64,000 nt of DNA from Ignavibacteriota bacterium (GTDB lineage: Bacteria; Bacteroidota; Ignavibacteria; Tepidaquicellales; Tepidaquicellaceae), in contig JACREY010000015.1 in NCBI GenBank assembly GCA_016218085.1, forward strand, positions 1 through 64,000, given 5' to 3'. The notes under the pieces are model-generated. The model searched no databases. It saw only the letters and a list, made by a program, of their open reading frames with translations, and was not told the origin of the DNA. Positions 1 to 64,000 of this stretch are shown one piece after another. Numbering within the stretch: the stretch's first letter is position 1; the number at the start of each line of letters is the position of its first letter. The translations under genes were made by a program, and so were the position numbers.

Positions 1-34
1 CGGTTTCAACCGTGGGTTGGATATGATTTTAGAA

Positions 35-58
35 TTTAAACCGTTTAAACGGTTTAAA
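35..58. repeat. 24-bp perfect palindrome
   Basis: The bases from 35 to 58 read the same on both strands, centred on GTTTAAAC with flanking CC/GG and TTTAAA arms. It could be a protein-binding site or half of a REP-like element. Nothing nearby identifies a binding protein. Confidence 0.6.
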
Positions 59-76
59 AATTTTGAACTTTTCTTT

Positions 77-96
77 CCCACGGATAAATCCGTGGG
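77..96. repeat. 8-bp stem hairpin
   Basis: CCCACGGA (77-84) pairs perfectly with TCCGTGGG (89-96) across a 4-nt loop. There is no T-run after either arm, so it is not a typical intrinsic terminator. It most resembles a REP-type palindrome. Confidence 0.6.
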
Positions 97-214
97 CTAA
101 ACTGAAGAACGTAAAAATTTTTGCCGTTGTTGGTGTTTAGCGAAGCGACACTAACAACAATTATTACTTTTAAATCTTTATATTACTTTATTAGCGTTTT
201 TGTCTTTGCCCCCT

Positions 215-240
215 CGTTCCTACGCTCCTGCGTGGGAACG
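215..240. repeat. Near-perfect 26-nt hairpin
   Basis: CGTTCC (215-220) pairs with GGAACG (235-240). Inside, ACGC (222-225) pairs with GCGT (230-233) around a TCCT loop, and a T-G pair joins the two helices. GC content is far above the surroundings. It lies 45 bp past the stop codon of the minus-strand gene at 286-831 and may end that transcript, but no T-run follows, so REP-like repeat is the better call. Confidence 0.6.
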
Positions 241-285
241 CCTCCTGCTTTGTCATTCGGCAGATTTTTAGCCGGAATCCAGAGA

Positions 286-831
286 TTACGAATCCTTTAA
301 AAATTCGTTTAAAAAATAACTATTATCTAATAAAGATTGTAGTTTTCTAATATTAGCTCCTTTATAGTCATCGCTTAATTCATTTATGAAGAATTTTGAT
401 ATGTACACAAACTCTTTCATAATTTCCTCTATTTTCCAATTCTTTTCTTCCGTATTATCGTAATTTAATCTTGTATATGTTAAATGAGCTAACTGTTTAT
501 TTGATTTAAATTTATATTCAAAATCTTTTTTACTTAAATTCAAACTATTTCTAATATTATTTAATTTATTAATATCAATAAAATCAAAAGCCTTAGCATC
601 ATCTTCATCTTTATATCGATTATTAAAAAAATAAAATTCATATAAAATTCTTCCATGCAAGATAAAAGTTTCAAGTGAAACATTTTTTTCATTTTCGTTT
701 ATTATAATTTGTAATTGAAGAAATTTAAAAAAAGAATAAATCAGCATATTTGTTTCATAACAAAATGGACCCTCTATGAATTCTTTCTTTTGAGCATCTA
801 AAACATCATTATTATTTAAAATATCAGTCAT
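286..831 (-). CDS. Hypothetical helical protein, 181 aa
   Basis: I do not recognise this family. The protein is acidic, rich in Lys/Asn/Glu/Phe, predicted mostly helical, with no signal peptide or transmembrane segment. A short segment around residues 110-120 (NKQLAHLTYTR) has the His/Tyr/Arg pattern often seen in small helical HEPN-like or abortive-infection-type proteins, but this is only a resemblance. Its ATG overlaps the TGA of the restriction-enzyme remnant upstream (ATGA). It was therefore probably once translated with an intact restriction-modification gene and may be that system's accessory protein. Base composition is even more AT-rich than the housekeeping genes, fitting acquired DNA. 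Confidence 0.6.
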   Translation of the reverse strand: MTDILNNNDVLDAQKKEFIEGPFCYETNMLIYSFFKFLQLQIIINENEKNVSLETFILHGRILYEFYFFNNRYKDEDDAKAFDFIDINKLNNIRNSLNLSKKDFEYKFKSNKQLAHLTYTRLNYDNTEEKNWKIEEIMKEFVYISKFFINELSDDYKGANIRKLQSLLDNSYFLNEFLKDS

Positions 832-986
832 TTTCTCTCCACTATTTGGATTTCTTCGTCCGTTAATCCATACAGCTTATAAACTTCACTGTCTATCTGC
901 CGGTCGAGGGATTCACATTTACGCTCGTAATATGTTTTGTCTTTATCGGTTTTGGATTCGTGAAATGGTCTTAAAATCAATATTAA
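828..986 (-). pseudogene. C-terminal remnant of type IIG-like restriction-modification enzyme
   Basis: On the minus strand, one frame between the stop at 828-830 and about 986 encodes a tail containing SLDRQIDSEVYKLYGL then TDEEIQIVE. This is the characteristic C-terminal end of large Eco57I/type IIG-like methyltransferase-nucleases (a helix with Asp/Val-Tyr-Leu-Tyr-Gly-Leu-Thr-x-Glu-Glu). The frame is closed by a TGA at 1002-1004, so only about 50 codons survive and the methylase and nuclease domains are gone. The remnant touches the end of the PD-(D/E)XK gene and overlaps the next gene by ATGA. I read it as the scar of a deletion or replacement inside a restriction-modification locus. Confidence 0.6.
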
Positions 987-1609
987 ATACAAATATATTT
1001 TTCAATAAGATTTCTCATAAATTTAGGTTTATCATAACATCTTATTTCATTTGGATATTTCCAAGTAATTCCGAATTTTTTATCTTCAATATTATTTACT
1101 AATTTGAATCCATGCCCATCTCCTTTGTATTGCATTACCTTAAAACTAATCTTACCCTTATTTATATAAATCTTAAAATAAGAGTATTCTAAATTCAATT
1201 TTAAATCATTTCTTATTAAAGACCAAGCAGCGCTACCATAAAAATTTGTTTCTTTTATAGGTATATTTTCGTCAACTAAAAGCCAGAGACCAACATGATC
1301 AAAACCAAATCTCTTTAATGATAAAGCTTGTCCGATTCCAAAATAATATGAAAAACTAAAAGCAGAATTCTTTTTCGTCAAGTATTTTACTTCAATAGCA
1401 TTAAGTTTATTGTCAGGAGTGCGGAAAATCATATCAATTTCAGGTTGCAAAACCGGTTTATAACCAAATTCCTCCTTATATTCATTAATAATGCATTCTC
1501 TATTTAATCTTTTATTAATCCAAATACCTTTAAAAGGATTATTATTTAAATTTAATAATTTATTTTTCAAGGTTACAACTAATTTTTTTTCGGTTAGCTT
1601 GTATTCCAT
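983..1609 (-). CDS. PD-(D/E)XK nuclease-like protein, 208 aa
   Basis: The protein shows the PD-(D/E)XK signature: Glu57 and Asp59 in PEIDMIF, then Glu73 and Lys75 in AIEVKYL at the end of a second strand. A helix (residues about 85-100, including Gln94) and a hydrophobic strand GLWLLVDE follow, as in the nuclease core. It therefore probably binds and cuts DNA, but the substrate is not evident. There is no fused methylase or helicase. The ATG at 1609 is preceded by GGAGG at 1623-1627, a rather long 13-nt spacing. It sits directly upstream of a broken restriction-modification gene, so a defence or genome-island role is likely. It could also be a stand-alone restriction-endonuclease-like protein or a leftover domain. 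Confidence 0.65.
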   Translation of the reverse strand: MEYKLTEKKLVVTLKNKLLNLNNNPFKGIWINKRLNRECIINEYKEEFGYKPVLQPEIDMIFRTPDNKLNAIEVKYLTKKNSAFSFSYYFGIGQALSLKRFGFDHVGLWLLVDENIPIKETNFYGSAAWSLIRNDLKLNLEYSYFKIYINKGKISFKVMQYKGDGHGFKLVNNIEDKKFGITWKYPNEIRCYDKPKFMRNLIEKYICI

Positions 1610-1643
1610 CTTTGCTAATTAACCTCCACAATTTTTATTTAGT

Positions 1644-1683
1644 CGAGAGTCCTCCGATATAAAACATCGGAGAGACTCTCCGA
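1644..1683. repeat. Compound inverted repeat in 5' leader of the nuclease gene
   Basis: Two competing hairpins can form: GAGAGTC (1645-1651) plus CTCCGAT (1652-1658) with ATCGGAG (1666-1672) plus GACTCTC (1674-1680), and TCGGAGAG (1667-1674) with CTCTCCGA (1676-1683). The mutually exclusive folds lie about 35-70 nt upstream of the minus-strand ATG at 1609. They could be a leader regulatory structure, but there is no T-run, so a REP-like element is equally possible. Confidence 0.5.
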
Positions 1684-1869
1684 CACATTTGGTATATTTA
1701 CAATTTAAGAAATAATCATTTAAATAAAAATTTATTTAATTATGAATGCAAAATTCTGTCTGCTACTTTATCCTTGACAATTGAAATAATATACCATATT
1801 TTATTATGGTTTGTTCTTTTACATTGCCGGTTTCTCATTGATAATTTTAAGGTGTGGATTTCCCTGTTT

Positions 1870-1972
1870 TGTATTTTTTCTGTATCGTTTGTATCGCTTG
1901 TTTTAAAAATAGTGCTTTTTTTATCGAAATTTGAGGTTTTGTACCAAATCTGTACCAAAACTGTATCACTTT
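1870..1972. repeat. Helically spaced TGTACC/TGTATC repeats
   Basis: TGTACCAAATC (1940-1950), TGTACCAAAAC (1951-1961) and TGTATCACTTT (1962-1972) follow each other with an exact 11-bp period, about one DNA turn. A looser set lies upstream: TGTATTTTTTC at 1870, TGTATCGTT at 1881 and TGTATCGCTTG at 1890. Phased repeats like this are typical of binding arrays for a regulator, replication initiator or recombinase. No such gene is adjacent, so the partner is unknown. Confidence 0.4.
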
Positions 1973-2083
1973 TCGGAAAAACAATAAATGATGAAATAAC
2001 AGTAATTTAAAATTGTACTTTAAAATACCGGTACAATCTATATCTTTTTTCATTTTATTAGATTTACCGAATACCAATTACTA

Positions 2084-2104
2084 ACCACTGACCACTGACC
2101 ACTA
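2084..2104. repeat. Heptamer tandem repeat
   Basis: ACCACTG, ACCACTG, ACCACTA are three consecutive 7-bp units. They resemble the short tandemly repeated repetitive heptamers known in some bacterial genomes. Similar degenerate words occur at 2840-2920. Confidence 0.5.
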
Positions 2105-2183
2105 TTTATTTCTCTATCTTAAAAGAAATTAGTTATTTATATTACTTCATCTTTTTCGGGGGAAATTTAAACTATTCATTATT

Positions 2184-2801
2184 ATGGAAGAATTCTTAAC
2201 CGCTCTCGGTCTTTCTTTTGCCGCGCTAATCCCGTTAATAAATCCTGTCGGAGCAATTCCGGTATTCTGTACACTTACGGCAGAAACGACATCTTCTCAA
2301 AGGCGGAAAATGGCGCTTAAAACTTCTCTTAATGTCCTGATAATCCTTCTTGTATTTTATTTCATCGGGGAATTCCTTCTCGAATTTTTCGGAATATCAC
2401 TTGGTGTATTGAAAATCGCAGGAGGTTTAATAGTTGCGCATACAGCCTGGGAAATGCTTACAAGCAAAGGCAAGCTGTCAGAAGACGAGAGCAGCGAAAT
2501 AAAGGAAAAGGAGGATATTTCATTCACGCCAATGGCTCTTCCACTGCTAAGCGGTCCCGGAGCTATCGGTGTAGCAATCGGCCTCTCCATACAGGGTACG
2601 CACATAGATTATACAATCGGCATAGCTATCGGAATATTCCTGATTGCTGTTACCGTTTATGCGGCTTTGCTTCTCGCAACTCCGCTATTTAAGCTTCTTG
2701 GCAAAACAGGTGTCGGCGTGCTTAACAGAATTATGGGATTCTTTATACTTGCTATTGCTGTGCAATTAATAGTAAATGGAATTTTGATGCTTTTTAAATA
2801 A
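2184..2801 (+). CDS. MarC/YhgN family integral membrane protein
   Basis: The 205-aa protein has about six hydrophobic segments (residues roughly 8-28, 44-62, 68-88, 112-135, 142-165, 180-203) and the family hallmarks FAALIPLINPVGAIPVF near the N-terminus and LPLLSGPGAIGVAI in the middle. It spans the inner membrane. MarC proteins were once linked to multiple antibiotic resistance, but their real function is unknown; some relatives are described as NAADP-regulated or neutral amino acid transporters. It is monocistronic, flanked by repeat-like intergenic DNA on both sides. The family call is secure, the function is not. Confidence 0.9.
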   Translation: MEEFLTALGLSFAALIPLINPVGAIPVFCTLTAETTSSQRRKMALKTSLNVLIILLVFYFIGEFLLEFFGISLGVLKIAGGLIVAHTAWEMLTSKGKLSEDESSEIKEKEDISFTPMALPLLSGPGAIGVAIGLSIQGTHIDYTIGIAIGIFLIAVTVYAALLLATPLFKLLGKTGVGVLNRIMGFFILAIAVQLIVNGILMLFK

Positions 2802-2973
2802 AATGTCAATAGTGAATATTAATATTCTAAGTTAAACTTTCTACGTTCTACTTTTTACGTTTTACTATTTACTTTTTACGCTCTTTTATTCACGATTGAC
2901 TATTCACTATTCACGTTTTTGCACCGTTTTTTTAGATATTAAAGAATAATTTAGTTTTTTATATTATTAAATT
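2802..2973. repeat. Degenerate STRR-like intergenic DNA
   Basis: The gap is built from near-repeats: CTACGTTCTACTTTTTACGTTTTACTATTTACTTTTTACG-type words between 2841 and 2880, then GACTATTCACTATTCACG at 2898-2915 (ACTATTC units). No gene and no clear terminator is visible. Confidence 0.45.
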
Positions 2974-3876
2974 ATGGTTTTGATTAAAATAATTAATCTG
3001 ATACAGTTAATAAGGCCGAAGCAATGGCTCAAGAACCTCTTTGTTTTTGCGGCGATAATTTTTGCAGGCCAGCTACTCAACCTGAATTTCTTTTTAAAGA
3101 ATTTCGTTGCATTCCTTGCATTCTGCGGGGTTTCCGGGCTGGTTTACATTATAAATGACATAACAGACATCGAAGCCGACAGGGTGCATAAGAAAAAGCG
3201 GTTCAGACCTCTTGCTTCAGGTGAAGTTTCGATTAACCAGGCAAAAATTTTTTTCGTGATTCTTGCTGTTATAACTGCGGTTTTATGCTACTCGCTGAAT
3301 TTATATTTCTCGCTCATAGTAATCGCTTATTTTTTTATAAACCTTTTGTATTCCCTCTGGGTAAAGGATATAGTGATAGTTGATGTGTTTTTTATTTCAT
3401 TCGGATTTATGCTGAGGGTGGTGGGCGGCGCTGCAGCTATTTCGGTTTCAATCTCAAGCTGGATGATTCTTACGACGATTTTTATTTCACTTTTCCTGGC
3501 AATTTCCAAAAGAAGAGCAGAGCTTTCGCAGGTAGACTCCGAAAATTTAAACAAGCAGAGAAAAGTCCTTACACATTATGATATAGCTTTTGCTGACCAG
3601 ATGAATACTGTTGCCGCAACAGGAACAATCATCTGCTACGCTCTATATACCGTTTCAGAAAAAACTACTACGACTTTTCATACTGACAACCTGATTTACA
3701 CAACTCCGTTTGTGATATACGGAATATTCCGCTATCTGTACCTTCTTCACAAAAAGAATCTCGGTGAAAACCCCGAACAGATAGTTACAAAAGACATTCC
3801 CCTGATTATCGATATAATCCTGTGGTTTATCGTTTCGGTTGCAATTATTTATAAACAAAAATTTTTCCATATATAA
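2974..3876 (+). CDS. UbiA-family prenyltransferase, probable decaprenyl-phosphate phosphoribosyltransferase
   Basis: The 300-aa protein has eight to nine predicted membrane spans. The first Asp-rich motif is N61-D62-x2-D65-x3-D69 followed by H72, then RPLASG at about 78-83. This N-D-x-x-D-x-x-x-D-x-x-H-x-K-x-x-RP-x-ASG pattern, with LIRPKQWLKN at the N-terminus, is typical of enzymes joining phosphoribosyl pyrophosphate to a polyprenyl phosphate, the first step of decaprenylphosphoryl-arabinose formation, rather than of quinone-type prenyltransferases. The product would feed cell-surface glycan synthesis. Its TAA (3874-3876) lies two bases before the probable CTG start of the next gene. Confidence 0.75.
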   Translation: MVLIKIINLIQLIRPKQWLKNLFVFAAIIFAGQLLNLNFFLKNFVAFLAFCGVSGLVYIINDITDIEADRVHKKKRFRPLASGEVSINQAKIFFVILAVITAVLCYSLNLYFSLIVIAYFFINLLYSLWVKDIVIVDVFFISFGFMLRVVGGAAAISVSISSWMILTTIFISLFLAISKRRAELSQVDSENLNKQRKVLTHYDIAFADQMNTVAATGTIICYALYTVSEKTTTTFHTDNLIYTTPFVIYGIFRYLYLLHKKNLGENPEQIVTKDIPLIIDIILWFIVSVAIIYKQKFFHI

Positions 3877-3878
3877 CG

Positions 3879-4787
3879 CTGGCATTTTCATCAGAAAAAA
3901 ATACTGTCTCCCAATATAAAGCAGAAACCATACTGCTTTTCGTATCATTCACCTGGGGACTGAGTTTTCCGCTTATAAAACTCGGACTTGAATACTGCGG
4001 ACCGTTTACTTTCGTCTTCATAAGGTTTTTTGTAACTCTTCTGGTATTTATGATTTTCTTTTATAAAAAAATAAAAAAATTCAGATTTGATGAAATAAAA
4101 TACGGGATATACCTGGGTATGTTTTTATTCGTTGGATTCCTTACTCAGACAACCGGAATGAAATACACTTCTGCATCCAATTCAGCGTTTATAACAGGGA
4201 CAAATATTGTTTTGCTTCCGTTTGCTCAGATACTGCTGATTAAAACCAGGCCGAAATTCGAGAACATACTCGGGATAATAATTGTTGTAATCGGATTATA
4301 TTTTTTAACCAACATAGACAGCGATAAAATAAATACAGGCGATTTGCTCACGGTATTCTGTGCAGTATCTTTTGCGTTTTATATAGTGCTGCTCGATAAA
4401 TTTTCCGCTAAAGTTGATACCAATGCACTGATATACGGACAATTTTTAACCACTACAGCATTAGCCCTTATTGCCGCATTATTTATCGAAGAGCCGTTAT
4501 TCGGCAGGATTGAATTCGTATTGAATTATATTCTGGTAATTTCATTAATATTTAATGCACTGTTCAATACATTTCTGGGTTTGTTTTTATCGACGCGCTA
4601 CCAGAAGTTTACGACTCCCGTCAGAGCCGGACTAATATACAACATGGAACAGATTTTTGCTGTAATTTTTGCATATATTATATTGAGTGAAATCATGACA
4701 ACCGTGCAAATTATCGGAGCGGCAATAATGATATTCGGAGTTATTGTTTCCGAGTTTTATTATCTTTTAAAAGCAAAGTTTTCCTGA
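3879..4787 (+). CDS. EamA/DMT family transporter with probable CTG start
   Basis: Ten membrane spans in two EamA repeats are expected and seen: the first repeat starts with LFVSFTWGLSFPLIK at about residues 22-36. The first ATG in frame is at 4050, inside the second helix, which would remove the first helix of a normal ~300-aa protein. The frame is open back to 3855 and contains no ATG, GTG or TTG before 4050. CTG at 3879-3881, two bases after the upstream stop, gives a 302-aa protein of normal length; ATA (3873) or ATT (3861) are alternatives. It probably exports a small metabolite. The stop overlaps the next ATG (TGATG). Confidence 0.7.
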   Translation: MAFSSEKNTVSQYKAETILLFVSFTWGLSFPLIKLGLEYCGPFTFVFIRFFVTLLVFMIFFYKKIKKFRFDEIKYGIYLGMFLFVGFLTQTTGMKYTSASNSAFITGTNIVLLPFAQILLIKTRPKFENILGIIIVVIGLYFLTNIDSDKINTGDLLTVFCAVSFAFYIVLLDKFSAKVDTNALIYGQFLTTTALALIAALFIEEPLFGRIEFVLNYILVISLIFNALFNTFLGLFLSTRYQKFTTPVRAGLIYNMEQIFAVIFAYIILSEIMTTVQIIGAAIMIFGVIVSEFYYLLKAKFS

Positions 4788-5056
4788 TGAAAAGCTTCAG
4801 AATAATTATCAGCGGAGTGGTTCAGGGTGTCGGGTTCAGGTACTTCTGTTTTAAAAAAGCAGTTGAATATAATATATCCGGGTATGCGAAGAACCTCATC
4901 AACGGAGATGTGGAAGTAATTGCTCAGGGAGAAGAAGGGCTTGTAAATGATTTTGTAAAAGAGCTTAAAATCGGGCCGCGATATTCAAATGTTAAATCCG
5001 TTAATATGGAGAAAATTGACGTCGAAAAAGAATACCCGCAATTTTTAATATATTAA
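4787..5056 (+). CDS. acyP: Acylphosphatase
   Basis: This 89-aa protein is a full-length acylphosphatase, a small cytosolic enzyme that hydrolyses acyl phosphates such as acetyl phosphate or carbamoyl phosphate. The phosphate-binding loop GVVQGVGFRYF places the catalytic Arg at residue 18, and Asn36 in YAKN is the second catalytic residue. The usual GWVRN is GYAKN here. It overlaps the transporter stop by one base (TGATG), so the two are translated together. Confidence 0.92.
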   Translation: MKSFRIIISGVVQGVGFRYFCFKKAVEYNISGYAKNLINGDVEVIAQGEEGLVNDFVKELKIGPRYSNVKSVNMEKIDVEKEYPQFLIY

Positions 5057-5158
5057 GTGCAAAATTACTTGTTTATATCATAAACTTAGCTTATTATTGT
5101 TAAAAAAAAGGAGAAATATAAAGATAAGGATACGACCTTAAATTTTAAAATTTGACTT

Positions 5159-6112
5159 ATGATTAGCACAAAAAAATTATCCTTTTTATTTTTATTTTTA
5201 ATTGCTCAGGTAACATTTCTCGGAGCACAATCACTTTCGACATATAATTTCCTGAAATTAGACGTAGACGCAAGGTCATCATCGATGGCAGGCAGTTTTG
5301 TTTCCATTGAAAATGATGCTAACTCGATTTTTTACAATCCCGCCGGATTATCTACTCTCACGGAAAAGAAAGCATCTGTCGGTTTCTTTAAATATCTTCT
5401 TGATATTAATTCAGGCAACGTAGCATATTCTCAGAAATACAAGGATTTAGGGTATTTCGGGGTTGGAATAAGATATATTAATTACGGTTCATTTGATAAA
5501 TACGACGAAGACCTGGTTAATCTTGGCACATTCGGGGCAAATGACATTGCACTGTCGCTGGGATATGCGAATAAATACAAAGACAGGTTTAATTTCGGAG
5601 CAAACCTGAAATTCATTTATTCGAGCTACGACGAGTACAATTCTTCTGCTGTTGCGCTGGATGCAGGTGCGCTTGTTCAACTGCCTGAATATATGATGAG
5701 TGTTGGAGCAAGTTTGTTAAATCTCGGTACACAGCTGAAGCCATATATGGATACGAGGGAAAACCTCCCTCTCGACCTTCGCTTAGGTATATCCAAAAGA
5801 CTCGAGCATCTTCCCCTTACAGTAAATGCGGGATTCTGCAGGCTTGCAGACAATTATGATAAATTCTTTGACAGGTTCAAGAATATTATAATCGGCGGCG
5901 AATTCAACATAAACGAATTTGTAGATTTAAGAATCGGTTATAATAACCAGCAGAGGCAGGATTTAAAAACGGGTACATCAATAGGACTTGCGGGATTTTC
6001 AGCAGGTCTGGGTATCAAATATCAGGAAAGATATAGACTGGATTATTCCTTCAACTCACTCGGAAAAATCGGATCTACTCACAGGGTGAATATAGGATTT
6101 AACCTGAATTAA
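5159..6112 (+). CDS. PorV/PorQ family outer-membrane beta-barrel protein
   Basis: The 317-aa precursor has a signal peptide (KK, hydrophobic core residues 8-20, cleavage after about GAQ at 24). The mature protein starts with the family pattern FLKLDVDARSSSMAGSFVS then NDANSIFYNPAGLS. Relatives are FadL-like barrels; PorV and PorQ serve the type IX secretion system of Bacteroidota, though in Ignavibacteria many paralogs exist with unknown cargo. The C-terminus ends in alternating hydrophobic strand residues (RVNIGFNLN). It converges on the mlaD-like gene and shares the tetramer TTAA as stop codon on both strands. Confidence 0.85.
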   Translation: MISTKKLSFLFLFLIAQVTFLGAQSLSTYNFLKLDVDARSSSMAGSFVSIENDANSIFYNPAGLSTLTEKKASVGFFKYLLDINSGNVAYSQKYKDLGYFGVGIRYINYGSFDKYDEDLVNLGTFGANDIALSLGYANKYKDRFNFGANLKFIYSSYDEYNSSAVALDAGALVQLPEYMMSVGASLLNLGTQLKPYMDTRENLPLDLRLGISKRLEHLPLTVNAGFCRLADNYDKFFDRFKNIIIGGEFNINEFVDLRIGYNNQQRQDLKTGTSIGLAGFSAGLGIKYQERYRLDYSFNSLGKIGSTHRVNIGFNLN

Positions 6113-7020
6113 AACAGGTTTATTTTTATTCCGTCCTGCCTGATTTTCTTTGTCAGTTTTTCAATTTCCTGAAGGCTCTTATTCAGGTTCTCATAGAACT
6201 TATCATCATACATGAACTTTCCCATGCTCCCTTTCTGCAACTGCAAATCATTTACTACGGTATTGATGCTTGTTATAAGCGTGTCAACACGTGTTGTGAG
6301 TGACTGAATATCCTTGAATGTTGATTTCACCTGGGGACCGTTTTCATCGAGAATTCCGTTAACATTATCGATAGACTTGCCAACCTTGCCCGTAATTTCC
6401 TTGAATGAGACGCGGTTCTCTGCCAAAAGCAGATTAAGATTTCTTGAAGCAACATTCAGGTTCGATAGAGTTGTTTTAAGATTACCGGTCATGTTTTTAT
6501 CGCCGACAATATCATTTATATTTTTAATGGACTCATTAAGCCCGTCTGCTGTCTTGTCAAATTTTTTCAAAAGCCCTTTAACATCCTGTGTGATTTCATT
6601 GACATTTTTCATCAAAGCGGTTATGTCCGACCCTGTCTCACCGATAAGCGGCTGGCTGTAATCGATTTCTTCTCTGCTGATGCCGGGATTTATAAGCACC
6701 TGCTTGCCTGCCATTAGCTCAAGCATTGCGATTTCAATTTTATAATCTTTTCTGATTTTCACTGATTTTTCTATCGAAAGCTCTACGAGTACGGAATCAC
6801 CTTCGAGGTCGAACTTCTGTACTTTTCCTTTTCTAACGCCGTTTACTGTAACGGGGTCGCCTATATTCAGCCCGCTTACGTTTTTAAAATATGCTTTTAT
6901 ATCGATTTGGTCTTTACTGACAATAAACCCTTTTGCCCAGAAAAGTGTAGCAAGTACGACAAAAGCCGCAATGAAAACAAAAATTCCAACCTTTATTTCA
7001 GAAAATTTTCTTTCTGACAT
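6109..7020 (-). CDS. MlaD/MCE-domain lipid transport protein
   Basis: A single N-terminal membrane helix (residues about 11-30) is followed by one MCE domain (about 38-115), including GLNIGDPVTVNGVRKGKV, the classic MCE core. The remainder (about 120-303) is a long helical, Leu/Asn-rich region typical of the periplasmic needle-forming part. MCE proteins anchor in the inner membrane and move phospholipids or other lipids between membranes with an MlaE/MlaF ABC transporter. No MlaE or MlaF gene lies in this window, so the partners are encoded elsewhere. Confidence 0.9.
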   Translation of the reverse strand: MSERKFSEIKVGIFVFIAAFVVLATLFWAKGFIVSKDQIDIKAYFKNVSGLNIGDPVTVNGVRKGKVQKFDLEGDSVLVELSIEKSVKIRKDYKIEIAMLELMAGKQVLINPGISREEIDYSQPLIGETGSDITALMKNVNEITQDVKGLLKKFDKTADGLNESIKNINDIVGDKNMTGNLKTTLSNLNVASRNLNLLLAENRVSFKEITGKVGKSIDNVNGILDENGPQVKSTFKDIQSLTTRVDTLITSINTVVNDLQLQKGSMGKFMYDDKFYENLNKSLQEIEKLTKKIRQDGIKINLF

Positions 7021-7027
7021 GACAGTG

Positions 7028-7504
7028 TTATTTTGAAATTTTTAAAATTTTATATTCAATCTTATTCTCGGGAACCTCAACAAGTGCAACGTCTCCGACC
7101 TTTTTACCAAGCAATTCCCTGCCAAGCGGAGAAGTTATCGAAATCTTATCTAGTTCGAAATCCGCTTCATCCGGTGAAACAAGTGTAAAAGTAATTTCTT
7201 CTTTATGTTTCAAGTCAAGAACCTGAACGCTGCAAAGCACGTGTACTTCATCTTCAGGCATTTCTTCGGGATTGATTACTTTAACCCTGGACAAGAGGTT
7301 TTCGAGCTTGCTTATTTTCATTTCCAGATGGGACTGCGCCTCTTTTGCTGCATCGTACTCAGCGTTTTCGCTTAAATCGCCGTGGCCCCGAGCTTCTGCA
7401 ATCTTTTCAGCAATTGATTTTCTCTTATTCGTTTTCAGGTCGATTAATTCATTTTCCAACTCTGTTAAACGATTCCTTGTTAAGTATACTGTTCCTGATT
7501 CCAT
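7028..7504 (-). CDS. greA: Transcription elongation factor GreA
   Basis: The 158-aa protein has the normal length and both GreA domains: an N-terminal coiled coil with the acidic tip motif DLSENAEYDAAKEAQ (residues about 43-57), which enters the RNA polymerase secondary channel and stimulates cleavage of backtracked RNA, and a C-terminal FKBP-like domain with SPLGRELLGKKVGD. It sits seven bases upstream of mlaD-like and just after ribBA, on the same strand. Confidence 0.95.
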   Translation of the reverse strand: MESGTVYLTRNRLTELENELIDLKTNKRKSIAEKIAEARGHGDLSENAEYDAAKEAQSHLEMKISKLENLLSRVKVINPEEMPEDEVHVLCSVQVLDLKHKEEITFTLVSPDEADFELDKISITSPLGRELLGKKVGDVALVEVPENKIEYKILKISK

Positions 7505-7510
7505 AAAGTT

Positions 7511-8758
7511 TTATTTTTTTGTTTTCTTTTTATTACTTTTAATATTACTGTTTAATAAAATAAGATGACCGAGCTTATCTCGTTTGGTCATCAGGTAATT
7601 TTCATTTTCAGGATTTGAAGGTATCTCAATTGGCACTCTTTCCACTACTTCGAGTCCGTAACCTTTAAGTCCTATAATCTTTCTCGGATTATTAGTCAGG
7701 AGTCTCATTTTTCTGATTCCGAGGTCTCTCAGAATCTGTGCCCCTATTCCGTAATCCCTTAAATCAGGGTGAAATCCGAGTTCTATATTAGCCTCTACGG
7801 TATCCTTGCCCCTGTCCTGCAATTTATAAGCTTTTAGCTTATTCAGCAATCCTATTCCTCTGCCTTCCTGTCTCATATAGAGTAAAATTCCGCTGCCGTT
7901 TTTTTCAATTACTTCCATTGATTTAATAAGCTGGTCTCTGCAGTCGCATCTCAGCGAGCCGAATATGTCTCCTGTAAGGCATTCAGAATGCACTCTCACC
8001 AGCACCGGTTTTGAGACATCAATTTTACCTTTAATCAAAGCAAGATGTTCCTTATTGTCTACAATGCTCCTGTACAAATTTATCGTAAAATTTCCAAATT
8101 TGCTGGGAAGTTTTGCATCTACCATTCTTTTAACAAGAATATCCGTTTTCAGCCTGTAATTAATTAAATCCCTGACAGAAATTATTTTCAGTCCGAACTT
8201 TTCAGCAACTTTTATCAGTTCCGGAAGCCTTGCCATTTCACCATTTTCCTTGAGTATTTCACAAAGTACACCGGCAGGATAATGTCCCGCAAGCCTTGCA
8301 AGGTCAACAGCTGCTTCAGTATGTCCGGCGCGCTTCAGTACACCTCCTTCTTCCGCTTTTAGCGGAAAAATGTGACCCGGTTTTCCCAGTGAAGAAGGCT
8401 TAACATTAGGATCGATAAGTGCTTTTATTGTCTTATGCCTGTCAAAAACCGAAATCCCCGTCGTAGTTCCAATCAGATAATCGACGCTGACAGTAAAGGC
8501 AGTTTCGTGAAGCGAAGTATTGTTTACGGTCATCATATCAATTCCCAGTTCTTCAAGCCTGCTTTCAAGCATAGGGACACAGATTAACCCGCCTGCATTC
8601 TTTACAAGAAAATTCACAAGTTCAGGTGTGGCTTTTTCAGCCGAAAAAATCATGTCACCTTCATTTTCCCTGTCCTCATCATCAACCACAATGATGATTC
8701 TGCCTTTTTTAAAATCGCTAATCGCTGACTCTATACTGTTTAATCTGTATTTTTTCAT
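7511..8758 (-). CDS. ribBA: Bifunctional DHBP synthase / GTP cyclohydrolase II
   Basis: One 415-aa protein joins two riboflavin-pathway entry enzymes. Residues about 5-205 are 3,4-dihydroxy-2-butanone-4-phosphate synthase, with the acidic motif [12 protein letters not shown] (26-37) and the [16 protein letters not shown] segment. Residues about 210-400 are GTP cyclohydrolase II, with the zinc site C-x10-C-x-C in [17 protein letters not shown] and the catalytic RQEGRGIGL. All key residues are present, so both activities are expected. No FMN riboswitch was seen in the 71-bp leader; an intrinsic terminator for yajC lies there instead. Confidence 0.95.
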
Positions 8759-8773
8759 TCTTCACGTATAAAT

Positions 8774-8809
8774 AAAAATGCAAGTATCCGGAATGCCGGA
8801 TATCTTGCA
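8774..8809 (-). terminator. Intrinsic terminator after yajC
   Basis: On the minus strand TGCAAG (8809-8804) and TATCCGG (8802-8796) pair with CCGGATA (8791-8785) and CTTGCA (8784-8779), one bulged base at 8803, loop of four. Five U follow immediately (8778-8774). It lies just past the yajC stop and before ribBA, suggesting that ribBA needs readthrough or its own promoter. Confidence 0.7.
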
Positions 8810-8829
8810 GACACTAAGTGTAAATAAAA

Positions 8830-9159
8830 TTATTTTTTATCGGGTGTTCTGTCCGTTACTCCCATTATCACGGATATTGCACTTTTTTCCATTTTAACTT
8901 TCACATTATCATCAATTTTCACAAGAACCGATTTATCTTCAACACCTTCAACAACACCGTGTATTCCGCCCGTTGAAATAACTTTATCGCCTTTTTTCAC
9001 CGACTCAAGCAATTTTTGTCTTTCTTTCTGCCTTTTCTGCTGGGGTCTTAAAATCAGAAAATAGAATACAAGTATTATAAGTAAAAACGGAACTATTGTT
9101 GACAGCAATTGTTCAAACCCACCCTGCTGTTGCAGGATTATTCCTATTATTAAGTTCAT
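8830..9159 (-). CDS. yajC: Preprotein translocase subunit YajC
   Basis: The 109-aa protein has a single hydrophobic helix (about residues 19-40) followed by the family signature FYFLILRPQQKRQKE and a small cytosolic beta domain with VKKGDKVISTGGIHGVV. YajC binds SecDF in the inner membrane and assists Sec export. It follows tgt on the same strand, the common tgt-yajC order; the usual secD and secF do not follow. A strong terminator hairpin lies directly after it. Confidence 0.93.
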   Translation of the reverse strand: MNLIIGIILQQQGGFEQLLSTIVPFLLIILVFYFLILRPQQKRQKERQKLLESVKKGDKVISTGGIHGVVEGVEDKSVLVKIDDNVKVKMEKSAISVIMGVTDRTPDKK

Positions 9160-9183
9160 CTTTTAAATTCCTTTCTATATAAT

Positions 9184-10335
9184 TTATTTTTTCTTTGAAT
9201 ATTTTTCTAAAAAATTTCTCTTGAATTCGAGAAACCTGTTTTCCTTTATTGCCGACCTGATGCTCTTCATCAGGTTCAGGTAAAATCCAATATTGTGTAT
9301 CGTTGCCAGTTGATATCCCAGAATCTCCTTCGACATGAATAAATGCCTCAGGTAAGCCAGTGAAAAATTTTCCGATGTATAGGTTTTACACTCTTCATCG
9401 GGTGTATTAAAGTCATTTGCATACTTAGAATTCTTAATATTCACCTCACCGTAAGTCGTAAAAATCCTTCCGTGCCTCGCATTCCTTGTCGGCATCACGC
9501 AGTCAAACATATCGATTCCCCTTTCAACACATTCCAGCAAATCTATCGGAGTACCCACCCCCATAAGGTATCTTGGTTTATCCTTTGCCAGATAGTCGGT
9601 GCAGAAATCCGTAATTTCATACATCACCTCATTTTTTTCCCCTACCGCAAGACCGCCTATTGCATTACCTGCAAAATCAAGCTCACTCAGAAAATCTATG
9701 CTCTCTTTTCTTAATTCTTTATAAACACTTCCCTGGCAAATTGAAAAAAGATTCTGGATAAACCCGTACAACGACTCTGTTATATTAAAATGTTTAACAC
9801 ACCTCTTTTCCCATTCGTGAGTTCTTTTCAGTGACTTCGATACTGCCTTCAATTCCGATGGATTCGGCAGGCATTCATCCAGGGGCATCAATATATCGGA
9901 ACCGATTACCCTTTCAATGTCAATCACTTTTTCGGGTGTAAATAAATGTTTTGAACCGTCCAAATGAGAGGAAAAAGTTACACCTTCATCAGAAATTTTC
10001 TTTAGCGAAGAAAGACTAAAAACCTGAAATCCCCCGCTGTCGCTAAGCAAGCTTCTTTTCCAGTTCATGAATTTATGCAGTCCGCCTGCACTTTTCAGCA
10101 CATCTGTTCCGGGCCTCAGATAAAGATGATAAGTATTACCGAGAATTATTCCCGTTTCAAATTCTTCCAGTTCCCTTCCTTCCATTGCCTTTACAGTACC
10201 CTGAGTTCCCACGGGCATGAAGACCGGTGTTTCAATTTCAGAATGTGATGTTGAGATTTTTCCAATACGGGCTTTTACTCCCGTTTCGGAGCTATTTGAA
10301 AGAACTTCAAAAAACTTTATCTTACTTCTTCCCAA
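9184..10335 (-). CDS. tgt: Queuine tRNA-ribosyltransferase with altered zinc site
   Basis: This 383-aa TIM-barrel enzyme swaps guanine-34 for preQ1 in tRNAs with GUN anticodons. Catalytic parts are kept: Asp99 in DSGGFQ, DECLP at 153-157, GGLAVGE at 227-233 and nucleophile Asp278 in FDCVMPTRNARHG. The zinc site is not. The family C-x-C-x2-C...H reads C316-x-T318-x2-S321...H348. A second oddity is around 188-202, where the usual single substrate-loop motif (LFGIVQG) appears twice in tandem: LYGFIQN then LFSICQG. The start is TTG inside the end of the GT2 gene (19-bp overlap). Either a divergent active enzyme or one losing function. Confidence 0.9.
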   Translation of the reverse strand: MGRSKIKFFEVLSNSSETGVKARIGKISTSHSEIETPVFMPVGTQGTVKAMEGRELEEFETGIILGNTYHLYLRPGTDVLKSAGGLHKFMNWKRSLLSDSGGFQVFSLSSLKKISDEGVTFSSHLDGSKHLFTPEKVIDIERVIGSDILMPLDECLPNPSELKAVSKSLKRTHEWEKRCVKHFNITESLYGFIQNLFSICQGSVYKELRKESIDFLSELDFAGNAIGGLAVGEKNEVMYEITDFCTDYLAKDKPRYLMGVGTPIDLLECVERGIDMFDCVMPTRNARHGRIFTTYGEVNIKNSKYANDFNTPDEECKTYTSENFSLAYLRHLFMSKEILGYQLATIHNIGFYLNLMKSIRSAIKENRFLEFKRNFLEKYSKKK

Positions 10336-11063
10336 TCCTTCGAAATTGATTTTTTAAACAATGTTATCCATACTGAATTCCTTGTCCAGTCCCAGAAAAC
10401 TTTTAAATATCCGAATTTTCTGTATCTTCTTGGGGATTCAAAGACAACTATTTCCTTCAAAAAAACTATCTTTCCGATTTTTTTCAATCGCTTATATAAA
10501 TCAAAATCCTCACCTGCAAACATATCTTCGTTGTATCTTCCTGCTTTTATAAATGCACTTTTTCTGATTATGTGGCATTCGCCCCTTCCCATTCCCATGA
10601 AGTATTTATTGAGAAGTTTTACATAGTTATTATAGCAGAAATGGAAAACCCTGTCTATAGTAATCTCTTCTTTCCTGAAAACTCTTACAGGGCAGGCAAT
10701 TGCTGCAATCTTTTCATCATCAAAGATTCGTAAAATCCTTTCAAAGAACAGGTTTACGTCAGAAATCAACGTATCAGCATTTAAAAAAATAAGAACATCA
10801 CCCTCAGAATCCAAAGCACCCTGATTTCTGCCGCGGGAAATGTTCTGCTTAAATTTTTCCTTATGTATTAAAACTTTATCAGCCAGCCCTTCTGCAATAC
10901 CGGTTGTCCTGTCTGTACTGCCTCCGTCGCTGACGATAATTTCAATTTTAAATCTTTCTTTTAAATCCGGTTCGAACTGTTTTAAATTCTGAAGAATTAA
11001 TTTTTCCTCATTTAATGTCGGGATAATAATGCTGATTTTTTTCTTCTGCATTATACCGGACAT
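10317..11063 (-). CDS. Family 2 glycosyltransferase
   Basis: A GT-A fold glycosyltransferase of 248 aa. The nucleotide-binding strand ISIIIPTLNEE (10-20), DGGSTDRT (45-52) and the metal-binding FLNADT (about 92-97) are all present, as is the acceptor-side GEDFDLYKRLK motif. It has no membrane span and probably acts at the inner face of the membrane on a lipid-linked sugar. Its ATG overlaps the stop of rpmB (TAATG), an odd partner, so it is co-translated with ribosomal genes. Acceptor and donor cannot be inferred. Confidence 0.85.
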   Translation of the reverse strand: MSGIMQKKKISIIIPTLNEEKLILQNLKQFEPDLKERFKIEIIVSDGGSTDRTTGIAEGLADKVLIHKEKFKQNISRGRNQGALDSEGDVLIFLNADTLISDVNLFFERILRIFDDEKIAAIACPVRVFRKEEITIDRVFHFCYNNYVKLLNKYFMGMGRGECHIIRKSAFIKAGRYNEDMFAGEDFDLYKRLKKIGKIVFLKEIVVFESPRRYRKFGYLKVFWDWTRNSVWITLFKKSISKDWEEVR

Positions 11064-11275
11064 TATCCGTTCAATACTGCTTTCGAGCCTTTTTTATCAA
11101 GAGTTTTTAAAGCTGATGTTGAAATACGCATCTTAACGAATCTCTTTTCTTCTTCGAGCCATACTCTTTTTACCTGTAGATTCGGAAGCTGTCTTCTCTT
11201 CGTTCTGTTGTTTGCGTGAGAGACATTATTTCCCGTTAGATGTTTTTTTCCTGTTATCTGGCATACTTTTGACAT
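11063..11275 (-). CDS. rpmB: Ribosomal protein bL28
   Basis: The 70-aa protein begins [21 protein letters not shown], the classic bL28 N-terminus, and contains [14 protein letters not shown] start at 11275 because AGGAGG lies nine bases upstream; a longer in-frame start would overlap the preceding gene and add an unrelated basic segment. It is part of the large ribosomal subunit. It overlaps the downstream GT2 by one base. Confidence 0.95.
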
Positions 11276-11294
11276 TTGTGATAGCCTCCTTTTC

Positions 11295-11501
11295 TTATTT
11301 ATTATACGGTTTATAAGTTGATTCATATACCCTTGTGTTGCGCTTCAAAAACTTATAAGTGCCTTTATCAGTTTTAATAGCTTCAACAAGTCTGACATTT
11401 ACGATTCGTGTCTCTTTATTAGTGTCGGGACACATCACCATACCTTCATTCTTTTTTGCAAGCTTTGCGGCTTTATCCGCAAATGATTGTACTTTTGCCA
11501 T
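11295..11501 (-). CDS. Small basic protein of unknown function, 68 aa
   Basis: The protein starts [17 protein letters not shown], with a single Cys24 in MVMCPDT, and ends in an Arg/Lys/Tyr-rich tail. It lies between plsX and rpmB, in the place where Bacteroidota often carry rpmG and the tiny DUF4295 gene. It is not bL33, which would have Cys pairs or a recognisable KKNT motif. Size, charge and the operon with rpmB and rpmF suggest a ribosome-associated protein, an inference only. Confidence 0.75.
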
Positions 11502-11535
11502 TATATTATTTTATTAATTTATTATTTTTTAAATT

Positions 11536-12543
11536 CTAATTAGTTTTTATTGCTTCGCTTATTTTCTCGTTTACTTTTCTGCTAACCGTTTCCTGTGCCC
11601 GGATTATCATATTTTTTACAGCAAGCGGAGTAGACTTACCGTGACCTATTATAGTTATTCCGTTAACCCCCAGAAGCGGAACACCGCCGTACCATTGGTA
11701 ATCAAAATCCTGAATAGCTTCTTTCAGCGTACCATAAGAAAGAGCAACCCTGAATTTATTCCATAAACTTTTTGCGGCGTACTGTCTGAATTTTGCTCTC
11801 AGCAAATCAAGCACGCTCTCTGCAAATTTAAGAACAACGTTTCCGATGAAGCCGTCGCAAACAATTACTTCGGTACTTCCTTTTAAAACATCCCTGCCTT
11901 CGACGTTTCCTACAAAATTCAGCCCTGATTCCTCCAGCAGTTTATAGGTTTCCAGTGTAAGGTCATTTCCCTTTGACTTCTCTTCGCCTACGCTTAAAAG
12001 CCCTACTCTGGGATTGTTTATACCGTATATGTAATTCATGTATATACTGCCCATCTGTGCATACTCCAGCAAATGCTTTGCACGGCAGTCAACTGTTGCA
12101 CCTACATCGAACATCATTGTCCTTCCAGTCTCCGTCGGGAAAAGCGAACCGATTGTAGGTCTGCTAACTCCTTTTATTCTGCCGAGCATCAGGGTCGATG
12201 CTGATAATACAGCACCTGTATTTCCCGCGCTTATAAGTGCGTCTGCTTTTCCGTCAAGCTGAAGTTTCATGCCGACTGTCAGAGACGAGTCCGGCTTGGT
12301 CTTGAAAGCATCCGACGGTGAATCGTGCATTGTAACAACTTCAGTTGCATTAATGACATGCAGATTATCCAAAGAACAATTCTGGGATTTAATAATCTCT
12401 TTTATTTTGTTTTCATCACCCACTAACAATACTTCAATCTCATCATATCTTTCTCTTGCCGCCTGAATCCCGCCGAGAACCTGGCTTTCAGGAGCGTTAT
12501 CACCACCCATTGCATCAACAGCGATTCTGATTTTACTGCTCAC
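11536..12543 (-). CDS. plsX: Phosphate acyltransferase PlsX
   Basis: The 335-aa enzyme turns acyl-ACP and phosphate into acyl phosphate, the acyl donor for PlsY in phospholipid synthesis. It has RIAVDAMGGDNAP at the N-terminus and ISAGNTGAVLSAS in the middle, both conserved. The start is GTG. It follows rpmF and yceD-like, the common yceD-rpmF-plsX order; the usual fabH is missing. Confidence 0.96.
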   Translation of the reverse strand: MSSKIRIAVDAMGGDNAPESQVLGGIQAARERYDEIEVLLVGDENKIKEIIKSQNCSLDNLHVINATEVVTMHDSPSDAFKTKPDSSLTVGMKLQLDGKADALISAGNTGAVLSASTLMLGRIKGVSRPTIGSLFPTETGRTMMFDVGATVDCRAKHLLEYAQMGSIYMNYIYGINNPRVGLLSVGEEKSKGNDLTLETYKLLEESGLNFVGNVEGRDVLKGSTEVIVCDGFIGNVVLKFAESVLDLLRAKFRQYAAKSLWNKFRVALSYGTLKEAIQDFDYQWYGGVPLLGVNGITIIGHGKSTPLAVKNMIIRAQETVSRKVNEKISEAIKTN

Positions 12544-12556
12544 TTAATTTGCCTTA

Positions 12557-12742
12557 TTATTTAGATTTCTTTGGCAATATTACGCTTTTACCGTCATAAA
12601 AGCCGCAAGACGGACAAACTGAATGATTCAGCTTCATTTCACCACAATTTGAGCATACTGACATCGTCGGTGCTGCTGCTTTGTAATGTGTTCTTCTTTT
12701 TCTTCCTCTTGTTTTCGAATGTCTGCGTTTCGGATTTGGCAT
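12557..12742 (-). CDS. rpmF: Ribosomal protein bL32
   Basis: The 61-aa protein starts [19 protein letters not shown], the bL32 hallmark, and has a zinc ribbon with two CxxC pairs (CSNC and CPSC), so it is the zinc-binding form. It is the middle gene of yceD-rpmF-plsX. Confidence 0.96.
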
Positions 12743-12762
12743 TTTTCTTTTTTATATTTAAT

Positions 12763-13272
12763 TTAATTTTTTTTATTCTTTAACAACTTTTCCCATACGG
12801 GATTTATTTCTTCACTTTTCTTAACTTTCAGGATATCGTTTATATTCTTTCTGCAAAACAAACAAATATCGTCTTCCACTTCAGGAGTACGTTTCAGCGG
12901 AAACGATAGCAGAACATAATCCCTGATTTCTTTATTAAGACTGATATTATGAACATCAGCAGGTATTACCTTGAAATCATTCAATTCGTCATCTTCTTCA
13001 TCAATCTCATTTTTATCATAAGATGATTTATAAATCAGCTCAAAATCACTATCAATGATAAATTCGAAATCTTCCAAACACCTGTCACACGGTAATTTCA
13101 CTACCGAATCAAGATGAATTTTCAGAACCACCTGATTATGCGTTTTGTACAAATCTATCGTGACTTTAATGTCATTTAAAAAAACAAACTCAGTTAACTC
13201 AAGCTCTTTACCTGTTACGGTAAATACAAAAGAATGCTGACCTTCCTTGAGGTTTGAAATATTGATAATCAT
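12763..13272 (-). CDS. YceD/DUF177 family protein
   Basis: This 169-aa protein has the DUF177 core: CDRCLEDF in its middle (around residues 60-67), an acidic stretch (EIDEEDDELND) and a second Cys pair near the C-terminus (CLFC). YceD proteins are linked to 23S rRNA maturation and accumulate with rpmF in many bacteria. Gene order with rpmF and plsX confirms the call. Confidence 0.88.
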   Translation of the reverse strand: MIINISNLKEGQHSFVFTVTGKELELTEFVFLNDIKVTIDLYKTHNQVVLKIHLDSVVKLPCDRCLEDFEFIIDSDFELIYKSSYDKNEIDEEDDELNDFKVIPADVHNISLNKEIRDYVLLSFPLKRTPEVEDDICLFCRKNINDILKVKKSEEINPVWEKLLKNKKN

Positions 13273-13297
13273 AATATTAAACCTGAATCAGAACAGG

Positions 13298-13681
13298 TTA
13301 CGCGCCGACTAATTCCTTATATGCCTTTGCATCCAGAAGGCCATTTAGTTCTTCAGTATTTGATAATTCGATTTTTACTATCCAGCCTTCGCCGTACGGA
13401 TCGCTGTTCAACACTGATGCATTATCGTTAATACCTGAATTCACGCCGATTATTTTTCCGCTTACAGGTGTGAAAACTTCTGATACGGTCTTCACGGCTT
13501 CTATTGAACCGACAGAATCGTGTTGATTTACATCGCTTCCTGCTTCTCCGGTAATATCAACATAAATAATATCACCAAGTTCGCCCTGAGCATAGTCAGT
13601 AATTCCTATTATACCGACTCCGTTTTCAACTTTTACGTATTCGTGATCTTTCGTGTAAAATAAATTTTCCGGAATATTCAT
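13298..13681 (-). CDS. gcvH: Glycine cleavage system H protein
   Basis: The 127-aa lipoyl-carrier protein shuttles the aminomethyl group between the P and T proteins of glycine cleavage. The lipoyl Lys is residue 64 in SIEAVKTVSEV; GITDYAQGELGDI and GWIVKIEL are also conserved. gcvP and gcvT are not in this window. No glycine riboswitch was recognisable in the 330-bp upstream gap. Confidence 0.96.
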   Translation of the reverse strand: MNIPENLFYTKDHEYVKVENGVGIIGITDYAQGELGDIIYVDITGEAGSDVNQHDSVGSIEAVKTVSEVFTPVSGKIIGVNSGINDNASVLNSDPYGEGWIVKIELSNTEELNGLLDAKAYKELVGA

Positions 13682-14011
13682 AACATTATAATTTATTTTT
13701 TGTAAACATTTAATTTAGTGAAAATTTGCATTTTATTCAATTGAAATCAGTAATCCCATTTAATGTTTTGATGCAGAATACCCAATCCTCTATAGCAGTT
13801 AAAACTATCGGAAAATGCGCTTTTTTGCTTAAATTCACACTTTATTAGTCAGCCTCTCTACTCATTTCGTTTTTTTTGTTTCCTAGACTCTCATTATTAT
13901 CACTTTTTGGTAAAAATTTTATTTTGCATTAAAAAACTTATGCTTTAATATTTATGCAAAATACCAAATTTTTCAATTACAACTTTGACTGCCATTTGAT
14001 AACTTAAACTA
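13682..14011. promoter_or_regulatory. Divergent intergenic region between gcvH and the GT2 operon
   Basis: This 330-bp AT-rich gap must carry promoters for gcvH (minus) and the glycosyltransferase operon (plus). An 8-bp inverted repeat, TTTTGCAT (13922-13929) and ATGCAAAA (13954-13961), with a 24-bp spacer lies about 50 bp before the plus-strand ATG and may be an operator. A TTTACA-like and a TATAAT-like word occur close to the gcvH start. No small gene is convincing. Confidence 0.4.
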
Positions 14012-14836
14012 ATGTATAATGCAACTTTAATAATATCAGTTTATAAGAAAACAAAAGAGCTTGAAATGGTCCTTCATGCCCTGGAAAATCAGAGCTGCAA
14101 AAAAAGATATGAAATTCTGATTGCAGATGACGGTTCAGGAAATGCAATGGATAATTTCATTTCGGATTACAGGAAGAAAAGTAAACTTGATTTAAAACTA
14201 ATCACTCAGAAAGATGCAGGATTCAGGAAGAATAAAATTTTAAACGAAGCAATTAGAAATTCAAATTCAGATTACCTGGTTTTTATTGACGGCGACTGCA
14301 TTCCGCATTATTACTTTATGGAAGCACATTTACATAATAAAAAAGAAAACACGGTCTTAAGCGGAAGAAGGGTAATGCTCGGGAAAAAAGTGACTGATGG
14401 AATTTTCAGGAATTACGAAAAGAACAAATCCTTTGAAATTACATTTGCAAAACTCCTCTTGGATTCAGTCAGGACAAAGAATGCATCAGTGCACATAGAG
14501 GAAGGAATTTTGATAAAAGACAGTACCGCAAGAAACCTGATAAATACAAAAAGGACACACCTTCTCGGCTGCAATTTTTCAATTCCGAAAAGCCTCATTG
14601 AAAAAGTAAACGGATTTGACGAGGACTATACAGGACCCGGTATTGGTGAAGATACGGATTTGGAATACAGGCTCAGACAGATAAATACCGGATTTGAATC
14701 ACTCAGAAACCTGGCAATAGTATATCATCTGTATCATCCGAAAACAATTGAAGAGAGTAAGAATTATGATTATTTTCACAAGGTTGTAAAAAACTCGGGT
14801 ATTTATTTTTGTAAAAACGGATTAATAAAAGAATAA
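14012..14836 (+). CDS. Family 2 glycosyltransferase, chondroitin-polymerase-like
   Basis: The 274-aa protein is a cytosolic GT-A glycosyltransferase: LIISVYKKTKELEMVL then ADDGSG at the nucleotide site, metal-binding DGDCIPH (about 93-99) and the C-terminal GIGEDTDLEYRLR motif typical of the galactosyltransferase-like subgroup. It heads an operon with a second GT2, an ABC exporter and an O-antigen ligase, so it probably extends a lipid-linked oligosaccharide of LPS. The stop overlaps the next ATG (TAATG). Confidence 0.85.
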   Translation: MYNATLIISVYKKTKELEMVLHALENQSCKKRYEILIADDGSGNAMDNFISDYRKKSKLDLKLITQKDAGFRKNKILNEAIRNSNSDYLVFIDGDCIPHYYFMEAHLHNKKENTVLSGRRVMLGKKVTDGIFRNYEKNKSFEITFAKLLLDSVRTKNASVHIEEGILIKDSTARNLINTKRTHLLGCNFSIPKSLIEKVNGFDEDYTGPGIGEDTDLEYRLRQINTGFESLRNLAIVYHLYHPKTIEESKNYDYFHKVVKNSGIYFCKNGLIKE

Positions 14837-15588
14837 TGCTGTCTGTAACAATTATCTGCAAAAACGAAGAAGAAAACATACGCGAATGCCTCGAAAGCGT
14901 TAAATGGGCTGATGAAATAATTGTAGTCGACGGATTAAGTACGGATAAAACTGCCGAAATTGCCAAAGAATACACAGATAAGATTTTCACGGAAGAGTGG
15001 AAAGGATTTGCAAGACAGAGGGAATCAGCACTTTTAAAAACTAGCAATGAATGGATATTCCCTATCGATGCGGATGAAAGATGCACACCTGAACTTAAAA
15101 ACGAAATTCTCGAAGTTATAAAATCAGGAAAGGGACCGGCAGGATACAGGATTCCGAGAAAAACTTTTTTCCTAGGCAAGTGGATAAAGCACTGCGGGTG
15201 GTATCCTGGATACCAGACAAGATTATTTCAAAAAAGTAGAACAAGAGTCACGGACAGGCTTGTACACGAAGGATACGAGGTTGATGGCGAACAGGGATAT
15301 CTGAAAGGCGACATACTGCATTACTCCGTAACATCGATAACCGATTACATGAGAAAAGTGAATCAGTATTCCTCGCTTCAGGCAGTGGAAAAAGCTAACA
15401 AGAAAGAAATTAAATTTTCGGACCTCCTGCTCCGTCCTGTAGCAGCGCATATTCAGAATTTCATTTTCAAGAAAGGATTTCTCGACGGTGTTCACGGGCT
15501 AATGGTAACCAATTTCGATATCATAACGAATATGCTTACATATATGAAAGCCTGGGAAATACAGAAGAAAAAAAAGGCAGGCAAATGA
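14836..15588 (+). CDS. WaaE/KdtX-like family 2 glycosyltransferase
   Basis: The 250-aa protein has the tight LPS-core subfamily pattern: TIICKNEEENIRECLESVKWADEIIVVDGLSTD at 4-36, DADERCTPEL for the metal site, and the C-terminal GF-x-DG-x-HGL segment. WaaE-type enzymes add a beta-glucose to a heptose of the LPS core. It overlaps the exporter gene by four bases (ATGA). The family is sure, the acceptor is inferred. Confidence 0.85.
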   Translation: MLSVTIICKNEEENIRECLESVKWADEIIVVDGLSTDKTAEIAKEYTDKIFTEEWKGFARQRESALLKTSNEWIFPIDADERCTPELKNEILEVIKSGKGPAGYRIPRKTFFLGKWIKHCGWYPGYQTRLFQKSRTRVTDRLVHEGYEVDGEQGYLKGDILHYSVTSITDYMRKVNQYSSLQAVEKANKKEIKFSDLLLRPVAAHIQNFIFKKGFLDGVHGLMVTNFDIITNMLTYMKAWEIQKKKKAGK

Positions 15589-17405
15589 AAACATATTTAA
15601 GATTACTTGAATATATAAAAAAATACAAGTTCAAGATTGCGGCATCTGTTTTCATGTCTGTTCTGTTTTCGGTTTTCAGCGCAATATCTGTTTACCTTAC
15701 GATTCCCCTTCTGCAGACTTTATTTGACAGCGGCTCCGTACAAAAAAATCCGTCTGTTGGAAATGACATATCGGGCTTATACAGTAAAGTGCAGAAATTT
15801 TTCGAATCATTCCTTATGAGCAACGGTAAAGAAAGCGCCTTGTTCAAAATCTGTTTTTTAATATTAATAGCATTTCTTCTGAAAAATATTACGGGATTCC
15901 TTCAGTCGATTTACATGCAATATGTTGAAAAAGGTGTTCTCAGGGATATCAGGTTTGAGCTTTACGAAAAGATAAATCAGCTCTCGCTAAGATTTTTCAC
16001 ACAGGAAAAAACAGGAAACCTGATTTCAAGAATGACAAATGACATAAATGCAGTCCAGTCGGGCATTTCAGCCGCTTTTTCAAACCTGATTAAAGAGCCG
16101 CTGCTTATTATTATTTACCTGATAATTTCGCTTTCAATCAGCTGGCAGATGACTCTTATGTCCGTGCTAGTTTTCCCGCTTACGATTTTTATTACTTCAA
16201 GAATAGGAGCCTCGCTTAAAAGAAGAAGCCTCAGGGTGCAGCAGAAAATGTCGGAGATAATGACAATAATTTCGGAGACAATATACGGTGCAAAGGTAAT
16301 CAGGGTTTTCAGGGCAGAGAAATTCAGGAATGAATATTTCAGGAGAGAAAATGATGCGCACTACGGACTTATAATGAAAAGTGCAAAGACAAGCGAGCTT
16401 ACATCCCCAATCACAGAGTTTTTATCCATACTTGCCGGGGTTGTGATTATCTGGTTCGGCGGCAGAGAAATTCTCGTAAATAATAATCTCAGGCCCGAGG
16501 AATTTCTCGGATTTCTTTTTATTCTTTTCCAGCTCATTGTTCCCATTAAAAATCTCACAACAGTCGGCAACAGGATTCAGGAGTCTTCGGCTTCAGGTGA
16601 AAGGATTTTCGAGATTCTCGATTATCCTGTAGAAGTGATGGATTCGGAAGGCAGTATGGATTTTAAGAATTTTGACGAAACAATCGAACTAAGAAACGCA
16701 GGATTCTATTATAATTCAGAGAAAACCGTTCTGGAAGGCATTAATCTTAAAATTAACAAGTCTGAAAAAGTTGCGATAGTAGGTTCTTCAGGCGGAGGAA
16801 AATCCACACTCGCGGATTTAATTTCAAGATTTTATGATGTAACATCAGGTGATATTTTTATTGACGATGTAAACATAAAAAACATATCTATTGCAAGTCT
16901 CAGAAATATCATCGGCATTGTCCCGCAGGAAACTATTCTATTCAACGACACGATAAGGAATAACATTGTTTTCGGCTCAGATGATTATACGGAAGAAGAA
17001 ATTATAAACGCCACTAAGTTTGCAAATGCCTATGACTTCATTCAGGAAACGGAAAATGGATTCGATACGATAGTAGGAGAAAGAGGATTGAAACTTTCCG
17101 GAGGGCAAAAGCAGAGAATTGCTATCTCAAGGGCACTGCTGAGGAATCCGCAGATTCTGATTCTCGACGAAGCAACCTCGTCACTGGATTCCGAATCGGA
17201 AATACTTGTTCAGGAAGCCCTTGAAAAACTGATGGCAAACAGAACATCAATTATTATTGCGCACAGGCTCTCGACGATTAAAAACGCCGACAGAATTATC
17301 GTCCTCGACGGCGGAAAGCTAGTCCAGACAGGCTCTCACGACGAACTTATCAAAGAAGAAAAAGGTGTTTATAGAAAACTATACGATTTACAATTTAATA
17401 TATAG
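15585..17405 (+). CDS. MsbA-like lipid A / lipid-linked ABC exporter
   Basis: This 606-aa half-transporter fuses six membrane helices (about residues 15-330) to one ATPase domain. Walker A is GSSGGGKSTL, the signature LSGGQKQR, Walker B ILILDEATSSLDS, and an H-loop HRLST follows. MsbA-family proteins flip lipid A-core or other lipid-linked sugars across the inner membrane as homodimers. Being between LPS-type transferases and an O-antigen ligase, this one is probably the flippase for that lipid-linked glycan. Confidence 0.88.
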   Translation: MKTYLRLLEYIKKYKFKIAASVFMSVLFSVFSAISVYLTIPLLQTLFDSGSVQKNPSVGNDISGLYSKVQKFFESFLMSNGKESALFKICFLILIAFLLKNITGFLQSIYMQYVEKGVLRDIRFELYEKINQLSLRFFTQEKTGNLISRMTNDINAVQSGISAAFSNLIKEPLLIIIYLIISLSISWQMTLMSVLVFPLTIFITSRIGASLKRRSLRVQQKMSEIMTIISETIYGAKVIRVFRAEKFRNEYFRRENDAHYGLIMKSAKTSELTSPITEFLSILAGVVIIWFGGREILVNNNLRPEEFLGFLFILFQLIVPIKNLTTVGNRIQESSASGERIFEILDYPVEVMDSEGSMDFKNFDETIELRNAGFYYNSEKTVLEGINLKINKSEKVAIVGSSGGGKSTLADLISRFYDVTSGDIFIDDVNIKNISIASLRNIIGIVPQETILFNDTIRNNIVFGSDDYTEEEIINATKFANAYDFIQETENGFDTIVGERGLKLSGGQKQRIAISRALLRNPQILILDEATSSLDSESEILVQEALEKLMANRTSIIIAHRLSTIKNADRIIVLDGGKLVQTGSHDELIKEEKGVYRKLYDLQFNI

Positions 17406-17408
17406 GAT

Positions 17409-18650
17409 TTGGACAAGGATAAAATATTAAAAAATACTGACAGTATAATTTTAATTTTTCTTACTGTTCAGATTTTCTCCGTGAGCTTTTCAATTGCACT
17501 TTCATCAATTTCAATGGGAATCTGGGGAGGACTCTGGATAATCAGGACTATTTACACCCGCAAACTCTGTATTCCCGAATCATTATCAAAAGATATAAAA
17601 ATAATTACTGTTCTCATTTTACTTTTCTTCATTACCGATTTATATTCAAGATATTTTGCAATTATTCCTGAAGGGGCATTTGCCGGACTTAAAAGGATAT
17701 TATTATTCCTCATATTCTTCGGTGCTGTAATTAATATAAAGGACAGGGAAACATTAAATAAAATAATAGTTTCCATCCTGATAGTCTTTACTGTAATATC
17801 AATTTATGAAATCAGTTTATATTTCCTGAAATTCTCAGAAGAAGCCAAAACAACGAATATAGGTGAAATCAGACTTTATGCTTTTTCATTTTTTATTACA
17901 ACAGCAGAGATAAAAATGCTTTTTTTGATGATGCTCTTTCCCCTGCTTTTTATAAAAGAAGAGATATTTCTTCCCAAGAGATTACTTGCCATACCTCTAT
18001 CAATAATTTTTGTTTCGATGTACCTGACACAATCCAGAAATGTTTTTCTCGCCGTTATAATCTGCTTTATAATTTTCGGTATCATTTTAAACAGAAAATT
18101 TCTTTTTTATCTTGCATTATTTATAATAGCGGTTCTAATTATTATTCCATCAGGCTTCAGACAGAGAATAGCAAGCATAGCTGACCCTAAGCATCCCAGC
18201 AATGAATCAAGGCTGATAATGTGGAATGTAGGCTGGCAGATGTTCAGGGATTACCCGATTACAGGCGTAGGTGATAATGAAATTACCCGGGTTTACAAAA
18301 TGTACAAACAGCCAGAATTTCACGGTGAAGGCTCCCACCTTCACAGCAATTACCTCATGGTGCTTGCCACAAAGGGAATATTCGGACTATTATTATATAT
18401 CGCTCTTTTTTTCACATTATTTCTAAAACATTTTAAATATTTTAAGCAGGCAGTAATTAAGGAAGAAAAATACCTGATATTTGGAAGCATTCTTTCAATG
18501 ATTTCTTTCCATATTTCGGGAATATTTGAATGGAATTACGGAGACTGGGAAGTTCTTACAGTGTTTCTTTTTATAATTTCCGTTCCTTTCCTGCTTTTTA
18601 AATTTAATCATCAAACATTACAAAAAAATAATCAAACTAAGGAGATATAA
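17409..18650 (+). CDS. O-antigen ligase/polymerase (Wzy_C-type)
   Basis: This 413-aa protein has ten or more hydrophobic helices and a periplasmic loop with RLIMWNVGWQMFRDYPITGVG then HLHSNYL, the motif shared by WaaL ligases and Wzy-type polymerases. It works in the inner membrane, either joining O-antigen to lipid A-core or polymerising repeat units; sequence alone cannot choose. The start is TTG, three bases after the exporter stop, with AGGA close by. The stop directly abuts the DUF1844 gene. Confidence 0.82.
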   Translation: MDKDKILKNTDSIILIFLTVQIFSVSFSIALSSISMGIWGGLWIIRTIYTRKLCIPESLSKDIKIITVLILLFFITDLYSRYFAIIPEGAFAGLKRILLFLIFFGAVINIKDRETLNKIIVSILIVFTVISIYEISLYFLKFSEEAKTTNIGEIRLYAFSFFITTAEIKMLFLMMLFPLLFIKEEIFLPKRLLAIPLSIIFVSMYLTQSRNVFLAVIICFIIFGIILNRKFLFYLALFIIAVLIIIPSGFRQRIASIADPKHPSNESRLIMWNVGWQMFRDYPITGVGDNEITRVYKMYKQPEFHGEGSHLHSNYLMVLATKGIFGLLLYIALFFTLFLKHFKYFKQAVIKEEKYLIFGSILSMISFHISGIFEWNYGDWEVLTVFLFIISVPFLLFKFNHQTLQKNNQTKEI

Positions 18651-18974
18651 ATGGACAACGACAAGCTTTCACATCTTTTCTTTTCACTGATTTATTCATT
18701 CCAGATGCAGACAATGATGAGTCTCGGAAAAATCAAAAATCCCGTTACGGATAAAAGCGAAAAGGATTTAGCAGCAGCTCAGATGACAATTGATATTATC
18801 GATATGATTAAGGAAAAGACGAAGAATAATTTATCCGAGCAGGAAAACAAGTTCATTGACCAGGCGCTGGCTGACCTGAAACTCAACTATGTTCACGAAT
18901 CTTCCAACAAAGAAGAAAACAAGGAAGAAACAAGTAAAAAGAATAAAGAAGAATCAAAAGAAGAAAATAAATAA
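18651..18974 (+). CDS. DUF1844 protein
   Basis: The 107-aa protein has the DUF1844 core (LGKIKNPVTDKSEKDL then QMTIDIIDMIKEKTKNNLSEQE) and an unusual Lys/Glu-repeat tail from about residue 86 onward that looks disordered. The function is unknown; the family is common in Bacteroidota/Chlorobiota and often linked to translation or envelope genes. It follows the O-antigen ligase without a gap. The AG-rich tail of this gene runs into the leader of NAD kinase. Confidence 0.82.
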   Translation: MDNDKLSHLFFSLIYSFQMQTMMSLGKIKNPVTDKSEKDLAAAQMTIDIIDMIKEKTKNNLSEQENKFIDQALADLKLNYVHESSNKEENKEETSKKNKEESKEENK

Positions 18975-18981
18975 TAAAATT

Positions 18982-19842
18982 ATGACATTCGGAATTATCG
19001 GTAATCCGACAAAGAAAAATATCGGGAGTGTGATGAACATTCTGCTGAATTACCTCTCGAAGAATAAAATAAGGTTTTATATACACGAAGCTTTAAGGAA
19101 AAATATACCTGACAGGAAATTTCAGTTACACGCAGTGAAACCTGCGGTATTGTTTGACAAAGCTGACATAATTATTTCCCTTGGCGGAGACGGTACATTC
19201 CTGAATTCTGCAAGAATAATCGGTCGGAAGGAAATCCCGATTCTGGGCGTGAACCTCGGCAATCTGGGATTCATGGCTGAAGTAAGCCCGAATGAAATCA
19301 AGAAATCAATCAGGGATATTCTAAAAGGAAATTATAAGATTTTCGATTTATGCGTGCTGTCGGCTAAAACTCAGAATGGCAAGGTGTTTTACGGAATGAA
19401 TGAAATCGTTATAGATAAATGCAATTCGATTAAGATGATTGAAATTGAGATTATCTATAAGAATGAAAGAGTCGTGCATTTCGTAGGGGACGGTTTAATC
19501 GTTTCAACTCCTACAGGCTCGACCGGATACTCGCTTTCGGCAGGCGGACCCATAATCAGTCCGTACAGCAAAGTGTTCATAATCACGCCAATCTGCCCTC
19601 ATACTCTTAACTTCAGACCGATTATAGTACCTGATGACGGAATTATTATGATTAAGACACACGATAAAGAAAAAGTCAGAATCACAGCCGACGGATTTGA
19701 ATCAACAATATTCACTTCACCTGCTTCGTTCGAACTAAAGCGAGCGGATTTCAACATTAAGGTAGTTAAGAAAATTGATAAGACATACTTCCAGACACTT
19801 AATAATAAATTACTCTGGGGTGCGGACACTAGAAAGTTTTAG
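18982..19842 (+). CDS. nadK: NAD kinase
   Basis: The 286-aa enzyme makes NADP from NAD. The catalytic GGDGTFL motif is at 68-74 and the NAD-binding TPTGSTGYSLSAGGP near the middle. I start at 18982 (MTFGIIGNP), the usual NadK N-terminus; an in-frame ATG at 18889 would add 31 Lys-rich residues read from another gene's tail. Its stop overlaps the stop of the permease on the opposite strand. Confidence 0.95.
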   Translation: MTFGIIGNPTKKNIGSVMNILLNYLSKNKIRFYIHEALRKNIPDRKFQLHAVKPAVLFDKADIIISLGGDGTFLNSARIIGRKEIPILGVNLGNLGFMAEVSPNEIKKSIRDILKGNYKIFDLCVLSAKTQNGKVFYGMNEIVIDKCNSIKMIEIEIIYKNERVVHFVGDGLIVSTPTGSTGYSLSAGGPIISPYSKVFIITPICPHTLNFRPIIVPDDGIIMIKTHDKEKVRITADGFESTIFTSPASFELKRADFNIKVVKKIDKTYFQTLNNKLLWGADTRKF

Positions 19843-20747
19843 TAAGGAATGCCGTCCGCGGCAGGCGGCTTCGTCTTTCCTATAAAGCCGATTAATACTA
19901 GAAGTGTTATCATATATGGGAGCATCTGAACTATCTGGGAGGGAATAAAAGTACCGGATATCTGCAAAGATATTTCCAGCGCTTCGAAGAAAGCAAACAT
20001 CATGCATGCAATAAAAATATTCACCGGTTTCCACTTGCCTATAATCATGGCAGCAATGGCAATATATCCGCGGCCTGCAATCATACCGTCACTGAATGAA
20101 TTCTGGTTAGAAGCAAGCCATATTCCGCCAAGACTGGCAAGGAATCCGCAGATTATCACTCCGTAAAGTTTGTAAAGCCTTACTTTAATTCCAAGCGATT
20201 CCCCTGCTTCCGGATTTTCCCCGACTGACCTCAACCTTAATCCGAATTTTGTTTTGAATAAAACGAAATTCGAAATAAAGACAAGTGCAAAAGAGAATAG
20301 TATAATGTAATCGGATAATACTTTTCCAAGATACGGAATGCTTTCCAGGAAAAAAATATTCGGAAGGCTGTTGAATCTGGGTGTGTTGCTGGAACTCTGA
20401 AAAAGGAATACGATCAGGAACTTTGCCAACCCGGCCATTAACAGGTTAAAACCGACTCCTGCAACAATTTGATTAATTTTAAGTTTTATTACAAAAAGCG
20501 AGAAGAGAAGGCTGAATGAAACGCTTATCAATACAGCCATCACAAGTCCTACTATTGCGCTTCCGCTGAAAATCGTAAATAAAGCATATCCGAGTGCGGA
20601 AATAATAATGAAACCCTCTATGGCAATATTAATCACGCCTGAGCGCTCTGAGAAGTTTGCTGCATTTGCTCCAAGGTAGTAAGGAGTAAATAGCCTCAAT
20701 ACCTGTGCTAAAAAAGTAAGGGATAATATTTGATTAACAAGCTCCAG
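19839..20747 (-). CDS. Nucleoside-type ABC transporter permease with probable CTG start
   Basis: A BPD_transp_2 permease (YufQ/NupQ-like) with the hallmark NFSERSGVINIAIEGFI near the N-terminus, some eight helices and the EGFI-to-GESLGI motifs. A TTG start at 20699 would leave MRLFTPYY at the N-terminus and lose half of the first helix. The frame is open upstream and encodes ELVNQILSLTFLAQVLRLF, which fits the family, but contains no ATG or GTG. CTG at 20747-20745, one base after the stop of the upstream permease, gives a normal protein of about 302 aa. It forms the membrane channel with its neighbour. Confidence 0.8.
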   Translation of the reverse strand: MELVNQILSLTFLAQVLRLFTPYYLGANAANFSERSGVINIAIEGFIIISALGYALFTIFSGSAIVGLVMAVLISVSFSLLFSLFVIKLKINQIVAGVGFNLLMAGLAKFLIVFLFQSSSNTPRFNSLPNIFFLESIPYLGKVLSDYIILFSFALVFISNFVLFKTKFGLRLRSVGENPEAGESLGIKVRLYKLYGVIICGFLASLGGIWLASNQNSFSDGMIAGRGYIAIAAMIIGKWKPVNIFIACMMFAFFEALEISLQISGTFIPSQIVQMLPYMITLLVLIGFIGKTKPPAADGIPY

Positions 20748-20748
20748 A

Positions 20749-21780
20749 TTATTTCAGATAATATTTTTCAACAAGTTTATCAACAGAAAGAATTGTAAGG
20801 ATTACAATTCCCTGAATTACGAACATAATTTCCTTCGGGACGAGCGTATTCACGGCAAGTCCTCCGTAATCGAGAAATCCGAACAGCAATGCAGAAAATA
20901 TTATACCTATCGGATTATTCTTTGCCAGAAGCGCAACCGCTATTGCAGTGAAACCGAGATTGTTCGAAAAACCAAATTCGTAGTATCCCTTGTATCCCAT
21001 AATAAAATTCATTCCTACAAATGATGTAAGCCCGGACCCGATGAAAAAAGCAAGCATTACAATTCTGTTTGTCTTTATTCCCATATATCTGGAAGCAGTT
21101 TCATTAAAGCCCACAGATCTTATCTTATATCCGGTTTTTGTCTTATAAATAAAGAAGTATGTTGCAACAGCCATCAGAATCGCAAATACAAATGTAAGAT
21201 TAAGCGAAGAACCCTGAAACCCGGGAAGTAAATCAGACATTTTGGATATCATAATTCCGTCCGGTATTTTTTCGGTATGCACGGTTGACTTTACTGCAAA
21301 AAAATCAATCAGGAAAAAATTAATAGATGCAAGAATTATGAAATTCATCATAATTGTTGTAATAACTTCACTCACTCCTTTTTTCACTTTTATTACCGCA
21401 GGAACAAGCCCCAGAGCGCCGCTTACAATAAATCCGCAAATCAATGCTGCAGGAACAGCAATTAGAAAACCTGCATTCGACAGTGCAAAAGCAACAAGGG
21501 CAGTTACAAAAGCACCTGCATTCAGCTGACCCTCCGCACCGATATTAAAAAGCGAAGCATGAAAACAGATTGCCAGACCGCATCCGCAGATAATCAGGGG
21601 CGTTGCTTTAAAAAGTGTTTGTCCGAATCCATAACCGCTTCCGAATACATCTTCGAACATCATAATAAAGACCTCCGCTGGATTTTTTCCGATTATAAGC
21701 AGAACCAAAACTGTAATTAAAAAAGTCAGCAACACTGAAACGGAAATTGATATTATATTTGCTTTAATTTTTTTGCTCAC
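20749..21780 (-). CDS. Nucleoside-type ABC transporter permease
   Basis: A 343-aa permease (YufP/NupP-like) with nine or so helices, including LAICFHASLFNIGAEGQLNAGAF at about 72-95, the signature of the BMP-type importers for nucleosides or related compounds. The start is GTG at 21780, overlapping the ATPase gene by 17 bp, a sign of coupled translation. It pairs with the permease at 19839-20747 and the ATPase at 21764-23257. Confidence 0.9.
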   Translation of the reverse strand: MSKKIKANIISISVSVLLTFLITVLVLLIIGKNPAEVFIMMFEDVFGSGYGFGQTLFKATPLIICGCGLAICFHASLFNIGAEGQLNAGAFVTALVAFALSNAGFLIAVPAALICGFIVSGALGLVPAVIKVKKGVSEVITTIMMNFIILASINFFLIDFFAVKSTVHTEKIPDGIMISKMSDLLPGFQGSSLNLTFVFAILMAVATYFFIYKTKTGYKIRSVGFNETASRYMGIKTNRIVMLAFFIGSGLTSFVGMNFIMGYKGYYEFGFSNNLGFTAIAVALLAKNNPIGIIFSALLFGFLDYGGLAVNTLVPKEIMFVIQGIVILTILSVDKLVEKYYLK

Positions 21781-23257
21781 CTGTTATGCCTATCATTAAT
21801 TTCCCGATGGATTCAAGCAGTATTGTTTTTTCTACTTCATTCTGCAGATTATACTGGTTCCTGTCAAATTCGGCAACTATTCTTCCTTTACTGATTACAC
21901 CGAGCCTGTCAGATAATTTCAGTATTTCGTCGAGGTCAGATGATACAAGCAATATCGATTTTCCTTTTTTCTTCTGTTGGAGAATCGTTGAATGTATAAA
22001 AGCAGAAGCGGCGATATCAACTCCGCGTGTAGGATGAGAAAAAATCAGCAAATCATTTCCGAGTTCAATTTCCCTTGCTATTATTACCTTCTGCTGATTT
22101 CCTCCTGAAAGTGATTCCATAGGCGCATTAATATCAGGCATCCTTACATCGTACTTGCTTATCGTTTCTTCAGCAGTTTTTTTCAGACACTTATTGCTTA
22201 TATAATGGCATTCTTTTTTCTTTATTATTAAATTCTCACCGACCGAAAATTCCTTAATCATTCCTTTTTTAAGCCTGTCATCGGGAACCAGGGATATTTT
22301 ATCCGTAAATATATTTAATTTCCCCGTAAAATTTTTCTCCAATCCAAATAGAATATTAATTACTTCATTCTGTCCGTTACCTTCGACTCCGCATATACCG
22401 TACACTTCACCTTTCTTAAGTTTCAGATCAAGATTATTTAGTACGGAAATTTTATTCACAGACAAATTAATGTTATTCAGACCGGCAATTACTTCAGGTT
22501 CCCCTTCATAATCAAAACCTGTATTCTCATCTTGAATTTCCACATTGCCGACTATTTCCCTGCTAAGAACTTTTAAATCGAGAATATCTTTTTCAGTTTC
22601 ATATACAAGTTTGCCCCTTCTTAAAACAGAGACATAATCAGATATTTCCCTGACTTCATTAAGCTTATGCGTTATCAGAATTATTGTTTTGCCTTCGACT
22701 TTAAACTGGAAAATAATCTTAAAGAATTCCAGGACTTCTATAGGTGATAACACGGCTGTGGGCTCATCAAAAATTATTATTTCCGAATTTCTATAGAGTA
22801 GTTTCAGAATTTCTACTTTTTGCTGTTCACTGATGCTGAGTTCCGATATTTTTTTGTTGAGATTTAAATCAAGATTATACTTTTTTATATATTCTTTCAG
22901 TACTCTTTCAGATTCTTCAAAATCAATCTTAATATTCAAGGTCTTTTCGCTTCCAAGAATCACATTCTCCATCACCGTAAAATCCTCAATCAGCATAAAA
23001 TGCTGATGCAGCATTCCAATACCGTTCGCTATTGCATCCAGCGGAGAGTTGAACGAAACATCGCTTCCGTTTACTTTCATAATCCCTGAATCCTGCCTGT
23101 AGCTTCCGAAAAGTATTTTCATAAGCGTGGATTTTCCCGCTCCATTTTCACCAACTATGCAGTGAACGGAATTCTTCCTGACGGCAAAAGAGATATTGTC
23201 GTTGGCTTTTAAATTTCCGAATTTTTTTGAGATATTGCTGAACTCAATAATATTCAT
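21764..23257 (-). CDS. BMP-type sugar/nucleoside ABC transporter ATPase
   Basis: A 497-aa protein with two ATPase halves. The first has Walker A GENGAGKST, HQHFML and SISEQQKVEI, with Walker B IIIFDEPTAVLS. The second has a degenerate P-loop (GVEGNGQNEV) and LSGGNQQKVIIAREI, followed by LLIFSHPTRGVD, typical of the catalytically weak half in RbsA/NupO-like proteins. It drives import by the two permeases next to it. The expected BMP-type binding lipoprotein is not in this window, so it must be encoded elsewhere. Confidence 0.9.
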   Translation of the reverse strand: MNIIEFSNISKKFGNLKANDNISFAVRKNSVHCIVGENGAGKSTLMKILFGSYRQDSGIMKVNGSDVSFNSPLDAIANGIGMLHQHFMLIEDFTVMENVILGSEKTLNIKIDFEESERVLKEYIKKYNLDLNLNKKISELSISEQQKVEILKLLYRNSEIIIFDEPTAVLSPIEVLEFFKIIFQFKVEGKTIILITHKLNEVREISDYVSVLRRGKLVYETEKDILDLKVLSREIVGNVEIQDENTGFDYEGEPEVIAGLNNINLSVNKISVLNNLDLKLKKGEVYGICGVEGNGQNEVINILFGLEKNFTGKLNIFTDKISLVPDDRLKKGMIKEFSVGENLIIKKKECHYISNKCLKKTAEETISKYDVRMPDINAPMESLSGGNQQKVIIAREIELGNDLLIFSHPTRGVDIAASAFIHSTILQQKKKGKSILLVSSDLDEILKLSDRLGVISKGRIVAEFDRNQYNLQNEVEKTILLESIGKLMIGITGEQKN

Positions 23258-23283
23258 CTATTACAAAATATTTTCACGGGATT

Positions 23284-24978
23284 TTAGAAATCCACTTTCG
23301 CAGTAAGGAATAAAAATGAATCTTTATATTTTTTTGAAGAATATATCAGATTGTACATGGTGTATTGGTACCTGAACTCTATGAAGTACTGTCTTACCGG
23401 CTGCCAGGTAAAATCCAGTGCAATAATATCTTTATCCACCCTGTCTCCGGATAAAAATTTATTTTCCCTTTCCATATCCCCATCGCCCCTGTTTATATTT
23501 CCTCCGAAATTTTCTACTAATGTATCGCCGCTCATAGAGATTCTTCCGGCAGTTCTCTGATGTTTATATGTAAGATTAGCATTAAGTCTGTTGTAAATAT
23601 ATGAAGACAATTTCAATGTGATTTCATCGGCATTTGGCTGTAAGTCATGCCCTAAAGGCAAAGCCCAGTTTGTATATTGTGCTTTATTCGTTCTGTGGGA
23701 ATAAACAAACGGGTCAATTCTTGTGTATTCGGCAGAGGCAGTTAAACCGGACAGTGTGAATGCATCTGTCCAGATACTGCCGAACTGATATCCGAACCTG
23801 TTATCGTTTCCGCCCGGAATTCCGTTTTTGATTTTATTGCTGAAAAGTGTGCTGAAATTTAAGTCATCTATCAGAAGTGTTGCCTGAAAAGCAAGTTTTT
23901 TAACTGGATGAATTTCAATATCAAAACCCAATATTGCATTATTCTTGTTTCCGCCCGTCAATTCCCCTGCATTATAATCTGCCGACCGCAGAAAGCTTAA
24001 CGGATTCAGAAAAGCAAAATTAAACGGGGACTCGGGAATTATGATTGACTCGAAAAAACCAAACCTAAATGCATTTGAAAAATTTATATTCAGCCTGTGA
24101 GAAGCAATATTTTTTGTAACAAGGTCTCTTCCGAGTGAATCCCCTTTCAAACTGCCATACAGATAATAATACTGTATGGATTTGTATTTCAATTCAAGTT
24201 TAAGATAGCTGAAAGGAACAGTATTGTCAGAAAGAAACAATTTATCGGAATATCCGAAACCTGTTTTCAGGGCTTCCTTCCCTGCCATGATTGAGAACCA
24301 TTCATCCTTTGTGCTGTATCTCAGATATCCCTCGTACGTATCAAAATTATTCCCCTCATATCTGTATTTTGTGTTGGCGCTTAATTTAGGCGATGTAATT
24401 ACGGACATTTCTATGTCTTCCGGACTTCCGTTTAATTTCTGACCGTTTGACATTCTGAGATAATAGCCTACAGCATCAAACAGAGTGCCTCTTACCCTTA
24501 TTCCGAGTTCGCCGAGTGAGATAGAATGCTTTCTGAGTGAATCACCGGATGAATTTCTCTGCGACAAATAACCGTTAACATCTAAAAATAAAGATACATT
24601 GCTGTCTAAAAAGTTATATAGGTACTTTTGCTTTTTGTCACCGAAGATTTCCTTAAAATCAAATTTGTCGTTTAATAAACCATAACCCGATTTAACCGAC
24701 TTATTTATATCATACTCAAATTCAATCAGAAAATCATTTAGGATGTCTTTATCTAGACTGCTGATTTTTGATTTCTGCCTGCTGATTTCTCTAAGATAGT
24801 TAGTGATCTGCTGTCTTGAAACCGGAATAACTGATGAGTTGTAATCATCGATTACATCGAGAAGCTGCATTCTTTTCAGGTAATCGTAAACCGGGTGGAC
24901 CGGCGGCACGAGTTCAACCTGAGAATACAATAAATTAGCAATTACAACAAAAATTGCCGTAATTAGAATTTTCTTCAT
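23284..24978 (-). CDS. Capsule assembly Wzi-like outer-membrane protein
   Basis: The 564-aa protein has a signal peptide (KKILITAIF through about YSQ at 20). It then shows VPPVHPVYDYLKRMQL, the N-terminal mark of Capsule_assemb_Wzi proteins, and many amphipathic strands to a final LFLTAKVDF. It should be a beta-barrel in the outer membrane that binds or anchors capsular or exopolysaccharide at the cell surface. It is the last gene of the long minus-strand polysaccharide cluster, 15 bp past the sugar transferase. Confidence 0.8.
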   Translation of the reverse strand: MKKILITAIFVVIANLLYSQVELVPPVHPVYDYLKRMQLLDVIDDYNSSVIPVSRQQITNYLREISRQKSKISSLDKDILNDFLIEFEYDINKSVKSGYGLLNDKFDFKEIFGDKKQKYLYNFLDSNVSLFLDVNGYLSQRNSSGDSLRKHSISLGELGIRVRGTLFDAVGYYLRMSNGQKLNGSPEDIEMSVITSPKLSANTKYRYEGNNFDTYEGYLRYSTKDEWFSIMAGKEALKTGFGYSDKLFLSDNTVPFSYLKLELKYKSIQYYYLYGSLKGDSLGRDLVTKNIASHRLNINFSNAFRFGFFESIIIPESPFNFAFLNPLSFLRSADYNAGELTGGNKNNAILGFDIEIHPVKKLAFQATLLIDDLNFSTLFSNKIKNGIPGGNDNRFGYQFGSIWTDAFTLSGLTASAEYTRIDPFVYSHRTNKAQYTNWALPLGHDLQPNADEITLKLSSYIYNRLNANLTYKHQRTAGRISMSGDTLVENFGGNINRGDGDMERENKFLSGDRVDKDIIALDFTWQPVRQYFIEFRYQYTMYNLIYSSKKYKDSFLFLTAKVDF

Positions 24979-24993
24979 TTTTCTTTTAATGAG

Positions 24994-26061
24994 TTATGAA
25001 CTTCTGGCTTTATTTAAAATTATGTTACGCAGAATTTTAAAGAAATACTTAAAATCGGTCTTAATCGGATTTTTCCGGTAAGCTTCAAGGTATTCTTTTT
25101 CCGATTTCATTATTTCTTCAAATGTTTTTGGAATGTCCGCATAAAACGGAGGGAGTAATCCGGGCTTGAACTTTAGCCTTAATTCTTTAAGTTCTTGTGA
25201 ATATAAATCGAAATAGTGTTTGCTTAATGGTCTTACGCCTACTAATTTGAGGTCCCCTTTCAGAAGATTAACAAGCATTGGCAGTTCATCAAGCCAGTAT
25301 TTCCTTAAAAATCTTCCCCAGGAAGTTATTCTGAAATCATTCTGGAATTTCCCGCCTTCTTTCAGCTTATTCATCTTGAAAACAAATCCCTGCAAATATT
25401 CGGCAAAAGGATTCATCGTTCTAATTTTATAAACTACTATTGTCTTTCCGCCTTTACCGAGTCTTTTCATTTTATACAGAATTCCTGTTGTCGGCTCTTC
25501 GTCGTAAAAAGGTTCTCTTACTTTCCTGCATATGAAATAAAGGACATTATTGATAACCGAACTGTTAATAACCTCAAAACCGCAGGAGAACAATCTACCG
25601 AATGCCTCAGTGAAGGAAAGAGCTTTGTTTGAGTCGAAGAATATATATTTGTAGAGACTTCTTGTAAATTTAATTTTTGGAAATACCCTGTGAACTATAA
25701 AGTCATAAAAATATGCAATTCCGGAAAATAATTTCGGGGCAGCATGAAAGATTCTTGTCCTTCTTTCGTTATAAGTCTCAACACATCCGATAAACACACC
25801 ATCGTCCGGCAGCTTTTTATTTATCGTTTCAAATAATTTATTTATAGATGAAATTGTATTAATCTTTCTGAGATTAACAATATTCTTGACCGGAGGAACT
25901 AAAGATTCAATATTAAAAAGCGTGGAAGTGTCAAGTATTTTCGTTTCGGAATCGAAAGGGTTTATAAATTTGGAGAAATAATAAACCAACTCCTTGTCAA
26001 TAATTTCGCAAGGATTGAATTTCGGTTTAATTTTATTTTCTATGAATGTATTCTTAAACAT
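24994..26061 (-). CDS. Initiating sugar transferase with a non-membrane N-terminal domain
   Basis: The C-terminal half (about 185-355) is the bacterial sugar transferase domain: VVYKIRTM, WGRFLRKYWLDELPMLVNLL, GDLKLVGVRPLS. It puts the first sugar phosphate on undecaprenyl phosphate. The N-terminal half (1-185) replaces the usual membrane helices; GVFIGCVETYNERRTR and EAFGRLFSCGFEVINS look like the Rossmann-like tail of a methyltransferase-type fold, seen in some Bacteroidota transferases. It is preceded by a 108-bp gap, the largest in the cluster. Catalytic Asp-Glu of LDELP is intact. Confidence 0.82.
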   Translation of the reverse strand: MFKNTFIENKIKPKFNPCEIIDKELVYYFSKFINPFDSETKILDTSTLFNIESLVPPVKNIVNLRKINTISSINKLFETINKKLPDDGVFIGCVETYNERRTRIFHAAPKLFSGIAYFYDFIVHRVFPKIKFTRSLYKYIFFDSNKALSFTEAFGRLFSCGFEVINSSVINNVLYFICRKVREPFYDEEPTTGILYKMKRLGKGGKTIVVYKIRTMNPFAEYLQGFVFKMNKLKEGGKFQNDFRITSWGRFLRKYWLDELPMLVNLLKGDLKLVGVRPLSKHYFDLYSQELKELRLKFKPGLLPPFYADIPKTFEEIMKSEKEYLEAYRKNPIKTDFKYFFKILRNIILNKARSS

Positions 26062-26169
26062 TTTTCATCCTATACATTTAAACAATAAACCTTAAAAATT
26101 AATTCTCTGTTCTTTGTAAAAATAGCAAACAAATTCATTAAATGAAACACTTGATTCATTTTTTTACAA
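26062..26169 (-). promoter_or_regulatory. Largest gap in the polysaccharide operon
   Basis: This 108-bp AT-rich stretch is the only sizeable gap among the cluster genes. It is the most likely place for an internal promoter for the sugar transferase and Wzi-like genes. I cannot point to certain -33/-7 elements, and no terminator hairpin is evident. Confidence 0.3.
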
Positions 26170-27231
26170 TTATTTACATTTGTTTACACTTTCAGGATAC
26201 CCGCTTATAAGAGAAACAAAAAAGGATGTAACGTCAATTTTATCTGAAAGCATTTTTTCACGTCTTTCTTTCCATATCTGCTTAAGGTTTTTTACTTCGA
26301 GATACTGCCTTATAATTCTAGTCATAAAATCGAATTCGTTAGGCTTAAATCCGAATGTAAGTCCGTATTTATACTCTTCCTCATTTAGATAAGAAATTCT
26401 CCCCGCAAATGAGTTACACCTGAAAGAAGGAGTCCCCAGAACAGCCGCTTCAGACGTCATAGTCTGGCTATCGCCGATAAACATCTTTGCAAAATACAAC
26501 AGTGAGTGTACCTTTTCGGGAGAAATATTCAAAGCATATTCCTCGAACTCGGAATCAATTTCCTTTTCTGTAGTTATAAGCACCTTTCCGTGCTCCTTAA
26601 GCAGATTTATCAGATTCCTTTTATTCTCCTTTGAGATTCCTTTGACTCCCAGATCGTGATGTGCCTTGAAAGCGTTAAACCGAAGCAAAAAATAATCCTC
26701 ACCAACATTTATCCCTGCTTCTTTTAATACATTCTCATTCGGTGTGAACCGGTCGGGGTGCAGATATGCAAGCTCATGATATCCGGGATAAGTTATATTA
26801 TTTTTCTTCTTTCTTTCGAAATCAAGAACATCGGGAGAAACAATATAATCGGAAAAAGGATGAACAAACAAAGAGAAAAGCGGCTGTACGGCAGAATCAT
26901 CATCATCTAAAATAAAGGACTTCATCCTTGAGATTCTGGAAACCTGCGCAACAGTCAGCGAGGTCCCCATTCCGATTTCTATATTATGCTTCTTTACAAG
27001 ATCCAGTATAAGCTTGTCATATTTCAACTGGCGTACTGCCTTGCCAACAAGCGAAAAAGATTTACTGCCGAATTCAATATATTCAATTCCATAAATTTCA
27101 AGTAAATGAATTGCAGACGGAATATTTCTTACGGTTACTATTACCTTATGCCCGTCTTTCTTCATTATTCCTATGAAATTCTTAAGCAAATGCACGTGCG
27201 CAGGATGACCGATGTCCACCAGTATATTCAT
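26170..27231 (-). CDS. DUF354 family GT-B-like protein
   Basis: 353 aa, starting MNILVDIGHPAHVHLLKNFI, the hallmark of DUF354 proteins, which share the GT-B fold with UDP-GlcNAc 2-epimerases and MurG-like transferases. A C-terminal GDSQTMTSEAAVLGTPS motif corresponds to the nucleotide-sugar site of that fold. These proteins occur in surface-glycan clusters of Bacteria and Archaea; the reaction is unproven. A second DUF354-like gene follows two genes away at 28065-29090. Confidence 0.8.
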   Translation of the reverse strand: MNILVDIGHPAHVHLLKNFIGIMKKDGHKVIVTVRNIPSAIHLLEIYGIEYIEFGSKSFSLVGKAVRQLKYDKLILDLVKKHNIEIGMGTSLTVAQVSRISRMKSFILDDDDSAVQPLFSLFVHPFSDYIVSPDVLDFERKKKNNITYPGYHELAYLHPDRFTPNENVLKEAGINVGEDYFLLRFNAFKAHHDLGVKGISKENKRNLINLLKEHGKVLITTEKEIDSEFEEYALNISPEKVHSLLYFAKMFIGDSQTMTSEAAVLGTPSFRCNSFAGRISYLNEEEYKYGLTFGFKPNEFDFMTRIIRQYLEVKNLKQIWKERREKMLSDKIDVTSFFVSLISGYPESVNKCK

Positions 27232-28068
27232 CTATTCAATAATAAATTTCCTGTATTTTCCGATTCCGGATTGATGAACCAGCATCAGTAAATCATAATC
27301 AATGCCTGATTCATTCTCCCTGATTTCGAAAGAATTTTTCATAAATAATTTATTCTTTACATAAAACGGCAAATACCCCGTTTCGTATAATTTTTTCACC
27401 CATTCTTCTCTATGCGAATCTTCCACCAGAATTAATGGCAGGTATTCTTTTATCAATTCAAGCGAGCCCAGAATTACTTTCTCATCATTCCCTTCTGTAT
27501 CGGATTTTATAATGTCGAGCTTATTTAAATTTAAATCACAGAATAATTTCTGTATTGTCACGACATTTACTTTTTGCGAAACGTATTTGTCATACTCAAA
27601 ATAATAATTTGCTTTGTCTATAGTTGCTCTTGTATCCAGTTCGATATCATTATCTATTACTGGTATATTCAGGATAGCTTCGCCGTTGAAATCGCTTATT
27701 GCATAATTGCAGCAAACAAGATTCTTCAGTTTATGCTTGTTCTTTAGCCTTATCAGGAAACCGTAATTTTCCGTTTCCGGCTCTACACTCACAACCCTGC
27801 CCTCTTCACCCAGGTAACGTGTAAGCCTTATTGCATACTGTCCAAGGTTAGCCCCAATATCAAAAATAATAAAATCGTCTTCAATTATCTGTTGAAGAAA
27901 ACTGCTGATTTCAAAACTCCTACCCATTTTATAAAGCAGTTTGACCTTTAGAGCTTTGAAATACTTATAGCAGTCTTTCCCGAAAATCTTTCTTATAATT
28001 ACTTTCTGATAATAATTTTTTGTTTTCGGATAACTGTATGCAGTTGTATTTCGTTTGGATTCCCTCAT
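27232..28068 (-). CDS. FkbM family methyltransferase
   Basis: The 278-aa protein has the SAM-binding motif FIIFDIGANLGQYAIRL (about 69-85), then VVSVEPETENY and DIIKSDTEGNDEKVI, typical of FkbM O-methyltransferases. These methylate sugar hydroxyls in polysaccharide or antibiotic clusters. Its ATG overlaps the stop of the DUF354-like gene (ATGA), so the two are translated together. Confidence 0.88.
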   Translation of the reverse strand: MRESKRNTTAYSYPKTKNYYQKVIIRKIFGKDCYKYFKALKVKLLYKMGRSFEISSFLQQIIEDDFIIFDIGANLGQYAIRLTRYLGEEGRVVSVEPETENYGFLIRLKNKHKLKNLVCCNYAISDFNGEAILNIPVIDNDIELDTRATIDKANYYFEYDKYVSQKVNVVTIQKLFCDLNLNKLDIIKSDTEGNDEKVILGSLELIKEYLPLILVEDSHREEWVKKLYETGYLPFYVKNKLFMKNSFEIRENESGIDYDLLMLVHQSGIGKYRKFIIE

Positions 28069-29090
28069 TTCTTCATATTATATATTTCAGCAATATCCAG
28101 AATCAACCCCGTCACATCATCCCATTGATCCATTAATTCTTGCCTGATTTTTTCCCGGTTATTTAAAATCAGGCTGTTTTTTAAAATATCATTTATTAAT
28201 TTAACTTCATCTCCCGAGTTTGAATGAAAGAGCAATCCTTTATTCATCAATATTTCATTTGCTTTCATTTTCCTGATACCGCAGTATATTCCGGGTACGC
28301 CAAGCATTGCCGCTTCCCTTGCCATGCTGTCTCCTGATGAAATTACCAGCCTGCTGAAATACAAAAGGCTGTATATATCAGCAACAGGTTCGTTTATAAT
28401 TATCCAATCATCCGGATATTTCCTGAAATTTGTTTTATCTTCAAGAGATAAAACAACTTTAAATTCTTTCGGAAGATTTCTGGAGAACTTTAATATTATA
28501 TCCGGATTCTGGTTCATATAATTCAGGGAACCCGTGCTGATGTCACGGACGAATATATATTTAAACGGTTCAAGATTGAATTCATCCAGATATTTCTTGT
28601 CCGGTTTATAATATTTCGGGGACAGGTGGGACCATTCCTTTAAAGCATTAAAAACTTTAATTTTACCAGCCGGTCTTATTACAGGCGGAAAATAAATTTT
28701 ACTTGCTGTCAGCTTCTCGAAAAAGATATTCATCTTTCTCTCAGGGTCATCATCAAACTGAATATTCGGCGTGGAAAGAATCTTCAGTGCGCCACCGAGC
28801 GTAAAGCTTCCCACACTTAGTCCCAGATCAATCCTGTTCAAAAGAGAAAATTTGAGAAGTTTGATAAATCTGAGAATGTTGACATTTAATATTATGGAAA
28901 ACCTGTTTCCCTTGTGCTTACCGGCTATAAATTTTTCAAATCCGCCGAATTCTTTATTAACTATCTGAATAAGGCGGCCTCTTTCAAGCGCGGATATGAA
29001 TATCTCGTGTCCTTTCTCCCGAAGTAACTTTGCGGATTCTTTGAAAAAGTTTGCATGAGACGGGTGACTTATTGTAATTAAAATTCTCAC
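28065..29090 (-). CDS. DUF354-like GT-B protein
   Basis: 341 aa with RILITISHPSHANFFKESAK at the N-terminus and SSGDSMAREAAMLGVPGIYCG near 265-285, the same architecture as the DUF354 gene at 26170-27231 although only distantly similar. GTG start overlaps the next gene's stop (GTGA). It may be a nucleotide-sugar epimerase-like or glycosyltransferase enzyme. Confidence 0.75.
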   Translation of the reverse strand: MRILITISHPSHANFFKESAKLLREKGHEIFISALERGRLIQIVNKEFGGFEKFIAGKHKGNRFSIILNVNILRFIKLLKFSLLNRIDLGLSVGSFTLGGALKILSTPNIQFDDDPERKMNIFFEKLTASKIYFPPVIRPAGKIKVFNALKEWSHLSPKYYKPDKKYLDEFNLEPFKYIFVRDISTGSLNYMNQNPDIILKFSRNLPKEFKVVLSLEDKTNFRKYPDDWIIINEPVADIYSLLYFSRLVISSGDSMAREAAMLGVPGIYCGIRKMKANEILMNKGLLFHSNSGDEVKLINDILKNSLILNNREKIRQELMDQWDDVTGLILDIAEIYNMKK

Positions 29091-30118
29091 TGCTTTTTAA
29101 AGCCGAATTTAATTAACTGCCATATCCTGAATCCAAAAACCGAAATACTCATTAATAATTTATTATGTACTTTTTGATACCTTCCGAGATTGACTATAGT
29201 GCCTCCGAATTTCTTTTTGTATTCCCTCACTCCGTATTCTTTATCCGGTTTTCCGGCTCCGCCAAAATCAAATATTTTATATTTATTTTTCTGCCCCCAT
29301 TTGAATATTTCCCAGATAATCAAATCATTGGGATGTTTTTTCATGAAGTCGTTGAAACTTCCTATATACCATTCGTAAGTAATGCAGTTATAGCATAGAA
29401 GATACATTACTCCAATCAGTTTTTCTTCGTAAAATGCACCAAAAAATTTAAGATAACCTTTCTCACCCAGAAATTTCTCAGCTGCTTTAAAATACTCAAT
29501 GCTTGGCAGAGGTAATTTTGCTCTCCTGTAAACATCAAGCAGAATATCATAGCTCTCTTTAATTAATTTTACATCATTGAATATTCTAATTGTAACTCCC
29601 TGCCTTTCGGATTTGTTTATCTGGCTGCGCCTGCGTGAATATATCTCGCTCCATAAAGCATCTTCGCTTTTGTTTAAATCAACAAGAATATTCAGGTGAT
29701 CTTCAAAAATGTAATGCATTTTTTCGAATACACAACGCAAATTATCCGTATCCCATAAATTTCTAATCTGAGTATAAACTGCTTTTTTGGTCACAATCCT
29801 GTCATATTCGCTCAAAATCAGTTTTAAAATGTCTTCATCATTATTATGAATCAACGGAGCTCCCCATATAATCGATCTTGAAGAAAGCTTTCCGATAAAT
29901 CCATTATATTCACGTTGAATTACAGACAATAAAACCCCGCAGTAGTCACCTTCATTGCTTTCACATATTACGACAACAGGCTCGTAATTCCTTTCTGATT
30001 TATAAATATCAAACATTTCAGGAGTCTGGAAAGCATTTCCGAGTGGATGCTCGTTTGTAAATTCAGACCATTTTTTCCTGTCAATCAGATTTATATCGGA
30101 TAAGACCTTATAATTCAT
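29087..30118 (-). CDS. FemAB-like acyltransferase
   Basis: The 343-aa protein has two tandem GNAT-like lobes, with SEIYSRRRSQINKSERQGVTI and DFGGAGKPDKEYGVREYKKKFGG, the pattern of FemA/FemB-like transferases that join amino acids from aminoacyl-tRNA to amino groups. In polysaccharide clusters such proteins probably put an aminoacyl or acyl group on an amino-sugar. It overlaps both neighbours. Substrate is inference. Confidence 0.75.
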   Translation of the reverse strand: MNYKVLSDINLIDRKKWSEFTNEHPLGNAFQTPEMFDIYKSERNYEPVVVICESNEGDYCGVLLSVIQREYNGFIGKLSSRSIIWGAPLIHNNDEDILKLILSEYDRIVTKKAVYTQIRNLWDTDNLRCVFEKMHYIFEDHLNILVDLNKSEDALWSEIYSRRRSQINKSERQGVTIRIFNDVKLIKESYDILLDVYRRAKLPLPSIEYFKAAEKFLGEKGYLKFFGAFYEEKLIGVMYLLCYNCITYEWYIGSFNDFMKKHPNDLIIWEIFKWGQKNKYKIFDFGGAGKPDKEYGVREYKKKFGGTIVNLGRYQKVHNKLLMSISVFGFRIWQLIKFGFKKQ

Positions 30119-30878
30119 TTTTTCTTTTTACAATTACTTTTTTTACAATATTTTTCACATTTTGCTTAAGAAGTTCATTTGTCCATTCAAATGCATTGTT
30201 TGTCCACCTTTGGGGATGAAGCGTAAACATCGCAACATCAGGAAACTTATTTTCAAGAACTGCCTCTATTATCTGATTTGTTGTTCTGAACTTTAAATGG
30301 ATATCAGAATTAACTTTATCCCTTACGCTAACGCCGCCGCCGTCCCACTTTCTGCCCGTATCTGTAATGTAATATACCTTTCTGAAATCGAGATCGAAAT
30401 ATGGTTCGCCTGTTATTCCTGTTTCTCTGTATGAATATTTTTTCCAGATGTCCTTATTATCCCATTTCGTAAGAGGACTGCCGTGCATGCAAATTGTCTG
30501 AACGGGATAAAACTCTCTCAGCTTTTCAAGATTTTTCCTGTACGATTCAAATGCTTTATCAATATCTCCCTTAGCAAGTGTCAGGTCTTCGTAGTGATAG
30601 CCGATTTCATGACCAAGAGATGCGATTTTTTTTATTATGCCGGGATTAAAGCTTTCTTTTACAATCCTGAAATAATAAGTGCCACTTATTCCAAGCTCAT
30701 TCTGCAATTCGGCAAACTTCAGTGAATTTCCGGGCAGTTTATCCACATCATGCCTCAGTATTACAGCCTTCTTTATATCACGGCTTATGAAATCTTCAAA
30801 AGTTACGAAACTGTATTCCCTGCTTTTCAAAGCAATCAGGAGCTCAAGCATTTTTTCAATAGTAAAATCCCTGCTCAT
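30108..30878 (-). CDS. Polysaccharide deacetylase-like protein
   Basis: 256 aa with the NodB-like fold: AVILRHDVDKLPG holds the first metal-site Asp pair, and GHEIGYHYED provides the two histidines of the H-x3-H motif. A C-terminal TLHPQRW completes the usual metal/acid site. Such proteins remove acetyl groups from N-acetyl sugars, or in this HDVD-type branch act on unknown substrates. It has no signal peptide, suggesting cytosolic or membrane-face work on lipid-linked sugars. Confidence 0.78.
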   Translation of the reverse strand: MSRDFTIEKMLELLIALKSREYSFVTFEDFISRDIKKAVILRHDVDKLPGNSLKFAELQNELGISGTYYFRIVKESFNPGIIKKIASLGHEIGYHYEDLTLAKGDIDKAFESYRKNLEKLREFYPVQTICMHGSPLTKWDNKDIWKKYSYRETGITGEPYFDLDFRKVYYITDTGRKWDGGGVSVRDKVNSDIHLKFRTTNQIIEAVLENKFPDVAMFTLHPQRWTNNAFEWTNELLKQNVKNIVKKVIVKRKNEL

Positions 30879-30881
30879 ATA

Positions 30882-32711
30882 TCAATCAATAAATTTTCTG
30901 AACCATAATTCCAGATTTATCCATTTCCAGATGTCCCTTGATATATTTATTTTTCCTTCAAGATGCTTTTCAAAAAGGTTTCTGACTTTATTATCATCAG
31001 CAAAGCCTCTGCTTCTGAATGAATCAGAATTAATAATTTCACATATGAGTTTTCTGAATTTATCAGTTCTGAACCACACGTCTTCTGGTGTATTAAAACC
31101 GATTTTATCCTTTCTCATTCTTATTTTCTCAGGCAGGATATTCCTCATGGATTCTCTTAAAAGATATTTTGTCATTCCTTTTCTGATTTTCATATCAGAA
31201 TTCATCGACAGTGTTTTTTCCACGAACCTGTAATCGAGAAACGGCACACGTGCTTCAAGTGAGTACCACATTGAATTTCTGTCTTCCCATTTCAACAAAT
31301 GTTCGAGCTTATATTCAAAATGATTGATGAGTGCCTCATATATGCTTCCCGAACCGTATATATTTTCGACTATAGTATTTTCACCCTGAAATTTTTCCGG
31401 GAATGATTTAGCAAGATAGCCTTTCTCATTCACTCTTGCTTTTGTTTTCAGGAATGCAGGCGCGAGAAAGTAAAGGAAAGATTTAATTCCGTAGAGGTCC
31501 TTGTGAATTCTTAAATAATTGAAGATTTCAGAAGTAAGCCTGAATACTTTCGCGCTTTTCAGCAGTTCCTTAAAAAATATTCCGAAGAAATAATGGTATC
31601 CTGCCAGCAGCTCATCCGCACCCTGTCCGTCTAAAGTCACAACCACATTGGATTTTGCAAGTTCCATTACTTTGAACTGTGCATAATGGGATGTTGAAGT
31701 TACCGGCTCGTTATGTGCTTTGATAAAGTTGTCAAGGTCATTTATTAAAGAATCCGAAGTGGGTGATGTAAAGTACATATTTTTCACTTTATCCCTGTAT
31801 TCATATATAAAACCTGACTCATCAAATCTGTGCCCTTCCTTTTCATAAATTGCAGAAAAAGTATTGATATCATTTTTGTTGTAATCCCTCAAAAGCAGGG
31901 ATACTATTGCCGATGAATCAAGTCCACCGCTCAGGCAGACGCCAACCGGTACATCGCTCCGTAATCTCAGTCCGATTGAAGAGCTCAACAATTCCCTGAA
32001 CTCATCTGCATCCTTAAACGGCTTGCCGAGATTATCCTTCAAATTGTACCATTTTCCTGTTTTAAATATATTATCTTCAATTTCAATATAACTTCCGTGC
32101 TGAAGCTTTTTTATCTCTTTGAAAAATGTTTCTTCAGTCTGGTCAGTTCTGTTGAAAACAATATAATCGAAAATCGCACTATCATTTTGAAGAATTTTTT
32201 TCCCGATTACCCTTTTTACCGCACAGATTTCCGAACCAAATATAAAAGAATTACTGTCACTGAAATAATAAAATGGTTTTATTCCAAACCTGTCTCTTGC
32301 TGCAAAAAGCTTTTTTTTCTCTCTGTCGTATATTACCAGCGAAAACATCCCGTTGAACCTGTCCAGGCAGTTCCTGCCCCATTCAATATATGAGTTCAAC
32401 ACCACTTCCGAATCCCCGCTCGAATTAAATACATAACCCTTTGCAACAAGCAATTCCCTTATTTCTATGTAATTGTACACTTCTCCGTTATAAATCATTA
32501 CATACCTGCCGGATTTATCGTGCATAGGCTGGTGTCCGGAATCAGACAAATCGAGGATGCTTAATCTCACAAAGCCAAGCCCTGTATTACCTTCGGTGAA
32601 AATACCTTCATCGTCAGGTCCTCGGTGCCTGATTTCATTCATCATATTCCTGACTGTAATCTCTTCAGCTGGTTTTCCGTTATAATTCAATATTCCGCAA
32701 ATGCCGCACAT
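30882..32711 (-). CDS. asnB: Glutamine-hydrolysing asparagine synthetase-type amidotransferase
   Basis: A complete 609-aa AsnB: Cys2 (MCGICGI) is the glutaminase nucleophile, followed by RHRGPDDEG, and the synthetase half carries the PP-loop SGGLDSSA at about 262-269. Within polysaccharide loci, AsnB-like enzymes (WbpS type) amidate uronic-acid sugars with glutamine, making sugar carboxamides. That is the likelier role here, next to an AlgD-like dehydrogenase, although real asparagine synthesis is also possible. Confidence 0.88.
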   Translation of the reverse strand: MCGICGILNYNGKPAEEITVRNMMNEIRHRGPDDEGIFTEGNTGLGFVRLSILDLSDSGHQPMHDKSGRYVMIYNGEVYNYIEIRELLVAKGYVFNSSGDSEVVLNSYIEWGRNCLDRFNGMFSLVIYDREKKKLFAARDRFGIKPFYYFSDSNSFIFGSEICAVKRVIGKKILQNDSAIFDYIVFNRTDQTEETFFKEIKKLQHGSYIEIEDNIFKTGKWYNLKDNLGKPFKDADEFRELLSSSIGLRLRSDVPVGVCLSGGLDSSAIVSLLLRDYNKNDINTFSAIYEKEGHRFDESGFIYEYRDKVKNMYFTSPTSDSLINDLDNFIKAHNEPVTSTSHYAQFKVMELAKSNVVVTLDGQGADELLAGYHYFFGIFFKELLKSAKVFRLTSEIFNYLRIHKDLYGIKSFLYFLAPAFLKTKARVNEKGYLAKSFPEKFQGENTIVENIYGSGSIYEALINHFEYKLEHLLKWEDRNSMWYSLEARVPFLDYRFVEKTLSMNSDMKIRKGMTKYLLRESMRNILPEKIRMRKDKIGFNTPEDVWFRTDKFRKLICEIINSDSFRSRGFADDNKVRNLFEKHLEGKINISRDIWKWINLELWFRKFID

Positions 32712-32712
32712 T

Positions 32713-33549
32713 TCAGAATTTTCTTATAAAAATATGGTTTAAATAAGGCATGAAAGCCGCTATCGGAAGTTTAAAAGTGTAAGCCAGAAATTTTTCAGTG
32801 ATACTGTAAATCGGAAACAATATTTTTCTCTTTTTTGAATTTATTCTGTTTGTCGTCCTGAGATAATTACAAGTAAAACCGGGAGATTCGTTCAATATTT
32901 TATAGGATGAGCCTTTCAGATAACTTTTTAATTTGAAATATGTAATGCCTCTCCTGCCTGCATATTCAAGGTCTTCTCCTTCTTTCCATCTTTTTCTTTT
33001 AACTGCATATTTGTACGCAGATTTATCTGGCATCCATGGAACAAAAAACAAATTTGTCGTATGCCTATCCTTCGGATAAAGAAGGTTCGGCGTTCCGGAT
33101 ATCATTATCACACCGCTTTTTTTTACTACCCTGAATACTTCCCTGATGTACTTTCCTCTCTCATCTACGATATGCTCAATAACAGAAGCAAGTATGGCAA
33201 TATCGAATGATTCATCCCCGAACGGAAGTGGATATGATTTGTTCAGATGTTGTAAATCGACCTTGTCCCTAACTTTATAAGCTTCCGCTCTTTTTCCGGT
33301 CTTAAAAATCTCTATATCATTTATATCAACACCGGTTACAAGACCGTTCCCGATATTCAACGCACAAGCAACTGTCGTTCCACCGCTTCCCGTACCGAAA
33401 ATCAATACTTTCCTGTTTAAAGGATTTTCCACGTACTTAAGCCAGGGAATAAGGGTTTCCAGATTGTGCTCAACAGCATAAAGCTGGTCCTCGGGAAAAA
33501 AATTTTCATAACCGTCTTTTAAAACCGGGTGAGGTAACTGATATTTCAT
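32713..33549 (-). CDS. Class I SAM-dependent methyltransferase
   Basis: The 278-aa protein has VLIFGTGSGGTTVACAL (motif I) and VTGVDINDIEI, then DESFDIAILASVIEHI, of the Methyltransf_11-like group. It should act on a sugar or lipid-linked intermediate. The C-terminal segment is basic and hydrophobic (about residues 245-278), perhaps a membrane anchor. Confidence 0.82.
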   Translation of the reverse strand: MKYQLPHPVLKDGYENFFPEDQLYAVEHNLETLIPWLKYVENPLNRKVLIFGTGSGGTTVACALNIGNGLVTGVDINDIEIFKTGKRAEAYKVRDKVDLQHLNKSYPLPFGDESFDIAILASVIEHIVDERGKYIREVFRVVKKSGVIMISGTPNLLYPKDRHTTNLFFVPWMPDKSAYKYAVKRKRWKEGEDLEYAGRRGITYFKLKSYLKGSSYKILNESPGFTCNYLRTTNRINSKKRKILFPIYSITEKFLAYTFKLPIAAFMPYLNHIFIRKF

Positions 33550-33552
33550 TGT

Positions 33553-34545
33553 TTATCCATGATTAATGACGTCCAGCCATTTTTCCTTAACATTATTCCA
33601 GTCAAAACCAAGAATTTTATCCCTCAGGTTTTTCCTTTTATAAGTGAATTTTTCGGGTTGCTCAAAATAATCTGATAATATTTTAATATATTCTTCCCTG
33701 GTATTATTTTCAACAAAAGCGATTTCTTGATCGCCGAATGTTGTATTAATACCGCCCACTCTTGAACTTATAACAAGCAGATCATAAAATCCTGCCTCAA
33801 AAATCGTGTTCGGGATATTATCCATTAAAGTTGTGTTCATTAAAACCGAGTAGTTCATAAATTCCTTTAAAAGTGTTTCCCGTTCGACAAGTCCGTGAAA
33901 AATGATTCTACTGTTCCGGTATTTTCGCTTTAATTCATTCAGAAGGGAACCGTCTCCATAAAAATGAAATTCACAATCGTATTTACCCGTTAACTCCTCT
34001 GCTATACTTAATGCCATATCAGGCCGGTACAGCCGTTCGAAGCTCCTGGCCCAAACCACTTTCCTGTTGACAACCACATCATGGTCCGGTCCGGGAAAAT
34101 TTTCAAAATCAAATATGTTATCGATTTTTTCGGCAGCCGGATATCCTCTTTCTTTAAAAACGTTGAGTAAAAAATCCGACGCAACTATTATTTTATTTTT
34201 ACCAAAAACCTGTTTCAGCCAGAAATTATTTTTTTCGAGAAACTTTTCCGCCTGTCCACCGTGATAATTGAAGATTACTCTTTTATTCAAAAAAAAAGCA
34301 GCTGCTGCTGCCGCGAAAACCGGATAAAAACCGAAATAAGAACATCCGTTTCCGATTATTAAATCACATTTTTTTCCTGCTCTAACTGCATTGATAAGCC
34401 CCTTAATCCTGAAGAAAATACTACCGTATGTATTGACTAAATTCACATCGAACTTTTTTTCCACGAGTTTCCTTTTAAGCAGCAGAACCTGTTCGGTAAT
34501 ACCGCTCTTACTTTTTCTGTAATTTAGGACAAAGAGAATTCTCAA
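33553..34545 (-). CDS. GT4-like glycosyltransferase
   Basis: A 330-aa GT-B protein: RILFVLNYRKSKSG at the start, KVVWARSFERLYRPDMAL at the linker and the C-terminal IPNTIFEAG...VGG nucleotide site. The TTG start overlaps the stop of the downstream-transcribed neighbour (TTGA). The usual E-x7-E motif is weak. A polysaccharide-elongating transferase. Confidence 0.8.
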   Translation of the reverse strand: MRILFVLNYRKSKSGITEQVLLLKRKLVEKKFDVNLVNTYGSIFFRIKGLINAVRAGKKCDLIIGNGCSYFGFYPVFAAAAAAFFLNKRVIFNYHGGQAEKFLEKNNFWLKQVFGKNKIIVASDFLLNVFKERGYPAAEKIDNIFDFENFPGPDHDVVVNRKVVWARSFERLYRPDMALSIAEELTGKYDCEFHFYGDGSLLNELKRKYRNSRIIFHGLVERETLLKEFMNYSVLMNTTLMDNIPNTIFEAGFYDLLVISSRVGGINTTFGDQEIAFVENNTREEYIKILSDYFEQPEKFTYKRKNLRDKILGFDWNNVKEKWLDVINHG

Positions 34546-36368
34546 ACCGAATCAAAATACTTTTTCAGGGATATAAAATGCGAGTACTTGAGTAAATCTT
34601 TCAGATAGCTTTTATTTTCAAAATTATCTCTTAAACCCTTTCCAAAAACATCATATTTGCTTTCTTCAGATAAAGTATCCCTGATAAATCCCTCTGTCCA
34701 CTTTTCCGAATTAAATGTATCATTACCTTTTATTTTTTTATATGCGGAAGTTTTCCTTATCCCCTTGTATATCGAAATAAAATTAAAAGGGAAAAGTTTC
34801 AGCAGGTCATCCGGCTCATATCCCCTGTCCAGCCTGAATCTGCCAAGCTCAGGTTTGAACCTCCTGTAAATATGCGCATAAAGGAGCTGGCCTTTTCTTC
34901 TTTTGAATTTGCTTTTCCCTAAAAATCCGTTGTACATTCCGGCAAACGGGGTTTTATACATCAGCTCGACGAAATCATCATCGAAGAAAGGGAACCTTGT
35001 AGTTACATAAACCCGCTCTATCTGTATTTCCTGAGAAAAATATTTCCGCACTCCCTCCTGCAGTATGAAAAAGAAAAACCTCAATATCTTGTCATATTTA
35101 TTGTACTTATCAAAATACTCTTTTTTCAGTTCATTCCAGACATCATCGTAACTTGATTCAATTATTTCTTTTCTCAGATAATTTTTTTTAATAATTGATT
35201 CAAATATGTTTTTCAATTCTTTTTCAGGATTGTCAGATAAGAAAAGCTTTTCCGAATAATCGTTGATCATTATACCGAGATTATGAAGAGGGCGCATCAC
35301 TTCGCTTCCGAAAAGACCTGTAATAATTACATCTGAAAAATTTTTAAGGTTTTTATAAGCAAAAGGATAATTCGAACGGAGAATCGGAGCAGTCGCATTC
35401 GAATGCTCGATTGCATCAAGCGTGCATTCGTCGTGTTCCAATTCATATTTTTCATCAAGAATTACGGGTTTGAAATTATAATTCAGACTTTCGCAGATTT
35501 TTTCGGGAATTTCCACCTGCTGGCTACCGGGCATACCATAAGAGTAGCAGAGAAAATCATCCTTTTTGCGCTCAAGCAAAGCGAGATTCGCTCTGCCGTC
35601 AAATCCGCCCGTTACAGCAATCAAAACTTTATCCGCATCAGTACAGTATAAATTCGTATTATAATGCAGTTGTTCAGTCAATAAATCAAGAGATTCCTTT
35701 TTCCTAAGAAGTTTTGCATTATATAAATTTTCCACACTCCAGTAGCTGCTGCCGGATATTCCACCGATGCTGACATTATATATCATACCATTTTCAATTC
35801 TGCTGATTTCCCTGAAATGCGTTTTATTACCGAGCGTGTAATCAAAAATAATCTGTTCAGTTAATGCAGTTTTATTCAATTCCTTCGATACGAGTTTTGT
35901 GTCGAGTATCATTCTGACCGATGATGAAAGTATAAAATAATTATCATTGTATGCGTAATACAATGGCAGGACATTCATTCTGTCGCTTATTATTTTTGTC
36001 TCATTGCACTCAGAATCGAAAATAATTATTACAAAAGAGCCTTTTAGATATTTTGCCAAATCATCTCCGAACTGTAAGTATAATCGAAAAACATATTCGG
36101 CATTTGCTTTCATCGGTTTCACATCATGTTTCTTTTCATATAGATTATTCGTATAAACAGTTCCGAAAATAAAAATTACATTATTGCTTTTTTCAAAAAA
36201 ATTATAGTTTGTCTCATTTCTCTCGAGATAAGTTACAAATGAATTTTTGTAATTCCTTTTATATTCTGTAGATTTTATGTTATTATAGTGCGGATTATTG
36301 AGAAAAGAAAATTTTCCTTCGCCGGAAATATTATTTTTAAAATCTATTATTTGGAAAAAATCAAACAT
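34542..36368 (-). CDS. Asparagine-synthetase-like protein without glutaminase Cys
   Basis: The 608-aa protein keeps the two-domain AsnB layout but begins MFDFFQII, so the Cys2 nucleophile is absent and glutamine hydrolysis is impossible. The ATP-pyrophosphatase P-loop reads TGGFDGRANL (about 255-264) instead of SGGxDS. Ser is replaced by Gly. Enzymes of this shape, such as beta-lactam synthetase and lasso-peptide cyclase, adenylate a carboxylate and attack it with an amine of another substrate. The adjacent ATP-grasp gene overlaps it (TAATG), so both probably form amide bonds in decorating the glycan. The reaction is unknown. Confidence 0.75.
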   Translation of the reverse strand: MFDFFQIIDFKNNISGEGKFSFLNNPHYNNIKSTEYKRNYKNSFVTYLERNETNYNFFEKSNNVIFIFGTVYTNNLYEKKHDVKPMKANAEYVFRLYLQFGDDLAKYLKGSFVIIIFDSECNETKIISDRMNVLPLYYAYNDNYFILSSSVRMILDTKLVSKELNKTALTEQIIFDYTLGNKTHFREISRIENGMIYNVSIGGISGSSYWSVENLYNAKLLRKKESLDLLTEQLHYNTNLYCTDADKVLIAVTGGFDGRANLALLERKKDDFLCYSYGMPGSQQVEIPEKICESLNYNFKPVILDEKYELEHDECTLDAIEHSNATAPILRSNYPFAYKNLKNFSDVIITGLFGSEVMRPLHNLGIMINDYSEKLFLSDNPEKELKNIFESIIKKNYLRKEIIESSYDDVWNELKKEYFDKYNKYDKILRFFFFILQEGVRKYFSQEIQIERVYVTTRFPFFDDDFVELMYKTPFAGMYNGFLGKSKFKRRKGQLLYAHIYRRFKPELGRFRLDRGYEPDDLLKLFPFNFISIYKGIRKTSAYKKIKGNDTFNSEKWTEGFIRDTLSEESKYDVFGKGLRDNFENKSYLKDLLKYSHFISLKKYFDSV

Positions 36369-37573
36369 TAGTTTCCTTTGATTTTCTTGAATATTCTTTT
36401 GAATATCCCCTTTAAAAGTGTTCTGATTAAATGCATCGTAAGTCCCGGATCATTAAGTTTCATATCACTTATATAAACGGGAAATTTCAGATATGATTCG
36501 GCAATTTTCCCAAGCGGTATTATCCCCTGGCTGACATAGTCGGCTGAAGCCCTCAAATCCCTGTGTACCGATATCCATCGTATATCAGTATTCCTGTTTT
36601 CAACAGGTATTAATCTTTCACCTAGAAGTTCCTTATAACTCATCATTGCAACGTCTATTCCGAATTTTGTTCCGATTTCATCCCACAATCCGAACCTTGG
36701 ATTTACTTCTATTAATTTATATTGATTATCTCTTAAATCCTTTTTCACTTCAACACCCGATATTCCCCAGAATTTCATTTTCACCAGCCACCTTACTACC
36801 TGGTCCTGCAGTTCTTCATTATATTTAATATTAACATAGCTCGCACTTCCGAAATGCGGTGGAGCGACTCTCTCCTTTATTCCGGTAAACGAACCCATGC
36901 AGTTCTGATTTCTGTCCATATATGATACGAAATAATGCAGATTGCTGTCCTCACCTCTAATAATCTCCTGAACAATTACCCTGTCGTCATGCTTCCTTAT
37001 TGTTTCATATTTTTCTATTACTTCCTCTGCCGAATTCACAAAAATAACCTTTTCTCCTTTACAATACTCTTCCAGGAAACCTGACCTCCAAGATTCAGGA
37101 AATTCAGGTTTTAATATACACGGGAATTCCACATCTGCTGCAAACCTGTTAAGCTCATCAATATCCTTTACAAAGCATGTTTTGGGTGCCGGGAATCCGT
37201 ATTTTACCGCCAGTTCGTAGCTGTATCTCTTACTTGTTAATTTTCTAAGTATGCCGCCCTTTGGCATAGTAAAATAAAAATGCTCGGACAGTTCTTCTGA
37301 AAAATCATTTAACGGCAGAATAAATTTATCGGCTGTTGGTATTAGCACGGGTTTAATTCCGAAGTCCCTACTAATTCTCATCAGATAATCAAAAAATTCC
37401 TTTCCGTTTTTTTCAGGGTCGGGACAAACGCTTTTTATTCCGTATTTTGAGTAAAAGCCGAGTTCCTTCGGATTGCATTCCAGCCCGTATGCTTCTATTT
37501 CGGATTTCCGGAAATGCCTCATAAGCGAAACACCCGGTGTAGACAGGCCTAATATAATTACAGGATTTTTCAT
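36368..37573 (-). CDS. ATP-grasp ligase
   Basis: 401 aa with VIILGLSTPGVSLMRHF then an ATP-grasp core: FPCILKPEFPESW, VIVQEIIRGEDSNLHYF and KLIEVNPRFGLWDEIG, including the Glu/Asn metal ligands (LIEVNPR). ATP-grasp enzymes of this carB-like group join a carboxylate to an amine via acyl phosphate. It is co-translated with the Cys-less asparagine-synthetase-like gene. Substrate unknown; probable amide or peptide bond formation on a glycan precursor. Confidence 0.8.
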   Translation of the reverse strand: MKNPVIILGLSTPGVSLMRHFRKSEIEAYGLECNPKELGFYSKYGIKSVCPDPEKNGKEFFDYLMRISRDFGIKPVLIPTADKFILPLNDFSEELSEHFYFTMPKGGILRKLTSKRYSYELAVKYGFPAPKTCFVKDIDELNRFAADVEFPCILKPEFPESWRSGFLEEYCKGEKVIFVNSAEEVIEKYETIRKHDDRVIVQEIIRGEDSNLHYFVSYMDRNQNCMGSFTGIKERVAPPHFGSASYVNIKYNEELQDQVVRWLVKMKFWGISGVEVKKDLRDNQYKLIEVNPRFGLWDEIGTKFGIDVAMMSYKELLGERLIPVENRNTDIRWISVHRDLRASADYVSQGIIPLGKIAESYLKFPVYISDMKLNDPGLTMHLIRTLLKGIFKRIFKKIKGN

Positions 37574-37574
37574 T

Positions 37575-38315
37575 TTATTTTTTTTGGAATAAATATCCCA
37601 TTAGCTCAAGATTTTTAAGAACTGTATATTTCAGCAAAGATTTGAACTTGAACATAGGGAAATTTTTTCCAGTGAAGAATTTATCGCTGCTAATAATATA
37701 ATCTATAACTTTAATAACCCTATCAGACTGTAGAAGCCTGCTATGGTCAAGATTCGGATAGTCATTTTTGTAATCTTCCGTAGAAAATGTCGGAGGACTA
37801 ACAACATTCACAGAAATATTTTTATCATTGAGATACTTTGCAAGACTTTGGGAATATGCAATCAGGCCTGCCTTCGAACTGCAGTATGCTGTCCCTTCTT
37901 TATAGCTTGTCATTCCTGCATTTGAGGCAATGTTAATAATTTTTCCTGATTTATTTTTCAGAAAATGCGGAATCATTCTCCGGCATAATAAAATCTGAGA
38001 TGTAAGATTTGTATTTATAGCTTCTTTATACTCATCTTCGGTAATTTCATCCGGCATTTTAAACAACTTCAAAGCAGCATTGTTAATCAGAACATCAACC
38101 TTACCTAAAAACTCTATTCCTTTTTCTACAGCGTTCTTTAAATCACTATCATCGGTCACAGAGCCGATATAAAACCCAGTTTTTTCGGCGTTAATTTCTT
38201 TCAAATAATCAGGTTCATTAATCGATATCCCGAAAACCTTATGTCCTTTTTTGGTGAAATAAAGAACCATTTCTTTGCCCAGTCCCCTTGAAATACCTGT
38301 AATGAAAAGATTCAT
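37575..38315 (-). CDS. Short-chain dehydrogenase/reductase
   Basis: The 246-aa protein is a classical SDR: FITGISRGLGKEM for NAD(P) binding, NNAALK, and catalytic Tyr-x3-Lys in GTAYCSSKAGL. It has a hydrophobic C-terminus (KNLELMGYLF). Its ATG overlaps the stop of the SGNH-like gene (ATGA), so it is tied to the Dlt-like block. It may make or reduce the acyl or sugar moiety used there. Confidence 0.85.
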   Translation of the reverse strand: MNLFITGISRGLGKEMVLYFTKKGHKVFGISINEPDYLKEINAEKTGFYIGSVTDDSDLKNAVEKGIEFLGKVDVLINNAALKLFKMPDEITEDEYKEAINTNLTSQILLCRRMIPHFLKNKSGKIINIASNAGMTSYKEGTAYCSSKAGLIAYSQSLAKYLNDKNISVNVVSPPTFSTEDYKNDYPNLDHSRLLQSDRVIKVIDYIISSDKFFTGKNFPMFKFKSLLKYTVLKNLELMGYLFQKK

Positions 38316-39262
38316 TTTCTGTGTAAATAATGTTTAGTGTAAATCTGATTTAAAAAATAACCAAGCTTGCTATTCCCGTTCTCGTTTAAATGCCAGTCTC
38401 CGATTATTTGATTTTCAGGAATCATGAGATTTGAATATTCGAACTTGATATTATTTAGCTTGCAGAATGAATCAATCCTCATATTTATTGTATCATTGTT
38501 CATAATAGATACACAAATAAATTTCTCTTTATATTTTTTATCAAATTGCATCAGGCATATTTCAAGATCAGTTAAATCTACCTTATTAGCATCCGGGGGT
38601 TCCACTGAGGGCTCTACCACCTGCTCTGCATTAGCGCCCTGAACCAATGTTAACATCAGCCTTGCACAGGATAAATTATTTCTTATTAGAAGATTTATCT
38701 TCGTTCTAAATGTATTATCAATTGTGAATAAGTCACTGTTCAATTCGAAGGGGTTTTCAGTTAGCCTGTAAGAATCCGAATTATATGCATTAATAACCAG
38801 TATTACAGTTTCGGGTTTAAACTTTTTCTCATAATAATATATTCTTCTGTAAGAATCATACGGGTCATAACCGTTATAACCCAGATTCAAAACATTATAA
38901 TTTTTGTCGGTATCTTTTAACAGATTCTGCATTACAGATGTAGACAAAGCTTCGGGTTTAATATAATTATTTTCTATGAATGATGAACCGAGAATGCAGA
39001 CATATTTTGAATTTACTCCTGTATCACAATCAATACCCGGAAGTCCAAGGTTATTTCTTTTGTATATTTCGAACTTACCTTTTGAATTCCAGTACTTCGA
39101 ATATGGTTTATATATATTCTGATGCCCGGGTGAGCATCTAAGCCCTTTCATTTTAACTTCGACACCGTATTTCGGAAATCCAAGCATGCTTCCAATCAGG
39201 ATTTCGCTGAAAAACAGTGCAGTTATTAATGCAACTGTTATTGTAAATAATTTTTTTACCAA
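38312..39262 (-). CDS. DltD/AlgX-like SGNH acyltransferase
   Basis: The 316-aa protein has one N-terminal membrane helix (about residues 5-27) and an extracytoplasmic SGNH-hydrolase-like domain: LGSSFIEN with Ser93/Ser94, LGYNGYDPYDS (block with Gly/Asn) and DWHLNENG with Asp289 and His291. This is the catalytic set used by DltD and AlgX/PatB-like proteins to move acyl groups from an MBOAT to a polymer. Start is TTG at 39262, six bases past the stop of the microprotein gene. It sits last in the order carrier-MBOAT-microprotein-SGNH. Confidence 0.78.
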   Translation of the reverse strand: MVKKLFTITVALITALFFSEILIGSMLGFPKYGVEVKMKGLRCSPGHQNIYKPYSKYWNSKGKFEIYKRNNLGLPGIDCDTGVNSKYVCILGSSFIENNYIKPEALSTSVMQNLLKDTDKNYNVLNLGYNGYDPYDSYRRIYYYEKKFKPETVILVINAYNSDSYRLTENPFELNSDLFTIDNTFRTKINLLIRNNLSCARLMLTLVQGANAEQVVEPSVEPPDANKVDLTDLEICLMQFDKKYKEKFICVSIMNNDTINMRIDSFCKLNNIKFEYSNLMIPENQIIGDWHLNENGNSKLGYFLNQIYTKHYLHRK

Positions 39263-39268
39263 ATTAAT

Positions 39269-39400
39269 TTAGAAATCACCGTAAATAAAAGGCCTGCTTA
39301 ACTTTGCAATCAGTTTAAAAAATGCCAGTGATGACAGGGAAATTATCAGCATCAGGAATAGCAAGAAATATTTAAGGAATATTTTATAATTATTATTCAT
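39269..39400 (-). CDS. DltX-like microprotein with C-terminal FIYGDF
   Basis: This 43-aa protein has a short basic N-terminus (MNNNYKIFLK), one membrane helix (about 11-31), and ends PFIYGDF, with Tyr40. As I recall, Gram-positive DltX has the same plan (about 50 aa, one TM) and ends FIYNEF, its C-terminal Tyr carrying the D-alanyl group from DltB to DltD. The start I use is the ATG one base after the MBOAT stop (TGA-A-ATG). The neighbour MBOAT at 42681-44192 has FIYQQF fused to its C-terminus, which supports a real functional motif. Also possible: a frameshifted, shortened MBOAT tail. Confidence 0.72.
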   Translation of the reverse strand: MNNNYKIFLKYFLLFLMLIISLSSLAFFKLIAKLSRPFIYGDF

Positions 39401-39401
39401 T

Positions 39402-40550
39402 TCATCTGAAAAATATCCAGCAGAATGAAACATACACAAAAGTAAACAACGTACCGGCAGCATTAAACCATTTAGTACCCGACATTTGATTTAATGCCGG
39501 ATTCTTTCTTTTAATTATTACCCATACCTGGTAAATAAATATTGCAAATCCGTGGCACAATCCCCAGTAAACGAAATGCATTGCAGGTCCGTGCCACAAT
39601 CCGCACAAGCCCATTGCAATTAGCGGAACAAAAAAAATCTGCCAGGTTTTATTTTTAAATACCGGACTTAACGGGAAGAATAGATAATCCCTTATCCAGT
39701 CTGAAAGCGAAATGTGCCAGCTTCTCCAGAATTGAGCAATGTTGGACTTCAAATAAGGATAATCAAAATTTTCCATAATTTTAAAGCCATACAATCTGGA
39801 AGCACCAATTGCTATGTCGCTATATGCAGAAAAGTCCAAATAAATCTGTATAGAATAACCAAAGAGCGCCAATATTTTAATTCCTGCCGGATAATTTCCG
39901 GGGTTTTCCCATACAGGAGCGATAAAAAATCCGAGCCAGTCTGCGACGACAAATTTTTTGAATAATCCGAAAACAATCCTTTTGAATGACTCTTCAATAA
40001 AAACACCGCTAAATTTGTTTTCTCTCCCTGATTCAATTTTAAATCTCGAAAATCTTTCTATCGGTCCGGCAATGTAAATCGTAAATAATGAGCTGTACAA
40101 AAGAAAATCTGCAAATCTGCCTTTGTTGTTTATTCCCCAGTAAACATCAGTAAGATAACTTATATGCTTGAAAATAATATATGAAATTCCGAGAGGTAAC
40201 AGTACAAACTCAATTTTAAAAACAGGTAGCGATGAAATGAAATTATCAAGAGATGATAAAACTTCGTTCAGGAAACCCAGATACTTGAAAATAACGAGCA
40301 ATATTACCAGGCCCGTAATTCCTAATCTGTGAAAAATCCGCTTTCCTTTGTTTTTCTCGATTAGAACGGCAAACATATAAGAATATAAAATCAATATAAC
40401 AGCAATGATTGCGGAATATTTATCGAAATAAGAAATGAACGCAATGCTCGCAGCTGATAAAAAATAATTCCTGATTATTTGTTTAGGAATCAGCCAGTAT
40501 ATTACTGCGCCTGTTGCAAGAAGTGTGTAAAATTCTATTCCGACAATCAA
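39402..40550 (-). CDS. Short DltB-like MBOAT O-acyltransferase
   Basis: The 382-aa membrane protein has the MBOAT core: YLDFSAYSDIAIGASRLYGF, FWRSWHISLSDWIRDYLFFPLS and LCGLWHGPAMHFVYWG with the conserved His320. It ends at CWIFFR, exactly where the neighbour MBOAT continues for about 107 more residues, so it lacks the C-terminal extension and resembles DltB (about 400 aa). The following 43-aa gene would supply the missing terminal motif. The start is TTG. It should take an acyl group from the carrier protein encoded next (40552-40782) and pass it outward. Confidence 0.85.
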   Translation of the reverse strand: MIVGIEFYTLLATGAVIYWLIPKQIIRNYFLSAASIAFISYFDKYSAIIAVILILYSYMFAVLIEKNKGKRIFHRLGITGLVILLVIFKYLGFLNEVLSSLDNFISSLPVFKIEFVLLPLGISYIIFKHISYLTDVYWGINNKGRFADFLLYSSLFTIYIAGPIERFSRFKIESGRENKFSGVFIEESFKRIVFGLFKKFVVADWLGFFIAPVWENPGNYPAGIKILALFGYSIQIYLDFSAYSDIAIGASRLYGFKIMENFDYPYLKSNIAQFWRSWHISLSDWIRDYLFFPLSPVFKNKTWQIFFVPLIAMGLCGLWHGPAMHFVYWGLCHGFAIFIYQVWVIIKRKNPALNQMSGTKWFNAAGTLFTFVYVSFCWIFFR

Positions 40551-40551
40551 A

Positions 40552-40782
40552 TTAATATCTGTTAATAATTTCTATCATCTGCTTTACCGTATCAAATGAT
40601 TCTGCTGTTATTAACGGAGGAGGGATTTTCTTTCCGAATTCCCTTTCTATATAAGCCTGAAGCGAAAACAACGAAAAGGAATCGACAATACCGCTTGATA
40701 TTAATTTCGACTCAGCCGTTATTTCCGTACCGGGATCCGAGAGAAATTCATTTTTTATAAATTCAATCAGCTTTTCTTCCAT
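40552..40782 (-). CDS. Acyl/aminoacyl carrier protein, DltC-like
   Basis: The 76-aa protein has the phosphopantetheine site in SGIVDSFSLFSL, with Ser35 next to Asp34, and ends with helix IV. The context GxVDSF, not DSL, together with its size resembles DltC-type carriers rather than fatty-acid ACP. It is encoded two bases upstream of the DltB-like MBOAT, so it should present the thioester-bound group to it. No 4'-phosphopantetheinyl transferase is in the window. Confidence 0.82.
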   Translation of the reverse strand: MEEKLIEFIKNEFLSDPGTEITAESKLISSGIVDSFSLFSLQAYIEREFGKKIPPPLITAESFDTVKQMIEIINRY

Positions 40783-40783
40783 A

Positions 40784-41770
40784 TTAATTATTTTTATTCA
40801 ACATGCACGTATATTCACCGGCCGTTGTAAGTAATATTTTATCCGATTTTTCACATAAATATGATAGTACTTCGGGAAAAATATTATTCAGGAAAACCGA
40901 ATCGAACGATGGATGGAACCAGAAAACACAAAGTGAATTATTTTTAATTGCCCTGTCTAAGATTGTTTTATAAAACTTTATATTATATTCGACAGTCCAG
41001 TATTTTCTGTATGTCAGCTCCATCGTTCCTTTAATATCCCACAATCCCGATTTATGTTTTACCGGATATCCGAGTATATTTCCGTAGTCCGTTCTGTATG
41101 AATCGAATCCGAGCTTCTTAAGACTTGTCAGGTTGCCAATTGTATGCCCCGGATGCACAAATGATTTTAATTCAATTTTCTTTTCAACCGCGAGCCTTTT
41201 GCATTCATTAATTTCCGCTTCAAATACTTCCGAAGTGCAGACCTCATCCCTGCAGTCTATGTGAGAAAATGTATGACAACCGATTTCGTGTTTTATTTTT
41301 GATTTTAAAATCTTATCTATTAAATCAGGACAGTACCATTCCGGGTTATCCTGAAAATTACCGCACGGGTCATCATCGAACCATTCGCCTGCCTGGTATT
41401 TCCAGTATTCATTCTCAAAGTATTTGTTTCTCGGTATATTAGGATGAGGCTTTCCGTTTTCTTTTTTGCATTCTTCAAGAAACAAATGCCCTACGGTTGC
41501 CCAGGTTACAGGTGCATTATATTTATCGCATAAGCTCAAGATACCGGGTATATTATCTCTTTCCCGCCGAGCAATTTTTCCAATTTCAGATTTATTATTA
41601 ATAAAGGCTTTTGAATAGCGCCAGGCCCAGGCAAGCTCAAAATCAGCATAAAGCAAAACGACAGAATCATAAGGCTCGGGAATGTATTTTCTGAATTTGC
41701 TGCACTTTTCGACTTTAGGATTATATCCCAGCCTGAATTTTATTTTTCTTAAATTCGAATGTAAGCTCAA
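40784..41770 (-). CDS. Polysaccharide deacetylase-fold protein
   Basis: 328 aa: YADFELAWAWR in the first-strand position, then HEIGCHTFSHIDC with the H-x3-H metal histidines, SFVHPGHTIGN and FWFHPSFDS for the last His motif. NodB-like fold with no signal peptide. Its TTG start overlaps the SGNH2 stop (TTGA). It links the carrier gene with the second MBOAT/SGNH pair. The DD/DE triad of true deacetylases is altered (DFE), so the reaction could differ. Confidence 0.75.
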   Translation of the reverse strand: MSLHSNLRKIKFRLGYNPKVEKCSKFRKYIPEPYDSVVLLYADFELAWAWRYSKAFINNKSEIGKIARRERDNIPGILSLCDKYNAPVTWATVGHLFLEECKKENGKPHPNIPRNKYFENEYWKYQAGEWFDDDPCGNFQDNPEWYCPDLIDKILKSKIKHEIGCHTFSHIDCRDEVCTSEVFEAEINECKRLAVEKKIELKSFVHPGHTIGNLTSLKKLGFDSYRTDYGNILGYPVKHKSGLWDIKGTMELTYRKYWTVEYNIKFYKTILDRAIKNNSLCVFWFHPSFDSVFLNNIFPEVLSYLCEKSDKILLTTAGEYTCMLNKNN

Positions 41771-42681
41771 AATTCTTTCCTCAGCACTTTTTTTATAAAC
41801 AAATCGGTCAATATATCCTTCTTTAAGTGAAATGGGTCGTTGAATTTCTCCTTATCAGCCCAAGAAGAATCATCTTCTTCCGCATCTACAAATACAGAGT
41901 TTTCCGAACAAATCGATTTTAATTCGTTTTTAAATCTTAAATAGTTACTGTCAAGTGAATACTTTGCCAAGAAGGCTCTAAAGTCATTATGATTAGGCAG
42001 GAAGAATAAACAGATATTTATTTTTTCTCTCTTGCATTCTGACAAAATACCTTTTAAAGAATTTATATATTCTGCAGGATATTTAAATTTTTTAAGGAAA
42101 TCATTTTCATTTTTCGCAAGTAAATATTCCCAGAAATCTTCTTTTGACATTTCAGGTTGTTCAATCAGAAAAATATTTTCAGAATTATTGTTTAAGACAC
42201 AAAGAAAAGCAGATTCAAGGATTTCTGTATTCGTGTAGTAAAGAAGCGGATTTTGTATAATATCGACAGCCCCCTTTACCCTGTCTTTAGTTTTATCAAA
42301 GTTAAGATTGAAACTAACACCTAAATATATATTCTTTATCTTTTTAGTTTTAATCAGATCAAATGCACTTTTTGTTTCCTGTAATGTTCCTCCTGCAATC
42401 GAAAAATCTGAATATTTTTCACCTGTTACATTTTCAATCCTATCATAATCCAGTCCTTCAACTCTTGAATCCCCGAGAACCACATTATAATTACTATTTT
42501 CATTGAATCTCAGTACTTTCCAAAACCCATAATTAATTTTTGACGCATATTTTTTTTTAACATCATATTTTATAAGATCTGATATTTTCACGAAGTTAAA
42601 CGGGTCAATCAAAGTTATTATAGTCACATAAATCAGTGCTGGTACAATAAAAATCAAAGACTTGAATAAAAGTTTTTTCAT
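41767..42681 (-). CDS. SGNH acyltransferase partner of the second MBOAT
   Basis: The 304-aa protein has an N-terminal membrane helix (about 5-25). It then shows VVLGDSRVEG with the nucleophile Ser72 and DPFHLKKD with Asp282/His285, the SGNH catalytic residues of AlgX/AlgJ/PatB-like acetyltransferases. GDSR and DxxH are intact, so it should work outside the membrane. It overlaps the MBOAT stop by one base (TGATG). Confidence 0.8.
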   Translation of the reverse strand: MKKLLFKSLIFIVPALIYVTIITLIDPFNFVKISDLIKYDVKKKYASKINYGFWKVLRFNENSNYNVVLGDSRVEGLDYDRIENVTGEKYSDFSIAGGTLQETKSAFDLIKTKKIKNIYLGVSFNLNFDKTKDRVKGAVDIIQNPLLYYTNTEILESAFLCVLNNNSENIFLIEQPEMSKEDFWEYLLAKNENDFLKKFKYPAEYINSLKGILSECKREKINICLFFLPNHNDFRAFLAKYSLDSNYLRFKNELKSICSENSVFVDAEEDDSSWADKEKFNDPFHLKKDILTDLFIKKVLRKEF

Positions 42682-44192
42682 CAGAACTGCTGGTATATAA
42701 ATCCCTGTTGTGAATTATATGCACCGAAAAATATTACTGATATTAATAATGCATAATACAGGCTCCACCTGATTAACTTATTCTGTTTTTTTATTCTCTC
42801 GAATATATTGAACCTTTCTTGTAAAATATCCACGGTTAAAAGGACCGCAATAAAAACAATACTAAGATATAATTCCTTATACGATAATCCGTAAGTCTTT
42901 AAAATGTTTTTTATAATCCCAGAACCGTTTGAATTATTAATAATTCCGCTCCACGAGAAAATATTTGAAAATATTTGTCCGATTTCTTTTAATGTATCTG
43001 ATTTAAAGAATATCCATGATATACTAACGAGAAGGAATGTAAACATTATTTTAGATAAACTGATAAATGGATTTGCATTATTGATATGAAATTTTGATTT
43101 TAACGCTCTTCTTGTTTTTTTGAAAAGCAACGAAAGAACCAGCAGTATGCCGAAATACAAACCCCATATTGCGAATGTTATATTTGCCCCATGCCATAAA
43201 CCGCATACAATCATTGTAATTAAAGATGCAATGATATACGAGGCATAATCAATTCGAATATTTATTTTCCTTTCCATAAGAATCCTCGCAATTGAGTATG
43301 AAAGAGGCAGGAAAATATATTCCTGTAACCATTTAGAAAGCGATATATGCCACCTTTTCCAGAATTCTGCAATACTTTTTGACAGATACGGACGTTTGAA
43401 ATTATTTATTACATCGATACCGATAAACTTTGAAAATCCGTATGCAATGTAACTGTATCCAGAGAAATCACAATATATCTGAACAGTAAACAATAACACG
43501 CCTATGACCATATATATTCCGTTGTAACTATTCAGATCCGAAAATATTCTGCTCGTTACAGGCGAAAGCCTGTCGGCAATAACTACTTTGCTAAAAAATC
43601 CCCATAAAATAATTTTCAGACTGTCGGTTACTCTTTCATAATCAAATGAGACTTTCCTGTCAAATTGATTAATTAAATTATTGGGTTTATCAATTGGCCC
43701 CGCCATTATTGCCGGGAAATATGATATATAGAGTGCTGCATTAACGAATTTGATATTTATTATATTCCCTCTGCCGGTCTCTATTAAATAAGTTATAGAT
43801 TTGAATATATAAAAAGACAGACCTGCAGGTATCAATAATATCAATGCCGGTTTTCCGTAATTCCACCCCATTAGATTTGTAAATCCTAATAAGTTGTCGG
43901 TTAAAAGATTTATGTATTTGTATAAAAACAACGGCACTAAATTTAATATTATTCCTGCAGTAAGATAATTTTTGTAAATATTCTTATTATTGATAATTAA
44001 TTTTGAAAAAATATATGTAACCAGAATCGAATAGAAAAGCACGACTGAAAGGTAACCCGAAATTAGGACATAAAAAAGAACACTTGCACAAAGAAGAATA
44101 TATTTACGTGCTTTACTTTTTATCGAGAAATATATAACTGAAAAAATCGTGAAAAATATTATAAATCCAATTGAATTAAATCCTAAGTTCAC
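42681..44192 (-). CDS. AlgI/PatA-like MBOAT O-acyltransferase with fused C-terminal motif
   Basis: 503 aa, about 12 helices, with YCDFSGYSYIAYGFSKF, FWKRWHISLSKWLQEY and VCGLWHGANITFAIWG (His334). After SWIFFK (393-397) it carries about 107 residues, including a last helix, ending GFIYQQF (Tyr500). This is the normal long AlgI type. The same tail motif appears as a separate protein next to the other MBOAT. The start is GTG. It probably takes acetyl from acetyl-CoA and hands it to the SGNH protein next door. Confidence 0.88.
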   Translation of the reverse strand: MNLGFNSIGFIIFFTIFSVIYFSIKSKARKYILLCASVLFYVLISGYLSVVLFYSILVTYIFSKLIINNKNIYKNYLTAGIILNLVPLFLYKYINLLTDNLLGFTNLMGWNYGKPALILLIPAGLSFYIFKSITYLIETGRGNIINIKFVNAALYISYFPAIMAGPIDKPNNLINQFDRKVSFDYERVTDSLKIILWGFFSKVVIADRLSPVTSRIFSDLNSYNGIYMVIGVLLFTVQIYCDFSGYSYIAYGFSKFIGIDVINNFKRPYLSKSIAEFWKRWHISLSKWLQEYIFLPLSYSIARILMERKINIRIDYASYIIASLITMIVCGLWHGANITFAIWGLYFGILLVLSLLFKKTRRALKSKFHINNANPFISLSKIMFTFLLVSISWIFFKSDTLKEIGQIFSNIFSWSGIINNSNGSGIIKNILKTYGLSYKELYLSIVFIAVLLTVDILQERFNIFERIKKQNKLIRWSLYYALLISVIFFGAYNSQQGFIYQQF

Positions 44193-45469
44193 GGAATTTT
44201 TTTTAGTTTAAATGATTCCCAAGTATGTTTTGATAATATTTTTGATACAGTTACTCCTGAATAAACCGAGATTATAAAGATGAAAGGAATTGAATATCTT
44301 GCATATCCAAATGTAAGAAGATACATTAAAACATATCCGGAAAGTCCAGATATTATCAGAAAAATCCCTTCATCTTTTTCTTTATATTTTTTTTTCATAA
44401 CTGTAATCGACATTACTACTAAAAACCCGTTCAAAAATAAATTAATAAAAGTCTCAGGAATGTTCGAAGCAAGAGAAGTAAAGAATAATATATTAAGAAC
44501 CTTCGAAACAACAAATTCCCCGAAATTATCTTTTATGAAATCGATAATTACTTCTTTCTCTTCCGCCTCAGGATTATTTTTAAGATAACTATTCATCCAT
44601 TCTTCGTGATATTTAACGGTCATCACTGCAACTGAATTTTTAGAATTATTCAAGAAATCCTTTTCTTTCGCATCGAGGCTGAACCTGCCCGTATTTAACA
44701 TTGCGCGGGGTATAAATGTTGGTCCTATAAAATTTAAACCTCCGTATGAAACACCACCGTAAGTTCCCTTTTTCGCAGCGGTTAAATCAAGCGACCATAA
44801 GAATGATAGAAATGTAAGTAACGATAATATTAAAGTTTTTAAACGCAGATTTTTACTTTTAAATATAAACGAATGGATAAGCAACATAAAAGGAACAAAA
44901 AACAAAACCGGCTTAAAAAAAAATGATACACTTGTAATCAATATCAGGAATAAAACCAGAACCCACTTAGGATTTTCAGATAGCTTGCGATAAAACAAAA
45001 TTATCAGAAGTAAAAAAGTCAGGATGTAAACTTCCGGCGTTGATTTAATCGTGAAATGAATATGAAGCGGATTAAAGACAGAAATTAAAAGACCAATAAA
45101 TAATTCCCTACCGTTTAAATATTTACGGAAAATCTCTTTTGTAAGATAAATATTAAATAAAACAAAAGATATTGTCACCGTCAGCCTGAAGTAAGCATGA
45201 CAGGATTCTGGAAAAAAACTGAAACCTGAAAACAGAAGCGGAATTCCAGGTCCTCTCCCAGCATGAAGTAAAGAAAAATCTCCTTTCCAAAACAGCTTTG
45301 CATAAACATAATAACCATCATCGGTAAGGAAAAATGCAGAATCGTATTTTAAAAAAAACTTAATGAATATTACTAAAAAAACCATGAGAGCAACATACAA
45401 TAAAAAAACCACCCAAACAGGATTTTCTTCTCCCTTTGCCAATAATTTATCAAATAACTTTTTAACCAT
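44189..45469 (-). CDS. GT39/GT-C-type membrane glycosyltransferase
   Basis: The 426-aa protein has about ten helices and the GT-C sign of a metal- or lipid-binding Asp pair in the first periplasmic loop (FLTDDGYYVYAKLFW), followed by GRGPGIPLLFS. Such PMT-like proteins use polyprenyl-phosphate sugars to decorate lipids or polymers at the outer face. C-terminal SIPFIFIISVYSGVTVSKIL is the last span. A glycosyltransferase, not an MBOAT; acceptor unknown. GTGA junction with the MBOAT gene. Confidence 0.72.
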   Translation of the reverse strand: MVKKLFDKLLAKGEENPVWVVFLLYVALMVFLVIFIKFFLKYDSAFFLTDDGYYVYAKLFWKGDFSLLHAGRGPGIPLLFSGFSFFPESCHAYFRLTVTISFVLFNIYLTKEIFRKYLNGRELFIGLLISVFNPLHIHFTIKSTPEVYILTFLLLIILFYRKLSENPKWVLVLFLILITSVSFFFKPVLFFVPFMLLIHSFIFKSKNLRLKTLILSLLTFLSFLWSLDLTAAKKGTYGGVSYGGLNFIGPTFIPRAMLNTGRFSLDAKEKDFLNNSKNSVAVMTVKYHEEWMNSYLKNNPEAEEKEVIIDFIKDNFGEFVVSKVLNILFFTSLASNIPETFINLFLNGFLVVMSITVMKKKYKEKDEGIFLIISGLSGYVLMYLLTFGYARYSIPFIFIISVYSGVTVSKILSKHTWESFKLKKIP

Positions 45470-45483
45470 TCAAGCAGAAAATA

Positions 45484-47022
45484 TTATTTTATATTTAAAT
45501 CTTTCATAGCCTGCTTCTTTACAATTGTGTCGAGCCATTTAAACATGCTTACTTTCTTTTTTGCAATTGCTTTATAAGCAAGGGTTTTTGCTTCCCTGCT
45601 TACTCCTTCGAGTTGTCCTTCGTACCTTGTTCTGTACGTTCCTCCTCTTACACCGGGTATATCAAAATCAAAATCTGCCTTTGGCTCGCCCTCACCCACT
45701 TCGAAATCAATAAGGTAAAACACACCGCCAATAACCCAGGTAAGATTTAGTCTCCTGGCTTCAACAGGTATTTTATTTATTGGCAGTTCCACCCCAAACT
45801 GCGGGTTTGTGGTAACAAGTATTTTATAAAATTCTGTTTCTCTCAGCCACGGGGGTATACTTTCATCTCCAACTACTATCTTGCCACCTGTTTTTGTCAC
45901 TCTTACCATTTCCTGCAAACTTTTTTCGATATTCTCAAATTCACCCAACCCGCCAAAGCTGTAAACAGAATCAAAATATTTATCAGGATAAGGGAGATAA
46001 CATGCATTAGACATGGAATATGTTCTTTTCATTCCGAATTTATTCAATCTTTTTCTGCATTTATCAAGCATCGGATAAGAAATATCCTGAAGATGCAATT
46101 CACCTTTACTTCCAATCATCTCGGCAATAATTTCAGAATCTCTTCCAGTTCCGCAGGCAACTTCCAGTACCTTGCTGCCTTTTTTTATATTCAACTTATG
46201 AATAAAAGATTTTCTCAACTTTTTTTCATCTTCAAAATGCGTTTTGAATGTCAATGGAAGAAACTTATCATATACTTCTGCTCTTGCATCATAAAATTTT
46301 TTAACTCCTGAATCATGCTTTGATAGTTCATAAGGATAAATTAAATCCGGAATACCATTAACAACCGTAAACCTGTGTCCATCCGGATTTTCGAGGTATT
46401 TACTTCCAATTTCCGAAAGCAATTCGTGTTTATCCGGACTCACAAAAAAGGATTCGATTTTTAATTTTTTTCTATTCCATTCAGTCTTGGTCATTTCATA
46501 AAAATCACAATCAATCCATTTGCCATATTTCATAAACATATTTTTTTCCATATATGTAAAACGAAAACCGAGTCTTTTAATCAGTTTTTCCGAACCAATA
46601 TTTCCTATGTGATGCCCAACGACTATTTTATCTAGTCCAAGTTCATTGTAAGCAAAGTCTAAAACCAATTCACCCGCTTTAGTCATTATTCCTTTTCCCT
46701 GAAATTCAGGGCCCAGCCAATAAGCAATTTCTGCCCTGTTATATATGAGAGATCTGTGTTTTCTTAAAATTGCTATAACAGAAAATACTCCTGTAAATTT
46801 CTTATTATGGAAAACAGCCCAGGTAATACTACTGCCCTTCTTAAATGCTTCCTCCACTGATTTCAAATATTCAAGAGTCTGTACTTTAGATTTATGAGCA
46901 TCCCAGGACATATCCCTTGAAATTTCAGGATTTGACATATAAGGATAAACCATTTCAACATCTTTGGACGATACCGGTCTTAAAAATAGTTCTTTATATT
47001 TTAAATTATAATTATTTTTCAA
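45484..47022 (-). CDS. GNAT acetyltransferase - Trm112-like - methyltransferase fusion
   Basis: One 512-aa chain combines three modules. Residues about 9-180 are a RimJ-type GNAT domain, with the acetyl-CoA loop QGKGIMTKAG (108-117) and GLDKIVVGHHIGNIGSEKLIKRLGF spread over 129-153. Residues about 190-230 look like a Trm112/UPF0434 linker lacking cysteines (KYLENPDGHRFTVVNGIPDL). From about 235 on is a SAM methyltransferase with VLEVACGTGRDSEI (285-298). The start is TTG with AGGAGG seven bases upstream. It could acetylate and methylate the same sugar in sequence. Confidence 0.82.
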   Translation of the reverse strand: MKNNYNLKYKELFLRPVSSKDVEMVYPYMSNPEISRDMSWDAHKSKVQTLEYLKSVEEAFKKGSSITWAVFHNKKFTGVFSVIAILRKHRSLIYNRAEIAYWLGPEFQGKGIMTKAGELVLDFAYNELGLDKIVVGHHIGNIGSEKLIKRLGFRFTYMEKNMFMKYGKWIDCDFYEMTKTEWNRKKLKIESFFVSPDKHELLSEIGSKYLENPDGHRFTVVNGIPDLIYPYELSKHDSGVKKFYDARAEVYDKFLPLTFKTHFEDEKKLRKSFIHKLNIKKGSKVLEVACGTGRDSEIIAEMIGSKGELHLQDISYPMLDKCRKRLNKFGMKRTYSMSNACYLPYPDKYFDSVYSFGGLGEFENIEKSLQEMVRVTKTGGKIVVGDESIPPWLRETEFYKILVTTNPQFGVELPINKIPVEARRLNLTWVIGGVFYLIDFEVGEGEPKADFDFDIPGVRGGTYRTRYEGQLEGVSREAKTLAYKAIAKKKVSMFKWLDTIVKKQAMKDLNIK

Positions 47023-47058
47023 AGTATATCCTCCTGAAATTAGAATTCATAAATAAAG

Positions 47059-47781
47059 TTATTTGATTATATAAGCTGTAGGCATCCATCCGAATGGAAA
47101 TGTTCTTACTTCCTTGTCCTTCAAAAATTCCTTTACTGCTTTTGTTTCTCCGGGTGCTACTTCGTGATTGAACTGGTCAAGAATTAGATACCCGCCTTTT
47201 GTAAGCCTTTCCCAGAATACAGGCAGGCAGGATTTCACAACTTTATACATTCCTGCATCAAGAAAAACAATCTTAAATTGTAGATGCGGATATTTTTTAA
47301 AGAATTTTGTAAGTTGTTTTGTAACATCCAGCTTGTGAACAAAAACAGTATTCTGCAGCAATTGTGCTTTTATAAGCTTCATTAATCTGTCATAGGACTC
47401 TATATCTCCGTGCTTCACTATCTTTGATTCCCATTTATCGGGTTCATTGCCTTTGAACCAATCGAATCCGTGCACCTGCGTTAGTGTATTTGGTTCAAAT
47501 ATCTGTACCATTTTTGCGAAAAATAAAAGTGATGCACCCTTGTATGTTCCGACTTCCGCTATATGTCCGGCAAGCCCAAGCGTATCCCTGTAACTTTCAT
47601 AAAAAGATAGATATCTTGCAATAGTCAGATGTCCCGAGAAACATGGAAAATACTCTATAAAATCCTCAATCTTATAATTAAGAGATTTAATTATTTCCAC
47701 TCCTTTATAATAACTGTTTTTTTTATCGGCGAATTTCTGAGTTTCAAATTCACCGGGAATGTAATCGCTTTTCTTTTTCAT
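47059..47781 (-). CDS. TylF/MycF-like methyltransferase
   Basis: 240 aa: HIAEVGTYKGASLLFFAKM (SAM site), HGFDWFKG, FKIVFLDAGMYKVVKSCL and GGYLILDQFNHEVAPGETKAV, the pattern of macrocin-type sugar O-methyltransferases that use a metal ion. Adds a methyl group to a sugar hydroxyl. It fits between the fused acetyl/methyltransferase and the propeller protein. Confidence 0.8.
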   Translation of the reverse strand: MKKKSDYIPGEFETQKFADKKNSYYKGVEIIKSLNYKIEDFIEYFPCFSGHLTIARYLSFYESYRDTLGLAGHIAEVGTYKGASLLFFAKMVQIFEPNTLTQVHGFDWFKGNEPDKWESKIVKHGDIESYDRLMKLIKAQLLQNTVFVHKLDVTKQLTKFFKKYPHLQFKIVFLDAGMYKVVKSCLPVFWERLTKGGYLILDQFNHEVAPGETKAVKEFLKDKEVRTFPFGWMPTAYIIK

Positions 47782-47792
47782 TTTATATTTTT

Positions 47793-48734
47793 TTATATTA
47801 CTTGTAATTTTTCTGTCAATACCGCATATCCAAAACCTTCTTTTCCAAAATCATTTCCGTTGTAAATCATTATTATTTTATTTTTAATTTTTATGACCGC
47901 CGGATATGCAGTCATTCTTGAATCCCAGCCTGTTATTGACCATTTAATTCCTGATTCCGAATCAATTCTGTTCCATTTTCTCAGGTCAGAAGATATCGAT
48001 AATCCGATTCTGTAACTGTCCTGACCGCTCCTGAAACTCTTACTGCCCCTGTAACAGTACCACATGTAATATTTGTTTCCAATTTTAATTACTGTCGGCC
48101 GTGTAATGGCTTCATATCTGTCTTTCTGAGCAACAGCAACCTCATAATTTCTTTTCCAGTTTATACCGTCTTTTGAGGATGCATACTTCAAATCATAAGT
48201 ATGTTCATATTTATTATTAATCATATGCCAGTTTGTACCTGACGTATACCACATATGCCATTTTCCTTTTTCGAACATTACATGCGGTGATGTCGCAGAA
48301 TATATTTCGAAAGGTGTTCTGTCTACAATCGGACCAAGTGAATATTTTTTGAAAGTCATTCCACCGTCCTCGCTCATTGCAAGCCCGGTGTAATTATTGT
48401 ATGGTATAGTTATTCCCCTCGACCAGCCACTGTAATATAAATAAATCAAACCGTTCTTTTCTACCACACTGCTCGGCATAATGCCGAATTCATCGAATGT
48501 TCCGGGATCCCCCGGATTTAATATCGGCTTATTATGAATATAAACTACTTTCGATAAATCATTTATATCGAGATCGCAAAATGTCGTCAGGCTTAAATCT
48601 TTTCTGGGTCTTGTCGCAAAGTAAACACGCAAAACGTTTTTCTTCAGCAAAAGAGTAGGAACCTGCGCATGAGAATTCATCCATCCGAAATTATTTTTCG
48701 GAGAAAATATTAATCCCTTTTTTTCCCAGTACAT
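47793..48734 (-). CDS. Beta-propeller glycosidase-like protein (GH43/GH32-type fold)
   Basis: The 313-aa protein is built from repeated propeller strands: YFATRPRKD, LIYLYYSGWSRG, WHMWYTSGTNW, YYMWYCYRGSK and IIMIYNGND. Asp in IVDRTPFEIYSATSP-type segments could be catalytic. It lacks a signal peptide and sits in a biosynthetic operon, so it may be a cytosolic glycan-processing or sugar-transfer enzyme rather than a digestive hydrolase. Proteins of this form are common in polysaccharide clusters with unknown role. Confidence 0.7.
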   Translation of the reverse strand: MYWEKKGLIFSPKNNFGWMNSHAQVPTLLLKKNVLRVYFATRPRKDLSLTTFCDLDINDLSKVVYIHNKPILNPGDPGTFDEFGIMPSSVVEKNGLIYLYYSGWSRGITIPYNNYTGLAMSEDGGMTFKKYSLGPIVDRTPFEIYSATSPHVMFEKGKWHMWYTSGTNWHMINNKYEHTYDLKYASSKDGINWKRNYEVAVAQKDRYEAITRPTVIKIGNKYYMWYCYRGSKSFRSGQDSYRIGLSISSDLRKWNRIDSESGIKWSITGWDSRMTAYPAVIKIKNKIIMIYNGNDFGKEGFGYAVLTEKLQVI

Positions 48735-48735
48735 A

Positions 48736-49413
48736 TTAATAAAATGATTTAAACATTTTCAGGAATTGCTTGCTGTTCAGCCTGAATTCCTTCGTTGATT
48801 CCTGTATAACCACTTTTTCATCGGCAAGATTTTTTGTAACAAGAGTATTTGCACCGATAAAGCAGTCATTTCCAATAGATACGTTATCCCCGACAGTAGA
48901 GTTAATTGCAAAAAAACAATTCTTCCCGATTTTCACGCAACCTGCTATATTCGCACCCGATGTTAGCCAGCAATTATCACCGATATCGGAATGATGCCCG
49001 ACCACTGCCCCACTCCATATAAATACGTTATTTCCTATCTTTACTTTAGGATGTACACATACATTATTCATTATAAAACAATTCTCACCAATATCCAGAT
49101 TGGCAGGAATTCCGCTGTTTTTGGAAATTACTGAAATCATATTATATCCTTTTACTTTCGCCTCATACACTTTTTCTTCTCTGACTTTATTCAGCTGATG
49201 ATATCCCAGTGCTACAAACATATCATAATCTGCTGGGGGATATTTTTCTTTTATGCTTTCAAACGGAATGACTTTAAATCCTAAAAATTCCTCTTCTTTT
49301 ATAAATTCCTTGTCAACAGTAAAAGCGGCTGTTTTTAAATCGGTTTCGTTTGTGATACAATAATGAATTACTTCAGCTATATTGCCAAGTCCAAATATTA
49401 TTACAGGTTTCAT
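48736..49413 (-). CDS. NeuD/PglD-like sugar acetyltransferase
   Basis: 225 aa: IIFGLGNIAEVIHY at the N-terminal Rossmann-like part, then a left-handed beta-helix of hexapeptide repeats (INNVCVHPKVKIGNNVFI, VGHHSDIGDNCWL) with the catalytic-type His pair in GHHSDIGD. PglD/NeuD proteins N-acetylate amino-sugars on UDP. Adjacent to the DltA-like ligase it could be part of making an acylated amino-sugar. Confidence 0.85.
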   Translation of the reverse strand: MKPVIIFGLGNIAEVIHYCITNETDLKTAAFTVDKEFIKEEEFLGFKVIPFESIKEKYPPADYDMFVALGYHQLNKVREEKVYEAKVKGYNMISVISKNSGIPANLDIGENCFIMNNVCVHPKVKIGNNVFIWSGAVVGHHSDIGDNCWLTSGANIAGCVKIGKNCFFAINSTVGDNVSIGNDCFIGANTLVTKNLADEKVVIQESTKEFRLNSKQFLKMFKSFY

Positions 49414-49417
49414 ATAT

Positions 49418-50977
49418 TTATAATTCTTTTAATAATTCTTTAAGTTGTAACTTATCTGTCTTTCCGTTACGGTTTTTCGGCAGTTCTTCCATTACAATAA
49501 TTTTTTTCGGTTTCATGTAAGGGGGAAGCTTTGATTTTAAATCTTTTCCTATTTGTGCAGAATCCTTCCTCGATTTTGAATTGACAAAAGCAAGTATCTG
49601 CCCTATTCCATTCTCCTCTTTCTTATATAGGACGGCAGATTCATTAACATACTCCAGTGTATTTATAACAGATTCAATCTCCTCAAGCTCAATCCTATAC
49701 CCCATGTGCTTTATTTGATTATCGATTCTTCCTTTGAAAAGTAAATACCCGTTATCAGCTTTCTTTACAATATCACCCGTCTTATATATTTTTTCATCCA
49801 GCATTGAGTTATAAGGATTTTTTATAAAAGACTTTCTTGTTAATTCTTCATCTCCGTAATACCCAAGCCCTACATTCGGACCCTTCAGGCAAAGTTCTCC
49901 GTAAGTTTTGTCATTTTCATCTATGGGAATAATTTCATAGTCAAAATTCGGAGCAAGAAATCCAAGAGGTGCAAGTTCTGACATATTGTCAAAATCTTTT
50001 TCCGTTATTTTGTATGAAGAACATATGCAGGTGCATTCCGTCGGACCGTATACGTTCACAAATTCTGCACGTTCTTTGTATAAATCATATAAATATTTCA
50101 ACCTTGGTTTGGGAAAACCCTCTCCTCCGAATGATATTTTTCGTATATGCTTGAACTCATTCTTATTTAAGATTTTTGTTGTAATAAGATATACGAGAAA
50201 GGATGGAACTGAAAACCAAATCGTACACTTCAATTCATTAATCTTATCCAGCATTCCTCTTACATCTTTTGCAGCATCATTTGGAAATACAACAAGCCTT
50301 GTCCCCGTGAATATCGCAGTATAAAAATCGAAAACGGAATTATCGAAGTATATAGGATTGACATTTGTGAAAGCATCATCAGGTTTTACATCAAATCTCT
50401 CTTTACCCCATCCAATAAAATTAATCAGGTTCTGATGAGACATAACTGCACCCTTCGGAAAACCCGTCGAACCTGAGGTAAACATTATGTAAGCAGGATT
50501 TGATCCGTTAATTTCATGATTAATATCAAGCTTTTCCGAAAAACATCTTTTAAATTCATTTTGAAACTCAACAGAATGTAAATCAATTACAGAATATCCG
50601 TCTTCAATAAGTGCTTTATCTAGTACTTTATTATCCAGATAGTCTTTCACCACAATTTTTGGTTTACACTTCGATAATATTTTTGATATTCTTTCCCAAG
50701 GACTCGTTAAATCAAGATTCGTATAAATCGCTCCGATTTTTAAACAGGCAATCATAACAGAAAAAGCAAATTCAGATTTAGTATTAAATATCGCAACAAC
50801 ATCGCCTCTGCTTATGCCTGAACTAAGCAGATAATTCGCTATACTGTTCGATAAATCTTTTAAATCCGAAAAAGTAACAAAGTGCTTCTTGTTGTAATGC
50901 AAAGCAATGCTGTCTTTATGCTTTTTGCATACTTCATCAAATAGTATTCCGAGATTATATATATATCTATTACTCAT
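49418..50977 (-). CDS. DltA-like amino acid adenylation ligase
   Basis: The 519-aa ANL enzyme has FTSGSTGFPKG (166-176), FDNSVFDFY with Asp212 at the position that holds the amino group of an amino acid, YGPTECT, YKTGDI, GRIDNQIKHMGYRIE and Lys in NRNGKTDK. It is stand-alone, as DltA is, and sits upstream of an SDR and a carrier protein. It should make an aminoacyl-AMP and load it on the carrier at 51733-51963 or 40552-40782. Which amino acid is not evident. Confidence 0.82.
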   Translation of the reverse strand: MSNRYIYNLGILFDEVCKKHKDSIALHYNKKHFVTFSDLKDLSNSIANYLLSSGISRGDVVAIFNTKSEFAFSVMIACLKIGAIYTNLDLTSPWERISKILSKCKPKIVVKDYLDNKVLDKALIEDGYSVIDLHSVEFQNEFKRCFSEKLDINHEINGSNPAYIMFTSGSTGFPKGAVMSHQNLINFIGWGKERFDVKPDDAFTNVNPIYFDNSVFDFYTAIFTGTRLVVFPNDAAKDVRGMLDKINELKCTIWFSVPSFLVYLITTKILNKNEFKHIRKISFGGEGFPKPRLKYLYDLYKERAEFVNVYGPTECTCICSSYKITEKDFDNMSELAPLGFLAPNFDYEIIPIDENDKTYGELCLKGPNVGLGYYGDEELTRKSFIKNPYNSMLDEKIYKTGDIVKKADNGYLLFKGRIDNQIKHMGYRIELEEIESVINTLEYVNESAVLYKKEENGIGQILAFVNSKSRKDSAQIGKDLKSKLPPYMKPKKIIVMEELPKNRNGKTDKLQLKELLKEL

Positions 50978-50985
50978 ACTTCAGA

Positions 50986-51729
50986 TTATATTTTTAATCC
51001 GCCGTCCAGTTCAATTATTCTTCCGTTGAAGTATTCGTTATTAATTATAAATTTTACTGCATCAGATACTTCCTCAACCTTCCCTAACCTTTTTGAAGGA
51101 ATTGATTTTTCCCATTTCTGGATTACAGCTTCGCTCATTGCTTTTCTTGTTGATTCGGTATCGATAAATCCGGGAGCAATTCCTGCACAGCGTATATTAA
51201 ACATCCCCAGTTCCTTGCTCCACGTATTGGTTAAAGCATTTACTGCTGCTTTAGCGGCGGAATAAGCTGACTGACCTGCATTCCCGTAAGCCGAAATCGA
51301 GCTTATATTTATTATCAACCCTTTAATTCGCTTTGCAATCATTTTATCTACAACACAAACAGAAGTGTAAAAAAGGGAATTGAGATTCGCATCCATTGTC
51401 TTGTGCCACATTTCAATGTTATGTTTTCTGTCTGTCTTTGATAAAATATTAATCAGGGGTGCGCTGAATATCATTCCTGCATTATTTACCAACACATCTA
51501 TTTTCTCGTTCTCTTCAATAATCCTGTCCACCGTTTCTTCTACCTGTTTATAATCAGACAGATTGCAGCAGTAAGTTAATATTTCTGAATATTCTTTTTT
51601 AAGAATCCCTAGCATTTCCTCGTTCATATCAACAGCAATTACTTTTCCGATATCCTTTGCTAACGTTTTGGCGATATAACTTCCAAAACACCCCCCCCCG
51701 CCTGTTACAAGAATGGTTTTATTTTCCAT
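50986..51729 (-). CDS. SDR reductase with G9 tract in its N-terminus
   Basis: The 247-aa FabG-like SDR has an NAD(P) site VTGGGGCFGSYIAK. NNAGM and catalytic YSAAK in SAYSAAKAAV are present, with the C-terminal GRIIELDGG. The gly-rich loop is written across nine consecutive Gs (51691-51699). The position normally Gly is Cys14. One slipped base would shift the frame at codon 11-13 and abolish the protein. It lies between the adenylating enzyme and a carrier protein, suggesting that it reduces a carrier-bound or sugar keto group. Confidence 0.85.
   Translation of the reverse strand: MENKTILVTGGGGCFGSYIAKTLAKDIGKVIAVDMNEEMLGILKKEYSEILTYCCNLSDYKQVEETVDRIIEENEKIDVLVNNAGMIFSAPLINILSKTDRKHNIEMWHKTMDANLNSLFYTSVCVVDKMIAKRIKGLIINISSISAYGNAGQSAYSAAKAAVNALTNTWSKELGMFNIRCAGIAPGFIDTESTRKAMSEAVIQKWEKSIPSKRLGKVEEVSDAVKFIINNEYFNGRIIELDGGLKI
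51691..51699 (-). repeat. Homopolymer G9 tract in an SDR gene
   Basis: Nine C on the plus strand, nine G in the coding strand of the SDR. Runs of this length of G/C are rare in AT-rich DNA, and in pathogens they drive phase variation by slippage. Here the frame is open at nine. Confidence 0.75.
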
Positions 51730-51732
51730 ATT

Positions 51733-51963
51733 CTATAAAGTTATTTTCTTTGCTCTTAATACTTCCATAATTTCTCCAACTCCAAGCATGCTTGCTATTT
51801 CATCACCATCAAGTTCTATTTTATAAACATCCTCTATTTTCGTAATCAATTCCATATGGGTTAGCGAGTCCCACCCTTCCACATCAGCAAGCTTTAAATC
51901 ACTTTTGATTTGTTCAGGTTTAAGATTAAATAATTCGCTGAATATTTTATTCAGTTTTTCCAT
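51733..51963 (-). CDS. Acyl carrier protein
   Basis: 76 aa with DVEGWDSLTHMELI, so Ser33 is the phosphopantetheine site, and acidic helix II. It lies between the SDR and a WbqC-like gene, four bases from the SDR. Carriers in this place usually hold an amino-acyl or hydroxy-acyl group made by the neighbouring ligase for attachment to an amino-sugar. Confidence 0.85.
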   Translation of the reverse strand: MEKLNKIFSELFNLKPEQIKSDLKLADVEGWDSLTHMELITKIEDVYKIELDGDEIASMLGVGEIMEVLRAKKITL

Positions 51964-51999
51964 CAGATTATAATTTCTTTAAATTTTATAAATATTAAT

Positions 52000-52701
52000 T
52001 TATTCCAGTTCGTATTTAAAAAGCATTTCATTAATTTCAGGGACACTGCAGTGCATAAGCATATCTAAAAACGATAGGGACCTTCCGCAAACTGCCTGCT
52101 CTGAGCTGTAGCTTATTTTATTTGTTTTAATAAATTTTATTTCAACACCATTTCCCAAAAATACTTCTTTCGAATAAAGTGATTTTCCGTTTATCGCATT
52201 TATGTATCTTTCAGCTTTTTCCTTGAGGCATATATCCAGTATCCTATCCTGTCCTTTTAAATCCTTACTATTATATACCGAAGATGACCTGATAATTTCC
52301 GTTTCTATTCCCAAATAATTCTTAATTTTTATTATGCTGCAATATATTAAATCACTTATCAGTTCGTAATCTGCTTTAAGTAACTCTTCTGTGATTTTAA
52401 TAGTTTGTTTAAAAAATCCGGCATTTTTATATGAAGTAGTGAGCGTTTTCAGAAATTTTACACTCCAGCCGCTTTCATTATCGATTTCGATTTCATTAAT
52501 CATCTTATTCTGACTGGCTTTTCTGAGTGGAATGGTAAAAAGATTGGGTTTACCGTTTACAAGTATGTAATTTCTGTTTATCCAGCCTTTCTTAATAAAA
52601 TTTACATCATCCAGCAAAACGAACTTATCAACAGCATTAATCAGCTGATAATATCCTATATATGGAAAAAAGTACGGCTGCATTATTCCAAGTGTCTTCA
52701 A
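52000..52701 (-). CDS. WbqC-like family protein
   Basis: The 233-aa protein has the family's unmistakable N-terminal MQPYFFPYIGYYQLI and WINRNYIL. WbqC proteins occur in O-antigen clusters, often with carrier proteins and amino-acid-modified sugars; a role in transferring the carrier-bound group to an amino-sugar is an inference. The start is TTG; an internal ATG at codon 7 would cut the first beta strand. Confidence 0.82.
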   Translation of the reverse strand: MKTLGIMQPYFFPYIGYYQLINAVDKFVLLDDVNFIKKGWINRNYILVNGKPNLFTIPLRKASQNKMINEIEIDNESGWSVKFLKTLTTSYKNAGFFKQTIKITEELLKADYELISDLIYCSIIKIKNYLGIETEIIRSSSVYNSKDLKGQDRILDICLKEKAERYINAINGKSLYSKEVFLGNGVEIKFIKTNKISYSSEQAVCGRSLSFLDMLMHCSVPEINEMLFKYELE

Positions 52702-52712
52702 TACTTCAGAAG

Positions 52713-54128
52713 TTATAATTCAATTTCGTGAAAATCGAACATAAGCTTTTTCTGAAAATCTTTTAATGATTTATCATCTATAATTGCATCCGCTAAATCC
52801 AGAGCCATTCTCGTGCAACCATCTGCGTTAATATATGTGAATAATCCCTGTCTCCCTATGCTGTATAAATTTCCCGTATTGTAAATAAATCCGAAAACAC
52901 TTTTTAATATTTCCTTGTAGTTTATTATCATTCTTGGATTTGCATAATGCAGATAAACAGTTCGGCAGTCTATAATATCTTCTTTTTTTAATTCGCAAAT
53001 ATCATTGTATTGCGGAAGTATTTTCTCAAGCAATTCTTCATTGCTTATTTTCCAGAGTTCATCTGTATCGTTTAATGGTAGTTCTATCGTAAGAGATGAA
53101 TGCCCTTCGGGAACAAGATTAAATTCATCATAATTCGATTCCGATACCCTGCTAAACGGGTACTTAGCTTCCACACTGATTTGCGAAAATCCTGAAATCT
53201 TTTCAAGTTTTGTTCTAACAAATAGCACTCTTAATTTAGTGTACTCGAATTTTTCTGCGCTTTCTTTTACTTCTGAAGGTATATTATCAATAAGATTTGC
53301 AAGTACATCGACAGGGATTGTTGATAATACATTTTTTTCTGATGCATCAATCTTTCTGTCTTCAAGATTTATTGATTTAACTTTCTTCCCGTCATATCCA
53401 ATTGATTTTATCTCTGAGCCAAGATAAACTTCGGCATTGTTCATATTACTTAACTCATTAAAAAAGAATTTTGACAGTTCTCCGTATCCATTCTTGATAT
53501 AAAACATATTATTCTTAATTACTTCCTGAATTTTTTCTTTTTTCTTGAATGTTAATTCTCTTTTAATATAATCCCTCAAACAGAAAACAGGTATTTTCTT
53601 GTCTCCGACATCTTTTGAAAGTTCCGAAGGATTTTTTTTCTGAATTCTTTCTATATACGGTCCGAAATATATACCGTACAAAACCTTACCGAATCTCTGC
53701 TTTATCCAGACATCTAACCTTTCCGTATATTTTATACCGAATAAAAACGCTCTTAATCTGGTTAGAAAAAAATCTATTCCTGCTTTTATCATATTCGGAA
53801 GGCTGAGCATGTAAAAGAAATGCGCACCGATGTAATCAAGATTTATCAGCTTTCCGAAAATAAAAAGTTTTGCATTTAATTCCCTCGGTATAAACTCTCC
53901 AGGGAGCAGTTCCTTGTAAAATTCTATTATTTCTTTATGATTCTTTGAAGAAAAATTATGAGTCCCGAAATCAAACTTCCATCCGTCCCAATCAACCGTA
54001 CCTGCCAGACCACCCGGATATTTTTCTTTTTCGATTACGGTAACTTTGTATCCTGACTTTGCAAGCTTCCAGGCAGTAACAAGTCCGGTTATTCCTGCAC
54101 CTAAAATTATGATTTCCTTTTTTTTCAT
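52713..54128 (-). CDS. FAD-dependent amine-oxidase-type oxidoreductase
   Basis: The 471-aa protein begins IIILGAGITGLVTAWKL with the FAD dinucleotide site, then VIEKEKYPGGLAGTVDWDG. This is the pattern of protoporphyrinogen-oxidase-like or UDP-galactopyranose-mutase-like proteins found in LPS loci, and it ends with IGRQGLFTYINADGCTRMALD. It may epimerise, oxidise or rearrange a nucleotide sugar. Confidence 0.82.
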   Translation of the reverse strand: MKKKEIIILGAGITGLVTAWKLAKSGYKVTVIEKEKYPGGLAGTVDWDGWKFDFGTHNFSSKNHKEIIEFYKELLPGEFIPRELNAKLFIFGKLINLDYIGAHFFYMLSLPNMIKAGIDFFLTRLRAFLFGIKYTERLDVWIKQRFGKVLYGIYFGPYIERIQKKNPSELSKDVGDKKIPVFCLRDYIKRELTFKKKEKIQEVIKNNMFYIKNGYGELSKFFFNELSNMNNAEVYLGSEIKSIGYDGKKVKSINLEDRKIDASEKNVLSTIPVDVLANLIDNIPSEVKESAEKFEYTKLRVLFVRTKLEKISGFSQISVEAKYPFSRVSESNYDEFNLVPEGHSSLTIELPLNDTDELWKISNEELLEKILPQYNDICELKKEDIIDCRTVYLHYANPRMIINYKEILKSVFGFIYNTGNLYSIGRQGLFTYINADGCTRMALDLADAIIDDKSLKDFQKKLMFDFHEIEL

Positions 54129-54149
54129 TAAATACTTATATTCTAATTG

Positions 54150-55259
54150 CTATTTTATAATTATATCAACAATTTTTTTTATATCCTTGTTGTCAAGGTT
54201 CGGATACAAAGGCATGCAAAGAACTTCCCTGCAAATATCTTCCGCCACAGGTAAATTTTCCTTGGATGCAGAAGGAAGATTTTTGTATGAAGGAAACTGG
54301 CTTATTAGCGGATAAAAATATTTTCTTGCATATATTTCCTCGTCCCTTAAATCATTATAAATTTTGTCCCTGGATTTTCCGAATACTTTCTCATTAATAA
54401 ATACGGGTATATAAGCATAGTTTGGTTTTACACTTGTTCTGTAATCTAGAAACCTTATACCATCTCTTCCTTCAAGCAATTTTCTGTATAAATCATATTT
54501 CTCTTTTCTTTTTAAAATTACATCGTTTATGCTCTTTAGCTGCAACAGACCAAAGGCAGACTGTACTTCGCTCATTTTGGCATTAATACCGGGAGCAACC
54601 ACGGTTTCTTCATCAGCAAAACCAAAGTTTTTCAGAAAATCGACTCTCTTCTTTGTCTTTTCGTCATGAGAAATTATTGCACCTCCTTCAAAAGTTGTAA
54701 ATACCTTCGTTGCATGAAAACTTAGAACAGATAATTCACCGAATTCAAGAACTGATTTACCGTTTATTTCAACTCCAAAAGCATGACATGCATCATATAT
54801 CACTTTTAATCCGTATGTATCTGCAATTTTTGATATTCTGTCCACATTACACGGATTTCCGTAAATATGAACAGGAAGAATTGCCGTGGTCTTCGGAGTT
54901 ATTGCCGATTCAATTTTATCCGCATCCAGTGTCATAAATTCAGGCTCTATGTCACAAAATACGGGTTTTATCCCGTTCCAGTGAATTGCATGTGTAGTTG
55001 CGACGAAACTGAAAGGGGTGGTAATCACTTCTCCGGTAATCCTTAGAGTCTGAAGCGCCGTAATCAATGCTAATGTTCCGTTCGAAAATAATGAAAGGTA
55101 TTTAACTCCGAGATATTCACATAAGCTATCCTCAAGTTGTTTGTGAAATTTTCCATTATTGGTCAGCCACTTGCTTCCCCAGATTTCCTTCAGGTAAGGT
55201 ATAAAATCATCGAGTTCGGGCATCGAGGGCTGGGTAACATATATTGGTTCTTTTTTCAT
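54150..55259 (-). CDS. DegT/DnrJ/EryC1 sugar aminotransferase
   Basis: 369 aa: NGTLALITALQ, VIYDACHAFG with Asp156, and the PLP lysine Lys185 in SFHATKVFTTFEGG. These PLP enzymes put an amino group on a keto-sugar nucleotide, supplying the amino-sugar that NeuD-like, FemAB-like or aminoacyl-carrier enzymes could acylate. The usual length (about 370) is kept. Confidence 0.93.
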   Translation of the reverse strand: MKKEPIYVTQPSMPELDDFIPYLKEIWGSKWLTNNGKFHKQLEDSLCEYLGVKYLSLFSNGTLALITALQTLRITGEVITTPFSFVATTHAIHWNGIKPVFCDIEPEFMTLDADKIESAITPKTTAILPVHIYGNPCNVDRISKIADTYGLKVIYDACHAFGVEINGKSVLEFGELSVLSFHATKVFTTFEGGAIISHDEKTKKRVDFLKNFGFADEETVVAPGINAKMSEVQSAFGLLQLKSINDVILKRKEKYDLYRKLLEGRDGIRFLDYRTSVKPNYAYIPVFINEKVFGKSRDKIYNDLRDEEIYARKYFYPLISQFPSYKNLPSASKENLPVAEDICREVLCMPLYPNLDNKDIKKIVDIIIK

Positions 55260-55276
55260 TCTTTTTTTAAGATACT

Positions 55277-56443
55277 TTAAAAATTGATTATTATTAAACT
55301 GTCATATATTTTTTCAAGTTCTTCTTCCCTTAACTTCAAATCAAGATTTTCCTTTGCATTTTTCTGTGCGCTTCTTCCTATTCTCTCTCTAATATTCACA
55401 TCATTAATTAATAATAATATTGCATCAGAAAGTTTTCCCAGATCCCATTCCTTTACTAACAGTCCCGTTTTTCCATCTTCAATAATATATGGAATGCCTG
55501 CATGATAAGTTGAAACGACCGGAAGCCCTGAAAACATAGCTTCTGATATTGTTCCAGGTATTCCTTCCTTATCCCCGTTTTCCGGAATAACACTCGGATG
55601 AACGAATATTTCAGCATTTTTATACTCCCTCAGTATTTCTTCCGAATGTGCTTTCATTGCACCGAGAAATATCACGTATTCTTTCAGATTATTCTCTCTG
55701 ACAAAATTAATCAAAGAGCTTTTCATTTCACCAGTTCCTACAATCCTCAGTTCAAAATTCTTTATACCTTTTTTTACCAGTTCATTTATTCCTTTCAGCA
55801 GAAACAAATGTCCTTTTTGAGGCACAAGGCTGCATACATCGAGTAAAATTACTTTTTCTTTATCTGTATATTTTCTTTCGGGATAAAAATATATTTCACC
55901 GTTAACTCCGTAATAATGAACAATAATTTTTTCTTCTTCACACCCGATATTCATAAAATCTTTTTTCATGTCTTCGCTCATTGCAAGCACCCTGGTTGCA
56001 TTCTTGAAAACCCTTTTTTTCAGGAATACTTTACCAAGTCCGAAATATGCTTTCGGAAATGAAGAAGCATCATAGCCGTAAAACGATACGACTGAAGGAA
56101 GTTTACTCTCCTTCATTATTTCATAATAAAGTCCTGCATCAGTGCCGTAATGAAAATGCAGAATTGAAATATTATTTTCACGGATATAATTAAATATTCT
56201 GATTTTATCCGGATTGCATATTTTCTTCCGGTATTTATAACTGAAATCCTTGTTTTGATCAAGCAGCAATACTTTGCTTTTTTCAAAATCAAAATCAGCA
56301 AATCCACCGTCATACAGCTTCTCAATACGCTCCTTTACAACGACAAAGGGATTATATCGCTCGTGCTTTGTAATCTGGTCGTTTATAAAAGTAGCTTTAA
56401 GCTGGGATGTTTTTCTTACAAAATGTAATACATTTCTATTCAT
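55277..56443 (-). CDS. GT4 glycosyltransferase
   Basis: 388 aa GT-B protein with VILLDVCSLVPQKGHLFLLKGI (start of domain 2), EIFVHPSVIPENGDKEGIPGTISEAMFSG and the E-x7-E region. It should use a nucleotide sugar to lengthen the lipid-linked glycan. Confidence 0.9.
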   Translation of the reverse strand: MNRNVLHFVRKTSQLKATFINDQITKHERYNPFVVVKERIEKLYDGGFADFDFEKSKVLLLDQNKDFSYKYRKKICNPDKIRIFNYIRENNISILHFHYGTDAGLYYEIMKESKLPSVVSFYGYDASSFPKAYFGLGKVFLKKRVFKNATRVLAMSEDMKKDFMNIGCEEEKIIVHYYGVNGEIYFYPERKYTDKEKVILLDVCSLVPQKGHLFLLKGINELVKKGIKNFELRIVGTGEMKSSLINFVRENNLKEYVIFLGAMKAHSEEILREYKNAEIFVHPSVIPENGDKEGIPGTISEAMFSGLPVVSTYHAGIPYIIEDGKTGLLVKEWDLGKLSDAILLLINDVNIRERIGRSAQKNAKENLDLKLREEELEKIYDSLIIINF

Positions 56444-56446
56444 TAA

Positions 56447-57751
56447 TTATCCTGTCAGGCTGTTATAATTCGGATGTCCGTAAAGCTCCGGTATATTTAT
56501 CAAATCCAGAATTATCAGTTTTTTACAATCCATTAATTTCCTTGCGAATTTTTTTTCCGCTGAATTAACAACAATCACATCTGAGTATTTCAATAAATTA
56601 TTAAAATCTTTTTCAAATAATTCTTCAGCCCCCGGTAATTTTTTTTTCAAATAAATCTTATTAGCCCCGATTATTTTTTTAAATACAACATTTTGGTCAA
56701 AAAGCCTTACCTTAAAATTATTCTTTAACAGCATATTTATAACATCCAGAATAGGGCTTCCGCGCATATCATCCGTACCCGATTTGAAGCTTAGTCCCCA
56801 GATTCCGATATTCTTTTTTTTGAAAAATGCAATACGATTAAATGCAATCTGTTTCTGCAATTCGTTTGAATCGATTATATTCGAAATCAGAGGCAATCTC
56901 AATAAATTATCTTTAGCAAACTTGTTAAGTGCCTTTACATCTTTCGGAAGGCAGGAACCGCCAAACGCAAAACCCGGTTTGAGATATGCATCGGAAATAT
57001 TCAGTTTTTTATCTTTCAGAAAAACGTTCATAATTTCTTTTTCATCAATTCCCAGTTTCCCGAATAAATTTCCGAGTTCATTAGCAAATGCAATTTTTAG
57101 TGAATGGAAAGAGTTGTTTACAAGTTTTATCATTTCAGCAGTGTTTTCCGATACGATATAAGTCTTCGCCTTGTTAAATCTGTAAAATTTCTTTAACGCT
57201 TCAGCACTTTTTCTGCAGCCCGAACCTATTACATTCAGCGGTGGATTTAAAAAATCACTGACAGCTGAACCCTCGCGAAGAAATTCGGGATTAATAATCA
57301 CAGAAAAATCATTTCCGCTTTTTTTGCAGGAATATTTTTCAACCGTTCCAACAATCTTATTATAAGAACCGGGTATAACAGTACTCCTTATAACAATAGG
57401 ATGATAATTCTTTTTATATTGCAGACCTTCTGCAATCTGCCGAAGTGAATTATACAGGGATTTAAGGTTAAGATTTCCGTTTTTCATTCCGGGTGTGCCT
57501 ATGCAAACAAAAGTAATATCACTGCTCTTGACAGCATACCTGTAATCGCTGGTTGTTGTAATTACTTTCCTTTTCACTCCGGAAGAAATCAGTTCGTTCA
57601 ATCCGGGTTCGATAATCGGTGAATACCCTTTCTTAATTAAATCAACTTTTTTCCTGTTAATATCCACACCGATTACATTATGACCGAATTTGGCAATGCA
57701 TCCTAGACTTACGCTACCTACATACCCTAACCCGAAAATGCTGATATTCAT
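56447..57751 (-). CDS. AlgD-like UDP-/GDP-sugar dehydrogenase
   Basis: The 434-aa four-electron dehydrogenase has MNISIFGLGYVGSVS, NPEFLREGSAVSDF, NNSFHSLKIAFANE and the catalytic Cys267 in FAFGGSCLPKDV. The spelling FAFGGSCLPKD and NSFHSLK is closer to GDP-mannose 6-dehydrogenase (AlgD) than to UDP-glucose 6-dehydrogenase (GFGGSCFPKD). It makes a uronic-acid nucleotide sugar, which AsnB-like and MBOAT partners could then amidate or acylate. Confidence 0.88.
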   Translation of the reverse strand: MNISIFGLGYVGSVSLGCIAKFGHNVIGVDINRKKVDLIKKGYSPIIEPGLNELISSGVKRKVITTTSDYRYAVKSSDITFVCIGTPGMKNGNLNLKSLYNSLRQIAEGLQYKKNYHPIVIRSTVIPGSYNKIVGTVEKYSCKKSGNDFSVIINPEFLREGSAVSDFLNPPLNVIGSGCRKSAEALKKFYRFNKAKTYIVSENTAEMIKLVNNSFHSLKIAFANELGNLFGKLGIDEKEIMNVFLKDKKLNISDAYLKPGFAFGGSCLPKDVKALNKFAKDNLLRLPLISNIIDSNELQKQIAFNRIAFFKKKNIGIWGLSFKSGTDDMRGSPILDVINMLLKNNFKVRLFDQNVVFKKIIGANKIYLKKKLPGAEELFEKDFNNLLKYSDVIVVNSAEKKFARKLMDCKKLIILDLINIPELYGHPNYNSLTG

Positions 57752-59158
57752 TTAAAAGAATTTTATTTTTTTTGCCGCGAAAAAACTCATTCTGATCAAA
57801 AGCCAACCGTGCCTGAAGCGGCTAATCTGGGTCGAGCCGTATTCCCTGTCCCTGTAACGTACGGGAACCTCAATAATTTTCAGATTTAATTTAGCTGCGC
57901 CAAAGAGTAAATCAAAATCCCCGAACGGGTCAAATTCACCAAAGTACTTTCTGTTTGACTTAATTTTTTCATAATTGCTTTTTAATAAAACCTTAGTACC
58001 GCATAATGTGTCTTTGACCTTCTGGCCGAGAAGAAATGTAAAGAACAAGCCGAAGAATTTATTTGCAAGCAGGTTAAGGAATCTCATAGCCTGTTTTTCC
58101 ATGGGATACACAAGTCTGCATCCGTTTACAAACTCTCCCCTGTTATTCTTTATTGCCTCATAAAACTTCGGTAAATCTTCAGGAGGAGTGGTGAGGTCCG
58201 CATCAAGTATCATCAGTACTTCACCGCCTGCTTTATCAAATCCTTCCCTTACAGCATTACCCTTGCCACTTCCGGTTTGCCTTTCAGCTATAATATTCTT
58301 TTCATCATACTTTCCTTTAATTCTTAAAATCTCGTCAAACGTTCCGTCGCAGGAATTTCCCTCTATGAAAATAATTTCCTGGCTTTTTCCGAACTCTGGA
58401 ATCCTCAATATGGCATTTTCTATATTTCCTTTTTCGTTTCTTGCAGGTATCAGAATCGAAACAGAGTATTCCCTTTTTTCTTCGGGCTGTTTTCTTGCCA
58501 CAATGAAATTAGAAAGGCAAAGATGATTTAATACGGGTAAATTTGATATAATATTATTGAATAAAAAATTCAGCAGAGGGATATTTATCGGCATCATTAT
58601 TTTCCTGTCTGTCTTCACGGTCTCAAATCCTTCGAGGTCAAGAAGTCCCTTGATATCTTTCATAGAAAACCAGTTTTCTTCAGGTTGCCGGTGTTTTAAA
58701 CCCAGAAACTCTGCAAATTTCAGAAACGGCTCCCATAAGTAATTATATGAAGAAATTATTACCTTCGTGTTCTCATGGCATACTTTCCTGATATACTTAA
58801 AAGCCGTTTGCACATCATAAAGAAAACCTATTAAATCTGAAAGAATCACGTAATCAAATTTTTCATCCAAATCGAAATCCTCGGCATCAACTGCAATAAA
58901 CTTATATTGAGGATATTTCTTTTCTGCTATTCTCAGCATGGATTCCGAAAAATCAATGCCTACTCCGTATTCCGGCTTTACCGAATTCAGTAAATCTCCC
59001 GTTCCGCATCCCAATTCCAGAACCCTGCTTCCTTCCGGAATGAGAAACGAATAATAGCGATTGAGCAGTTTGTGATAGAAATAATTTTTCTTATTCCATT
59101 TTTCACGTTCAGAAGCAAAATCATTAAAATAATTTATTAGTTCCTCTTTTTTTTTCAA
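57752..59158 (-). CDS. Methyltransferase - GT2 fusion
   Basis: 468 aa: residues about 1-215 are a SAM methyltransferase (VLELGCGTGDLLNSV at 46-60, GVGIDFSESML); from about 228 on it is a DPM1-like GT2 (SILIPARNEKGNI, DADLTTPPEDLP, FVNGCRLVYPMEKQAM, YRDREYGSTQISRF). TTG start overlaps the GT4 stop (TTGA). It could both build and methylate a polyprenyl-linked sugar. Confidence 0.85.
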   Translation of the reverse strand: MKKKEELINYFNDFASEREKWNKKNYFYHKLLNRYYSFLIPEGSRVLELGCGTGDLLNSVKPEYGVGIDFSESMLRIAEKKYPQYKFIAVDAEDFDLDEKFDYVILSDLIGFLYDVQTAFKYIRKVCHENTKVIISSYNYLWEPFLKFAEFLGLKHRQPEENWFSMKDIKGLLDLEGFETVKTDRKIMMPINIPLLNFLFNNIISNLPVLNHLCLSNFIVARKQPEEKREYSVSILIPARNEKGNIENAILRIPEFGKSQEIIFIEGNSCDGTFDEILRIKGKYDEKNIIAERQTGSGKGNAVREGFDKAGGEVLMILDADLTTPPEDLPKFYEAIKNNRGEFVNGCRLVYPMEKQAMRFLNLLANKFFGLFFTFLLGQKVKDTLCGTKVLLKSNYEKIKSNRKYFGEFDPFGDFDLLFGAAKLNLKIIEVPVRYRDREYGSTQISRFRHGWLLIRMSFFAAKKIKFF

Positions 59159-60219
59159 TTCTCTGATATCAGTTTATTGTATATATTTTCAAGTTTTTCA
59201 AATCTGGCTGCAGCACTGAATTTATTCAGGCAGTATTCCCTTGCCGCTCTTCCGAATTCTCCTCTTTTTTTTGCATCCAAAACCAGTTCTTTAACTCTTT
59301 CGAAAAATTCCATTTTTTCATTTACTATGTAGCCGTTCTTTCCGTTCACAATTATCTCATTGTTTCCTCCTGTATCGAATGCAACGGAAGGAAGCTCTTT
59401 TACGCAGGCATCTATCAGTGAAATCGACAAACATTCTTCTTGCGAAGGAAGTGCAAATACATCAAAGGTATTATAATATTTTTCAACATCTTTCTGAAAT
59501 CCTTCAAATTTTATGTAACCGGATACATTTTTTTCTTCTGCAAGTTTTTCCAGCCTTACCCTTTCAGGTCCATCACCCAAAATGCAGATTCTGAAATCTG
59601 TAATGCCTTCTTTAATCAAATATTCTGCAAGTTCCGGAAGATATTCAATTCTTTTTAATGCAACCAGTCTGCCTATATACCCGATTGTAATTTTACCGTT
59701 TTTATTTTTAATTGCATTTGAATTATTAACGGTATAAATATTATACAGTATTTCTTCTTTATGAGCCGGAAATCCGAATCTCCTGAATGAAAAATGCCTC
59801 TGCAATTCCCGGCTCACAAAAAATATTTTTTTCAGACAGTTTTTTCTGGAAAAATATTTAAATGCCAGTTTTGACTTTAATTCAATATCATATTCATGCG
59901 AATGAAAAAACCAAATTACAGGTATATTCAGTTTCCCGGATGCTATAACAGATATAATCATAGAAGCAAAAAGCGAAGCATTAACTATATTAATTTTTTC
60001 ATTAATTAATATTTCCCTTAATCTTTTTGAAGCATTCAAATATCCTTTTTTTTCCAGTACTACATACTTAATATTCTTGTTCAGAAGACCTTCAAGTTCA
60101 CCACCGCAAAATGTCATTACCATTACATTATATTTGCCGGAAAAATAATTGGCGTCTATGACAGTCTGCCTTTCCGCACCTCCGTGCTTTAGCGAACCGA
60201 TAATAAAAAGTAAGTTCAA
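59155..60219 (-). CDS. GT4 glycosyltransferase
   Basis: 354 aa, starting NLLFIIGSLKHGGAERQTV, a GT4 N-terminal pattern, with ITIGYIGRLVALKRIEYLPEL and LPSQEECLSISLIDACV. TTG start. A glycan-elongating enzyme. Confidence 0.9.
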   Translation of the reverse strand: MNLLFIIGSLKHGGAERQTVIDANYFSGKYNVMVMTFCGGELEGLLNKNIKYVVLEKKGYLNASKRLREILINEKINIVNASLFASMIISVIASGKLNIPVIWFFHSHEYDIELKSKLAFKYFSRKNCLKKIFFVSRELQRHFSFRRFGFPAHKEEILYNIYTVNNSNAIKNKNGKITIGYIGRLVALKRIEYLPELAEYLIKEGITDFRICILGDGPERVRLEKLAEEKNVSGYIKFEGFQKDVEKYYNTFDVFALPSQEECLSISLIDACVKELPSVAFDTGGNNEIIVNGKNGYIVNEKMEFFERVKELVLDAKKRGEFGRAAREYCLNKFSAAARFEKLENIYNKLISEN

Positions 60220-60224
60220 ATGAT

Positions 60225-61022
60225 TTAAGGTTCTTTATTAAAATTCAAAGAGAATGCAAGGTGCGTATCTTTAATGTGATAAATTGTAAGTTCTCCTGCC
60301 AGTTCATTCAGGTAATTGAATACTCCCGGAGAATTCGGATAATCATGCCATACTATCGTGCCGCCCTGCTTCAGCATTCCGAACGTTTTTTCAGTATCAT
60401 TCTTAACATATTCATATTCATGTGATGCATCTACCAGCACGAAATCAATTTTATTTTCAAATTGCGAAAAATCAAAAACTGCTGAATCTCCATACAGCTG
60501 GGTAATCTTGCCGGCAACTTTGGAATCTTTAAACCTGCTTCCCGGCTGAAGGTCCGGAAGATTCTTCTCCTCATCTGTTTTTCCTATATCGTATTTTGTA
60601 TCTTCCCCTGTAGAAAGTAAATTTAAAGTATATATTTTCGTATCATCATCCGTATTCAAAGCCATTTGTAAAGTTGTGACGCCAATAAATGTGCCAAATT
60701 CAAAAATCGCTTTCGGATTAAAATTTCTGGCAATAGCAGCAACGGTGTAAATTTCCTGCAAAGTCATCGAACCATACTTTGATTCGAGATCAAAAAGATT
60801 AATATTTTGCCTATATACTCCGGGTAATATCTCTTCTATCTCTACTTCTTTTACTTTATCATGTAACGGACGCAGCGGATCAAATTCGTATATATGATTT
60901 AAGAAACTTATGGATTTCTTAACCCTGAAAGGGAAAAAAACAGTATTAAATAAAAATATTATTATGCACCTGAAAAATCTTTTATAAGCAGGTATCTTTT
61001 GTGAAATATTCGGTTTATTCAT
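60225..61022 (-). CDS. Class I methyltransferase (Methyltransf_24-like)
   Basis: 265 aa with AIFEFGTFIGVTTLQMAL (SAM site), DFVLVDASHEYEYVKNDTEKTF and GGTIVWHDYPN. An N-terminal hydrophobic helix (FFRCIIIFLFNTVFFPF) may hold it at the membrane. I use the ATG at 61022, which overlaps the preceding gene by 8 bp; a longer start at 61058 would overlap by 44 bp and lacks a better ribosome site. Confidence 0.8.
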   Translation of the reverse strand: MNKPNISQKIPAYKRFFRCIIIFLFNTVFFPFRVKKSISFLNHIYEFDPLRPLHDKVKEVEIEEILPGVYRQNINLFDLESKYGSMTLQEIYTVAAIARNFNPKAIFEFGTFIGVTTLQMALNTDDDTKIYTLNLLSTGEDTKYDIGKTDEEKNLPDLQPGSRFKDSKVAGKITQLYGDSAVFDFSQFENKIDFVLVDASHEYEYVKNDTEKTFGMLKQGGTIVWHDYPNSPGVFNYLNELAGELTIYHIKDTHLAFSLNFNKEP

Positions 61023-62193
61023 TTTTTGTGACTTTTTCATAAACTTTAACTGCATCATTTGTAATGGAATCCCACGAAAGGAATCCGTTTTCGCATTTTT
61101 GATTAATATTATCTGACATAGCGGTTAATATTTTCTTATCAGACAGTAATCGGATTATTGCATCGCTTAATTTTCCCGTATCCGCCGGAGGAACAAGCAA
61201 ACCTGTCTTACCGTCAATAATTACTTCAGGAAAACCCCCAACAGCTGATGCAATTACAGGCTTTCCAAAAGCGAAAGACGTCATCACTACTCCACTCTGA
61301 GTGGCATCTGTATAAGGACATACAACTATTTTTGTATTGGCAATAAATCCAGCCATCTCTTCGTTTGTTATATACCTGTTATAAATAATAAAATTACCGT
61401 TCAATTTTTCTTTTGGAATATCCTTGTCAATTTCACCGCTTCCGGCTACTAGAACACGGACCTCAGGATATTTTCTCCTTACCTCATCAATCGATTCAAC
61501 AAGGTATTTCAGCCCTTTATAAGGAGAGATTCTTCCGAAAAACAGTATATCGCTTACTTCCTTTATTGCATTTTCATCATAAAAGTTTCTGAAAATGCTC
61601 AAGCATTTAAAAGGAATAAGATTTATTTTATTTTCCTTGTCAGGAAAGGTTTCTAACACTTCATCGTAGTCTGTCCTGTTCTGCAGAATAACCTGATACC
61701 TTGATTTCAATATCCACTTTACATATGTCTCCGCAGCATTCAGCACCTCCCTGTCCTTTTCCCCGGTGTGCAGTTTAACATCATGTATGGTAAAAACCCG
61801 GTTTTTTTTCCTGAGGAAGTAATTAATCAGAATCAACGTTGCATCCATTCCGTTGAAATGTACAATATCATATTCATTAAGAACTTTTGACAGCTTTCTG
61901 GCCAGCTTAATGTTTTTTAACGAACGAACTTTAAGATTATGATTAATAAAAAACCTGACATTAAAATTATTATTTATGAAACCTTTTATTGACTTACCGA
62001 GTATCCTGTCAATCTGCTCTTCTTCAAGAAATCCTGTTTTCAGTATCTCTTTTTCGAAATTCAATATACTTTCTATCCGTTTATTAAGCGCAAATACAAA
62101 GAATAAATCAACTTTATATATTGAAGACATCGTTTTTGCAAAATGCAGTATTGAATCCGCATGCCCGAAACTAACTATTGCTAACTTCTTCAA
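61015..62193 (-). CDS. GT4 glycosyltransferase
   Basis: 392 aa with KKLAIVSFGHADSILHFAK at the start (TTG), DILFFGRISPYKGLKYL and VVCPYTDATQSGVVMTSFAFGKPVIASAVGG of the donor domain. Overlaps the GT9 gene by 23 bp, so they are tightly coupled. Confidence 0.9.
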   Translation of the reverse strand: MKKLAIVSFGHADSILHFAKTMSSIYKVDLFFVFALNKRIESILNFEKEILKTGFLEEEQIDRILGKSIKGFINNNFNVRFFINHNLKVRSLKNIKLARKLSKVLNEYDIVHFNGMDATLILINYFLRKKNRVFTIHDVKLHTGEKDREVLNAAETYVKWILKSRYQVILQNRTDYDEVLETFPDKENKINLIPFKCLSIFRNFYDENAIKEVSDILFFGRISPYKGLKYLVESIDEVRRKYPEVRVLVAGSGEIDKDIPKEKLNGNFIIYNRYITNEEMAGFIANTKIVVCPYTDATQSGVVMTSFAFGKPVIASAVGGFPEVIIDGKTGLLVPPADTGKLSDAIIRLLSDKKILTAMSDNINQKCENGFLSWDSITNDAVKVYEKVTKNE

Positions 62194-63304
62194 TTCTTTT
62201 AATAACCTTTTTATAAATTAAATTCGGTGTGAGAGTCGTCATGCATTCTTTATTCCGCCTGCATAACGTATCGTAGCAGGCAATGCAGTCTAAAGCATCA
62301 TTGTAAACTATTTCCCCGTTGCCATATACATCAAGCTCCCACGGAGATGTGGGACCGACTAGAACAATCGTGTACTTTCCCAGCGCAACGCTCATGTGGA
62401 AACCAAGACTATCCGGGGTAATGAATATATCCGTCAGGCTGATGATTCCGGCAAATTCCGATATCGAACCGTAACATTCGGCATCATATACTTCCCCCAC
62501 CGTTTCTCCCAGAACGTAACTTATTATATTTTTTTCGCTTTCTCCCCCGAATAAAATTATTTTCATTTTTTTATCATAATTCTGCAATCCTGAAATGAGT
62601 TCAGGGTAATATTCCCTTATCCATTTCTTGCATTCCCATCTGCTTCCGCCTCCTGTATTAAGACCTATTACAAAATCATCCTTCCCAATCCGGTGCTTTT
62701 CTGCAAACGCTTTCGAATAATTAACGGTTTTATCATCGGGAAACAACTGAGGACTGAATATTTCTCCGCTCAAGCCGCTGATTTCATATATAATCTGCTG
62801 ATATGTTTTCCTGTTTCTCTTTTTTAGATTATCGTTCAGTCCCATTAAATATAAATCTTCAGATTCCTTTCCTGAAGGGTAAAGCAATCCTTTTTTATCT
62901 GTCTGAAATCCTGATTTCTGTTTGCAATCTGCAATTGAAAGAATTGTTGCTCCTGCGTTATCGGCATCAAGACAAATGCCAATATCGAATTCCTCATTCA
63001 GAATATAACCGAGGTAATTATTTTCAAAGTTAAGCACTCTGTCTATGTGTCCGTTATTTCTCAGCAAAGCAGCTGCATTTGCCTTTGTAATCCAGGTGAT
63101 ATGTGAATCGGGGAATTTTTTCTTCAGAGCAGGCAATATGATGGTAGTTCTCAGCACATCACCCAGTGCATCAAGCTTTATTATTAAAATCCTCTCCTTT
63201 ATTTTCCTGTAATCAAGGCATCCTTCACAGACTCTGCCATCCTGTTTATGATATTTGCAAGGTTTATTTCCGGAATAAAATTTACAGTCCCTGTTTATAA
63301 GCAT
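62171..63304 (-). CDS. GT9 heptosyltransferase-like protein with Cys-rich N-terminus
   Basis: 377 aa. After a Cys-rich N-terminus (C7, C16, C26, C29 in CKFYSGNKPC...CEGC), the GT9 core starts at ILIIKLDALGDVLRTTIILPALKKKFP, with GLNTGGGSRWECKKW and ITPDSLGFHMSVALGKYTI. GT9 members transfer heptose or related sugars to LPS. A further Cys cluster (CIACYDTLCRRNKEC) precedes the C-terminus; a metal or Fe-S role is conceivable. Confidence 0.88.
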   Translation of the reverse strand: MLINRDCKFYSGNKPCKYHKQDGRVCEGCLDYRKIKERILIIKLDALGDVLRTTIILPALKKKFPDSHITWITKANAAALLRNNGHIDRVLNFENNYLGYILNEEFDIGICLDADNAGATILSIADCKQKSGFQTDKKGLLYPSGKESEDLYLMGLNDNLKKRNRKTYQQIIYEISGLSGEIFSPQLFPDDKTVNYSKAFAEKHRIGKDDFVIGLNTGGGSRWECKKWIREYYPELISGLQNYDKKMKIILFGGESEKNIISYVLGETVGEVYDAECYGSISEFAGIISLTDIFITPDSLGFHMSVALGKYTIVLVGPTSPWELDVYGNGEIVYNDALDCIACYDTLCRRNKECMTTLTPNLIYKKVIKRIEEVSNS

Positions 63305-64000
63305 TATTTATAAAATTTATCCAATAAATTATCGTAAATGTTAATTAAGTTTTGCATTGTAATATCCTTATCATAATATTTTCTTGTGATTTCCCTGCAG
63401 TTTTCGAATTCCTGAATATTATCAAGCATGTATGCTGCTTTATGGTATAGATCTTCATTCGAGCCGAATGTTCTTCCTATCCTGTTTATTTCTTCCATCG
63501 GAGCAGGAAGATGGATTATGTTGTAGCTAAGTGCTGGTATCCCGCAAGCCAGTGCCTGGATTGTTGCCGTACCAAAACCTCCGAAAGTTCGGTATAAATA
63601 ATCATCGATTGCCAGCGAATAAATATCAGCAGACTGGTAATAATCAAGCAGTTTCTGTTCCTGAACCCTCTCAACCAGTATTGCCCCTGCCTGTTTTGCC
63701 TTTTCATAAGATGAATTGTGCTTATATCCCCCCACAAGCAGAAGTTCGACATTATAATTGTTCTCTTTTAAACGTTTAAAAGTGCTCAGCAGATTATCCA
63801 CACCGTTAAACGAATCAAATCTCCCGACGTAAAGAATAATTTTTTTATCAACAGGCAATCCGAGCTTTTTCCTTATTTCAGTCTTATTCCCGGGCCTGAA
63901 ATAATTAAAGTCGACTCCATCCATATAATAAGATACACTTTTCAGTTTTAAATCATCTTTCAGAAAATCGTATTCGAATTTCGAACCGGATAAATAATGT
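63304..64000 (-). CDS. GT4 glycosyltransferase, 5' end beyond the window
   Basis: The visible C-terminal part runs in frame from the stop (63304-63306) to the window edge; the codons beyond the internal ATG at 63924 encode SKFEYDFLKDDLKLKS, normal for a GT4. Donor domain: IILYVGRFDSFNGVDNLLST and YRTFGGFGTATIQALACG. The operon therefore continues to the right. Stop overlaps the GT9 ATG (TAATG). Confidence 0.9.
   Translation of the reverse strand, partial: HYLSGSKFEYDFLKDDLKLKSVSYYMDGVDFNYFRPGNKTEIRKKLGLPVDKKIILYVGRFDSFNGVDNLLSTFKRLKENNYNVELLLVGGYKHNSSYEKAKQAGAILVERVQEQKLLDYYQSADIYSLAIDDYLYRTFGGFGTATIQALACGIPALSYNIIHLPAPMEEINRIGRTFGSNEDLYHKAAYMLDNIQEFENCREITRKYYDKDITMQNLINIYDNLLDKFYK

Follow-up and report, generated by a model that had tools for sequence, protein, structure and literature searches.

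An uncultured member of the Ignavibacteria has a gene cluster for surface sugars in which a carrier protein, a short MBOAT, a 43-aa one-helix protein and an SGNH protein are encoded together. These proteins are likely to constitute a self-contained acylation module, in which an acyl group travels across the inner membrane to an outer polymer via the carrier, the MBOAT, Tyr40 of the microprotein and the SGNH protein. The observations behind this explanation are the genes themselves, their conservation, the swap between a separate and a fused helix in relatives and the predicted folds. MBOAT-SGNH pathways other than Dlt have been said to lack a DltX-like microprotein and a carrier (PMC12148441, 2025). 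The module contains both the microprotein and the carrier; it does not belong to the Dlt families and occurs in two phyla of bacteria with two membranes.

Gene layout and encoded proteins

The window, i.e., the whole stretch of 64,000 nucleotides analysed, carries the module on the minus strand in the order carrier, MBOAT, 43-aa gene and SGNH gene. The features of the locus are:

40552..40782, minus strand: carrier protein, 76 aa, phosphopantetheine Ser35 (GIVDSF, D34-S35); Pfam PP-binding, 25.4 bits
39402..40550, minus strand: short MBOAT acyltransferase, 382 aa, His279 and His320; Pfam MBOAT, 51 bits
39269..39400, minus strand: single-helix microprotein, 43 aa, C-terminal PFIYGDF (Tyr40), putative acyl-shuttle motif; conserved in relatives, purifying selection
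38312..39262, minus strand: predicted SGNH-fold protein, 316 aa, Ser94 and His291; AF2 model, invariant residues
37575..38315, minus strand: SDR oxidoreductase; order kept in L034, L035 and L042
36368..37573, minus strand: ATP-grasp protein; order kept in L034, L035 and L042
34542..36368, minus strand: asparagine-synthase-like amidotransferase; order kept in L034, L035 and L042 (L042 cut by the contig end)

The last three genes are conserved neighbours only in the subgroup of loci that resemble the window. Re-reading of the sequence confirmed the coordinates of the four consecutive genes within a glycan cluster given in the preliminary description, as well as the start of the 43-aa gene one base past the MBOAT stop: the MBOAT ends WIFFR, and its stop codon TGA is followed by a single A and then by the ATG of the small gene.

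Among 148 relatives, the short MBOATs stand out as a class of their own, with 49-75% identity and a length of 381-393 aa; the other MBOATs share 30-39% identity and have 472-562 aa. A profile search with the window MBOAT matched the DltB structures 6bug/8jem, and the best fold match of its AF2 model, the confidence of which is moderate (pLDDT 73), is also DltB (Z 24.3; residues 3-382 on DltB 15-404). The short MBOAT stops where DltB stops, residue 382 matching DltB residue 404, and the split MBOATs all end near the same residue. H320 and H279 are invariant and align with His336 and His289 of DltB, two residues named in PMC11035591; His320 had thus been picked correctly from the start.

The SGNH protein found no SGNH or DltD match in Pfam, and the Pfam DltD model (PF04914) did not match the SGNH proteins of the window, L036 or L057, while a control plasmid DltD scored 79.3 bits. 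Its AF2 model (pLDDT 79.7) matches TesA with Z 16.6 over 164 residues, and on this model the protein is predicted to have an SGNH fold. An N-terminal membrane helix spans residues 2-26, and S94, N126 and H291 are invariant across the SGNH homologues. Of the active-site residues proposed earlier, S94 as the nucleophile and H291 are retained, and D289, which is not conserved, is abandoned.

The microprotein and its exchange with a fused tail

The microprotein (MNNNYKIF...LSRPFIYGDF, stop codon TAA) appears as a frame of 64 aa in a mechanical ORF list because an in-frame ATG lies within the MBOAT gene; the relatives back the 43-aa start. Residues F15, P37, F38, Y40 and F43 are invariant in 12 of 12 sequences, the most conserved portion being the C-terminal motif with its tyrosine. 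The dN/dS ratio is about 0.07-0.2, with changes occurring mostly at third codon positions, and the gene is under purifying selection. Dozens of chance reading frames across the window also end in a loose version of the C-terminal motif. The motif alone is therefore weak evidence, and it is the combination of conserved position, helix, motif and codon pattern that exceeds chance. The Pfam DltX model (PF12459) did not match any of four microproteins (window, L034, L052 and L057), while a control DltX of Listeria scored 57.1 bits. With an HMM of MBOAT tails most microproteins score no higher than motif-preserving shuffles, and profile-profile comparison with DltX or PatA/AlgI tails aligns 12 columns only. 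The DltX-like C-terminus noted earlier holds as a motif, without a Pfam DltX match and without demonstrable homology beyond the terminal residues. This gene of 43 codons escapes recognition by the models in current libraries.

A separate gene ending in PFxYxxF is present in 16 of the 16 split loci of Ignavibacteria and Cloacimonadota that could be read, i.e., those of this MBOAT clade with a legible short-MBOAT end and flanks (L051 and L049 contain N runs or a frameshift). The small gene may precede the MBOAT gene, follow it or lie at some distance from it, and these loci display at least five gene orders:

window: carrier, MBOAT, microprotein, SGNH
L045, L052 and L054: carrier, MBOAT, SGNH, microprotein
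L050 and L057: microprotein, Kbl-like gene, carrier, MBOAT, SGNH
L133: microprotein, carrier, MBOAT, SGNH
L132: carrier, microprotein, MBOAT, SGNH

In four other loci of the same MBOAT clade (L110, L135, L136 and L137), the motif is the C-terminal tail of an MBOAT of 455-473 aa, and no separate microprotein gene was found there; in L135 and L136 the carrier still adjoins the fused MBOAT. A survey of relatives for loss of FxYxxF, which the preliminary description had suggested, found the motif kept in every module locus read (16 separate, 4 fused, none without). In AU tests, a single split clade is rejected with the four fused rows (p 0.001), and a single fission is not rejected with one fused row only (p 0.35). 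A tree without DltB contains at least three changes between the split and the fused state, and the fused tail of L110 looks AlgI-like, a score as high occurring in 1 of 2000 shuffles. Because the four fused relatives contain no separate gene and a single split clade is rejected by the AU test, the free helix and a tail of the PatA/AlgI type replace each other.

The proximity of the small gene to the MBOAT stop, the in-frame position of both in L035 and the longer MBOATs ending in the motif in some relatives could also be explained if the 43-aa frame had arisen by chance, or were what a frameshift or decay has left of the end of a longer MBOAT. However, this reading deserves hardly any credence, because the small gene is intact in all split loci, often beyond the SGNH gene or upstream of the carrier, purifying selection on it is strong, and the split MBOATs share an endpoint and match DltB to its end. 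A frameshifted tail is ruled out by the displaced gene positions, the selection and the conservation. Longer uninterrupted MBOATs, regarded beforehand as the sign of a frameshift, literally exist in four relatives, but they are no proof of one: since the small gene is intact in the 16 split loci, at differing positions, the four represent a real alternative architecture.

Relationship to Dlt and to PatA/AlgI systems

Comparison of the proteins with known families indicates that the module would work like Dlt but is not a Dlt system. What remains of the Dlt-like machine first described is the set of parts (carrier, DltB-like MBOAT, microprotein and SGNH protein), while membership in Dlt is rejected because of the Pfam and other family models, the MBOAT tree and the absence of DltA. 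As in the Dlt system of Firmicutes (DltC-DltB-DltX-DltD), there is a carrier, a short MBOAT with the same structural endpoint, a separate one-helix protein ending in FxYxxF and an SGNH protein with an N-terminal membrane helix. In contrast, the module comes without DltA, its MBOAT, microprotein, carrier and SGNH protein are unrecognised by Dlt models, its MBOAT belongs to a separate clade, its gene orders differ, and it sits in a glycan cluster of a two-membrane bacterium. The MBOAT scores 157.3 bits with the DltB model NCBIfam TIGR04091, below the cut-off of 375 and below a fused MBOAT elsewhere in the window (176.3 bits), and the carrier scores 18.5 bits with the DltC model PRK05087 (cut-off 68). 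In trees that are unrooted between DltB, the short-MBOAT clade and PatA/AlgI, this clade stands apart from DltB with support of 100/99 in one tree and 98/97 in another, and in sequence it is closer to PatA/AlgI-type MBOATs.

A DltA-like ligase is encoded in the window at 49418-50977, near another carrier; with the DltA model it reaches 320 bits, below the cut-off of 476. As a homologue was not found at E 1e-40 in 10 of 10 other module genomes, this ligase was rejected as a general loader of the carrier. No DltA accompanies the module, and D-alanine is therefore not its default acyl group. It is improbable that we are dealing with a true Dlt system, acquired from Gram-positives, in which this ligase acts as DltA and a glycan is D-alanylated, even though the gene content resembles DltC-DltB-DltX-DltD, the ligase has a DltA score, if a sub-threshold one, and certain Gram-negatives are known to possess Dlt operons (PMC3544676). 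Against it stand the separate clade and low DltB score of the MBOAT, the missing Pfam DltX and DltD matches in the presence of matching controls, the low DltC score of the carrier, and the distribution and position of the ligase. The enterobacterial Dlt operon (Dickeya, Pectobacterium; plasmid L122 of Enterobacter/Klebsiella) likewise combines carrier, MBOAT and SGNH genes in Gram-negatives, and a small protein of 40 aa ending in FEYQKF is encoded on L122 as well. Unlike the module, this operon includes a DltA-like ligase; its MBOAT falls with DltB in the tree, on a long branch, and Pfam DltD recognises its SGNH protein.

With PatA/PatB and AlgI-type MBOAT-SGNH systems, which O-acetylate peptidoglycan, alginate and cellulose, the module shares the MBOAT-SGNH pair, an MBOAT more similar to theirs than to DltB, and the FIYxxF tail motif, which some module relatives have fused. 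However, in those systems the tail is fused and neither carrier nor microprotein is present (PMC12148441), whereas the module has a dedicated carrier and its tail is usually a separate gene. The two extra C-terminal helices with the fused motif, a PatA/AlgI-type trait, are not found in the window MBOAT of 382 aa. With the MBOAT-SGNH acyl-tyrosine shuttle class (DltB/DltX/DltD and PatA/PatB) the module shares an MBOAT with a catalytic histidine, the FxYxxF motif and an SGNH partner with Ser/His outside the membrane. Natural switching between the free and the fused form supports the idea that DltX, as a free chain, and the PatA/AlgI tail, as a fused one, are the same functional part. The free and fused relatives are ready-made pairs for testing that equivalence.

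Proposed acyl transfer and the acyl donor

In the published mechanism, the FxYxxF tyrosine of DltX and PatA ferries the acyl group to its SGNH partner (PMC12148441). By analogy, the module probably uses the final tyrosine of the 43-residue protein to bring its acyl group across the membrane, as happens with D-alanine in Gram-positives. The carrier would deliver the acyl group as a thioester, and the MBOAT (His320) would transfer it across the membrane to Tyr40 in the C-terminal motif of the microprotein. From the acyl-tyrosine tail it would move on to Ser94, and the SGNH protein would then place it on a surface glycan. The microprotein may thus be the separate-chain equivalent of the PatA/AlgI C-terminal tail and of DltX for DltB. 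Complex formation, the acyl-tyrosine, the order of transfer and the glycan target are the steps that we infer. The earlier proposal that the same chemistry acylates this glycan survives as a reading of the parts, because a surface-glycan cluster does encode a carrier, a DltB-like short MBOAT, an SGNH protein and a microprotein whose C-terminus resembles that of DltX, but not as Dlt proper. Small subunits with a single helix frequently serve just to stabilise a partner, and the microprotein could be a structural or regulatory MBOAT subunit whose tyrosine is bypassed by the acyl group. This is unlikely, since the motif with the invariant tyrosine is its most conserved part, DltX and PatA use this very motif to carry the acyl group (PMC12148441), and relatives swap the microprotein for a fused tail bearing that motif.

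The carrier homologues beside short or fused MBOATs are 59-76% identical, with D34 and S35 invariant. In most loci, fused ones included, the carrier gene lies directly 5' of the MBOAT gene, and close relatives of the carrier were found almost only in genomes with such MBOATs. Both facts argue against the alternative that the shuttle is the same but the MBOAT takes acyl-CoA like PatA, the carrier serving another step, e.g., that of the Kbl-like enzyme. We consider this alternative possible but doubtful. It would fit with the greater proximity of the clade to PatA/AlgI-type MBOATs than to DltB, with a Kbl-like PLP enzyme, which normally uses CoA thioesters, adjoining the carrier in seven loci, as it does in many Cloacimonadota, and with several loci in which no carrier is adjacent. 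In these (L034, L035, L041 and L134) the donor could therefore be a shared carrier or acyl-CoA.

Returning to the carrier as donor, the module may tentatively be seen as a third kind of membrane acyl-shuttle, in which a dedicated carrier is charged without an adenylating enzyme and supplies an MBOAT with a shuttle helix that occurs either free, as a microprotein, or fused, as a tail. In Cloacimonadota the charging might be performed by the glycine C-acetyltransferase-like PLP enzyme, cleaving a 2-amino-3-oxo acid onto the carrier thiol. The Kbl-like enzyme occurs in 6 of 7 module genomes versus 18 of 141 (Fisher p 6e-5, a comparison confounded by kinship). It was rejected as a constant part of the module, as it is also encoded in a ligase-carrier-Kbl operon of Ignavibacteria that has no MBOAT.

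The module and its surroundings

The four consecutive genes of the preliminary description are found in the proposed order on the minus strand of the window, in a cluster that contains an ordinary MBOAT-SGNH pair as well:

40782-40552, minus strand, carrier, first gene of the module order
40550-39402, minus strand, MBOAT, second gene
39400-39269, minus strand, 43-aa gene, third gene
39262-38312, minus strand, SGNH protein gene, fourth gene
44192-41767, same cluster, second MBOAT-SGNH pair, of ordinary type, with a 503-aa MBOAT bearing its own C-terminal motif FIYQQF

The module is embedded in a long minus-strand cluster of glycosyltransferases, UDP-glucose/GDP-mannose dehydrogenase and DegT aminotransferase, together with a heptosyltransferase-like protein, methyltransferases and a NeuD-like acetyltransferase. 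With this gene content, the setting, earlier called a polysaccharide operon, can soundly be read as that of a surface glycan. A third fused MBOAT (motif FIYANF) lies at G000:C6:82473-83588. SDR, ATP-grasp and asparagine-synthase-like genes come after the SGNH gene in the window-like subgroup only (34542-38315 in the window); they may have a part in the synthesis or amidation of the transferred group or of the sugar.

The best fold match of the window MBOAT model (pLDDT 73.1, 9 sequences) is DltB (Z 24.3, rmsd 4.2 over 345 residues). Residues 3-382 of the model superpose on DltB 15-404, so that the split MBOAT, whose motif is carried by a separate gene, stops at the point where DltB does. His320, singled out earlier, aligns with DltB His336, and His279 with DltB His289, both named as key residues (PMC11035591). 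No Pfam family matches the SGNH protein, but its model (pLDDT 79.7) shows an SGNH fold, with TesA at Z 16.6 and an rmsd of 2.6 over 164 residues. Its invariants are S94, N126 and H291; from the catalytic assignment Ser93/94 and Asp289/His291, S94 and H291 are thus retained, but D289 is not invariant among aligned relatives.

A conserved motif on a free or fused helix

In a set of 148 related genomes, short MBOATs stand sharply apart as a class (49-75% identity, 381-393 aa, with one frame of 457 aa owing to an upstream start), nearly all other MBOATs being at 30-39% identity and 472-562 aa (exceptions are contig-end pieces). The proposed survey of relatives found a separate small gene ending in PFxYxxF in 16/16 loci with readable short-MBOAT end and flanks, a count that leaves out contig-end-cut loci (L037/L055, L039/L053, L043/L047, L046, L048, L056). 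This gene lies between MBOAT and SGNH in the closest relatives (L034, L035, L042) and 3' of the SGNH gene in a second subgroup (L036/L045, L038/L052, L040/L054, L041, L044) and in L051. In Cloacimonadota it is found upstream, ahead of a gene for a Kbl-like (glycine C-acetyltransferase-like) PLP enzyme and the carrier, in L050, L057 and L049. In the same phylum it precedes the carrier in L133, separates carrier and MBOAT in L132, and is 3' of SGNH in L134. The microproteins have 40-55 aa and one hydrophobic helix each, and F15, P37, F38, Y40 and F43 (window numbering) are common to all 12 aligned. Most of the codon changes that separate close pairs fall on third positions, with dN/dS of about 0.07-0.2 for pairs with computable dS.

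Longer uninterrupted MBOATs in relatives, considered earlier as a sign of a frameshifted tail, do occur, but the small gene is intact in every readable split locus. Four MBOATs within the same clade have 455-473 aa and end in FIYAAF (L110), PFRYAGF (L135), FIYAGF (L136) and FIYAAF (L137), and none of them is accompanied by a small gene of its own within the surrounding 12-14 kb that was examined; the fused MBOAT is adjoined by the carrier in L135 and by the Kbl-like gene and the carrier in L136. Small gene present in 16 split loci and absent from four fused ones is the pattern expected if small protein and tail are functionally equivalent. On a tree from the MBOAT core, tail columns excluded, the clade is cohesive at 98/97, and split rows are not one group (AU p 0.001; not significant when only one fused row is in the tree), with at least three changes of split/fused state, DltB not counted. 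One Cloacimonadota genome (G507) has both a split MBOAT with microprotein (L132) and a same-clade fused MBOAT (L137).

The dedicated carrier occurs in 7/148 relatives, in 1/395 genomes drawn across the phylum and, within the genome collection, at 13 loci (Ignavibacteria, Bacteroidetes-labelled assemblies and Cloacimonadota), and clade MBOATs in 10/125 Cloacimonadota genomes. This scatter is as expected of an often gained and lost surface-modification set.

Relation to Dlt and the proposed route

Membership in Dlt was rejected: the module proteins fail the DltX, DltB (at cut-off), DltC and DltD models, DltX and DltD of real dlt operons passing theirs, and the MBOATs form a clade apart from DltB. 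In Dlt, the MBOAT passes D-alanine from the carrier to the Tyr of the DltX FxYxxF motif and then to the DltD Ser, and in PatA the equivalent Tyr belongs to the MBOAT itself (PMC12148441). The parts of the module match this route step by step, and from this anatomy the most likely order is carrier, MBOAT, acyl-tyrosine helix, SGNH: the carrier would deliver an acyl group to the MBOAT, which would pass it to the Tyr of the one-helix protein for transfer by the SGNH protein. The same chemistry put forward earlier thus fits in its steps, but not in Dlt family models or tree. No DltX-like protein outside Dlt is reported in the open papers searched (a non-exhaustive search), and non-Dlt MBOAT-SGNH pathways have neither such a protein nor a carrier according to the most recent mechanistic paper (PMC12148441).

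The window also contains a ligase row:

49418-51963, DltA-like AMP ligase, FabG-like SDR and second carrier, adjoining a NeuD-like acetyltransferase

The ligase, next to its own carrier and an SDR gene, scores 320 bits with the DltA model, whose cut-off is 476, and ten other module-bearing genomes lack it. It retains an Asp at the amino-group-binding site of amino-acid-activating domains.

A plasmid dlt-like operon of Enterobacter and Klebsiella (L122:2129-2251; NZ_CP071862.1, identical DNA in NZ_CP041250.1) encodes, in this order, DltD, a 40-aa 'hypothetical protein', a short MBOAT, an AMP ligase and an ACP. The second of these, which Pfam does not recognize, ends in FEYQKF and looks like a Gram-negative DltX.

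Carrier supply and the Kbl-like enzyme

A glycine C-acetyltransferase-related gene lies immediately 5' of the carrier in seven loci (L046, L049, L050, L051, L056, L057, L136), and both Kbl-like proteins tested are above the glycine C-acetyltransferase model cut-off. An operon conserved in Ignavibacteria (L106:7777-11680 = G000:C18:139776-143679) combines an acyl-activating ligase with a relative of the module carrier and a Kbl-like PLP enzyme, without an MBOAT; the association of this enzyme with the carrier family is therefore older or wider than the module. Kbl-like enzymes of this type occur in 24/148 relatives, mostly without a short MBOAT. Genome G020 has three short MBOATs and one dedicated carrier, and no carrier lies beside the MBOAT in L034, L035, L041 and L134; the simplest explanation is that a carrier is shared.
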